Shown here: one piece after another, positions 1 to 44,970 of the stretch
How positions within the stretch are numbered: the stretch's first letter is position 1
How the letters are laid out: each line of letters opens with the position of its first letter
NCBI GenBank assembly: GCA_007693825.1
Contig: RECX01000184.1
Location: 1-44,970 of the forward strand
Direction: 5' to 3'
Origin: Balneolaceae bacterium
Lineage (GTDB): Bacteria > Bacteroidota > Rhodothermia > Balneolales > Natronogracilivirgulaceae
DNA: 44,970 bases
Made by a program: the position numbers and the translations under genes
Notes under the pieces: model-generated
What the model was told of the DNA's origin: nothing
What the model saw: only the letters and a program-made list of their open reading frames with translations
Databases searched by the model: none

Positions 1-1008
1 CGTCGACTCAATAAAATAGGAAGCCCTGATCTGCCTGCCCGATTCGTGTGCCTTCCGGACCGATGGCGGCAGCGGCAGCTCGTCGACTTCCAGAATGCCT
101 TTGATCATGACATTTCCGAACAGGAAACGGGTCAGGTTCTGATATCCCTCTTCGGAATTCACCAGGCCATAGTGGCCGCTGTGGCTATGGTTGGTGTAGA
201 CGCGCGGTGCGCTCTGGATGCTTGCGTTTTTGATGAGTACCAGTCCGTCGCTCATGGGTCCAACGGCCAGCCGCGACAGGTTGTAGTCCGTGTGGTTGCA
301 CCCGACGTGGCAGAAGAAGCGCGATTCGGGGAAAGAACCATTGAGCGTATCCACCCGATCATGGGTTGGCAGCTGAAGGTATCCGGCAATGCGGCGCCGG
401 TTGAAGTTGTTGATGTCCCATCCGCCGAGGAACCGTGGCACATTCACCCCGCGTATTTCGATTCCGTTGTGCGGAGTGCCGTAGGTGAACACTTTGTCCA
501 CCAGGCTTTTAGCCTCCGGCGTGCCGATATCCTTGTTTTGCAGCAGGCAGCGCACGATGAGTCCGCCCATCGAGTGCGCCACCAAATGGACCCGGAACCG
601 GTCGCGCTCTTCCGCGTCATCACCGCACACCTGCTCCCTTGTCTTCAGGATCAGCCGGTTGAGCTCCTCTGCCGCCTCTTCAATGGACGGCGCCCCTTCC
701 CCGGTGCCGATATCACGGTCGGCCTGCTCATAATAGCGATGAATGATGATGCTTTTCGGGGGGATGCGTCCCTCGTTTTCAACGCCGTCGGTGTAGTTGT
801 CCACGTACCCGTAATCTTTCATCAAACGGATGAGCGGCGATTCGAAGATATGCCGGACCACCTCGCCGTCCCACTCCTGCCGGATTTTTGTGCTGCCGAG
901 GTTGAACCCCATATAGGGTGTGGCAACGGTTTCTTCCATGGCCGATTGGGTCATGGCAAAACCGCGGACGTAGATGATCGGGTAGAAAGGAGTTTTGATT
1001 CGGTTCAT
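1..1008 (-). CDS. Alpha/beta-hydrolase fold lipase/esterase-like protein, C-terminus cut by window edge
   Basis: Minus-strand translation from ATG at 1008: MNRIKTPFYPIIYVRGFAMTQSAMEETVATPYMGF...VHLVAHSMGGLIVRCLLQNK...FTYGTPHNGIEIRG; GxSxG nucleophile elbow (AHSMGG). Open to the window edge, which may be why it is absent from the ORF track. Confidence 0.8.
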   Translation of the reverse strand, partial: MNRIKTPFYPIIYVRGFAMTQSAMEETVATPYMGFNLGSTKIRQEWDGEVVRHIFESPLIRLMKDYGYVDNYTDGVENEGRIPPKSIIIHRYYEQADRDIGTGEGAPSIEEAAEELNRLILKTREQVCGDDAEERDRFRVHLVAHSMGGLIVRCLLQNKDIGTPEAKSLVDKVFTYGTPHNGIEIRGVNVPRFLGGWDINNFNRRRIAGYLQLPTHDRVDTLNGSFPESRFFCHVGCNHTDYNLSRLAVGPMSDGLVLIKNASIQSAPRVYTNHSHSGHYGLVNSEEGYQNLTRFLFGNVMIKGILEVDELPLPPSVRKAHESGRQIRASYFIEST

Positions 1009-1030
1009 GGCGCTGGATGTCTGGGTTCGG

Positions 1031-1121
1031 GGTTGGATACGGATTCAGGTTGGATACGGATTCAGGTTGGATACGGATTCAGGTTGGGATACGGGCTTGG
1101 ATTTGGATTTGGATTTGGACT
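1031..1121. repeat. 17-bp tandem repeat (ggttggatacggattca, 3 exact copies plus 1 degenerate) followed by a 6-bp repeat (ggattt x3)
   Basis: Exact copies at 1031-1047, 1048-1064, 1065-1081; degenerate copy 1082-1098; ggattt at 1099-1116. Confidence 0.95.
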
Positions 1122-1182
1122 GAAAATCAGGAAAATGTCCGGGAGGATATTGTAATGAAGCTGATTGTGAGTGGATTTTTGA

Positions 1183-2211
1183 TCAGCGGGAATACGGGAG
1201 CCGCAATCCCACAAGGAACGTGCGGTCGGATGTAACCAGCGGGGCGATGCGTCCGCCAGAGTACCGCACGAACAGGTCGATCCGGCCGGGACCGTCGCGG
1301 CCCTGCCACCGGATGGCACGTGAGAGGTCGGCCGTCCAGCCGAAACGCGAATGCAGCCCCTCATCCCGGAACGTTGCGGATTGTCCGGAGTCGTGCGTGA
1401 ACTGGAATCCGCCGGCAAGCGTGAAGCCGGACAGGCCCAGGGTCCCGAGATCCAGCTGATGGCGGTACACAATGCGCAGCCGCCGGAAGCGGTCGGCCGT
1501 ATCCATGCCTGTTTCCACAACCGGTTCCTCAGAAACACGGAACACGCCTTCATACAGGATGTGCGCGGTGGGCATCCATCCGCTCCAGCCCGTCCGGGAG
1601 AGATTGAGGAGCCGCAATCCGGCTCCGGCCGTGACAAATACGTCATCGAACGACTGTCCGGTCTCAGCACCGGATTCCAGCGTGAAAGCCGCGCGGTAGT
1701 GGTACCGCACGTCGCCGATCCGCCAGCGGGGAGGCGGCGAGTCATCGATGAACAGGTCGGTCGGTATGTCTTCTGGTGGATGCGGAATCAGCTCGAACCC
1801 GGCATCCAGATGAAACCGCGCCGTGAGCGGCTGCCGGTTCAGATCTTCATTCAGAAGCCAGGCGCCGTTGCTTTGAAAATAAAAGCTTCCATCGCTTGCC
1901 AGGATGCCGGATTTGAGGCTCCGCCGGTCCAGCACGGTAAGCAGCCGGCTCACTTCGAGATCCCAGGCGGCACCGGCGGTAATGCTGGAGAAGTCGTCGG
2001 AAGCAGCCAGCACCGGAATATCGAAGGTAAAGCTGGTGGTATAGGGAGAGATCCGGTCCTCTTCGTTTTGCATTGCTCCGGGAGAAGGGGGGAACGCCGT
2101 TGCCGGGAGGGCCAGGCTCAGGGTCAGAACAAGGATCAGTATCAGGGGCAGAAACGGGATCAGCAGCGGGGTCTGGAATGGCGCCGTTCCGCTGAATTGG
2201 CTGTGGCTCAT
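1183..2211 (-). CDS. Secreted beta-rich (probable outer-membrane) protein of unknown function
   Basis: 342 aa; N-terminal hydrophobic signal (LIPFLPLILILVLTLSLALPATAF); alternating beta-strand-like segments; ATGA overlap with upstream gene (2208-2211). Confidence 0.7.
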   Translation of the reverse strand: MSHSQFSGTAPFQTPLLIPFLPLILILVLTLSLALPATAFPPSPGAMQNEEDRISPYTTSFTFDIPVLAASDDFSSITAGAAWDLEVSRLLTVLDRRSLKSGILASDGSFYFQSNGAWLLNEDLNRQPLTARFHLDAGFELIPHPPEDIPTDLFIDDSPPPRWRIGDVRYHYRAAFTLESGAETGQSFDDVFVTAGAGLRLLNLSRTGWSGWMPTAHILYEGVFRVSEEPVVETGMDTADRFRRLRIVYRHQLDLGTLGLSGFTLAGGFQFTHDSGQSATFRDEGLHSRFGWTADLSRAIRWQGRDGPGRIDLFVRYSGGRIAPLVTSDRTFLVGLRLPYSR

Positions 2212-3995
2212 GTTTCGATCTCCAGTTCAGGTTTTACCCGGAAGAAGAGTTCCAGGACTTCGGCAATCTTCGGGATGGTCACGGAGGGATCGGCACAGGC
2301 GCCGACCATTTTTCTCAGGTAGGCCGCATCGCTTGTTTCTTTCTTTTCAAAAGAGGGAATCGCGGAAAACCAGACGTGGACCCGGTTGGCAAAACTCCGG
2401 ATGGCATGATTGCGGTCTGTCTGATCGCCGAGCGGATCGCTGTGGAATGTCAGCTCACCGACGGGCAGCCGTCCGACCGCCTCGAAAAGCTCGACAGGCG
2501 CATCGCCCTGATCCCGCAGCAGCCGTTTCATGCGCTCGCTCAGGTACGCCGGATGCCGGTTGTTCCACAGAAAATTGAAGAGGGTTGTGTGGATGCGGTT
2601 GTTGCTGTCCCAGGCGGGTCCGTCGGTGGAGGCCTGTCCGTCAGTGCCCCGGATGGCGGCGCCGTCGGGATGATCACGCAGCCAGGCGGCAGTCCTGCCC
2701 TGGACGGCCCTGGCATGATGGGCGGCCAGCCATTTGATGTGCCGGATGATGTTGGCCCCGGCGGGCTCTCCATGCAGCGGCAATCCCAGAAACGACGCCG
2801 GATTGTGATGCGAAATACGGGTGAAAAGCTCATCACCGAGAAGAGTGCGAAATGAATCGGTATAGTCGGTATCAGTGGCCTCCATCCGGAGCAGAGGGTA
2901 ATCCGTGCCCCACAGTACCTGATCGCGGCAGCGGTCGTCGGAGAGCACGGAAAGCAGGTTCTTCCGGTAGTTTTGCTCCTCTTCCGTGCTTCTGTGCTGC
3001 TCGGTATGGAAGGATATGTCGGCGTACACACGTCCCGGATAGCGCTCCATGAGTTCGAGGATGGCGAAAGCCCAGCTGTCCTGCGGGAGTTCGGGAGCGG
3101 TCCAGACCGGCTTGCCATCCTGCGACTGTCCCCCGAAATGTGCGAAACAGATCTTAAGATTGGTATGAGTGTCCAGTACGGAAAGCCACTCACGCGGGTT
3201 GCAGTGCTGCGCGTCTTTCCTGCTTTTACGAAAACCGGTGTCGTTGCAATGGAGCAGCACGGGAACCGACTCCTTTTCACAATAGCGAAGCGTATCCTCC
3301 ATGACGCTTCCGTGCACCGGATATCCAAGCGAGGGATAGAGTTTCAGGCCAACGCATGCGCCGCTGTGAAGCGCATCGCGCATGACGTGGAAACTGTCCG
3401 TGCGCACAGGGTTCACTTTGGCAAACGGGAGGATGCGTCCGGGATACCGCAACGCCTGCCGTTTCGTATCCTCAAGCTGTTTCAGGAAAAGCGCCCGTTC
3501 ACGTTTACCGGCTTTCCTGTCGATGATATCCATGGGCAGGACCACGGTCACGTCGTCGTCGTCCATGTGCGTGACAAGGTCGTCGGTGACGTCATCGATG
3601 CGTTTCATGAAACCGATACGGAGCCATTCGAAGGCATTGATCACGTCGGAAGACGGGGCCTGGTGCCGGTCGATGAGGGTGGCTTCCAGCAGGCTTGTCA
3701 GGGCGGCGGTGGTTTCGGAGGAGGGCGGCAGATCAAGATGGCTGTCAAAAAAACCACGGAGGCGTTTCGGTATGATCCGGTTGAAAATGCGGGTGCCGCG
3801 GATGGTGCGGTGGAAGTCATCGAACGAGATGTCGCCCGGACGGCTTTTGCGGCGGGTGCGCAGGTAGGAGAGGAGGGCGTCCCGGAGCGGCTCCGGCAGA
3901 TTGCGTCCCGTCAGCCGGTGCGACAGCAGCAGGATGGTTTCCTTTGTGAGTATGGATGAAAAGTTGAATACGTGGGCATGGACATTGATTCTCAT
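2208..3995 (-). CDS. Amidohydrolase-family (metal-dependent TIM-barrel) protein with an additional ~170-aa C-terminal region
   Basis: Internal start MRINVHAHVFNF at 3995; HxH motif near N-terminus, VLLHCND, AHFGG and LWGTDYPLLRME motifs typical of amidohydrolase_2 proteins. Confidence 0.75.
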   Translation of the reverse strand: MRINVHAHVFNFSSILTKETILLLSHRLTGRNLPEPLRDALLSYLRTRRKSRPGDISFDDFHRTIRGTRIFNRIIPKRLRGFFDSHLDLPPSSETTAALTSLLEATLIDRHQAPSSDVINAFEWLRIGFMKRIDDVTDDLVTHMDDDDVTVVLPMDIIDRKAGKRERALFLKQLEDTKRQALRYPGRILPFAKVNPVRTDSFHVMRDALHSGACVGLKLYPSLGYPVHGSVMEDTLRYCEKESVPVLLHCNDTGFRKSRKDAQHCNPREWLSVLDTHTNLKICFAHFGGQSQDGKPVWTAPELPQDSWAFAILELMERYPGRVYADISFHTEQHRSTEEEQNYRKNLLSVLSDDRCRDQVLWGTDYPLLRMEATDTDYTDSFRTLLGDELFTRISHHNPASFLGLPLHGEPAGANIIRHIKWLAAHHARAVQGRTAAWLRDHPDGAAIRGTDGQASTDGPAWDSNNRIHTTLFNFLWNNRHPAYLSERMKRLLRDQGDAPVELFEAVGRLPVGELTFHSDPLGDQTDRNHAIRSFANRVHVWFSAIPSFEKKETSDAAYLRKMVGACADPSVTIPKIAEVLELFFRVKPELEIET

Positions 3996-4238
3996 GGAAT
4001 TCCGGAGTCTGGGTGTCAGAAAACAATGCGTCGTGCGCAACAATTGCGGTACCGGATAAGTGTGCAGCACTACAACGCATGCAGTTCGGAAGCCGGGTTG
4101 TGTCCCGATGGCGCTGCCCATATCTCAAATCCAGTAATAATAAGGAGTTTCTTTGGGCCGGTTTGTTACAGGAAAAAGTGTTTCTGTCACGTTTTTCGAG
4201 AAGGTCAGGCTCCGGCCGCGCCGTGTCAGAAGGGTATT

Positions 4239-5234
4239 TTAGTTGCCGGTAAGCTGACGGACAAATTCTTCACGGACTTCACTCCCGGCATCCCGGAAGT
4301 TTAGGAAGGGGACGTGGCGGTCGGGCCGGGTTGTGTCGGCACGGATCCCCCAGAGTGGTGTGAGACCATTGGGGATCATGGAATAGCGGGCATCGCCGAT
4401 GATATCGGGTTTGTCAGGGTGGCGGATCAGATAGCCATCGGAGAAGCGCCGGAAGCGCAGGATGTCGTCATACAAAGTGGTCCCTTCCCACGCGGCGAAA
4501 TCCTGTTCGGGAATGATCAGCGGCGCGGCGTCGCCCGTATAGATGTGCGGCGGACTGAATAGGCCGGAACGGACCGCGTCCACATGGACCGTGTCGCCGG
4601 AAATATAGGTGCTGCGCCAGAGGATCAGGTTGCCGATAGTGGGTTTGACGACAAGCTGCTCGATGGTGTGTCCGCGCAGGGCGGCGTGTTCTTCCATGAC
4701 GGACCTGCCGCGTTCGCGCTGGACGAAACCGGCGGTGAGGTAGAGCAGCAGCCATCCCATGAAAAGCCATCCGAATAACCGGCTCCGGTACCAGAATGCG
4801 GCGCCTGCCAGGACGGCCATCACGGTGGTGAGGAGCGGATCCACGATGGGGACGATGTTCCAGGCGAAGCGGGTGTCCGAAAAGGGCCAGAGCAGTTCGG
4901 TGCCATAGCTGGTGACGGCATCCATCAGCCCGTGCGTGGCGAACCCAAGTGCGCTGAACAGGAACAGCTCGCGGAAGGTGAGGTGGCGGCGGAGGAACCA
5001 CCAGAGAAGCGCGGCGGTGATGAGGGCGCCGGCCGGGATGAAGACGAAAGAGTGGGTGAACTGGCGGTGGACCTCAATGTTGAACAGGGGGTCGGAGGGG
5101 GCGTGGATGAAGAACTCGAGATCGGGCAGCAGGGCGGCGACAAAAGCGGTGAAGGCGGCGGGACGGTGTTTTTCCTTGCCGGCCAGCGACTGGGCAGCAG
5201 CGGCACCGGCAAGTCCATGGGTGATAGGATCCAT
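4239..5234 (-). CDS. Membrane-bound metal-dependent hydrolase, YdjM/DUF457-like
   Basis: MDPITHGLAGAAAAQSL...LLPDLEFF...HRQFTHSFVF...FATHGLMDAVTSYGTELLWPFSDTRFAW; His/Asp pattern and multiple TM segments. Confidence 0.85.
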   Translation of the reverse strand: MDPITHGLAGAAAAQSLAGKEKHRPAAFTAFVAALLPDLEFFIHAPSDPLFNIEVHRQFTHSFVFIPAGALITAALLWWFLRRHLTFRELFLFSALGFATHGLMDAVTSYGTELLWPFSDTRFAWNIVPIVDPLLTTVMAVLAGAAFWYRSRLFGWLFMGWLLLYLTAGFVQRERGRSVMEEHAALRGHTIEQLVVKPTIGNLILWRSTYISGDTVHVDAVRSGLFSPPHIYTGDAAPLIIPEQDFAAWEGTTLYDDILRFRRFSDGYLIRHPDKPDIIGDARYSMIPNGLTPLWGIRADTTRPDRHVPFLNFRDAGSEVREEFVRQLTGN

Positions 5235-5256
5235 TAAAAAGGTCTATAAAATGGAG

Positions 5257-5292
5257 AACGGGATGCGGCTGGGTTGCCGCATCCCGTTTTAT
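5257..5292. terminator. Intrinsic terminator-like hairpin
   Basis: aacgggatgcggc / gccgcatcccgtt: perfect 13-bp stem (5257-5269 / 5276-5288), TTTT after it on the plus strand; lies downstream of doxX on the minus strand. Confidence 0.7.
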
Positions 5293-5348
5293 GGGTCAAC
5301 ATTCAATAATGAATGGCGCTGCTTGTCAGGTGGTGATTGGTGGAACTG

Positions 5349-5777
5349 CTATTTCTTGGGTAGCAGATCATCCACGGAATACCGGCCCGGACCCATCAGG
5401 GCGAGCGCTGCACTCATCAACAACAGCAGCAAATCTACACGGTAGGCCGCGAAGGGCTCTCCGATCTTGGTCGTGATGATGGCTACGACCATAATAATTG
5501 CCAACAGGATGGCTGGAATGCGAATGAAGGCACCGGCAAGAACCATGATACCGCCGACAAACTCAACAATGGCCACTACCCAGGCCATGAGGCCGGGCAA
5601 CGGGATCCCGATGTTGCCAAAAAATCCCTGAACACCCTCAATTCCGGTCAGTTTTCCCCAGCCGGCCAGAATGAAAATGATTCCAACACCGATACGGAGC
5701 AGAAACAATGCCGCATCCTTGTTCTGGTCAGTTTGCAGATTATCCAAATCCCGGGCACCTGAATACTTTTGATTCAT
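5349..5777 (-). CDS. DoxX family membrane protein
   Basis: From MNQKYSGARDLDNLQ: LFLLRIGVGIIFILAGWGKLTGIEGVQGFFGNIGIPLPGLMAWVVAIVEFVGGIMVLAGAF, characteristic of DoxX. Confidence 0.88.
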   Translation of the reverse strand: MNQKYSGARDLDNLQTDQNKDAALFLLRIGVGIIFILAGWGKLTGIEGVQGFFGNIGIPLPGLMAWVVAIVEFVGGIMVLAGAFIRIPAILLAIIMVVAIITTKIGEPFAAYRVDLLLLLMSAALALMGPGRYSVDDLLPKK

Positions 5778-5802
5778 AGCAAATCGTGGTTGGTTATTAT
5801 TT

Positions 5803-5842
5803 CGTGGATTACCGCACTCGTGGATTACCGCACTCGTGGATT
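5803..5842. repeat. 16-bp tandem repeat (cgtggattaccgcact, 2.5 copies) immediately upstream of the DoxX gene
   Basis: Copies at 5803-5818 and 5819-5834, partial at 5835-5842. Confidence 0.95.
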
Positions 5843-5981
5843 GACACATTCACCTAAGTATTTCAACAACCGCAACCTTCTGAACATTCATGGGTTGGAT
5901 GATTTTTTTCTGTTGCCTGCTTGCAGATTTGACCGTTTAGTGGATTGCTGAAAAAATAATTTGAAAAAAGTGTAAGAAAAG

Positions 5982-6095
5982 CACCTCTTTGTACTCTATA
6001 AAGAGATGGGCTTGAAGTTGTCCCGCATGGGATGTCCTCAAGTCTCAGACCTGAAAGTGGGTCGGACGTTGAATGTCGTCCGACCCTGCTTTTTA
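5982..6095 (+). ncRNA. Candidate structured RNA/leader ending in an intrinsic terminator
   Basis: ctcttt...aaagag hairpin, imperfect hairpin cttgaagttgtcccgcatgggatgtcctcaag, and gggtcggacg/cgtccgaccc 10-bp stem (6059-6068/6077-6086) followed by tgctttttatt. No convincing ORF. Confidence 0.35.
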
Positions 6096-6096
6096 T
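6059..6096 (+). terminator. Intrinsic terminator
   Basis: Perfect 10-bp stem gggtcggacg-ttgaatgt-cgtccgaccc followed by T-rich tract. Confidence 0.75.
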
Positions 6097-6263
6097 TCTG
6101 CATAATTGGTTATTTTTATACGTTGCCATGCAACCGGGCGGCGGTGACAGATCCGGGTGAAGGATCTGACGGTTTTGCGCCGGCATGTCCCTGCACCGTA
6201 AAGGCAGCGGGCGGTCCGGTATGCCGGTCCCTCCAATAATGACACATAAAAGGTCTGAACATT

Positions 6264-7307
6264 TTGAAAAAGATAACTCCAGGAATGAACGGCAGTCCGG
6301 GAAGGAGCGCTGCTTCTGGCATGTTCGTTCGCACGGTTCTGATGGTCCTGCTTGCGGCGGGACTGACAACGGCCGCAAATGCAACCGGCGACAACGGGGG
6401 CCCGGATGGATTGGCGGACCTGCTCCTTGAGCACAACCCCGCCCTGGTTGAGACCATGCCGGTGCAAGACACCACCGACGCGGATCGCGACTATTACGAA
6501 TTTGTCGAGAACTGGCACAAAAACAGGATTGAACGGCTCCACGATGATCGCGGCTGGCTGCGGCTGGCCGGTCTCTACTGGCTGGATGACGGGGAGCAGT
6601 CTTTCGGCAGCGGCCCGCACGCGCGGGTACGTTTCCCGGAAGGTTCCATCCCGGATATGGCCGGCATCTTCGAGGTCCGGGAGGATACGGTCTTCATGCG
6701 CGTGGTCGGTAATATCGATATTCGCGACGAGCGCGACCACCGGATCCGGGACGGGATCATATCCACCCCGGAGATGACACGGGAGCTCACCTACCGAACG
6801 CTGACATGGTTCGTGGTGCGGCGAGATGACCTCGTCGGGATCCGCCTTTATGATGACAACAGCCCGCATCTGCGGCATTTCGACGGGATCGAACGCTACG
6901 AGGTCGACAAGGACTGGCGGGTGGAGGCCCGGTTTGAGCCGAAAGAGCAGGGCGCAACCATGCACATTGAAAATGTGCTGGGACAGATGATCGAGTGGGA
7001 TGTGGCCGGCACGCTGACGTTTTCGGCGGAGGGGCACGAGGTGTCCATAGTGGCCCTGGGGACCGGCGACCGCCTGTTCATTCCGTTTGCGGATGCGACT
7101 TCCGGCTCGGAAACCTATCCCGGCGGACGTTTTCTCTATATCGACCGTCCGTCATCCGGCGAACCGGCCATTGTGGACTTCAATGTGTCGTATAATCCGC
7201 CGTGCGCCATCAACCCGCATACCACCTGCCCGCTCCCGCCGCCCCAGAACCGGATGCCGTTCCCGATCCGTGCCGGCGAAAAACATTACGAGATGTATGA
7301 GGAGTGA
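6264..7307 (+). CDS. DUF1684 domain-containing secreted protein
   Basis: Signal-like N-terminus; WHKNRIERLHDDRGWLRLAGLYWLDDGEQSFGS...; C-terminal NPPCAINPHTTCPLPPPQNRMPFPIRAGEKHY typical of the DUF1684 family. Confidence 0.85.
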   Translation: MKKITPGMNGSPGRSAASGMFVRTVLMVLLAAGLTTAANATGDNGGPDGLADLLLEHNPALVETMPVQDTTDADRDYYEFVENWHKNRIERLHDDRGWLRLAGLYWLDDGEQSFGSGPHARVRFPEGSIPDMAGIFEVREDTVFMRVVGNIDIRDERDHRIRDGIISTPEMTRELTYRTLTWFVVRRDDLVGIRLYDDNSPHLRHFDGIERYEVDKDWRVEARFEPKEQGATMHIENVLGQMIEWDVAGTLTFSAEGHEVSIVALGTGDRLFIPFADATSGSETYPGGRFLYIDRPSSGEPAIVDFNVSYNPPCAINPHTTCPLPPPQNRMPFPIRAGEKHYEMYEE

Positions 7308-7376
7308 TCCGTTGGGAAGCGGTCGGCTTCTCAACAGAACGAACCTGGGAAAAGCAGTTTATTCGCTGCAAGGCAG

Positions 7377-7790
7377 TTATTCGATGAGCTCACACAGCTC
7401 GATCAGTACCCCGTGGTGCTCTTTTGGATGCAAAAATACCACCAGCTTGTTGTCCGCGCCGGGTTTGGGCGATTCGCTCAGCAGGGTGTAGCCCAGCTTC
7501 CGGCAACGCTCCATTTCCTTGTGGATGTCGTCCACCTCAAAGGCCAGGTGGTGTACGCCTTCTCCGCGTTTTTCCAGGAATCGGGCCACCGGCGAATCGT
7601 CCCTGGTGGATGCCAGCAGCTCAATTTTGCTTTCTCCGGTGCGGAAAAATGCCGTCTCCACGCCCTCACTCTCCACGGTTTCCCGCTTGTAGCAGGCCGT
7701 CCCCAACGTCTGTTCGTACCGCGCCACGGCCTCCTCGAGATCCCGCACCGCAATGCCGACATGTTCGATTTTTTGGAAAGGTCCGGTCAC
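7377..7790 (-). CDS. mce: Methylmalonyl-CoA epimerase / VOC-family protein
   Basis: GTG start overlapping the polX stop (GTGA): VTGPFQKIEHVGIAVRDLEEAVARYEQTLGT...GEGVHHLAFEVDDIHKEME...HPKEHHGVLIELCE. The longer 204-aa ORF is an antisense/other-frame extension over polX. Confidence 0.85.
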   Translation of the reverse strand: MTGPFQKIEHVGIAVRDLEEAVARYEQTLGTACYKRETVESEGVETAFFRTGESKIELLASTRDDSPVARFLEKRGEGVHHLAFEVDDIHKEMERCRKLGYTLLSESPKPGADNKLVVFLHPKEHHGVLIELCELIE

Positions 7791-9550
7791 ATTTTCAGCC
7801 ACTTTTGAAGCTCTCCGAGCGGTTTGGTATTGAGGATGTGGCCGGCGGTGAACCCCGCTTTGCGTGCGATGCCGATGCCGTAGCGCACATGGTCCAGTCC
7901 CGGCACGTCGTGGGCATCCGGACACACGGCGCTCATCATGTTGCACTCGCGCGCCTTGCGTCCGTAGCGCCAGTCCAGGTCCAGCCGCCACGGATTGGCA
8001 TTGATCTCAATGGCCGTTTTGTGCTCTGCGGCGTGTTCGATCAGCCGGTTCAGATCCGCCTTGCTGCCGTCGCGCCGCAGAAGCAGGCGTCCGGTCGGAT
8101 GTCCGATCATGTGGATATGCGGGTGCGCCGCCGCTGTCATGAGCCGGTCGAGCATTTTTTCCGGGGGATAGTCCAGCCCGGAGTGCACACTGCCGATAAC
8201 CAGGTCGAATTCGGCGAGCAGGTCGTCGGGATAGTCGAGTTTGCCGTCCGACAGGATGTCGGACTCAATGCCCTTCAGGATGACAAAACCCTTTCCATCG
8301 TCCGCAAACTCGCGGTTCAGGGCGTCGATCTCTTCCCACTGCTGCCGGACCCGCTCGATGGACAGTCCGCCGGCATAGGCCGCTGTGCGTGAATGGTCGG
8401 TGAGACCGAGGTATTCATACCCGCGCTCGATGCAAGCTTCGGCCATTTCGCGAATGGACCGCTTGCCGTCGCTCCAGGTGGAGTGGGCGTGCAGGATCCC
8501 GCGCAGGTCCGTCAGCTCCACCAGTTCAGGAACGTTGCCGTCCTTCGCCAGGTCGAACTCCCCGTGATCCTCGCGCAGTTCGGGCGGGATGAATCCCAGG
8601 CCGAGATGCCCGTAGATGTCCTCTTCTGATGTCGCCTTCAGCGGCCTGTCAAGGTCGGCCTGCTTGTCCTTGTCCTGGTGGAAAAGTCCGTATTCGTTGA
8701 GCTGCAGTTTCTTGTCGCGGGACCGCTGGCGCAGGGCCACATTGTGCTCCTTGCTGCCCGTGAAGTACATCAGGGCGGCGGGATAGTGGTCCGGACTGAC
8801 GATGCGCAGGTCCACCTGGCGCCCTTCCTTCGACCGGACCGAGCTTTTGGTTTCGCCTTGTCCGAGCACTTCCATCACGCCATCCAGCCCGGTGAAGCGG
8901 TCCATCAGCGCCGGCGCGTCCTTTTCATCCGCCGCGATCAGCAGGTCGATGTCGCCAATGGTTTCCGAGGCGCGCCGAAGGGAGCCGGCCACCGAAATTT
9001 CCCGGACTCCGTCTGCATCTTTCATTTTCTCAAGGAACAGTTCTGCTACCGCCGCCGCTTCGTCGATCCGGCACCGTTCGGAAAACTCCTCCATCCAGGC
9101 AATGGATTTGAGGATTTTTTCGGCCGTTTTCTCCCCCATGCCCGGCAGCGCGGCCACGGAACCGTCCCGGCACTTCTCCTTCAGTTCCGCAATTTCGGTG
9201 ATGTCAAGTTCCTTGTGGATCTTGTAGATTTTTTTGGGACCCATGCCGGATATGCCGAGCCATGCGATGAGTCCGTCGGGCACCTGTTTTCGAAGTTTTT
9301 CAAGCACCGGGACAGAGCCGGTTTCGGCATAGGCATAGACATCGGAAGCAATGGATTTTCCGATTCCCTTCAGATCCGTAAGTGTCTGCTCTTCAATATA
9401 TGTGTTGATGTCACCATCCAAACTTTCGATGGTTCTGGCGGCCCTGTCGAACGCCATGGCGCGGAAGTCGTTCTCTCCGGCGAGCCGCATCAGGGTGCCG
9501 ATCTCTTCCAGCAGGTTTACGATCTCATCTTTTTGAACAGGTTTGGGCAT
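7787..9550 (-). CDS. polX: Family X DNA polymerase with C-terminal PHP domain (PolX)
   Basis: HhH motifs (LPGMGEKTAEKIL), nucleotidyltransferase GSLRRASETIGDIDLLIA, PHP ILHAHSTWSDGKRSIREMAEAC...LGLTDHSRTAAYAGGL. Confidence 0.93.
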   Translation of the reverse strand: MPKPVQKDEIVNLLEEIGTLMRLAGENDFRAMAFDRAARTIESLDGDINTYIEEQTLTDLKGIGKSIASDVYAYAETGSVPVLEKLRKQVPDGLIAWLGISGMGPKKIYKIHKELDITEIAELKEKCRDGSVAALPGMGEKTAEKILKSIAWMEEFSERCRIDEAAAVAELFLEKMKDADGVREISVAGSLRRASETIGDIDLLIAADEKDAPALMDRFTGLDGVMEVLGQGETKSSVRSKEGRQVDLRIVSPDHYPAALMYFTGSKEHNVALRQRSRDKKLQLNEYGLFHQDKDKQADLDRPLKATSEEDIYGHLGLGFIPPELREDHGEFDLAKDGNVPELVELTDLRGILHAHSTWSDGKRSIREMAEACIERGYEYLGLTDHSRTAAYAGGLSIERVRQQWEEIDALNREFADDGKGFVILKGIESDILSDGKLDYPDDLLAEFDLVIGSVHSGLDYPPEKMLDRLMTAAAHPHIHMIGHPTGRLLLRRDGSKADLNRLIEHAAEHKTAIEINANPWRLDLDWRYGRKARECNMMSAVCPDAHDVPGLDHVRYGIGIARKAGFTAGHILNTKPLGELQKWLKM

Positions 9551-9557
9551 GCAGGCC

Positions 9558-9803
9558 TCACAGGTTTTTTATCAATCGGACCAGAAAAAGGAACACCACG
9601 GCGCCGATGAGTGCCGTGAACAGCGAGCCGATAAGCCCGTGACCGGTGGTTATGTTCAGAAACGAGAACATGTAACCGCCGACCATCGCTCCCAGAACGC
9701 CGACGATCATGTTGCCCAGCAGGCCAAAGCCTTTCCCGCGCATGATGAGTCCGGCCAGCCAGCCTGCGATCATACCGATGATGAGAAACCAGAGAAGTGA
9801 CAT
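9558..9803 (-). CDS. GlsB/YeaQ/YmgE family (transglycosylase-associated) membrane protein
   Basis: MSLLWFLIIGMIAGWLAGLIMRGKGFGLLGNMIVGVLGAMVGGYMF...LIGAVVFLFLVRLIKNL. Confidence 0.92.
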   Translation of the reverse strand: MSLLWFLIIGMIAGWLAGLIMRGKGFGLLGNMIVGVLGAMVGGYMFSFLNITTGHGLIGSLFTALIGAVVFLFLVRLIKNL

Positions 9804-10033
9804 GGTTTTTTCCGTTGGTGAAGGGATGTGTTGGTTCCTGAACATAAGAAAATATTGCCTCATGGACTACGGTCGCATTGCGACGCTTAATGTCGTACTG
9901 GTGTGCTGACCCGGGCTGTCAGGTCATTTTTCCTTTTCAAATGGATGTCGTTTTTGGTAATCTGTGGGGAGCCGGTGCCAATGTCAGTGTAAGTGCCCCC
10001 GGCATTCCCTGTGTGCAGGCCGGCAGCAACCAA

Positions 10034-10130
10034 TGTCAGCAGGAATACTTTTGTCAGCAAGAATACCAATGTCAGCAAGAATACTTTTGTCAGCAAGAAT
10101 ACTTTTGTCAGCAAGAATACCAATGTCAGC
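10034..10130. repeat. 18-bp tandem repeat (tgtcagcaagaatacttt/ccaa), 5 copies plus a partial copy
   Basis: Units at 10034, 10052, 10070, 10088, 10106 and partial at 10124; open in several frames on both strands. Confidence 0.95.
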
Positions 10131-10145
10131 ACCGTCACCATCTTT

Positions 10146-13100
10146 ATGAAGTGGACCCGTGAACATGCCCTTCCGGATCCGGCGCAACTCTGGCAGATTT
10201 TGCTGGAGGAGGGTCGAAGTCCGGATACGCTCGTCCTGGTGAGCAACCTGCTGATGGAGCGGGAGGTGCGCAAAAAATGGCAGCGGGATAGCGGTGGTTT
10301 TGCTCCTGACATCCGCACGCTCACGTCATACATTGAGGAGCTGGCTATGCACAGCCTGGCGGATGAGGACCTGCCCGTCCTGGTCCCGTCGCCCGAAGAA
10401 CGCACGCTCTGGCTGGAGCAGTGGCTCTCCAGTCACGGGAACCCCGAGTATCGCCGCTTTGCCGGTATGACCTCCGTAACGGCCATATCCAACATTATTG
10501 CCGACCTGTACCGGGAGCATCTGCGTCCCGGCATGCTCCTGGAAAAAGAGCGAAATTCAGGATCCGGGATGACGCGTGACGGCAATGTGCTGGCCGGGTT
10601 GCTGCACGAATATGAGCTCCTTATGGACAGGAAGAAGTGGGTAGACCGTGAGCAGCTACCAGGGAAAATGACACACTGCAATGATTCTGTGGTGCGTCAT
10701 AAAAAAATCATCCTGTATCTCACCGATGAGATCGACCCGGTCCACAGGCATGCATTGGGGCTCATCTCGGGGGCGGAACTTGTCTGCATCCGTTTTGCGG
10801 ATGATCCGGCCGCCGCGCTTGCCAGTGACGGATTTCCTGAGTCTGAGTCCCCTGAACCTGAGCCCTCTGGTGCCGGTCATCCGGATGCCGGCCCTCCCGG
10901 CGCGGGGTTTGCAGGCGATACTATCCGTGTGGAAACCTTCCATCATCCAAGGGAGGAGCTGGAGCAGGCTGTGCGTCAGATCCTGTCGTTGATGACAAAG
11001 AACAGTGAGGCGCAAGAGAGTCAGGCGGGTGAAAGAAAGAGAGATGGCAGTCTGGAGAGTGGCAGCCTGGCAGGTGGCGGTCAGTCGGGTGGAAGGTTGG
11101 CTGACGGCGATCGGCCAGATGATGCTCATGGTCACGGTAATGATCAAAAAGAGGCCATCAGGAGTTATGAGGACGTGGTGATATTGACCGGTGACCTTTC
11201 GCTTTATGAACCGATGGTCACGTCCGCAGCAGAAAGGTTTGGAGTCCCGCTGTACACCAGCCGTGGGCCTGCGCTCATCAGCAATCCCTTCATCCGGCGT
11301 CTGCTGACCTATTTTAAGCTTGGTGACAACGAATTCCCCATTGATGACGTCTCCCGCGTATTTGCCGACAACCGCCTGGTGCTGCCCGACCTGCAGGATC
11401 ACGACGAAAACAAGGCGCCCAATATCCGGCATTTTTCCGAGTTCTGCAGGGAATACAACTTCCGGACGCTGGACGAGGCGGCCTCGGGGATGGACCGGGT
11501 GTTTGACTGGCTGATGGATCATATCCAATTTGAGGACGACGAGGAGAGGGAGGAGCAGCGCCGCAACCAGGAACGACGCAACCGGGAGTTTTATTCTTCC
11601 GTGCTGGATCATCTGGATGCGCTTCGCCGGTTCTATGATACCCCGGAGCGGCAGACGCTGTCCACCTGGGTGGAATGGACCCGGACCCTGCTGCGTCTCC
11701 AGGGGGATCTCATGAGCCTGGAGGGAAACGAAGCAAAGGAGCTGCTGGAGATCATCCTGGAGAAGCTGAAACAGGCGGAAGTGCGATTGGGCCTTGGCCG
11801 CCAGATGGCAAGGCGCGAATTTTTCCGGGTGCTGGAGCTGCGTCTGAAAGAGACGAGGGAGCGTCCGCAGGAGCGTCCCGGCGGCATTTTGCTCACGGAG
11901 ATCCATCAGCTTCCGGAGGTGCACGACAAGACCGTCTTCATTCTCGGCCTTCACGAGGAAGGATTCCCCCGTCCGGAGAAACCCGATTTTCTGCAGTTTC
12001 GATATGAGAAAACGCTGAAAATGCTCACAAATAAGGACGGATCGGAAGGATATCTGGAAGCGCGCAGGCAGTTTCAGCGGCTGCTCTCGTCAGGCAAACC
12101 GCGTTATCTGAGCAGGCCGGGCCTGGTGGCGCAGAAATCCGTGATGCCGTCACCGCTCTGGCTGGAGCTGCTTGACAGCCGGCAAGAGCAGGATTTCCGC
12201 CCCTGGCCGATAACCTCGCAAAAATGGCTGATGAGCGAGTTTGAAGCCGGCCGGCTTGTGGCCTCCTTTACGCAGCAGGACAGTCCGGCACACATCATCG
12301 ATGCCGAAGGCCGGATCGCCGACGGTAAAATGACGCAATCAAAAAGCGATCATGGTGCGTCATTCAGAGCCTCGAAACAACGTGCCGCCTGGGACCGCAT
12401 CCACCAGAAAAATCCTGCTTCCGTGAAGGGAAAGCAGCCTGACCGATATGCATGGCAGCTTGCGGCGGCTGTGCAGAAAGCGCGTCATAATGCGCATGAA
12501 ATGGGGCGGTACGACGGGGTGCTGGACCCGGAAATCACATCGTGCTGGCTCGGACAGCAGTATGACAGCGGAGTGATGCGCATGAGCATCAGCCGGCTGG
12601 ATACGTATGCCGGTTCGCCGCACGAGTATTTTTTCAAATATGTGCTGCGCCTGAAGCCGCTGCATGAATACCAGGATGATGCCGAGTCGAACATCAAGGG
12701 CAGCCTGCTGCACCAGATCCTCGAGGAGTTCTATTCGGAGACACCGGAGGAGGGGCCGCCGGTCTGGCCGGAAGAGGATCCCGATGCGGCGATGGAGCGG
12801 ATGAACCGCATCCGGAGGCGGCTGACCGAGGTGTACCGTCATCAGCTTGGCAATCCGCAAAGTCCGTTTCCGGGGATACTGGAAAAAAACCTGGAGCGGG
12901 TGACGCGGTGGTTCCTGGAGCGGGAGGCCGGGGGACGCGAGGATTACCTGACGGAGGTAGAAGATGCGCGTCCAGCTGTCTTCTATACGGGCACGGGATT
13001 CCGGATGGAGCACAAATGGAGTTTCGAGAAGGAAATGGCGGGTGTGCCGGTATTTTTCCGGGGCATGATCGACCGGATCGATGTGACCGCCGACGGGCAG

Positions 13101-13646
13101 CGGGCGCTGATCTACGACTACAAATCGGGCAAATCCGGGACCCGGTCCTACAACAGCATCATTGAAGGCAAAGGGTTCCAGCTTCCGGTCTATGCCATGT
13201 TCCTGCGTCAAAGCGGGCTGGCTCAGTTCGTGGCGGGATATTACACGCTGCCGATCAACGGCAAGAAGAAAGACGTAAAGTGCGATTATGCGCTTGGTTC
13301 GGCGGAACTGATCGATGAAGCGCATTTCATGAAGAAGGACGGGTCCGGCAGGAAAAAGACCATGCACAAATACAAGCCGGAAGCGGAGATGGACGCGTTC
13401 ATGCAGGCCATTGAGCAGCTGCGGATATCCTGGATCGTGGAGGCGATCCGTTCGGGACGGTTCCACGCCAGCCTCACCGGCGATCCCGCCTGGTCGGATT
13501 TCAAGCACATCAACCGCTACGATGTCCGGATCCAGCAGCAGCGCAAGAACCGCGAGGTCTCACGGCGACGCAAGAAGAAACTGAAATTTGAACTGGACCG
13601 GTACTACCTGTTCGAACCGTTCTGGGAGGATGCGGATGGCGGTTGA
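10146..13646 (+). CDS. AddB/RecB-type PD-(D/E)XK nuclease subunit (inactivated-helicase subunit of an AddAB-like complex)
   Basis: Long ORF directly before AddA-like gene; C-terminal nuclease motif RGMIDRIDVTADGQRALIYDYKSGKSG; SISRLDTYAGSPHEYFFKYVLRL. An in-frame upstream extension to GTG 9993 is possible. Confidence 0.8.
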   Translation: MKWTREHALPDPAQLWQILLEEGRSPDTLVLVSNLLMEREVRKKWQRDSGGFAPDIRTLTSYIEELAMHSLADEDLPVLVPSPEERTLWLEQWLSSHGNPEYRRFAGMTSVTAISNIIADLYREHLRPGMLLEKERNSGSGMTRDGNVLAGLLHEYELLMDRKKWVDREQLPGKMTHCNDSVVRHKKIILYLTDEIDPVHRHALGLISGAELVCIRFADDPAAALASDGFPESESPEPEPSGAGHPDAGPPGAGFAGDTIRVETFHHPREELEQAVRQILSLMTKNSEAQESQAGERKRDGSLESGSLAGGGQSGGRLADGDRPDDAHGHGNDQKEAIRSYEDVVILTGDLSLYEPMVTSAAERFGVPLYTSRGPALISNPFIRRLLTYFKLGDNEFPIDDVSRVFADNRLVLPDLQDHDENKAPNIRHFSEFCREYNFRTLDEAASGMDRVFDWLMDHIQFEDDEEREEQRRNQERRNREFYSSVLDHLDALRRFYDTPERQTLSTWVEWTRTLLRLQGDLMSLEGNEAKELLEIILEKLKQAEVRLGLGRQMARREFFRVLELRLKETRERPQERPGGILLTEIHQLPEVHDKTVFILGLHEEGFPRPEKPDFLQFRYEKTLKMLTNKDGSEGYLEARRQFQRLLSSGKPRYLSRPGLVAQKSVMPSPLWLELLDSRQEQDFRPWPITSQKWLMSEFEAGRLVASFTQQDSPAHIIDAEGRIADGKMTQSKSDHGASFRASKQRAAWDRIHQKNPASVKGKQPDRYAWQLAAAVQKARHNAHEMGRYDGVLDPEITSCWLGQQYDSGVMRMSISRLDTYAGSPHEYFFKYVLRLKPLHEYQDDAESNIKGSLLHQILEEFYSETPEEGPPVWPEEDPDAAMERMNRIRRRLTEVYRHQLGNPQSPFPGILEKNLERVTRWFLEREAGGREDYLTEVEDARPAVFYTGTGFRMEHKWSFEKEMAGVPVFFRGMIDRIDVTADGQRALIYDYKSGKSGTRSYNSIIEGKGFQLPVYAMFLRQSGLAQFVAGYYTLPINGKKKDVKCDYALGSAELIDEAHFMKKDGSGRKKTMHKYKPEAEMDAFMQAIEQLRISWIVEAIRSGRFHASLTGDPAWSDFKHINRYDVRIQQQRKNREVSRRRKKKLKFELDRYYLFEPFWEDADGG

Positions 13647-16600
13647 ACGCAACAATGTGGAACACAACAATGTGGAAGGCAACAATATGGTACAGTCACC
13701 GGACGCGATCACCGACCGGATCCGCCGTCACGAGGGATACCTCATCCTGGAAGCCGGCGCCGGCACGGGCAAGACCTACAACCTGACCGAACGCGTCATC
13801 CACCAGCTGGTTGAGAAGGGTGTGCCGCTGGAGCGCCTGCTGGCCCTCACCTTCACCGACTTTGCCGCCGCGGAAATGCGCTCGCGCATCTATGCCGCCA
13901 TCAACCGGAATATCGGTACTTCGAAGCATCTGCTCACCACCCGCCAGCGCTTCTCGCACAACTATATTTCGACATTCCACTCCTTCTGCAACCGTATCCT
14001 GCAATATTTTCCGGATGAGGTCACCGAAATATCGGTGCCGGATGCGCCGCGCGCCTTTGGCCGCCCGGATCATGAGCGCAGTGTTGACGGGGCGCTGGAG
14101 CTGCTGACCGATTACGATGAGGTGCTCTGGATGATGGAGTGGCGCAAGCGGTTTTACAGCAAGTACAGGGATCATGAAGCGCTGCAGCGTCAGCTTACCC
14201 GGCTCTCCGTTTCCGATTTCGAGAAGTTCATGAATGAGTTGTCGGGGGTGGATGACAAGGCGCTGGAAGAACTGGCGCTGCTGTCGCCCGCAGAGTATCC
14301 CGGCTGGATCGGCGAGGTCTCGAAGCGCTGGCGGGAGGAGCGGGACGCACTGCTGCGCGAGCTGCTGGATCTCTTTGCCTCCCATCCGGAGTGGTTTGCG
14401 TCGCCGGAAAAAATCCCGCGGTCGGTGGAAGCCCTTGCGGCCATCAAGAACAAATCGGGCGGTTTCGCGAAAAAGGCATTCAACAGGAACGAAATAGATG
14501 AGGAGGCCCTGTCGGAGATCGGTGAGCAGGGTGATACGCTGTTCGGGTACCACAACGCGCTGGTGGCGCTCGACGGGTATCTGTCGCGGCCGGACCTGGT
14601 GCGCGAGCTGGCATCCTATCCCGAACAGGAGAATTTCGATCCCGACCACGAGGCGTACTGGAACATGCGCGACCTGGCCGAGCTGGGCCTGCGGTGGGGC
14701 GCGCTCATGCGCTATCAGCGGTTTGAGGCGGGGTATTTCAACTATGACGACATGATCTGGCTAACGCACCGGCTTTTCACGGACCATCCCGCCGTAGCCG
14801 CGCAGATGCGGGCCCGTTTCGACCAGATCCTGGTGGATGAGTTTCAGGACACGGACCGCCGGCAGTGGGAAATCCTGGAGAAGCTCGCTTTTCCGGAGGT
14901 TGATGTTGCGAGAGGGGGAAAAGAGCCGGACCAGGATACCGGGAATCGTGAGGCCAAGCAGCTGCTGATCGTCGGCGATGTGAAGCAGGCCATCTACGGA
15001 TTTCGCGGCGGCGATGTGGCCATGATGCGTCGTGCCGGGGGGGAGCTGACGCGCAGGAGCGAGGCCACCGGCGCCATGCCGCTGATGTCGGTGGAGCTGC
15101 CCTACTCATTCCGCTCAAACGAAGCGGTTGTCACGTTCACCAATGCCCTGTTCCGCGGTATCCTCGGCCCAAAAGCGCAGGCCGCATCCTACGAGGCGTA
15201 TCACCAGCCGCTCCGCCGGCCCTCTGCCGAACTGTCCGGCAATGCGGAGGCGCCCGGCGAGGTCCGGATACTGCTGGCCGACGGCAAGGCGCTGGAAGCA
15301 GAACTAAAAAAGCAGCATAACGGGGATTCGCACGGGAATTTGCACGGGGATTCAAACAGGGACTTGAGCGGTGGTTTAAACGGAGGTTCGAAGGGAGATT
15401 CGGACGGAGATTCGGGTGGGGGTTCAAAGGGGGATTCGTCCGACCTGGTGGATGCGGAAGTGCTCGCATCGCACCCCATCCACCTGGAAGCGCGCCGCAT
15501 AGCCAAATTTCTGCGCGAAATTTATGACGGACGGCGTGAGGGCTACGACGTCATCCACCAGAAAATGAAAAGGGGCGATAAGGCGGTCGGCGTGCTGTAC
15601 AAGCGGCGCACGCACATGTATGCACTGGAGGATGCGCTCCGGGAGGCGGGACTGCCGTTCACCGTGGCCAAGGGCAAGAGTTTCTACATGCGCAGGGAGG
15701 TGCGGGATGCCTGGCTGCTGCTGTCGTTTCTGTTGGATGCGTTTGACGATGTGTCGCTGACCGGGCTGCTGCGCTCGCCGATGGTGTCGCTGTCCGATTC
15801 GGCCCTGCTGACCATGCGGGTGGTGATGGATGAGGACCGGAACAAGTATCCCAATTTCTGGAGTGCGGTGTCGGATCATGCGTCGTGGCACGGGCGGCTG
15901 CGGGATGCCGATCGCATGGCGCTGGAGTCGGCGGTGCCCCTGTTGCGGAAACTGCGCGAAAAAGTGCCGTTCCGTCGCGTGTCCGAGCTGCTGGAAGAGG
16001 CGTTTTTCACATCCGGACCGTATATCGGCGCGTTCCCGGACGATCCGCAGGTGCGCGAAAACCTTGTCAAACTGCTGGATGTGATCCGGAACCTGGAGAG
16101 CACCGGGCGCGGCACGCTGTTCGAGGTGACCGGGTTCCTGTCCAACCGCATCGGAGAGGAGGCCGGTGATTCCGAGGCCGAGCAGGCCGATCCCGCGCCT
16201 ATCCAGCTCATGACCATCCACGGATCCAAGGGGCTGGAATTCCCCATGGTGGTGCTGCCGGACATGTATTCGGGGGATAACGACAGCGGCGTGCAGCTGT
16301 ATCTGGCCGATGACGACCCCGACAGTTTTCTGTGGCCGGCGCTGGCGTACAAGCCGGGCGACATCGAAGGCGACAAGGACAGCGAGGGGTCTTTCCTGTT
16401 CAGGATACTCAAGGCCGAGCGCCGGAAACGGCAGCGGGCGGAGACCAAGCGGCTGTTTTATGTTGCGGTGACGCGTGCCGAGACGCACGTGCTGCTGAGC
16501 TTGACGAAGCCGAACCGCCGTAAAGCGGGATCTTTTGCCGATCTTCTGGAGCCGTGGGTGATGGAGCAGGAGGCGGACGGTGCGCGGGACGTCGCTGAAA

Positions 16601-17730
16601 TCGAGTGGCTGACGCTGGAGGAACTGAAGGAGCTGGCCGCAGGTCCGGGGGAAGGCTCTGCGGGATACGGTCCGGCGGGCACCGATCCGGAAGAAATCGG
16701 TCAAGCTGCCATCGAACCGGAGGAAATCCGCATTCCCGACCGAAGTTCGGCGCTGTTCCGGGAGGCCGATGCGCGGGTCTCCGTGGAGGTCCGGGCGGCT
16801 TCCGGTAAAAAGACCGATCGGCCGGACATTGAAGTGTATGATGCGCAACCGGAGTTGCCCTGGCAGGATCTTTCCCCGTCGGATGCCGGGACGCTGATCC
16901 ATCGCACGCTGGAAGTTGGGCTGGATGCCGGGGTGGAGGATGGGCTGGATGCCGGGGTGGAGGACGGGGCCGCATCCACCAGTGAATCGGAACATTTCCG
17001 GAAACTGAAACACTTCTGGAAGCGGGAGCTGATCCGGATGAACGTCGCGGATCCCGACGGCGTGGTGGCTGCGAACTCGGGGGAATTGCTTCATCATTGC
17101 CGCAACGCCCGCAAGTGGATTAACACGCGCTTCGGGGAGGATGCATCCAGGCGGTTCGAGGTCGTTTTCGAGGTTAGTGTGCCGGTGAGCCGGGTGGATG
17201 GTGCCGGCACTAGTAGCGGCAGCCAAAATCGCGAAAGCCCGGATACCGAAGCCCTGGATGCCGTGAGCCCGGATACCGGCAGCCGCAGTCACGGGAACAC
17301 CGATCGGATGGAAAAAAATGTGACCATTCGCGGTTCGATCGACATGCTGATCCGCGACAGTGAGGGACAGATGCACATCGTGGATTTCAAAACGGGTCCG
17401 GTCCCCGGCCTGGCTGGCAGAGAGCCGGGGAGGGAAGGCAGTGTGGAAAGCACGCGAGAAGACCTGAGAAACAGCACAGGCGATAGTCCGGTTGGGCCGG
17501 TGGGAAACAGCCCGGATAACAGTCGGGACGGGACGGGCAACACCACGAATAATGAGACGGACGTCCTGGTGCGACATGCGAAAAATCTCGGCTATGACAA
17601 GCAGATCCGGAACTATCTTGTTGCCCGGGATGTGCTTCACGGCACTTCGCACGCCATGGATCCCGCCAGGGTCTGGCTGCTCTTCACGGCTCCGGAACCT
17701 GCCCGCGCCGTGTCACTTGCGGATTTCTGA
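13636..17730 (+). CDS. AddA-like UvrD/RecB-family helicase-nuclease
   Basis: Walker A EAGAGTGKTYNLTERV, VDEFQDTD, VGDVKQAIYGFRGGD, MTIHGSKGLEFPMVVLPD, RLFYVAVTRAETHVLLS, C-terminal nuclease GSIDMLIRDSEGQMHIVDFKTG and QxxxY (KQIRNYL). Start overlaps the stop of the preceding gene; ATG 13687 is an alternative. Confidence 0.9.
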   Translation: MAVERNNVEHNNVEGNNMVQSPDAITDRIRRHEGYLILEAGAGTGKTYNLTERVIHQLVEKGVPLERLLALTFTDFAAAEMRSRIYAAINRNIGTSKHLLTTRQRFSHNYISTFHSFCNRILQYFPDEVTEISVPDAPRAFGRPDHERSVDGALELLTDYDEVLWMMEWRKRFYSKYRDHEALQRQLTRLSVSDFEKFMNELSGVDDKALEELALLSPAEYPGWIGEVSKRWREERDALLRELLDLFASHPEWFASPEKIPRSVEALAAIKNKSGGFAKKAFNRNEIDEEALSEIGEQGDTLFGYHNALVALDGYLSRPDLVRELASYPEQENFDPDHEAYWNMRDLAELGLRWGALMRYQRFEAGYFNYDDMIWLTHRLFTDHPAVAAQMRARFDQILVDEFQDTDRRQWEILEKLAFPEVDVARGGKEPDQDTGNREAKQLLIVGDVKQAIYGFRGGDVAMMRRAGGELTRRSEATGAMPLMSVELPYSFRSNEAVVTFTNALFRGILGPKAQAASYEAYHQPLRRPSAELSGNAEAPGEVRILLADGKALEAELKKQHNGDSHGNLHGDSNRDLSGGLNGGSKGDSDGDSGGGSKGDSSDLVDAEVLASHPIHLEARRIAKFLREIYDGRREGYDVIHQKMKRGDKAVGVLYKRRTHMYALEDALREAGLPFTVAKGKSFYMRREVRDAWLLLSFLLDAFDDVSLTGLLRSPMVSLSDSALLTMRVVMDEDRNKYPNFWSAVSDHASWHGRLRDADRMALESAVPLLRKLREKVPFRRVSELLEEAFFTSGPYIGAFPDDPQVRENLVKLLDVIRNLESTGRGTLFEVTGFLSNRIGEEAGDSEAEQADPAPIQLMTIHGSKGLEFPMVVLPDMYSGDNDSGVQLYLADDDPDSFLWPALAYKPGDIEGDKDSEGSFLFRILKAERRKRQRAETKRLFYVAVTRAETHVLLSLTKPNRRKAGSFADLLEPWVMEQEADGARDVAEIEWLTLEELKELAAGPGEGSAGYGPAGTDPEEIGQAAIEPEEIRIPDRSSALFREADARVSVEVRAASGKKTDRPDIEVYDAQPELPWQDLSPSDAGTLIHRTLEVGLDAGVEDGLDAGVEDGAASTSESEHFRKLKHFWKRELIRMNVADPDGVVAANSGELLHHCRNARKWINTRFGEDASRRFEVVFEVSVPVSRVDGAGTSSGSQNRESPDTEALDAVSPDTGSRSHGNTDRMEKNVTIRGSIDMLIRDSEGQMHIVDFKTGPVPGLAGREPGREGSVESTREDLRNSTGDSPVGPVGNSPDNSRDGTGNTTNNETDVLVRHAKNLGYDKQIRNYLVARDVLHGTSHAMDPARVWLLFTAPEPARAVSLADF
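13651..13695. repeat. 15-bp tandem repeat (aacaatgtggaacac/ggc) x3 at the start of the AddA-like gene
   Basis: Encodes NNVEH-NNVEG-NNMVQ; third copy contains alternative ATG 13687. Confidence 0.9.
15319..15438. repeat. Degenerate 12-bp tandem repeat, ten units, inside the AddA-like CDS
   Basis: Units read NGDS HGNL HGDS NRDL SGGL NGGS KGDS DGDS GGGS KGDS. Confidence 0.85.
16918..16965. repeat. 24-bp direct repeat, two copies, inside the AddA-like CDS
   Basis: gggctggatgccggggtggagga(t/c) twice, encoding GLDAGVED GLDAGVED. Confidence 0.95.
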
Positions 17731-17766
17731 AAGGCAACGATTTTCGAATCCCGTCCGTTTTATTGC

Positions 17767-17774
17767 TATATTTG
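17767..17774 (+). promoter_or_regulatory. Possible Bacteroidota-type -7 element (TAnnTTTG) upstream of the M14 peptidase gene
   Basis: tatatttg at 17767-17774; -33 element not convincing. Confidence 0.3.
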
Positions 17775-17867
17775 CGAGGTTTTCCGATTTGGTGGCGCGT
17801 CCGGCCCCTGACGCCACACGCATCCACCCGAAACCCGGTCATTTGTTATTCAAAATACTTTTAAAAG

Positions 17868-20816
17868 ATGCGCACTTTTCGATCAATCGTATTTCTCTCC
17901 TTCGTGTTTCCCTCCTTTTTTCTCATGGCCGGGCTGGCATACGGCCTGCCGGCTCCCGGTGCGGGACATGGGGATGGGCATGCCGGACAGGCACAAGATG
18001 CCGGACAGGCTCCTCAAAATGGGATCCAGTCACCATCTCGTTTCCTTGGGTACGCGCCCGGTGAGCGATTCACGCGCCACCACGACATCCTCGCCTATTT
18101 CCGGCATGTGGCGGATGCGAGTCCGCATGTGCACCTGAAAGAGTATGGGGAGAGCTATCGGTTTCGTCCGCTTATTGCGGTTTTTGTAAGTTCGGAAGAG
18201 AATTTGCACGGGTTGGATACGATCCGGGTCAATAACAGGCGTATGGCCGGACTTGATCCCGGCGAGGTGGAGGGACGTACCGCGGCAATTTTGTGGATGA
18301 GTTACGGCATCCACGGGAACGAATCGTCCAGTCCCGAAGCGGCGATGTGGACTTTGTATGCGCTCGCGGCCGGGATGGAAGACAGCCTTGGAACCGGAAT
18401 GGAAAGCGGGATGGATACCGACCGGGAAACTGCGTTGGATGGTGGTCTGGAATCCGGAATGGTTGCCGGCAGGGAAACCGCCCTGGGCCCGGACATGGCC
18501 TCCGCATCCGACATCCAAAAATGGCTGGAAAACACGGTGGTGGTCATCGATCCGGTGCTGAATCCAGATGGACGTGAGCGCTATGTGCAGTGGTTTGACC
18601 AGACCCAGGGGCGTCACCCCGATCCGCGCCTCGAGACGCGCGAGCACGCCGAGCCCTGGCCGGGCGCGCGCAGCAACCACTACTATTTCGACCTGAACCG
18701 CGACTGGGCATGGCAGACCCAGATCGAATCGAAGCAGCGCGCCGCGTTGTACCATTTGTGGATGCCGCATGTGCATGCCGATTTCCACGAGATGTTCACC
18801 AACGACTACTATTTTCCGCCGGCGGCCGAGCCTTTTCATACGGCTATCACGCCCTGGCAGCGGGAATTCCAGCACAAAATCGGCCAAAACCACGCCAGCC
18901 GGTTCGACCGGCGCCATGAGCGGTACTTCACCGCCGAGATATTCGACCTGTTCTATCCGGGCTTCGGCGACACCTGGCCGACCTTCAACGGCGCCATTGG
19001 CATGACTTATGAGCAGATGGGACACAGCCGCGCCGGCAACAAGATGATCGACGAGCACGGAGATACCCTCACGCTGGCCGAACGCATCCGCAATCATCAC
19101 GAGGTGGGACTGTCCACCGTGGAAGTGACCGCACAAAACAGCGAACGACTCCTGCATGAATTCCGCGAGTACTTCCGCCGGGCGCAGCAGGATCCGGACG
19201 GACGTTTTTCCGCTTTTGTGATCAGTGGTGAGAATCATCCGGACCGGCTCATCACGTTTCTCGATTATCTGGACCGGCAGGAGATCCGGTATCACCTGGC
19301 CGAGGGCGGACGGCGATTCACCGGCAGGCATTATGCCTCCGGCGAGGAGCAGCGTCGACGGACGGCGGATACGGACATTGTGGTGCCGGTGCGGCAGCCC
19401 AAAGCGGTACTCACGCATGTGCTGTTCGATCCGGATCCCGCGGTGGTGCTGGCCGATTCCAACACCTATGACATCACGGCGTGGGCGATTCCCTATGCGT
19501 ACGGCCTGGAGGCATGGGCCACTGCGGATCAGATCCGGCTGTCCGATGAGCCGGTGCGCACATCCACCAGTTACCGGCCGCTGTTTCCATCTACCGATAG
19601 TGAACCGGATCACACATCTGATAACCGGCATTCGGCATATGGGACGGACGATAACAATGCTGCCCGGACATCCAACGAGCCCGGGCAGAGTCACACATCA
19701 GTTGATCGCGAGCCATCCGGTGACCAGGGCTATGCGTGGCTTCTGGCCTGGGGGGATGTGCGTGATGCCGCATTCGTGGCGGGGCTGCTGAGCCGCGATG
19801 TGCGTATGAGCATCACGGAGCGTCCGTTCACCATTGCCGGGCGTTCGTGGCCATCCGGTTCGGTGGTCATTACGCGTCGCGCAAACCGTCATCTGGGTGA
19901 TCGTCTGCCGCGCATCATCGACAACGTCGCTGCCCGGCATGACCGTCGCGTGCAGCCCGTATCCACCGGACTCACCGACTACGGCGTTGATCTCGGTTCG
20001 CCGCATGTCCGTCCGCTGGAAAAGCCCGTGGTCGCCGTTCCGTCTGGCGATGGCATTGCTTCCGGCAATCTGGGTGAGATCCGTCATTTCTTCGATTATA
20101 CGCTCGAATACCCTCTCGCCGTATTCGACCAGCGCCGTTTCTCCAGGTTTCCGCTGGAGGACTACAATGTGCTGCTCCTGCCCGAGGGCAGCTACACCGA
20201 CTGGCGCGAATCCGACTGGGACCGCATCATGGAGTGGGTCCGCAAGGGTGGACGGCTGATCGCCTTTCCCACGGTCCTGCGCACGCTTTCGGCCCGTGAG
20301 GATGTGCCGCTTACCATGCGCAGTTTTGACGCGCCCGGCGACAGCGACGTCGATCCTGCCGCCAGCGGTGCCGGGTCGGCCGCCAGCACAAAAGGGGTCT
20401 ACGACGATCCGGATAGCACATTTCCGACCAGCGACACCCGCTTCGAAAACCGGCGCCTGCAGGCACTGAACCGGCAGATAAGCGGCGCGGTCTTGCGTGT
20501 GGAACTCGATGACAGCCATCCGCTTGCGTACGGGATCGGTCCCGCATACGCAACGCTGAAACGCGGGGCGGTGCTTCCGGAACTGTTGACGGATGGCTGG
20601 AATGTCGCCCGCATCGCTGCAGAGGATCCGATCCTGGGTGGATGGGCTGGCCAGGAGGCGCAGCAGCTTGCCGCCGGTTCGCTGATGGCGGGAACCATAT
20701 CGTCGGGACGGGGTCAGATTGTGATCCTGGCCGACAATCCGCTTTATCGCGGTTTCTGGCGCAACGGCCAGCTCCTCTTTTCAAATGCCATTTTCCAGGC
20801 GTGGATTGCGCAATAA
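17868..20816 (+). CDS. Secreted M14-family zinc carboxypeptidase
   Basis: Signal peptide; SYGIHGNESSSPEA (HxxE), VVIDPVLNPDGRERY, SNHYYFDLNRDWAWQTQ, HADFHEMFTNDYYF; C-terminal glutaminase-amidotransferase-like region. Confidence 0.9.
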   Translation: MRTFRSIVFLSFVFPSFFLMAGLAYGLPAPGAGHGDGHAGQAQDAGQAPQNGIQSPSRFLGYAPGERFTRHHDILAYFRHVADASPHVHLKEYGESYRFRPLIAVFVSSEENLHGLDTIRVNNRRMAGLDPGEVEGRTAAILWMSYGIHGNESSSPEAAMWTLYALAAGMEDSLGTGMESGMDTDRETALDGGLESGMVAGRETALGPDMASASDIQKWLENTVVVIDPVLNPDGRERYVQWFDQTQGRHPDPRLETREHAEPWPGARSNHYYFDLNRDWAWQTQIESKQRAALYHLWMPHVHADFHEMFTNDYYFPPAAEPFHTAITPWQREFQHKIGQNHASRFDRRHERYFTAEIFDLFYPGFGDTWPTFNGAIGMTYEQMGHSRAGNKMIDEHGDTLTLAERIRNHHEVGLSTVEVTAQNSERLLHEFREYFRRAQQDPDGRFSAFVISGENHPDRLITFLDYLDRQEIRYHLAEGGRRFTGRHYASGEEQRRRTADTDIVVPVRQPKAVLTHVLFDPDPAVVLADSNTYDITAWAIPYAYGLEAWATADQIRLSDEPVRTSTSYRPLFPSTDSEPDHTSDNRHSAYGTDDNNAARTSNEPGQSHTSVDREPSGDQGYAWLLAWGDVRDAAFVAGLLSRDVRMSITERPFTIAGRSWPSGSVVITRRANRHLGDRLPRIIDNVAARHDRRVQPVSTGLTDYGVDLGSPHVRPLEKPVVAVPSGDGIASGNLGEIRHFFDYTLEYPLAVFDQRRFSRFPLEDYNVLLLPEGSYTDWRESDWDRIMEWVRKGGRLIAFPTVLRTLSAREDVPLTMRSFDAPGDSDVDPAASGAGSAASTKGVYDDPDSTFPTSDTRFENRRLQALNRQISGAVLRVELDDSHPLAYGIGPAYATLKRGAVLPELLTDGWNVARIAAEDPILGGWAGQEAQQLAAGSLMAGTISSGRGQIVILADNPLYRGFWRNGQLLFSNAIFQAWIAQ

Positions 20817-20853
20817 AAAAAAGCGTCCGGCGAATGAACACCGGACGCTTTCT
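20814..20853. terminator. Bidirectional intrinsic terminator between convergent M14 and SusD genes
   Basis: aagcgtccgg-cgaatgaaca-ccggacgctt perfect 10-bp stem (20821-20830/20841-20850), A-tract before it (T-tract on the minus strand). Confidence 0.88.
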
Positions 20854-20891
20854 CATCACTTGCACCTTTTGGTGCAAAACAGATTCTCAGA

Positions 20892-22307
20892 TCATGGAAC
20901 ATCCCACCAGACACGATCGGTGAGCGACGCGGGTCCGGCCGCATCCACGTTAGTCCGGTTCGCGTTGATTTCGGACTGAGGATAGGGCCAGCGGCGCGGG
21001 ATCACATTTCCTGTGAGGTTTTGTTCCGCCGGCTGCAGAGCAGGGATCCCGGTTCGACGCCAGTCGGAAAACACTTCCTGCTGCAGGAAGAGGGCCACAT
21101 ACTTGTGGGTCATCAGGCGGGTCAGACCGTCTCCATCCTGGATGGAAGCGGCCGTCTCCGACGCCTGGGCGGCAACATATGCCGCATCCGCCTCGCCGGT
21201 CACCTCTTCCAGGGAGGCAATGATGGCCTCGTTCATGGCTTCGGCAGCCGGACCGTAATTGCCGAGCCGGTAATTCGCCTCAGCTTCCAGAAACTTGACT
21301 TCGCTGAAGGTAATGTAGTGGAAGGGGCCTTCCGGACGGTTGTAATACTCACCGAGTTCGGAAATCCCTTCACGTCCAAGCACCCCGGCGATCTGTCCCA
21401 CAAAATCGCCGTCGCTGTTCGGTGCGGCAAAATGCGGCAGGCGCGGGTCATCGATGCTCAAAAGCAAATCGACGAAAAACTCACCCATTGCGGTGTTGGT
21501 CCCGAAGGCACTTACATTGTGCGTATACCAGGGGTTCGCCTGCTGCTCTTCCGTACTGAACGGAAACGACATGTTATCGGTGTTGCTGGTCAACGTGCCG
21601 CGTCCAAGCGCATTCAGTACCGCCGTGGCTGATCCCTGCGGATCCACCTTGCTGCTGTGGTTGTGGTAGCGGGCGCTTAAGGCGTTGGCCGCCATTTCCC
21701 ACATTGCCAGGTTTCCGCCATAGATCAGGTCCTCGTTGCCAAGCTGCTGCATGAGTCCCACGCTTCGCCGGAGATCTTCTACCCCGGCGGTGAGCAAGCG
21801 CTGGATTTCGGGATAGATTACTTCCTGCGAATTGTCGTAGGCAGGTGTCGGGAAATCGGCACCCTGGAAGGCCTCGGTATAAGGTACGTGGTTCCAGAGA
21901 CTGGTGACCATGCCCAGCGCATTGGCCATCAGAATCTTGGCGACACCGCGATGGTGCCAGGCTTCTTCCTCTTCCGCCCTCTGGATGACAAGATAGAGGT
22001 TGTTCATGGCTCCGGAGTAGAGGTTCTGGTCCCAGACGGTTCCGGCAATACCGGAGCTGAAGTTATAGCGGGACACGTCTCCGTGAACCCTTTCGGTGCC
22101 AGCCATCTGCTGCATCAGTACGGAGTTGTACTGGGAGATATTCCCGCCGAGGCCATAGGCAAGATTGGCCTGGGCATGTGGCAGCAGGTTGTTCAACCCG
22201 GTAGATGTAGCCTGGTTCGGGTTTTCGTTGGTGGAACTGATCTCACAGGCGGTAAAAGCCAGGATCAGGACACCAAGAAATACGGTTAAATGGATATGGT
22301 TCCTCAT
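20892..22307 (-). CDS. SusD/RagB-family outer-membrane lipoprotein (SusD-like_2 type)
   Basis: MRNHIHLTVFLGVLILAFTACEISSTNENPNQAT (lipobox), SusD-like body, C-terminal DRVWWDVP; directly downstream of SusC. Confidence 0.88.
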   Translation of the reverse strand: MRNHIHLTVFLGVLILAFTACEISSTNENPNQATSTGLNNLLPHAQANLAYGLGGNISQYNSVLMQQMAGTERVHGDVSRYNFSSGIAGTVWDQNLYSGAMNNLYLVIQRAEEEEAWHHRGVAKILMANALGMVTSLWNHVPYTEAFQGADFPTPAYDNSQEVIYPEIQRLLTAGVEDLRRSVGLMQQLGNEDLIYGGNLAMWEMAANALSARYHNHSSKVDPQGSATAVLNALGRGTLTSNTDNMSFPFSTEEQQANPWYTHNVSAFGTNTAMGEFFVDLLLSIDDPRLPHFAAPNSDGDFVGQIAGVLGREGISELGEYYNRPEGPFHYITFSEVKFLEAEANYRLGNYGPAAEAMNEAIIASLEEVTGEADAAYVAAQASETAASIQDGDGLTRLMTHKYVALFLQQEVFSDWRRTGIPALQPAEQNLTGNVIPRRWPYPQSEINANRTNVDAAGPASLTDRVWWDVP

Positions 22308-22338
22308 AATAAAAGTCCTCATTCTTTGGGTTTCCGGC

Positions 22339-25300
22339 TTATAACGCAAGATTGATCTCAAGTCCGAAACTGCGGGCGCTCGGATTGTTGTAGTAGTCGA
22401 TTCCGATGGACCTGTCGGGTCCGTACAGGTTGGTCTCGGGGTCGATTCCACTGTAACCCGTGATCAGCAGCAGGTTGCGTCCCCACAGCGATACGCTGGC
22501 TGAGCTCAGTCCCAGACGGTCGGTGATGGAGGGAGCAAGACTATAGGAGAGGGTCACGTCCCGCAGCCGGATCCAGGAGGCATCCTCAACAAACGGTTCG
22601 TTGACATTGCTGTAGCCCTCGATATTCTGCCAGTAGAACTGGTTGAGTTCCACCGGAATATCATTGAGGGATCCATCTTCCTTAACACCATCAAAGATGA
22701 CGGTCTCACCTCTGCGTTCGGTTTCACGCGACTGGCCGTTCTGGCGCATCACCGCTTCCACGCCATTCCAGACATCACCGCCCTGACGGATGTCGATCAG
22801 TGATGTGAATCGCAAAGCGCGGTAGGTGAACGTATTGCGGATGCCCAAAGTGAAGTCGGGGTTTGGATCACCCAGTTTCATGAGTTCGGGATTCCGCATC
22901 GGATAGCCGTAGGTGGCGTTGTTCGGGTTGCTGTCGATGATCTTGTTTCCGTTCGCATCACGCAGCCATCCGGTACCGTAAAAGACGCCATAGGCTTCGC
23001 CCGGGACAAGGCGGGGGTTGATGCCCACACCGGGAGGACCAAGTCCGCCCAGCTCGATCATATCCACCCCTTCGGCAAGGGCAATGACCTCGCTTCGGTT
23101 GCGGGTAAAATTGAAAACGGCATCCCAGCGGAATTCGCTCCTCATGAACGGAGTTACGTTGACCTGAAGTTCGATACCACGGTTTTCAAGTTCACCCGCG
23201 TTGCTTTGGAACAGGTTGTATCCACTGGATGGTGGCAGGGAGACTGGAATGATCTGATTCTTGTTGTTGGAAATGTAGTAGGTTACATCAAAACGGAGAC
23301 GGTTTTCGAAGAACCGGATGTCTCCTCCAAACTCCAGCGAGGTATTGGTCTCGGGCTCGATGTTCGGATTGCCGACAACCACGCTGGCAGTAGTTCCCAA
23401 AACACCCTGGTACGGGAAGAAGAAGCTGTTGCCATAACTCTGTCCCACACCGGAAGGAAGGAAATAGGAGTTGGTTATGAAGAGAGGTGCATCGTTACCC
23501 ACGCTGGCGTAGGATGCCCGGACCTGAGCAAAGCTGATCACATCCGGCAACTCAAATGCTTCCGAGAAAACGAAGGCTCCACTGACGGCCGGGAAGAAGA
23601 ACGAGTTGTTATCTGCCGGCAGGGTGGATGACCATTCATTGCGTCCGGTCACATCAATATAGACCAGATCGCGGTAGTTGACGTTCAGGTTGCCGAATAC
23701 GGCCACACGTTCCCTTGGCAGGGTGCTGTGCTGGACGAACGGGTCCTGCGTAGTGTTGGCGATGTTGAAGAATCCGCGCTGCTCGAATCCGCGTCCCGAT
23801 ATGTAGATGCGGTTGGTATTGTAATTCTGGTAGTTGTGGCCGGTGATGAGCTGGAAGTTCCAGTCATTGTCCATGCTGTGGGTCAGCGTAAGGAGGAAGT
23901 CGGAATGGTAGTTCCTTGTGGTGAACGTTTCCTCGAAGAGGCGTCCCAGACGTCCGTCGCCACCGCTCGACCCGAGGTCGAAGTTATGCCGGCGCCGGTC
24001 AGAGTAAGTGTCCAGCCCGAAGCGGTAAGAGGCAACGGCCCAAGGTGCGAGGTCATAGCTGAGCATGGCGTTACCGACAAACCGGCTTACCTCGTCACGA
24101 TAGATGTTGTTGTTGACGGTCCAGAACGGGCTGTCCGGCCCGCGGTTGTCGCCTGCCTCGGTGGCGGAACGTCCGGTGTGAGTCCGGGCGGAACCATCCG
24201 GGTTTTCATAGGCAAACGGATCGTTTTTCGGATCGCTGGTGCCATAGGTAAGGTCCATGATCGGGTTGGTCCGCGTCAGCGGGATCATGATGCTTGTGAA
24301 GTTGGATCCGCGACCGGCCCGGCGGCCCTGTGAATTGATATAGTTGGCACGTCCGGAAACGCGAAGCCTGTCGGTCAGATCCGAATCGGCGTTCAGCCGC
24401 ACAGAGTTTCGTTTGAAATAGGTCTTGGGGATGAAACCGTTCTCATCGGTGTTGCCGAAGGAGAAAAACAGGCTGCGGTCACGCGTACCGGTGGATATGC
24501 TTACCTGGTTGGATCTGCTCAGGCCTGATTCGAAGAATGCGTCCATATTTTCGTACGTCTCCACCGCTTCACCAGTTGCTGCCGGATTGGTACGCAGCAC
24601 AGGATCGCCCTTGATGTGCCAGTTGCTTGCGGTATTGCCGTCGTAGCTCAGTTCCGAGATATGCGGACCCCAGTGGGCGGGTGAGGTGAGTCCGAGATTT
24701 CCTCCGCTGCCCGGTCCATATTCGCGCTGCATTTTGTAGAGTTTGTTGACTTGTGTGAGTCCAACCCGGCTGGATACGTTGATATTGGTGCGGGGTACGG
24801 CACCCTGGGCGCCGCGCTTGGTCTCGATGATAATGGCACCGTTGGCGGCGTCAATGCCGTAGAGTGCGGCGGCGGCCGGGCCTTTAAGCACAGTCATGGA
24901 TTCCACGTCTTCCGGGTTGATGTCGATGGCCCGGTTGGAATTGTCCACCGAACTGAACACCACGGTCGTGTTGTAATCATTGCTGATGGGCACACCGTCA
25001 ACCACATACAGAGGCTGATTATTACCGAGAAGCGACGCACGTCCACGGATGTTCACGGAGGTGGCACCGCCGGGAACCCCGGCCTGACTGGTGACGAGCA
25101 CTCCGGAAATCTGACCACTCAAAGCATCACTCAGGCTGATCTGCCGGGTGTCGGCAATTTGCTGGCCACGCACGCTTTGAATAGCGTAACCGAGAGACCG
25201 TTGATCGGCATCAAGCCCCAGTGCGGTCACCACAAGGTCATCAAGTAGCAGCAGGTCAGACTGCATCTGAACGTTGATAGTGGTTCGGCCCTGTATGGCG

Positions 25301-25551
25301 ATTCTACGGGTTTGGTACCCGAGGAAACTGAATACAAGATGGGTCATATCATCTGTAACGGTAATCTGGTATTCTCCATCAAGTGTTGTTACCGTGCCGG
25401 TGGTTGTCCCCTCTGCAAGGATGTTAACACCTGAGAGAGGTTCACCATCAATGGCGTCCGTAACAACCCCGGTTATGGTTTGTCCGAGCACAGATGCCGG
25501 GAGGGCAAACAGGCATACGGACAGAAGGTACAGTATGTAAGTGTGTTTCAT
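22339..25551 (-). CDS. SusC/RagA-family TonB-dependent transporter
   Basis: Carboxypeptidase-regulatory-like N-term (ITGVVTDAIDGEPLSGVNILAEGTTTGTVTTLDGEY), plug NQPLYVVDGVPISN, LKGPAAAALYGIDAANGAIIIETKRG. Confidence 0.95.
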   Translation of the reverse strand: MKHTYILYLLSVCLFALPASVLGQTITGVVTDAIDGEPLSGVNILAEGTTTGTVTTLDGEYQITVTDDMTHLVFSFLGYQTRRIAIQGRTTINVQMQSDLLLLDDLVVTALGLDADQRSLGYAIQSVRGQQIADTRQISLSDALSGQISGVLVTSQAGVPGGATSVNIRGRASLLGNNQPLYVVDGVPISNDYNTTVVFSSVDNSNRAIDINPEDVESMTVLKGPAAAALYGIDAANGAIIIETKRGAQGAVPRTNINVSSRVGLTQVNKLYKMQREYGPGSGGNLGLTSPAHWGPHISELSYDGNTASNWHIKGDPVLRTNPAATGEAVETYENMDAFFESGLSRSNQVSISTGTRDRSLFFSFGNTDENGFIPKTYFKRNSVRLNADSDLTDRLRVSGRANYINSQGRRAGRGSNFTSIMIPLTRTNPIMDLTYGTSDPKNDPFAYENPDGSARTHTGRSATEAGDNRGPDSPFWTVNNNIYRDEVSRFVGNAMLSYDLAPWAVASYRFGLDTYSDRRRHNFDLGSSGGDGRLGRLFEETFTTRNYHSDFLLTLTHSMDNDWNFQLITGHNYQNYNTNRIYISGRGFEQRGFFNIANTTQDPFVQHSTLPRERVAVFGNLNVNYRDLVYIDVTGRNEWSSTLPADNNSFFFPAVSGAFVFSEAFELPDVISFAQVRASYASVGNDAPLFITNSYFLPSGVGQSYGNSFFFPYQGVLGTTASVVVGNPNIEPETNTSLEFGGDIRFFENRLRFDVTYYISNNKNQIIPVSLPPSSGYNLFQSNAGELENRGIELQVNVTPFMRSEFRWDAVFNFTRNRSEVIALAEGVDMIELGGLGPPGVGINPRLVPGEAYGVFYGTGWLRDANGNKIIDSNPNNATYGYPMRNPELMKLGDPNPDFTLGIRNTFTYRALRFTSLIDIRQGGDVWNGVEAVMRQNGQSRETERRGETVIFDGVKEDGSLNDIPVELNQFYWQNIEGYSNVNEPFVEDASWIRLRDVTLSYSLAPSITDRLGLSSASVSLWGRNLLLITGYSGIDPETNLYGPDRSIGIDYYNNPSARSFGLEINLAL

Positions 25552-25734
25552 TATTACCCCTATTTGATTAAGGTATGGCTGTTTATAAATATCTTACTAT
25601 TAAAATAATAAGTTATCTATACCTATAGTAGTAACAGCGATTAGCATGCAAAGCTAATGATAAAACTTCACAAATTCTTCATAAAGGTCAAATTTAAATT
25701 GGATATCCACCCTATCTGGTTGCAGGGCAAAAAA

Positions 25735-25770
25735 AAAGCGCCCGGCACACAAGGTGCCGAACGCTTTTTT
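25735..25770 (-). terminator. Intrinsic terminator downstream of second SusCD pair
   Basis: aaagcg cccggcac acaag gtgccg aacgctttttt hairpin with flanking A/T tracts. Confidence 0.8.
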
Positions 25771-25843
25771 CAAGCAGTTTTCCAGTGCGGGAAAGAGCTA
25801 AGGGAAGAGCTAAATCACCCGCAATGGAGATAATGCATGTGCA

Positions 25844-27304
25844 TCAGGGAACATCCCAGAAGATGCGTCCCAGAAGCTGGTCAGGATCCGGTGCGCCGCG
25901 ATCCGGGATCTGAGCGGCATTACGCTGCCGTTCGGAATCGGGGTAACGCACCAGGCGGATATGCTGACCGCCCAGTGCCGCGTTATGGTTGGCCGGGATC
26001 TGGAACCCTTCGTATCCGTAGTCGAAGCGACGGGCATCATTCCATTTTTCCGGAAGGAGGAACATGGCCACGAATTTTTCCTTCATGATCTTGTCGAGAT
26101 CGATGTTGGTGGATACTTCGGGATTGTCCCAGTAGGCATCGATATCGTCCGGATCCACTCCCAGCTTGGTCATGTGGGCCCGCACGCCTTCTTCGTATGC
26201 GGCAGCCGCACGTCCGGGCTGGTTGGCAGCAAGGGCTGCTTCCGCCTCGATAAACTTCATCTCGGCGTAGGTTGCCATTTGCAGCGGATCGGCAGGCTCG
26301 TTGGCATACCAGGAGCCCACGGCCAGAACGGCGCGGACATTCGCCTCGGGATCGGCTCCGCGGCCGGCACCATTGCGTGTACCCACATACTGGCCGACCA
26401 GCGGGTGAGCAGCAACAGACACCGTATCGGTGATGAACTCAATGCGCGGGTCGACAATCCCGAACGTGGTACCGTTCAGTTGATCGACAAACTGATCGGA
26501 GAGCCAGCCGCCAAGCAGCAGGCCTGCGTTGTTAACCGCCAGGCGGTACCAGGGATTTTCCGCTCCGGTACCCTGACCTTCAAAGAAATTCATTTGAAAG
26601 TCCTGGTCGCTGTTTTCAAACGCATTGTCCACGGCAGTAAGCACGGCTGTGGGATTGTACGCCGGCAGCTTGCTGTAGTGGTTCAGGTAGCGGGCTTTCA
26701 GCGCGTAAGCCGTGCGTATCCAGGATGGACGATCTCCATTAAAAATGTAGTCGTCAGAGCCGGGAACTACCGCCGACGAAGGTTGCTGCAGATCGATGAT
26801 GGCATCATCGAGCAGGTCCAGCATCACGCGGTAGATGTCCTCGGAGGAATCGTAAGGCGGGTTCAGCGTTTGCGCAAAAAGTGCTTCGGAATACGGCGCA
26901 TCACCGAACATGCTGGTCAGCAATCCCAGGTTGTACGCCGTCAGAATTTTGCTGACGCCGGCATACCACGGAGCATCCAGTTCCTCTGCCTTGAGATTCA
27001 TCACGGCAAGATCGCCCAGGACACTGTATAACGACGACCATGTGCCGCCATAAGAAACCGCCTGGTGCGTGTCGGTGGAAGCTGCGGCATTCGGAGATGC
27101 AAAATGCTGCGTAAAGAACGAGACGGTACCGGCAACACTGCGGGTATTCCGCGCCGACTCCAGTGTCGTTCTTGTCATTAACCCCTCAATCGGAGCATCC
27201 GTTGGGAAGTTGGGATTCTCGTTGATGTCGAGGTAGTCGTCACAACTGAAGACCACAAAGGACATCAATACGAATACAGGTACATATTTCATCGTGAATT
27301 TCAT
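25844..27304 (-). CDS. SusD/RagB-family outer-membrane lipoprotein (SusD-like_2 type)
   Basis: MKFTMKYVPVFVLMSFVVFSCDDYLDINENPNFPTDAP (lipobox); C-terminal GRIFWDVP; downstream of SusC. Confidence 0.9.
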   Translation of the reverse strand: MKFTMKYVPVFVLMSFVVFSCDDYLDINENPNFPTDAPIEGLMTRTTLESARNTRSVAGTVSFFTQHFASPNAAASTDTHQAVSYGGTWSSLYSVLGDLAVMNLKAEELDAPWYAGVSKILTAYNLGLLTSMFGDAPYSEALFAQTLNPPYDSSEDIYRVMLDLLDDAIIDLQQPSSAVVPGSDDYIFNGDRPSWIRTAYALKARYLNHYSKLPAYNPTAVLTAVDNAFENSDQDFQMNFFEGQGTGAENPWYRLAVNNAGLLLGGWLSDQFVDQLNGTTFGIVDPRIEFITDTVSVAAHPLVGQYVGTRNGAGRGADPEANVRAVLAVGSWYANEPADPLQMATYAEMKFIEAEAALAANQPGRAAAAYEEGVRAHMTKLGVDPDDIDAYWDNPEVSTNIDLDKIMKEKFVAMFLLPEKWNDARRFDYGYEGFQIPANHNAALGGQHIRLVRYPDSERQRNAAQIPDRGAPDPDQLLGRIFWDVP

Positions 27305-27322
27305 ATAGATAATCCTCACTTG

Positions 27323-30300
27323 TTATAACGAGATGTTTAATGAGAAGACAAGGCTGCGCGTTCCCGGGTAGGCCAGGTCAACCAGGCCTATCAGGTTGCT
27401 GCCTGCGCTGACAAAAGCTTCGGGATCATACTGCGACCAGGGGGTCCACAGGATCAGGTTATTTGCGGTGACACCGGCGCGAAGTGACCGGACCGGCAGT
27501 CCGCTGACAACCGAGGGAGTCAGCGTATAACCCAAGCCAATGCTGCGAAGCTTGATGTAGGAAGCGTCTTCCGTGGACTGCTCAATGGCAATGCGGTAGT
27601 AGTTGCGATGGTAACCGGCGCCGTAGTTTACGCCGTCAGGACCTACACCCTGGCCCAGCCATACTTCTTTGGTATTCGGGGTTCCATCAGCAAGTACGCC
27701 ATCAAACACTTTGAAATCTTCCCTGTCCAGGGTTTTTTCGGTGTGTCCGAATGAGGAATCCCACTGATCAAGCTTGTTGTACTTGTCTACACCCATCACG
27801 ATGTCGAAATTGGCGCTGAAATCCCAGTTACGGTAGTTGAACGTATTGCCAATGCTCATGGTCCAGTCCGGAAGGGCATCTCCAACAACTTTATACTCGT
27901 TATCAATGACCGGGAATCCGTTCTCACCGATCAGGACAGGACGGTCATGCTCGAGGACCATCGGATCCTTCGGGCTTTCATCTTCCCCGTAATAGCGCTG
28001 ATAGCTGGTTCCCCAGATCGCGCCATAGGATTGGCCCGGGACCAGCTGCATCCGCGGTCGGTTGATATAGGCCGCCATGTCGCCAAGAACAACAGCATCC
28101 ACCGCATCAGTGATCGAAATCACTTCGTTGCGGTTGATGGTGAAGTTGGAGGTGATGGTCCAGCGCATATCGCGGGTCTGGATCGGAGTGGCCCGTACGG
28201 TCATTTCAATACCGCGGTTCTCGATCTCACCGGCGTTGGCGCTGAGTACATTAAAACCGGTGGCATTGGAAACCGGAACGTCAATGATCATGTCCTTACT
28301 GTTCGACTGGTAGAGCGACATGTCAAGGGAGATCCGGTTGTCAAGGAAACGGAAGTCAAACCCGATTTCATTGGATGTCGTGCGCTCGGGATTCAGATCC
28401 AGCGGTGCAAGACGTCCGCCGCGGCTGAAACCACGCTGTCCGCCAAGCGGAAAATCGATCGGGGAGAAAAACACCTGGCTCAGCATATAGGGCCGTGCGT
28501 CTTTACCGACTTCGGCATAGGAGACCCGCACTTTGCCGTAGGTGAACCAATCCGGCAGGTCGATGAGGTCGCTGTACACGACGCTGAGGTTTACCGACGG
28601 ATAGAAGAAGGAGCGGTTATCTGCATCCAGCGTGGAGGTCCAGTCATTGCGACCCGTCAGGTTCAGGTAGACCACATTACGCCAGTCGAGATTCACATCG
28701 GCGTACACCCCGATGAGGCGGCGCTGCGTGAGGCTTTGTCCGATCAGGATGTCCCCGGTGTTGCTGAAGTGTTCAAACCGCGGAATTTCAAAAGTGCTGC
28801 CGCGGGCACGCACGGTCTTCAGTTCCCGGTCAAAGATGTCGTTTCCGAATCGTCCTTCAAAACCGAAGTCATCGGTGATTTGCCGGTGCAAGCGCAGGGA
28901 GATGTTGGAGGTGAAATCGCGCGAGTTTATCCGGTTTTCTTCGATGAAGCCGAATACACTACTACTCCATACAAACTCATCCTCCAGGCCTAACGGTCCC
29001 GGCTCGATCTCGGTGCGCATGTCGGAATACGTATCCATACCGATGCGGTATTCCAGGGCCAGCCAGTCTGTCAGGTCAACAGAAGCATTGATGTTACCGA
29101 TAAGGCGGTTGACATCGTCTTCATAGGTGTTGATGTTGGCATCATACACCGGGTTGCGACCCGAACCGGTTCCGAGGACGTTGTCGGATTTGTGCCGTCC
29201 GTCATCAAAGCGCCAGTCGGTTACATCAGCGGAGGTATTCCAGTAAGCCAGCCGCTCCATGAAGTTAACGAAGGGCACCCTGTTACCACCGGAGTTGATG
29301 TAGTTCAGGGAGGCGCCGACACGAAGTATACCGGTGTTGGCATTACCATTCACACGCACGGAGGTGCGGTTCCAGGTGTTGTTGGGGATCACACCGCGGT
29401 TCCGTGAGTCGGAAACGGAAGTGTAGAATGTTGCACTCTGCGTACCACCGGAGATGTTGATGCTGTTGTTGACGCCGTATCCGGCCTGCATCGCGTTTTC
29501 CCAGTTGTTGTAGTATTGCATGGGAACTTCCACCTGTTGTCCGTCGATGGTCTGGGTCCAGGTCGGGTTGTCCTCAAATTTTCCACCCCATGCTCCCCAG
29601 AAACTGTTGGGATCGAAGTTGAAACCGAAGCCCGGGCCGTACACGTCCTGATAGGCAGGAGCGTTGATCACGTCTTCGCGGGAGACGCTGTGCGAGAAGT
29701 TCACGCGCACCTCGCCGGCCTGACCGGTCTTGGTGGTGACGATAATGGCTCCGTTAGCGGCACGAACTCCGTAAAGAGCCGTTGCAGGAGCACTGCGCAG
29801 TACGGTTACACTGGCAATGTCCTGCGGATCGATATCCATGGCGCGGTTGGACATGCCCCGTACCCGGCCGGTCGACTCGATGGTCTCGTTGCTGATCGGA
29901 ACCCCGTCCACCACAAACAGCGGCTGGTTGTCGGCCGAAGGATCCAGCGAGGTGAAACCACGGATGAAGATCTGGGAACCCTGTCCGGCTCCGCCTCCAC
30001 CCCGGTTGATCTGGACACCGGCAACCTGTCCCTGAAGTGCGTTGAGCAGGTTGTTTGCTCCGGAAGCCACGATTTCCTGGCCGTCGACATCCTGAAGCGA
30101 GTAACCCAGGGCGCGGCGCTCGCGCTCGATGCCGAAAGCGGTCACGATCACATCATCCAGCAAGCCGATTTCCGGTTGCAGCTGGACGTTGATGGTGGAT
30201 CTGCCGTCGACCATAACGCGCATGGTCCGGTATCCCACATAACTGAAAATGAGGGCATCATCGGCCTCACGAACGGTTATGGAGTAGTCACCGTCCATAT

Positions 30301-30466
30301 TGGTAACATCACCCCGTGTTGTTCCTTCAACGAGAATGCTTACACCAAAAAGGGACTCTCCTGTTTCCGCATCGGTTACCCGACCGGTCACAGTCATATC
30401 CTGCGCGTACACTTGCTGTGCACACAACAATAGAGAGACCACAAACAGTATTTGTTTGATCTTCAT
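27323..30466 (-). CDS. SusC/RagA-family TonB-dependent transporter
   Basis: MTVTGRVTDAETGESLFGVSILVEGTTRGDVTNMDGDYSITV; NQPLFVVDGVPISN; LYGVRAANGAIIVTTKTG. Confidence 0.95.
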   Translation of the reverse strand: MKIKQILFVVSLLLCAQQVYAQDMTVTGRVTDAETGESLFGVSILVEGTTRGDVTNMDGDYSITVREADDALIFSYVGYRTMRVMVDGRSTINVQLQPEIGLLDDVIVTAFGIERERRALGYSLQDVDGQEIVASGANNLLNALQGQVAGVQINRGGGGAGQGSQIFIRGFTSLDPSADNQPLFVVDGVPISNETIESTGRVRGMSNRAMDIDPQDIASVTVLRSAPATALYGVRAANGAIIVTTKTGQAGEVRVNFSHSVSREDVINAPAYQDVYGPGFGFNFDPNSFWGAWGGKFEDNPTWTQTIDGQQVEVPMQYYNNWENAMQAGYGVNNSINISGGTQSATFYTSVSDSRNRGVIPNNTWNRTSVRVNGNANTGILRVGASLNYINSGGNRVPFVNFMERLAYWNTSADVTDWRFDDGRHKSDNVLGTGSGRNPVYDANINTYEDDVNRLIGNINASVDLTDWLALEYRIGMDTYSDMRTEIEPGPLGLEDEFVWSSSVFGFIEENRINSRDFTSNISLRLHRQITDDFGFEGRFGNDIFDRELKTVRARGSTFEIPRFEHFSNTGDILIGQSLTQRRLIGVYADVNLDWRNVVYLNLTGRNDWTSTLDADNRSFFYPSVNLSVVYSDLIDLPDWFTYGKVRVSYAEVGKDARPYMLSQVFFSPIDFPLGGQRGFSRGGRLAPLDLNPERTTSNEIGFDFRFLDNRISLDMSLYQSNSKDMIIDVPVSNATGFNVLSANAGEIENRGIEMTVRATPIQTRDMRWTITSNFTINRNEVISITDAVDAVVLGDMAAYINRPRMQLVPGQSYGAIWGTSYQRYYGEDESPKDPMVLEHDRPVLIGENGFPVIDNEYKVVGDALPDWTMSIGNTFNYRNWDFSANFDIVMGVDKYNKLDQWDSSFGHTEKTLDREDFKVFDGVLADGTPNTKEVWLGQGVGPDGVNYGAGYHRNYYRIAIEQSTEDASYIKLRSIGLGYTLTPSVVSGLPVRSLRAGVTANNLILWTPWSQYDPEAFVSAGSNLIGLVDLAYPGTRSLVFSLNISL

Positions 30467-31078
30467 ATATCTCCGTTTTAGTTAAGTGATGAGTTGTACT
30501 GCGTCTGTTTCATTTACCTGCGTGAAAAACGGGCAGCGAAGGGGCTGTTCTGTCTGTTTCAGCTACCGGAATATTTTTTTTTGATCATTCCGCTATCTGG
30601 AACAGCTTGAACGGGTATGAGTATGCGGTTCGATGATACCGATCCTGACAGGACAAAAGTTTCCGGACAGAAAACCATGTACAAAAGAAAGGCCTAACAC
30701 GGAACACAGCAAACTGATACCATTAAAGCACTTACCCCGATCTTATTGTTTTATGGTAGTTGAGTTGTGAATGATCTGCCGGTATCTGAATAAATCATGT
30801 CCCTATAAGACGTACATTAACCAATACCCGGTAAATCATGCCATAAATAGTGAATAATCCGGACAAATATCAATAAAATTTCTTTAAAAATTCATATTCC
30901 TGATTTGTTTCCAGATAGCGCAGAGATCTTACAGATTTATACGGCATCCGTGCCGCCGCGATATTGGCCTCCAATGGGACAGGTAGTGCTGGCAAATCGG
31001 GCTGCGGAAGGGTATATTGGGGCAACACCGGATTTGCGATGAACCGGTAATTCGAAAACTTACAGGGTCCGGGATACG

Positions 31079-31966
31079 ATGAAACTCCAATGCCACAGGC
31101 TGCTGATCATAGCGGCCATATTTGCCCTTGCAGCTGCCGGTTGCGAGGAGAAGCGGACACCGACCTCCGAGCCATGGCAGTTGCCTGACCGAACGGTTGA
31201 TCCTTCCTCGGCACAGTGGCCCCTGAGTGGTGACAGAGAGCTGAACAGTGACATTTCCTACGCCCAATACGGGCCCAGGTTCCTGCCAGGCGGATATGAT
31301 TTCCATGCCGGCATCGACCTTTACGCACCCACCGGAACCAACGTGTACCCCGTTCTTCCGGGCGAGGTGGTGCAGCGGGCGGAGTGGGACGGCCAAAGCA
31401 CAGGAGCGGGCAACGCCATCACGATCAAGCACTCCGACAGTCTGGCAACCAGCTATCTGCACCTGCATACCATCAACGTGAACGTCGGTGACCGTGTCGG
31501 ATTGAATGATGTGGTAGGGACGGTCGGGGCGACCGGCGCCTCGTATCCGCACCTGCACCTCGGTTATTTTGTGGAACTGCCGAACCCGGATGTCCGCGAC
31601 GAGCGCTACAGCAGAAACCCTCTTGAACTGCTGCCCTACAGAAACCCCGGGGAAATTCCTTACACTTTCAAGGAAAGCGGGGAAATCGTGCTGGACCTGC
31701 CGCTTCAGAGCATGACCGTCAATTCCGTTGAGCTGATTGCCGGCAACGAAAGCAGGAAGGCTGATTACTATGATATTGTTGCAAAGGGGTGGACCCTCCG
31801 GAAGCAGCAGGTACAGTACGGCATCCACTTTGATGCCGCCCGCAGGACACCTGACCACATGCGTTTCGAACTGACCGTAAAACCGGCAAACATGGATTTC
31901 ATCCCGGAGAGGATCATCCTGAGGGATTTCAACGGGGAGGTACTGCTGGACGCTTCGAAAGAGTGA
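31079..31966 (+). CDS. M23 (LytM-type) peptidase lipoprotein
   Basis: Lipobox AAIFALAAAGCEE; zinc-ligand motifs FHAGIDLYAPTGTNVYPV and YPHLHLGYF intact. Confidence 0.85.
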   Translation: MKLQCHRLLIIAAIFALAAAGCEEKRTPTSEPWQLPDRTVDPSSAQWPLSGDRELNSDISYAQYGPRFLPGGYDFHAGIDLYAPTGTNVYPVLPGEVVQRAEWDGQSTGAGNAITIKHSDSLATSYLHLHTINVNVGDRVGLNDVVGTVGATGASYPHLHLGYFVELPNPDVRDERYSRNPLELLPYRNPGEIPYTFKESGEIVLDLPLQSMTVNSVELIAGNESRKADYYDIVAKGWTLRKQQVQYGIHFDAARRTPDHMRFELTVKPANMDFIPERIILRDFNGEVLLDASKE

Positions 31967-32028
31967 AGCATGCTGATTTTTCCGTTGTCTGCCGATTCCG
32001 CCATTACCTGCCGATCCGGTCGCAAATT

Positions 32029-32065
32029 AAAAAACCCCGTCCCAAAAAGTGGGACGGGGTTTTTA
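32029..32065. terminator. Bidirectional intrinsic terminator between convergent M23 and SusD genes
   Basis: aaaaccccgtccca-aaaag-tgggacggggtttt perfect 14-bp stem (32031-32044/32050-32063). Confidence 0.92.
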
Positions 32066-32105
32066 ATGGTTGCAAATCCTGTTTAAGGAGTGTTTGACGT
32101 TCGCT

Positions 32106-33653
32106 TTACAGGTTGTCCAGCCATTCGTCGTAGATTCCCGGATACCAGAAGTTATTCCAGGCATTTGCACCGTCGGCAGTGCCCTCTTCATGTGTGAAGT
32201 TTATGCCGCCGAATGTGTAAACCGGCAATTCCATCATCTGGAGTTCTTCATAGGGAATAGGCAGGTGAAGTGGTGTGCCTGCCTGCAGCATATCTCTTCT
32301 TCGCGCCAGAAAATACTGATAGCCCACCCATGTACGCTGGCATTCAATCTCCACCTCATAGTATATCGCATCGAACACTTCCTGGTCGCTGGCATTATTC
32401 GGGATTGGGGGCAGGTTGCCGCGTGTGGTGCGGGAACCTGCGTTAACCAGGTTGATGGCCTGCTGTTTTTGTCCGAGGTGCATGTATGCCTCGGCCAGCA
32501 TCATGTCGATGTTATCCTTGCGAAAGACCACGATGTCACCAAAGCCCTGATCCAGGTACAGGTCTTCATAGCGGGAAAAATAGTAGACACTCTGAAGTTG
32601 AGGCCCGCGTGCGGTAACAAAACGGTGCAGGTTCCAGGGGTCATAAGTGAAGTCGCTTTCAAGTCTGGGGTCCACCGATTGTGCCCGAGGAATCGGGCGG
32701 GCAGCTTCCGCAGCCTTGATAGGGTATTTTGCCGGGTAGCTGGGGTCGAGCAGGTTGATGATCCTCAAGTCGGCCTTCCAGTACCAGTCCAGACCGCTCT
32801 GGCGCTGATACTCATGCCGCCACCCGGCGATAGCCGTACCTGTACCCTGCATAATAAGATGGTCCTGGTATCCATTGGAGGCATAATCAACGACACGTTG
32901 CCAGACCTGCGGGGTGTAATGGTCGGAAGAGCGGCCGTTGCTGATGATATATTTGGCCGCCTGGGTGTTGGCAAACTGAACGATCTGCTGGTTGTCCATG
33001 GAGACATCACTCAGGAAGTTGAACGTGGTAAAGGTGTTGGCCTGTGCCAGTTCGATAGCCTGGTCAAGATCGTCAATGGCGGATTCCAGTACTTCGGTAT
33101 GAGGCCGAAACCGAAGGTCTTCAATAGTCACCCCGATGATATAGGCTTGATCGAAGAAATTGGCCAGATATCCTTTGCTGAGACCCCGAAGCAGATAGGC
33201 CATGGTCAGGAGCATCATGGTGTCGTCCCTGCCACCGATCACCACACGGTTGCCATCGACTTCAATGTACTTGATGATATCGTTTGCAATCGAGACCGCC
33301 GAGTTAAGGTGTGACCATGGGGTTGACATGGAGCCATACCCATCCGAGGCCGGATTGTTGTCGATACGTTGCCGGGGCTCCCTGGTTCCCATATCGTAAT
33401 AGATCTGATAGTTGTTGGTGGTGGTATTTACATCAGCCCAGGCGTCGAAATGGGCGAAAGGCAGTCGGTTGGCATGGCTGCCCCGCCACCAGGAGTTGTA
33501 TCCACCGGCCAACAGCTCGCGGTAGTCTTCCGGAGTTTCAAGCACTCGTTGAAGATCGGGGTCATTCAGGTTTTTGACCTCCAGGTCGGCGCATTTTGTG
33601 ACCAGACCGGCGCAAATGAACAAAACGAGAGTGGTAAAAATCTTAATCTTCAT
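32106..33653 (-). CDS. SusD/RagB-family outer-membrane protein
   Basis: MKIKIFTTLVLFICAGLVTKCADLEVKNLNDPDLQRVLETPEDYRELLAGGYNSWW; downstream of SusC. Confidence 0.88.
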   Translation of the reverse strand: MKIKIFTTLVLFICAGLVTKCADLEVKNLNDPDLQRVLETPEDYRELLAGGYNSWWRGSHANRLPFAHFDAWADVNTTTNNYQIYYDMGTREPRQRIDNNPASDGYGSMSTPWSHLNSAVSIANDIIKYIEVDGNRVVIGGRDDTMMLLTMAYLLRGLSKGYLANFFDQAYIIGVTIEDLRFRPHTEVLESAIDDLDQAIELAQANTFTTFNFLSDVSMDNQQIVQFANTQAAKYIISNGRSSDHYTPQVWQRVVDYASNGYQDHLIMQGTGTAIAGWRHEYQRQSGLDWYWKADLRIINLLDPSYPAKYPIKAAEAARPIPRAQSVDPRLESDFTYDPWNLHRFVTARGPQLQSVYYFSRYEDLYLDQGFGDIVVFRKDNIDMMLAEAYMHLGQKQQAINLVNAGSRTTRGNLPPIPNNASDQEVFDAIYYEVEIECQRTWVGYQYFLARRRDMLQAGTPLHLPIPYEELQMMELPVYTFGGINFTHEEGTADGANAWNNFWYPGIYDEWLDNL

Positions 33654-33694
33654 CATTCTTTCCGTATAGAGTTCGAAATTAAGTTCGGACCGGT

Positions 33695-36600
33695 TTAGAG
33701 GCCGATCTGCAACGACATGGTAATGTTCCTGAAATTCGGGTAGGTGAATTCATCGACCCGGAAGTTGGTGGCATTGCTGCCGGCTGCCACCTCGGGATCA
33801 AATCCCGAGTAGCTGGTGAACGTATAGAGATTCCTTCCGCTCACCGAGACTTTGGCTTCCCGGATCAAATTGCCGATTCCCATGCGATGCAGCTGTTGGC
33901 TGTGAAAGGAGTAGGCCAGCGATATTTCCCGGATTTTCAAGAAGGAGGCATCTTCGACAAATTCATTGACAGCCGCGTTTGCATTATAGAGATGCTGTGC
34001 AAAGTATTCTGCATGCCTTTGCTGACCTTCGGGTTTTCCACTCATATCCATGTCCCCATGCCGGTAGCGGTGATACAGGGCCTGGCGTGTGTAGTTGTAC
34101 ACTTCACCGCCTTGCTGCCAGTCAAAGAGTGCAAAGATGGTGAAGTTTTTGTACTGGAAGGTGGAGCTGAGGCCGATATTGAAATCAGGATTGACATCGC
34201 CGATTTTCTTTCTCAGGACTTCGCCTTCTTCGTCAACAATGCGCATAGGCCGCTCATCTGCGGAGTACTCGGTTCCCTGCTGAATGACATAGCCCTGGGA
34301 GTTGATTGAAAAAGCATCGATTCCCAGGTTATCGGGGCTGCCGGGCTGGTAGCCATGCCAATTCATTACATGTCCGCTCTCATCAAGTGTGAGTTCGTTG
34401 AGTGACCGTGCGAAAGCTTGTCCGTACATGGCGCCAAGCTGTTCACCTTCGGCAATACGAAAGATATTCAAACCGGCTTCAACACCGCCCTGACGCCGGA
34501 AGAAGGGGGTTCGATTGAGTTCGGTGATTTCCTGGCGGAACAACTTGTCAAATGAAAAGGTCATATCCCAGTTCATGTCAGATCTGCTGATAAGCCTTCC
34601 GTTCAGGGCAAATTCGACAATTTCCGACTCCAGGGTCCCAACGTTTTGCCACTGGTTGCTGTAGCCGGTTGTCGGCGAAACAGGAACAAGCAATATCTGG
34701 TCTTTGGCTACGGTTGAAGCAAAGTTGATTTCGGCAAAGAACCGATCCAGGAAGCGGATGTCGATCCCCAATTCCAATTCACGCACATCAGCGGGTTTCA
34801 CATTGCGGTTACCGGCGGTGATTTTTTGAAGGCCGGCTTCACCCAATGTAACTACTTCATACTGAGCCGTAAAGCCAGGTCTCCGTCCGGATGATCCATA
34901 GGAGGCTCTCAGTTTCAGTTCATTGACATTTGGAATGCGGAAGTCCTCGGTTACCCGGTAGGCACCCGCGGTACGGAAATAGATTTTATATCTTTCATCG
35001 GCACCAAACAGGGACGAACCGTCACGACGAATGACTCCGTCAAAAATGTAGCGATCCTTGAGATCCAGTGTGAGATTGGCCATGGTGTTTTCAGCCCGGA
35101 CTTCCTGGGAGGTGGAGGAGATCCTCATTCTCTCTATACTGGAGTTTTCAAGGACAAAGAGCCCGGCGATCTGGAAATCTCCACCGCCAGCATAGGTATA
35201 GTCGTAAGGCCGGCTTTCGTAGCTGTAGGAGAGATTCAGCCCTACATTGAGATCACCGAATTGTTGGCGGAAAAGTGAGCGCAGGGTCGATATGTTGGCA
35301 TCCGAGCGGGAATTGCTTTTCCAGAAAGACCCTTCATGCGGTCTGGTTTCATCGGCCCGCTGAGTGCCTTTTTCAATGAAATTATAGCTGCTGGTGTTGG
35401 TGCGGTCCATGGAAAACCGTCCGTCGAGCCGCCACCATTTTGCTGCATCATATTGAACGTGGATACCACCCATGAATCGTTCTCTTTCACGGGAGAAGTC
35501 ACGTGTGTGAAGGAGATAGAGCGGATTCTGTGAGTTGGAAATAGGTGCGAAAGGATTGTATTTCTCTCCCCCCGGGCCGGGTTGACGCAGATCCAGGTCG
35601 GGATGGGTATTCAGGATTCCCCAGAAGACATTGGCTCCCTGGCCGGTCTGGGTCATGGCATACCCGTCGATTTTTCCATAAAAGGATGTGAGTGAGAACC
35701 GAAGCCGGTCATTGATCTGGTTGTCAACATTGGCCCGCAGGTTCCTTCTTTTGTAATCGGGCATTTCGTCGATGACGCCACCGTCACTCAGATTCTCAAA
35801 AGAGACCATGTAGTTGATGTTGCCCTGCCTGCCTTCGAGGGAAACAAAGTTGGTATAAAAAGGCCTGGCGGTGAAAAACTCATCCTGCTGGTCAATAAGG
35901 AGGTCGTAAGGTTGATCCATGATACCCCGTGCGCCGATGGGATAAGGAATACCGTCGGCATCGCGATAGTTTCCCAGTTCATCGAACATGAAAGCATGGT
36001 GTTCGGTCAGGCTGATTTTATTTGCCAGTGAGGAGTATCCCACTTCATTACGGATGGTAACCCGGGTGCCCTCGAGATCCTGTCCCCGTTTGGTGATGAT
36101 CTGGACTACCCCGCTCCCTGCAAGTGAGCCATACAGCGCGGCTGCTGCGGCGCCTTTGATGATTTCGATGGATTCCACATTCTGCATGTCGAAATCCTGG
36201 ATCCGTCCACGTGTGATAATTCCATCCACAACGATCAGCGGGCCCTGGGTATCTCCGAGGTTGTTGGAACCGCGAAGGCGCATGTACATATCGGATCCCG
36301 GGAGGCCGGATGCCTGGACAACGCGGACGCCGGGAGCTCTGGCCCGAAGCGCATTGGCCGGGTTGGTGGCCGGCACAAACTGGAGCTGTTCGGAGCGAAT
36401 TGAGGTGATGGCAAAAGGCGTCTTGGTTTTTGGGGTTCCAACAGACAGGCCGGTAACCACGATGTCATCCATTTCGTAAATATCGGTCGAAAGGGAAACA
36501 TTATAAACCAGTTCCTGGCCCCCTTCTATTTCAATGGTAGAGGTGTAGGTCATATAACCCACAAAGGTAACCCGGAGGTTATGGGTGCCTTCGGGAATAC

Positions 36601-36796
36601 CCTCCAGGGTATATTCGCCATCCAGATCGGAGGCGGTACCCCGGGCTATATCTGTCAGAAAGATGGTAGCTCCGGGAATAGGCTCCTGGGATTCAGCATC
36701 GGTAATGACCCCGGAGAGGGATCCGACCTGTGCTACTGACGATACAGGAAGTGCAAAAAAGAATAAAAGAAGGAGTAACTGTATTTTTTTTATCAT
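33695..36796 (-). CDS. SusC/RagA-family TonB-dependent transporter
   Basis: SLSGVITDAESQEPIPGATIFLTDIARGTASDLDGEYTLEG; GPLIVVDGIITRG; IIKGAAAAALYGSLAGSGVVQIITKRG. Confidence 0.95.
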   Translation of the reverse strand: MIKKIQLLLLLFFFALPVSSVAQVGSLSGVITDAESQEPIPGATIFLTDIARGTASDLDGEYTLEGIPEGTHNLRVTFVGYMTYTSTIEIEGGQELVYNVSLSTDIYEMDDIVVTGLSVGTPKTKTPFAITSIRSEQLQFVPATNPANALRARAPGVRVVQASGLPGSDMYMRLRGSNNLGDTQGPLIVVDGIITRGRIQDFDMQNVESIEIIKGAAAAALYGSLAGSGVVQIITKRGQDLEGTRVTIRNEVGYSSLANKISLTEHHAFMFDELGNYRDADGIPYPIGARGIMDQPYDLLIDQQDEFFTARPFYTNFVSLEGRQGNINYMVSFENLSDGGVIDEMPDYKRRNLRANVDNQINDRLRFSLTSFYGKIDGYAMTQTGQGANVFWGILNTHPDLDLRQPGPGGEKYNPFAPISNSQNPLYLLHTRDFSRERERFMGGIHVQYDAAKWWRLDGRFSMDRTNTSSYNFIEKGTQRADETRPHEGSFWKSNSRSDANISTLRSLFRQQFGDLNVGLNLSYSYESRPYDYTYAGGGDFQIAGLFVLENSSIERMRISSTSQEVRAENTMANLTLDLKDRYIFDGVIRRDGSSLFGADERYKIYFRTAGAYRVTEDFRIPNVNELKLRASYGSSGRRPGFTAQYEVVTLGEAGLQKITAGNRNVKPADVRELELGIDIRFLDRFFAEINFASTVAKDQILLVPVSPTTGYSNQWQNVGTLESEIVEFALNGRLISRSDMNWDMTFSFDKLFRQEITELNRTPFFRRQGGVEAGLNIFRIAEGEQLGAMYGQAFARSLNELTLDESGHVMNWHGYQPGSPDNLGIDAFSINSQGYVIQQGTEYSADERPMRIVDEEGEVLRKKIGDVNPDFNIGLSSTFQYKNFTIFALFDWQQGGEVYNYTRQALYHRYRHGDMDMSGKPEGQQRHAEYFAQHLYNANAAVNEFVEDASFLKIREISLAYSFHSQQLHRMGIGNLIREAKVSVSGRNLYTFTSYSGFDPEVAAGSNATNFRVDEFTYPNFRNITMSLQIGL

Positions 36797-37212
36797 TGTT
36801 GCCTCATGATTCGGTTGGTTGCACGATAATGATGTGGGATGTGATTAGAAGACAGGCGATAATAAATAGCACAATGTGTGCATTATCATTGAGATTATAT
36901 CTGGTGGGTTGGAATGTCCGCAAATAAACAGGTTGGTTCTTGTTTTCCCGGTCAATTTCCCTGTAAGAGAGCCAAACCTGTACGTTTCATCATAACGACT
37001 AATTCGTCTTGCCGCAATGTGGAGCCAGCTGAAAAATCAACTGTTTAGCCTACTGAAAAGAAAAAGTGTCGGGAACAACGTTGCTTTCAGTGACCCTCTA
37101 TCCCTTTGCTCAATAGTTATTATGATTATTTTTTTAGAGAAAAACAACCAGGAGCCAGTCATATTTTGAAAAAAGCGCCGTATGTCAAAAAAAAATTACG
37201 AAGCTGCTTGTT

Positions 37213-38472
37213 TCAGGGTGCGACGATACTCATAAGGATTCCGCAGAACCAGGCGGCGTAGGTGCCAAGTGCGTATCCGACTACGGCCAGCAGCACGCCT
37301 ACCGGTGCCAGGGCCGGATGGAATGCGGACGCGACGATAGGCGCGGATGCGGCGCCGCCGATGTTGGCCTGGCTTCCCACAGCCACGAAGAAGAAAGGCG
37401 CGCGGATGATCTTGGCCACGGTGAGCAGAATTATGACATGGCAGATTATCCAGATGAAACCGATCAGGAAATAGCCGGGATTCTGGAAGACGGCCATGAT
37501 ATCCATGCGCATGCCGATGGTGGCCACCAGAACGTACAGCAACAGGCTGCCGATGCGCGAGGCGCCGACGCCCTCAAGCTGCCTGGCCCGGGTGAAGGAT
37601 AGGCCGAGCCCAAGTGCCGTGGCAATACTGATGAGCCAGAAGAAGGGCGAGGTGAGACTGAGGCGGTCGAGGTTGGGGAAGTTGTCGACGATCCATGGGG
37701 TGATGTTGTCGGATCCGAAATGGGCAATGGCCGTCATCCCGAACCCGATTCCTATGATGGCCATGGTATCCGGGAGCGTCGGCATTTTTTCGATGCTCAG
37801 CCGGTAGTTCTCCACTTTCTTGCGCAAGGCGTCGATAGCGCTCACATCCCCCTTGAAGAACTTGTCGATACGATGTGTTATCCCGGCGCCGTAGAGCAGG
37901 AAGGCCAGCCAGATACTGGCAATAAGCACATCCACCGTTACCATGGCGGCGAACAGGTCGGGACTGGCGCCGAAGATCTCGAGCATACCCGCCTGGTTGG
38001 CCCCGCCGCCGATCCAGCTGCCGGCCACGGTCGCCAGTCCGCGCCATACGGCATCCGGACCCGCACCGCCTACCAGGTCGGGGGCGAACGAAGAGACAAT
38101 GAGGATGGCCAGGGGTCCGCCAATCACAATGCCGGTGGTGCCGGCAAGGAACATGATGATGGCCTTGGGCCCCAGTTGCAGCACCGCTTTCAGGTCAATG
38201 CTGAGCGTGAGCAGCACCAGGCTGGTGGGCAGCAGGTACCGGGAAGCGACATAGTACAGATTGGATGCCTCCCCGTCAATGATCCCGAGCGTGTTCAGGA
38301 TCGAGGGAATGAAGTAACAGAGCAGCAGCGACGGCACATAGGTGTAGAATTTCTGAAAAAACGGCTTTTCACTGCGCTGGGTGATGAAAATTACGGCAAG
38401 AATGCTTGCCAGTATACCTAGTACGATGGCGTCGTTGGTAAAAACAGCCGTGCTTTGTGTCACTTCGTTCAT
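37213..38472 (-). CDS. DUF819 family membrane protein
   Basis: 419 aa polytopic protein; AIVLGILASILAVIFITQRSEKPFFQKFYTYVPSLLLCYFIPSILNTLGII...LGPKAIIMFLAGTTGIVIGGPLAI pattern. Confidence 0.8.
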   Translation of the reverse strand: MNEVTQSTAVFTNDAIVLGILASILAVIFITQRSEKPFFQKFYTYVPSLLLCYFIPSILNTLGIIDGEASNLYYVASRYLLPTSLVLLTLSIDLKAVLQLGPKAIIMFLAGTTGIVIGGPLAILIVSSFAPDLVGGAGPDAVWRGLATVAGSWIGGGANQAGMLEIFGASPDLFAAMVTVDVLIASIWLAFLLYGAGITHRIDKFFKGDVSAIDALRKKVENYRLSIEKMPTLPDTMAIIGIGFGMTAIAHFGSDNITPWIVDNFPNLDRLSLTSPFFWLISIATALGLGLSFTRARQLEGVGASRIGSLLLYVLVATIGMRMDIMAVFQNPGYFLIGFIWIICHVIILLTVAKIIRAPFFFVAVGSQANIGGAASAPIVASAFHPALAPVGVLLAVVGYALGTYAAWFCGILMSIVAP

Positions 38473-38633
38473 CTGAATTGAAATTACGTTCTAAGGAGCT
38501 TCCGAAGGGTGGCTCAACTGCCGGGAAAGGTATTTCAAAGCACCTAAAATAGGATTTTTGCCGTCAAAACATAACTTTTTTCGGGTGGATGCGGTTCAGG
38601 CCATAACCACCTGCACCGAAACCGCTGACTGCG

Positions 38634-39077
38634 TCACGAGCCGGGCGTTTCGGTGCCGCCGGATTCAAGCGCTTCACGGATCAGCCGGTCGCGCCTGCGT
38701 CCGCCGCTTCGGATCCCCAGGAACGCGCCGGTAAGGGCTGCGAGCGTGATTATCCCGATAAATGTCGCTGCTGGACCCGCCCCGCTGAAACGTTCCGTCA
38801 CCAGGGAAAGGACCACGGTTGGCAGCACCAGGACCAGTCCCAGCACATAGGGGAAATGCTCCATCTCAAACGTGCGGCTGCAAAAGCGGCGCGCCAGTGC
38901 AAAGCTCAGGTTCAGGAAAATGAGGATGAATCCAAGGAAAAAAACCGATCCGGCGATATCGGGAAGTTCGACAAACGGTATGAGTCCCTGCGTGAAGAAA
39001 AAAATGACGACGCCCAGGAGCAGCGTGGCGCCGGTGAAGGCAAAACCGCGGGCAATCTGTTGTTTTGTGTCGGACAT
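38634..39077 (-). CDS. Small integral membrane protein of unknown function
   Basis: 147 aa, about four predicted TM stretches; co-directional 24 bp after the EnvC-like gene. Confidence 0.65.
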   Translation of the reverse strand: MSDTKQQIARGFAFTGATLLLGVVIFFFTQGLIPFVELPDIAGSVFFLGFILIFLNLSFALARRFCSRTFEMEHFPYVLGLVLVLPTVVLSLVTERFSGAGPAATFIGIITLAALTGAFLGIRSGGRRRDRLIREALESGGTETPGS

Positions 39078-39101
39078 GGATCGTTGTTACCTGTGGTTTG
39101 C

Positions 39102-40463
39102 CTAACGGCTTGAGATCCAGACTTCCGGATCAAGGTTGGTGTTCTGGTCGCGGATCATGAAAAAGAGCGACGTGCCGCGCAGCGAGTCCTCGTCGCCCGA
39201 CCGGCCAATGACTTCTCCTTCCCGGACAAACCGGTTGCGCGCCGCGCTGATATCGCTCATGTTGCCGTAGACGGTGATATATCTGCCGTGCTTGACAAAG
39301 ACGCAGTTGCCAAACCCGGGAATGGGCTGCACGGCGAAAACATAGCCGTCATGGACGGCCCGCACTTCGCTGCCGGCTTCGGTGAGGATCTCAATGCCGG
39401 GATTGTCAATGCGGGTGCCGTAGACCGGATTGACGCGATTGCCGAACCGTGCCGATACGACCCCGGACGGGACCGGCCACGGCAGCTGGCCTTTCTGCTG
39501 TTCGAAGGAGTTTTCGAGCGTGCCAAGCAGCTCGTCAGACGGCAGGCCGGGATCCTGCAATGGGGTGGAATACCGGGCAATCTGCGCTTCGCGTTCCCGG
39601 CGGCTGCGGATGTTCTCGGCGCTGGCCAGCCGCTGCTGGCGCACTTCTTCCAGCCGGGCGAGCCGTTCCTGTTCGGCGGCACGGGCCAGGGTTTCTTCCT
39701 CGATCAGCCTGGAGAGGGTCTGCTCAAGGTTTTCAGCTTCGCGTCGGGATGCGTTCAGCCGCTGCTCCAGCCGTTCGCGGTCCCGGCGCAATTCGGCAAC
39801 CTGCCGCTCCTGGACCTGCCGGCGCCGCTCCAGGGCCGAACGCTCCTGCTGCATCGCCGCGATATTCTGCTGACTGCGGCGGCGCGCATCTTCCAGCTCA
39901 TCCTCCCGGAGTTTCAACTCATCCTGCATGACCCCGATCTGGCGCGCCTGACCCTGGCGGTATTCCTCAAAACGCTGCAGATAGTAGGAACGCACCAGCA
40001 TCTGGTTGATGGAAGCCGAGGTGAAGAGCAGGATCTCCTCGGGGACCCGCCCGTGCTTGTAGATATAGGTGAGGGTGGATTTGTAGTTCTCAATGAGCGT
40101 GTTCAGGTCCTCGGTGAGATCGTCGATCTGCCGCTGGGTGATTTCCAGTTCCTTGAGGATGGATGTCCGCTCGGACTCCATATTGCGGAGCACCTCATTG
40201 CGCAGGGTGATTTCGTTGCGCAGGTTCTGAAACTGCTGATACATGTCGGAATAGGCGTCGGCGGCTTCCGATATCTGCTCTTCAAACTGCCGGATCCGGC
40301 CCTGCAGCGAAGCGATCTCGCTGCGCGCATGCTCCTGCTGCTGCTGAAGCTCCAGGCGGATGTTCTGATAGTTCTGCCCGGATGACGACGCAGGAAGTAC
40401 GACCATCACACACGTGAGGGCAACAAAAAAGAATATCTGGGCGGAGGGCAGCCGTCGGTTCAT
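39102..40463 (-). CDS. EnvC-like murein hydrolase activator (coiled coil plus degenerate LytM domain)
   Basis: Signal peptide, long coiled coil (ARSEIASLQGRIRQFEEQISEAADAY...), LytM-like C-terminus GTRIDNPGIEILTEAGSEVRAVHDGYVFAVQPIPGFGNCVFVKHGRYITVYGNMS. Confidence 0.85.
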   Translation of the reverse strand: MNRRLPSAQIFFFVALTCVMVVLPASSSGQNYQNIRLELQQQQEHARSEIASLQGRIRQFEEQISEAADAYSDMYQQFQNLRNEITLRNEVLRNMESERTSILKELEITQRQIDDLTEDLNTLIENYKSTLTYIYKHGRVPEEILLFTSASINQMLVRSYYLQRFEEYRQGQARQIGVMQDELKLREDELEDARRRSQQNIAAMQQERSALERRRQVQERQVAELRRDRERLEQRLNASRREAENLEQTLSRLIEEETLARAAEQERLARLEEVRQQRLASAENIRSRREREAQIARYSTPLQDPGLPSDELLGTLENSFEQQKGQLPWPVPSGVVSARFGNRVNPVYGTRIDNPGIEILTEAGSEVRAVHDGYVFAVQPIPGFGNCVFVKHGRYITVYGNMSDISAARNRFVREGEVIGRSGDEDSLRGTSLFFMIRDQNTNLDPEVWISSR

Positions 40464-41332
40464 AGCCGGATGATATCAATGTTGTCCGGGATTTCCGGGT
40501 CGAATTCAAGGCCGGAGGGGTTTATCTCCAGAGACCGGATCACCAGAAAAATATTTGATTTTTCGTCGTAACTCAAGATTTGGATGCGCCGCGGCAGGCG
40601 GTGTCCGTCCACTTCCGCGTGATTGTCGAACGCGAACGTGCTATAGGCCTCCGGATGCAGGGTGCCGCGCTCGGTGCGCCGCAGCAGAAGGCGGTCGCGG
40701 TCCAGGATGTGCCGGTCGCCGTAAAGGGTCTCCACCAGGAAGTAATCACCGGATTCAAAGATGGCTTCGATCTGCTCCGGGCCGGTCAGCGGGTACAGCA
40801 TGCGGAGCAGGTTCATGGCCCCGATGCCGTTCAGATAGAACCAGGCGGCATCGTAATGGGACATTTTGTGCGCCACTTCATCGATCCGGTTGTATACGAT
40901 CACCGAGTCCGGGTTGCTGTAGATACGTCCGCCTTCAATGCCCAGGCTGGTCCTGATCAGCAGCAGGCTTTCGTCACGGTCCGACCGGAAATGCACATTG
41001 GCCCGTTCGGTGTGCCCCGGCTCGCTCACCTGCACGCTGGCCCGTCCGCTCACGGCCCGCGGCACCAGGTTCATTTCGGCATACTGTTCAAAAAACACCT
41101 CTTTTCCGATTTCGGACGGGACAAACGCACCCTCTTCCAGCTGCAGTGTCCCGGGGGCGGAGCAGGCGGAAAGCAGGAGAAGCAGGAAAAACAGTCCCGT
41201 GAGGGCGCTGAACGCCGAAGCCGGACCGTTCGGTTTCCGTGAAGCCCTTGCAACCGGAAGCGCCGGAAGTGCTGCCAGTGCCGGCGCGACACGCGGCGGG
41301 GAAGCTGCAATTGCTGTTATATCGCGTCTCAT
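40460..41332 (-). CDS. DUF4292-like lipoprotein
   Basis: Lipobox FFLLLLLSACSAPGTLQ; body and gene order (between TPR protein and EnvC-like protein) match DUF4292 context; ATGA overlap with next gene. Confidence 0.7.
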   Translation of the reverse strand: MRRDITAIAASPPRVAPALAALPALPVARASRKPNGPASAFSALTGLFFLLLLLSACSAPGTLQLEEGAFVPSEIGKEVFFEQYAEMNLVPRAVSGRASVQVSEPGHTERANVHFRSDRDESLLLIRTSLGIEGGRIYSNPDSVIVYNRIDEVAHKMSHYDAAWFYLNGIGAMNLLRMLYPLTGPEQIEAIFESGDYFLVETLYGDRHILDRDRLLLRRTERGTLHPEAYSTFAFDNHAEVDGHRLPRRIQILSYDEKSNIFLVIRSLEINPSGLEFDPEIPDNIDIIRL

Positions 41333-41337
41333 GTCCG

Positions 41338-43128
41338 TCAGTTGATGTGGAGACGCTCTTTCAGATACGTCCGTGTCTCGTCTTTGTCGAGGGCCTTCTG
41401 CCACCAGTAGTGCGCACGGTCGGGGTCGCCCAGCTTGTCGTACACATCGCCCATGTGCTCCAGGACCTCGGCACTCGCATCGCCGGTCTCGATGGATGCG
41501 CGGATGTACTCATGCGCCTTCTCGTAATCACCCAGCTTGTAGTAAACCCAGCCCATCGTGTCGAGGAAAGCGGCATTTTCGGGATTGAGTTCCAGGGCTC
41601 TGAGCGCCATCTGTTTTGCGTCGTCGAGGCGCGTTTCCCGTTCGGAAAGATAGTAGGCGTAGTTGTTCAGGGCCACGTCGTTGTCCGGATCCAGCGTGAT
41701 GGCTTCCTCATAGGCGTCATCGGCCTCGTCCCAGTTGTCCAGGGAAGCATGTACGTCGCCAAGCGTGCCCAGGATGATGGACCGGAACGGCGCCCGGGCG
41801 GGCAGGTCCGCTGCGTCGCTCAGCCATTTGGCGGCTTCTTCGTATTCATCCTTCAGGAAATAGGCGCCGCCTACAAAAAACAGGATAAACGCATCCTGCG
41901 GGATGAACTCCTCGGCGCGCAGGCCGGCATCAATCGTCTCCTCGTACATCCCCTCGATGTAGTAGGTCTGCACAAGCTGGCGCCATGCGGCATCGTTTTC
42001 GGGCATCAGCTCGGTGGTGCGATGCAGATGGTGCAGCGCCTGCTCCCCGTCCCCGGTGATGATATGAAATTCAGCCGCCATGGCGTGTATCATGCCGTTA
42101 TCAGGGTCATCGGTGATGAGCGTATCCACCAGCATGGAAGCCGTACCCTGAAGCTGTTGGTTGTCCGGGTCGTGCGAAAACCGGCTAAGCACATACTGGA
42201 CGATCTCCAGTTTGTTGGACAGGGAAACGACCGGATCCCCGACCAGTCCCAGCAGCAGCTCGCCCGCCTTGTCCCATTCCTCGTTCATGATGTGGATGTC
42301 GGCCAGGTTGACCAGTGCCTCGGGATGCTGCGGATTGCGCTGCAGCACCTGCTCCAGCAGGCCGGCCGCCTCGTTGGTACGCTCCTCCTCAAGATAAAAC
42401 TGGCTGAGCATGAGCAGGGTGTTCACGTTGCCCTGATCCAGCTCCAGGATTTTAAGCAGTTCCGTGATGATGGCATCGGTGTCATCCATCCTGGAAAAAT
42501 TGCTGATGCGCTGGTAGTGGATGGCGCGGTCGGGACCCAGCAAATCCAGGATCTGCTGGTAGGTCTGGTTGGATGCCTCGTAGTCACCCTGCGATGCCTG
42601 CATGCGCGCCCTGGTGTAGAGCAGCTGGATATCGCCGGGATGGTAGGTGAGGGCCGTATCAAGATGGTGGAGCACTTCCCGGTATTCGCCGCTGCCACGC
42701 AGTCCGTCGACCAGCATCATGCGATACCACTTGTTTTCGGGTTCAAGCTCCACGGCGCGGCGGCTGTAGAAGACACTGCCGGCATAGTCGCTTTTCTCCA
42801 GGTAGAGCCTTGCCAGCGCGTAATTTACCCCGGGCATGTGCGGAAGCAGGGCATGCGCCCGGTTCAGATGGACCTCGGCACGCTCCGGGTCTTTCAGCTC
42901 GAGGGCGGTGAGGCCGCGGATGAAATGGGTCCGTGCCATAGTCTCTTCCCCGGTGCCGGGCCGGGCCTCAGGCAAACCGGGTTGCGTCCGGTCCGGAGCC
43001 GGTTGGCCGTGTGGATGTTCCGGGCGGTCAGCGGCCGTCGGTTCGGTCGACGAACAGGCGGAAAGGGTCATTGTCGCTGCCAGGATGGCGGACAGAAGGG
43101 GTACAAGCAGGGTAAATCTCACGTGCAT
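41338..43128 (-). CDS. TPR-repeat lipoprotein
   Basis: Lipobox [11 protein letters not shown]; multiple TPR units ([38 protein letters not shown] type). Confidence 0.9.
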   Translation of the reverse strand: [596 protein letters not shown]

Positions 43129-43219
43129 CGGATTCCGTTTCAGGATAATTTCATTAAGGTAACGAATTACGCTGAACAATGGTACGGTGTGACGGGTTCA
43201 ACGGGGAGAATGCACACTG

Positions 43220-44101
43220 TCAATAACGACGCAAGATGGATTCGGTCTGCGAGACGTACATTCCGCCGAAGAGGTTGACGTGGACCAGCAGGGGATACAG
43301 GTTGTAGATGTCGCGGCGTTCGGCAAAACCGGGCTGCAGCGGCCACGATTCTTCGTAGCCCGAGTAGAATTCGCGGCCGAAGCCTCCGAAAAGCGTGGTG
43401 AAAGCGAGTTCGGCCTCGCGGTGGCCGTAATAGACGGCGGGATCGATGAGGACGGGACGGTTTTCATTGTCGCACAGGTAGTTGCCGCCCCATAAATCGC
43501 CGTGGAGCAGGGAGGGCGGCTCTTCCGGCAGCAGTTCCGGCAGGTTTTTGCCGAGGCGCTCGAGCGATTGCCGGGCCGTGCCATTGAAAAAACCCTGTTC
43601 ACGGGCCATGGCGAACTGGGGTTCCAGCCGGCATTCCATAAAGAAGCTGTTCCATGTTTCGCGCCGGTCGTTTTTCTGTGGAAGACTGCCGATGTAGTTG
43701 TCGTGGTCCAGTCCGTATTGCCGGGTCGTATGCCGGTGGAGCACGGCAAGGGCACTTCCGAAACGCCGGTCAAAATCGCCGCTCCGGCGTCCCTCGTCAA
43801 CAAAGGAGAGGATGAGGAAGGCCTGTCCGGATTCATGGTCTTCCGTGAGGCCGGTCACTTCCGGGATGCGTATCTCGCCGGTTTCGCCGGTTGCATCCGC
43901 CAGCAGCTGCAGTCCCGTCGCCTCTTTTTCGAACATGTCGCGCAGCGAAATCTTGTTCTGTTTGACGAAATAGCGGCTGCCGTCCTGCAGGGAGACCTGA
44001 ATGGTATCGTTGATGCAGCCACCGCCCACCGGTGTGTCCCCGGTCACTTCCTGGCCGGTCCGTTCGAGGAAAAAGTCGAGCAGTGCGGGCGAGAGGGTCA
44101 T
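43220..44101 (-). CDS. Fructosamine kinase family (FN3K/ketosamine-3-kinase-like) protein
   Basis: LLHGDLWGGNYLCDNENRPVLIDPAVYYGHREAELAFTTLFGGF catalytic loop; FVKQN; overlaps the LMW-PTP stop. Confidence 0.92.
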   Translation of the reverse strand: MTLSPALLDFFLERTGQEVTGDTPVGGGCINDTIQVSLQDGSRYFVKQNKISLRDMFEKEATGLQLLADATGETGEIRIPEVTGLTEDHESGQAFLILSFVDEGRRSGDFDRRFGSALAVLHRHTTRQYGLDHDNYIGSLPQKNDRRETWNSFFMECRLEPQFAMAREQGFFNGTARQSLERLGKNLPELLPEEPPSLLHGDLWGGNYLCDNENRPVLIDPAVYYGHREAELAFTTLFGGFGREFYSGYEESWPLQPGFAERRDIYNLYPLLVHVNLFGGMYVSQTESILRRY

Positions 44102-44640
44102 TTTACGTCCGATCCGTTTTTTTCAAAGTGGGGACGAATCGCATCCAGCAGCGACTCGCAGCTGCGCAGCACAATTTCGTACACCAGTTCAAATCCGTTG
44201 ATACCGCCGTAGTAGGGGTCGGGCACTTCACGGTCGCCGGGCACCGGATCAAAATCGCGCAAGAGGAAGATCTTGCTGCGGTATTGCCCTTTCCGGTCCA
44301 GCCGCTGCAGATCGCGCAGGTTCTCCTTGTCCATGGCAATCACCAGATCGAAATACTCCAGGTCGGAGTACTCGAATTTGCGCGCCTTGGACTTGAGGGT
44401 CACCCCGTTCTGGTCGGCGACCATCCGGCTTTTACTGTTGGCCGGTTCCCCCACATGATATGCGGCCGTGCCGGCAGAGTCCACTTCCACCAGAGAAGAA
44501 AACCCGTTTTTAGTGATGATGTGCTGGAAAACGCCCTCCGCCGTCGGGCTGCGGCAGATATTCCCGAGGCATACGAAACAGATGCGGAGCGGGTCTTGGG
44601 CTGTAATAGTTCTGAGGTCCAAGTTGGTAACCTTTTGCAT
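44098..44640 (-). CDS. Low-molecular-weight protein-tyrosine-phosphatase-like phosphatase
   Basis: CLGNICRSPTAEGVF (CX5R) near N-terminus and VPDPYYGG near C-terminus. Confidence 0.95.
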   Translation of the reverse strand: MQKVTNLDLRTITAQDPLRICFVCLGNICRSPTAEGVFQHIITKNGFSSLVEVDSAGTAAYHVGEPANSKSRMVADQNGVTLKSKARKFEYSDLEYFDLVIAMDKENLRDLQRLDRKGQYRSKIFLLRDFDPVPGDREVPDPYYGGINGFELVYEIVLRSCESLLDAIRPHFEKNGSDVK

Positions 44641-44918
44641 AATAGTATGTTATGTGTTTTCGGGCGTCACAGTCCGGGACGCCGGGTGTCGCTTGCAATC
44701 AATTCTGCAATAAAAAAGCCACTTTTTTTATAATTTTCCAATGATCTATTTTTTATTGCTGCCGGATGCGTTTAGTTTCCTGTTCAGGGTTGAAACAGTT
44801 AATGAGGTGTGCATGCATCCAGTGGTGCATGTTATCCGGGCAGGCTAATGCTGTCTTGAAAGTTTCGTATATTAACGCTCTTGCAAAAAATCAAATGTAG
44901 CGAACCCCTTCTCGATGT

Positions 44919-44970
44919 ATGAGTAAGAAATTCAAGGAAGTCAAACAGTTACAGTACGCCAAAGCGGAAC
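44919..44970 (+). CDS. Start of a CDS truncated by window edge, unknown product
   Basis: ATG AGT AAG AAA TTC AAG GAA...: MSKKFKEVKQLQYAKAE; preceded by AT-rich promoter-like sequence. Confidence 0.45.
   Translation, partial: MSKKFKEVKQLQYAKAE

Follow-up and report, generated by a model that had tools for sequence, protein, structure and literature searches.

What is encoded between the divergent doxX and DUF1684 genes of a Balneolaceae bacterium? The window, i.e. the whole stretch of DNA that was analysed (44,970 nt), holds at positions 5982-6263 an intergenic region in which an earlier note had drawn five stems, and which it had read either as a stand-alone RNA of ~110 nt or as a riboswitch-like leader attenuating DUF1684. 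The sequences it quoted were found where it had placed them and both gene calls were right: the minus-strand gene matched DoxX (PF07681, E 9e-21) and the plus-strand gene DUF1684 (PF07920, E 5e-42). Direct repeats of gtggattaccgcactc were also observed upstream of doxX, at window positions 5805-5840.

The whole stretch (5982-6263) folded better than its shuffles (z -5.15). This excess was assigned to its first part, since positions 6003-6096 gave a z of -4.67 (0 of 200 shuffles as good) whereas positions 6124-6263 were shuffle-like (z +0.26; 122 of 200 shuffles as good). A single conserved unit was recovered at this end of the region, laid out on the plus strand as follows:

5971 to 5997, plus strand: RNA promoter, with a -35-like TGTAAGA (5971-5977), N14 and a -10-like TACTCT (5992-5997).
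6003 to 6096, plus strand: proposed small RNA of ~94 nt, its start inferred from the -10 element and its end from the T-run.
6008 to 6045, plus strand: 5' hairpin, differing in sequence among species with its pairing maintained.
6046 to 6054, plus strand: linker CAGACCTGA, single-stranded, the same in all ten copies found; proposed target-binding seed.
6059 to 6096, plus strand: intrinsic terminator, with a 10-bp stem (6059-6068/6077-6086) and a T-run (6090-6094).

A covariance model of the unit (R1) matched ten of the 20 family genomes, once each (E 4e-13 to 1e-26), and these ten span six genera of one Balneolales family. Outside the family the same model, run over the rest of the order (129 genomes in total) under stricter filters than those of the family search, found no copy. 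At the DNA level the stretch was matched in seven other genomes, all of the same family, and these matches, the closest relative excepted, stopped near the terminator. DUF1684 lay directly downstream of the RNA in every copy examined and doxX on the other side wherever the contig extended that far, while three genomes of the same genus kept DUF1684 with the RNA absent. Public records matching the RNA were Balneolales MAGs with 'CSSed' sample names, which we take to denote soda-lake sediment samples.

Covariation analysis and an Rfam scan had both been proposed as checks. In the former, the 5' hairpin covaried above all shuffles and slid controls, and the terminator also carried covariation. 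The covariation score was 0.393 vs 0.211 in shuffles (0 of 500 reaching it), 84% of cells in the model-fitted alignment were paired vs 74% (0 of 500 as high), and double changes occurred at 14 of 23 pairs (0 of 500 with as many), figures that are inflated by the relatedness of the genomes and by the fitting of the alignment to the model. When partners were slid by one column as a control, pairing fell to 47–57%. The arms of the 5' hairpin diverged strongly between genera, and mean energies were -16.4 kcal/mol for cognate arms vs -9.9 kcal/mol for swapped arms. Double changes were seen in 5/10 pairs of the terminator, around a loop region with a conserved GTTGA. The linker CAGACCTGA was invariant (10/10) while the hairpin arms changed together. 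The Rfam scan returned no match in the window at the gathering threshold; at a relaxed E-value the best sub-threshold match (E 0.88) was a plastid 3'UTR hairpin.

Two of the five stems, the 5' hairpin and the terminator, are thus real and carry covariation, and the other three were rejected. Stem 1 (ctcttt 5985-5990/aaagag 6000-6005) straddles the -10 element, which should leave its 5' arm untranscribed. Stems 4 and 5 (6148-6168; 6180-6227) lie 3' of the terminator in the part that folds no better than chance; their pairing is mutated away in the closest relative (L002) and has no counterpart in other relatives. The structured RNA itself survives at a smaller size (~94 rather than ~110 nt), and four features lend good support to a stand-alone short transcript ending near 6095: conservation as one unit, a promoter of its own, covariation in the hairpin and an intrinsic terminator. 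Based on these features, the window very probably encodes a previously undescribed regulatory RNA of ~94–95 nt upstream of DUF1684.

Across the family the promoter follows the consensus TGTAAGG-N14-TGNTCT, with the spacing of its elements fixed in all ten copies and two departures from consensus in the window's copy. With two mismatches allowed, the motif was found at 19–20 places in a search of ten genomes (9 forward, 10 reverse) vs 0 in reversed controls; the matches fell in nine genomes, and roughly half of these matches coincided with the RNA. The generalised pattern TGTAAGG-N14-TGNTCT gave 28 matches vs 5 controls. Over-strict patterns (TGTAAGGA-N14..17-CTCTA in the window's own genome, and an extra-A pattern) gave few or no matches, owing to the choice of pattern. 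Away from the RNA, motif copies and the neighbouring sigma-like gene were located as follows:

L104, L111: motif upstream of yifB/comM, in two genomes.
L116, L129, L130: motif upstream of radC, in three genomes.
L131, L136, L138: motif upstream of ssb, in three genomes.
L127, L142-L171: comEC upstream regions, with the motif in 14 of 17 genomes.
L112, L125: motif upstream of a PrxQ-like peroxiredoxin (prxQ).
L113, L118, L128, L132, L133, L139: motif upstream of small AraC-type HTH proteins.
L126, L134: motif upstream of a one-TM membrane protein, 3' of a sigma-70 region-4 gene.
L126 1501-2074, minus strand (also L134): sigma-70 region-4-like ECF gene, candidate sigma factor of the regulon.

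Upstream regions of comEC across the family carried the motif in 14/17 cases at ≤2 mismatches and in 7/17 at ≤1, against shuffle rates of 1.5% and 0.08%, respectively; these were obtained with 400-nt shuffles for real regions of 700 nt, a difference that raises the expectation about 1.75-fold. The comEC motif was also present in genomes without the small RNA, among them G016, from a distant genus, whose copy is exact. Typical competence regulons include comEC, comM, radC and ssb, and a promoter that precedes comEC in most genomes and the other three in some points to a regulon of this kind. In both G009 and G007 the sigma-70 region-4-like gene ends 4 nt ahead of a copy of the motif, and its product, whose Pfam match scores 20.3 bits where the curated cut-off is 25.7, is a candidate for the sigma factor of the regulon.

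A second putative ncRNA with the same promoter was observed at G017:C3:399681, G012:C6:9593 and G019:C418:4341 (L114 1501-1700, L115 1501-1710 and L141 1501-1700, with the motif at 1501). CAACTATT-ATT and CCTTCA recur in its copies together with a long hairpin around ACAACGTTG...CAGCGTTGT, and the copies adjoin an opposite-strand gene whose end resembles lon.

A site complementary to the seed was found at the start of the adjacent gene:

6251 to 6258, plus strand: AGGTCTGA, located where DUF1684 translation starts; complement of the seed (UCAGACCU).
6264 to 7307, plus strand: DUF1684 gene (PF07920), the proposed target, with a likely TTG start.

Since no in-frame ATG lies upstream, TTG at 6264 is the most likely start codon; the distance of ~170 nt from terminator to start codon given previously was right. 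The core of the site, GGTCTG, was unchanged at the DUF1684 start in 8/10 RNA-bearing genomes and in one genome without the RNA (G007). Within these nine DUF1684 genes a single codon was used in 0/18 invariant Gly columns and 0/11 invariant Leu columns, and only 2/46 fourfold-degenerate columns were invariant. GGTCTG is therefore conserved at the nucleotide level, as invariant Gly and Leu codons elsewhere in the gene drift, and the protein segment in which it falls shows no other conservation. The seed-target duplex was better than 98–100% of shuffled targets in seven genomes and weakly supported in G012, where 7.4% of shuffles were as good; G010 and G011 have the RNA, yet their target site is degenerate and the duplex no better than shuffles. 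RNA and site are both absent from G003 and G005. The main reason for doubt is G007, in which the site is kept without the RNA; given this case, the degenerate sites and the weak duplex in G012, GGTCTG may serve some function independent of the RNA. The core seed is constant in every copy, so covariation between seed and target has nothing to act on. A conserved unpaired seed (10/10) together with a complementary target start region (8/10) is the arrangement expected of a base-pairing sRNA. Genome-wide target searches with AGGTCTGA (28 matches in the window's own genome, almost all of them within genes, vs 65 for the reversed control) and with CAGGTCTG revealed no clear further target class. 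The same genome has one other AGGTCTGA around position 1501 of L031, where an ammonium-transporter-like gene encodes its signal peptide, a possible second target of the RNA.

On balance, we consider it probable that the locus encodes a stand-alone, antisense-type sRNA that is co-expressed with competence genes and lowers DUF1684 translation through pairing of its seed with GGUCUG. An RNA of ~94 nt, composed of the 5' hairpin, the single-stranded seed and the intrinsic terminator, would be transcribed from its own TGTAAGG-N14-TGNTCT promoter, which it shares with comEC, ssb, radC and yifB/comM, genes of DNA uptake and recombination, and whose probable reader is an alternative sigma factor of the ECF type. 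When that factor is active, the DNA-uptake genes and the RNA would be made together. The DUF1684 mRNA, starting at a promoter of its own downstream of the RNA, would offer GGUCUG in its translation initiation region to CAGACC of the seed; this pairing would block ribosome entry and keep DUF1684 down while the competence-like regulon is on. In the window the site covers a Shine-Dalgarno-like AAAGG ahead of the TTG start, and repression of translation is thus the expected effect. Sequence comparison supports the discrete conserved unit, its covarying hairpin, the seed, the promoter motif in common with other genes and the complementary site; transcription of the RNA, the identity and activity of the sigma factor, pairing in the cell and the negative sign are all predictions.

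The same features could be arranged differently. Adjacency of the RNA and DUF1684 on one strand, and a CAGACC-GGUCUG pairing that appears when the full region is folded as a single strand, would suit a cis-acting leader, in which the TGTAAGG transcript reads through the terminator as an attenuator into DUF1684 and the two motifs pair intramolecularly. The terminator is strong, however, with 99% of its cells paired, and a separate conserved promoter lies 3' of it:

6090 to 6118, plus strand: putative DUF1684 promoter, with the T-run as -33 region and TATTTTTA (6111-6118) as -7, TAnnTTTG-like.

Promoters of Bacteroidota follow a -33/-7 consensus with TAnnTTTG, which the T-run and the CGCATAATTGnTTATTTTT-type block after it look like. 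This block is retained in G003, G005 and G007, all without the RNA, so the RNA is separate from the DUF1684 transcript, which very likely begins near 6125 rather than with the RNA as its leader. The spacer from terminator to start codon differs between genomes in both length and sequence and is conserved no further than the nearest relative, the alignments of the RNA show no conserved antiterminator alternative, and the freely diverging hairpin offers no aptamer-like core with a terminator/antiterminator switch; nor, judging from the sequence, is the element in the 5'UTR of the gene it would regulate. The riboswitch or attenuator proposed earlier was rejected on the separate promoter and unconserved leader, and we regard a cis-acting leader in general as improbable. 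We think it more improbable still that no RNA is expressed and that the locus is conserved solely as promoter and terminator DNA, for instance as an insulator, an operator or a short leaderless peptide gene. In its favour, CAGACCTG is nearly palindromic, CAG-AC-CTG forms a small inverted repeat and an AUG follows 4–12 nt past the start of the -10 CTCT in 10/10 copies; however, the 5' hairpin covaries as RNA, which neither an operator nor a peptide requires, and the ORFs opened by this AUG vary in length (3–95 codons) and in their frame with respect to the seed. With ORF frames and lengths unconserved, the AUG that follows the -10 (window 6003-6015) was rejected as the start of a peptide gene.

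Somewhat unlikely, yet deserving more weight, is that the same stand-alone sRNA acts mainly on other mRNAs or on a protein, GGTCTG at DUF1684 being incidental or serving translation initiation. The seed is invariant although two genomes that have the RNA carry a degenerate DUF1684 site; one RNA-less genome has the site, and the L031 gene carries a further copy. Against this, GGTCTG is fixed in nine genomes in which no invariant Gly or Leu codon is fixed, and it adjoins the sRNA, the two being absent together from G003 and G005.

We retain pairing of the sRNA with DUF1684 as the preferred reading. More tentatively, and perhaps somewhat short of an even chance, Balneolales may possess an ECF-sigma competence regulon (TGTAAGG-N14-TGNTCT) with at least two small RNAs, of which the one in the window would silence DUF1684 in the competence state and so give the DUF1684 family a physiological context. 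The RNA would represent a new family with a sharp target prediction, the shared promoter would tie DNA uptake, recombination genes and RNA regulators together in Balneolales, and the uncharacterised DUF1684 family would gain its first candidate post-transcriptional regulator. To the best of our knowledge, there are no sRNA studies in the lineage of this RNA. A few searches of the open-access literature on ECF-controlled comEC, Balneolaceae transformation and DUF1684 found nothing on such a system; on that basis the RNA family, its promoter class and the link to competence genes appear new, while base-pairing sRNAs are a known kind.

Among known systems, the RNA resembles trans-acting base-pairing sRNAs such as SgrS and GibS of Bacteroides thetaiotaomicron (PMC7366714), with structured ends, an invariant single-stranded seed, an intrinsic terminator and a complementary site in the translation initiation region. 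Unlike these, it has no Rfam match, its predicted target is the codirectional next-door gene and its expression is a prediction. RocR of Legionella pneumophila is an sRNA that controls competence, pairing with mRNA 5' regions and repressing DNA-uptake mRNAs with the chaperone RocC (PMC7973641, PMC9674577). The RNA in the window would likewise be tied to natural competence and pair with an mRNA 5' region, but it would itself belong to the regulon and be co-regulated with it, with DUF1684 as its predicted target, and no homology is claimed. Alternative sigma factors control competence through ComX in streptococci and sigma-H in Lactobacillus sakei (PMC3364868). There, as here, an alternative-sigma-type promoter is common to comEC and recombination genes; the system suggested by our data differs in its motif (TGTAAGG-N14-TGNTCT), its Balneolales host and its ECF-like sigma candidate.
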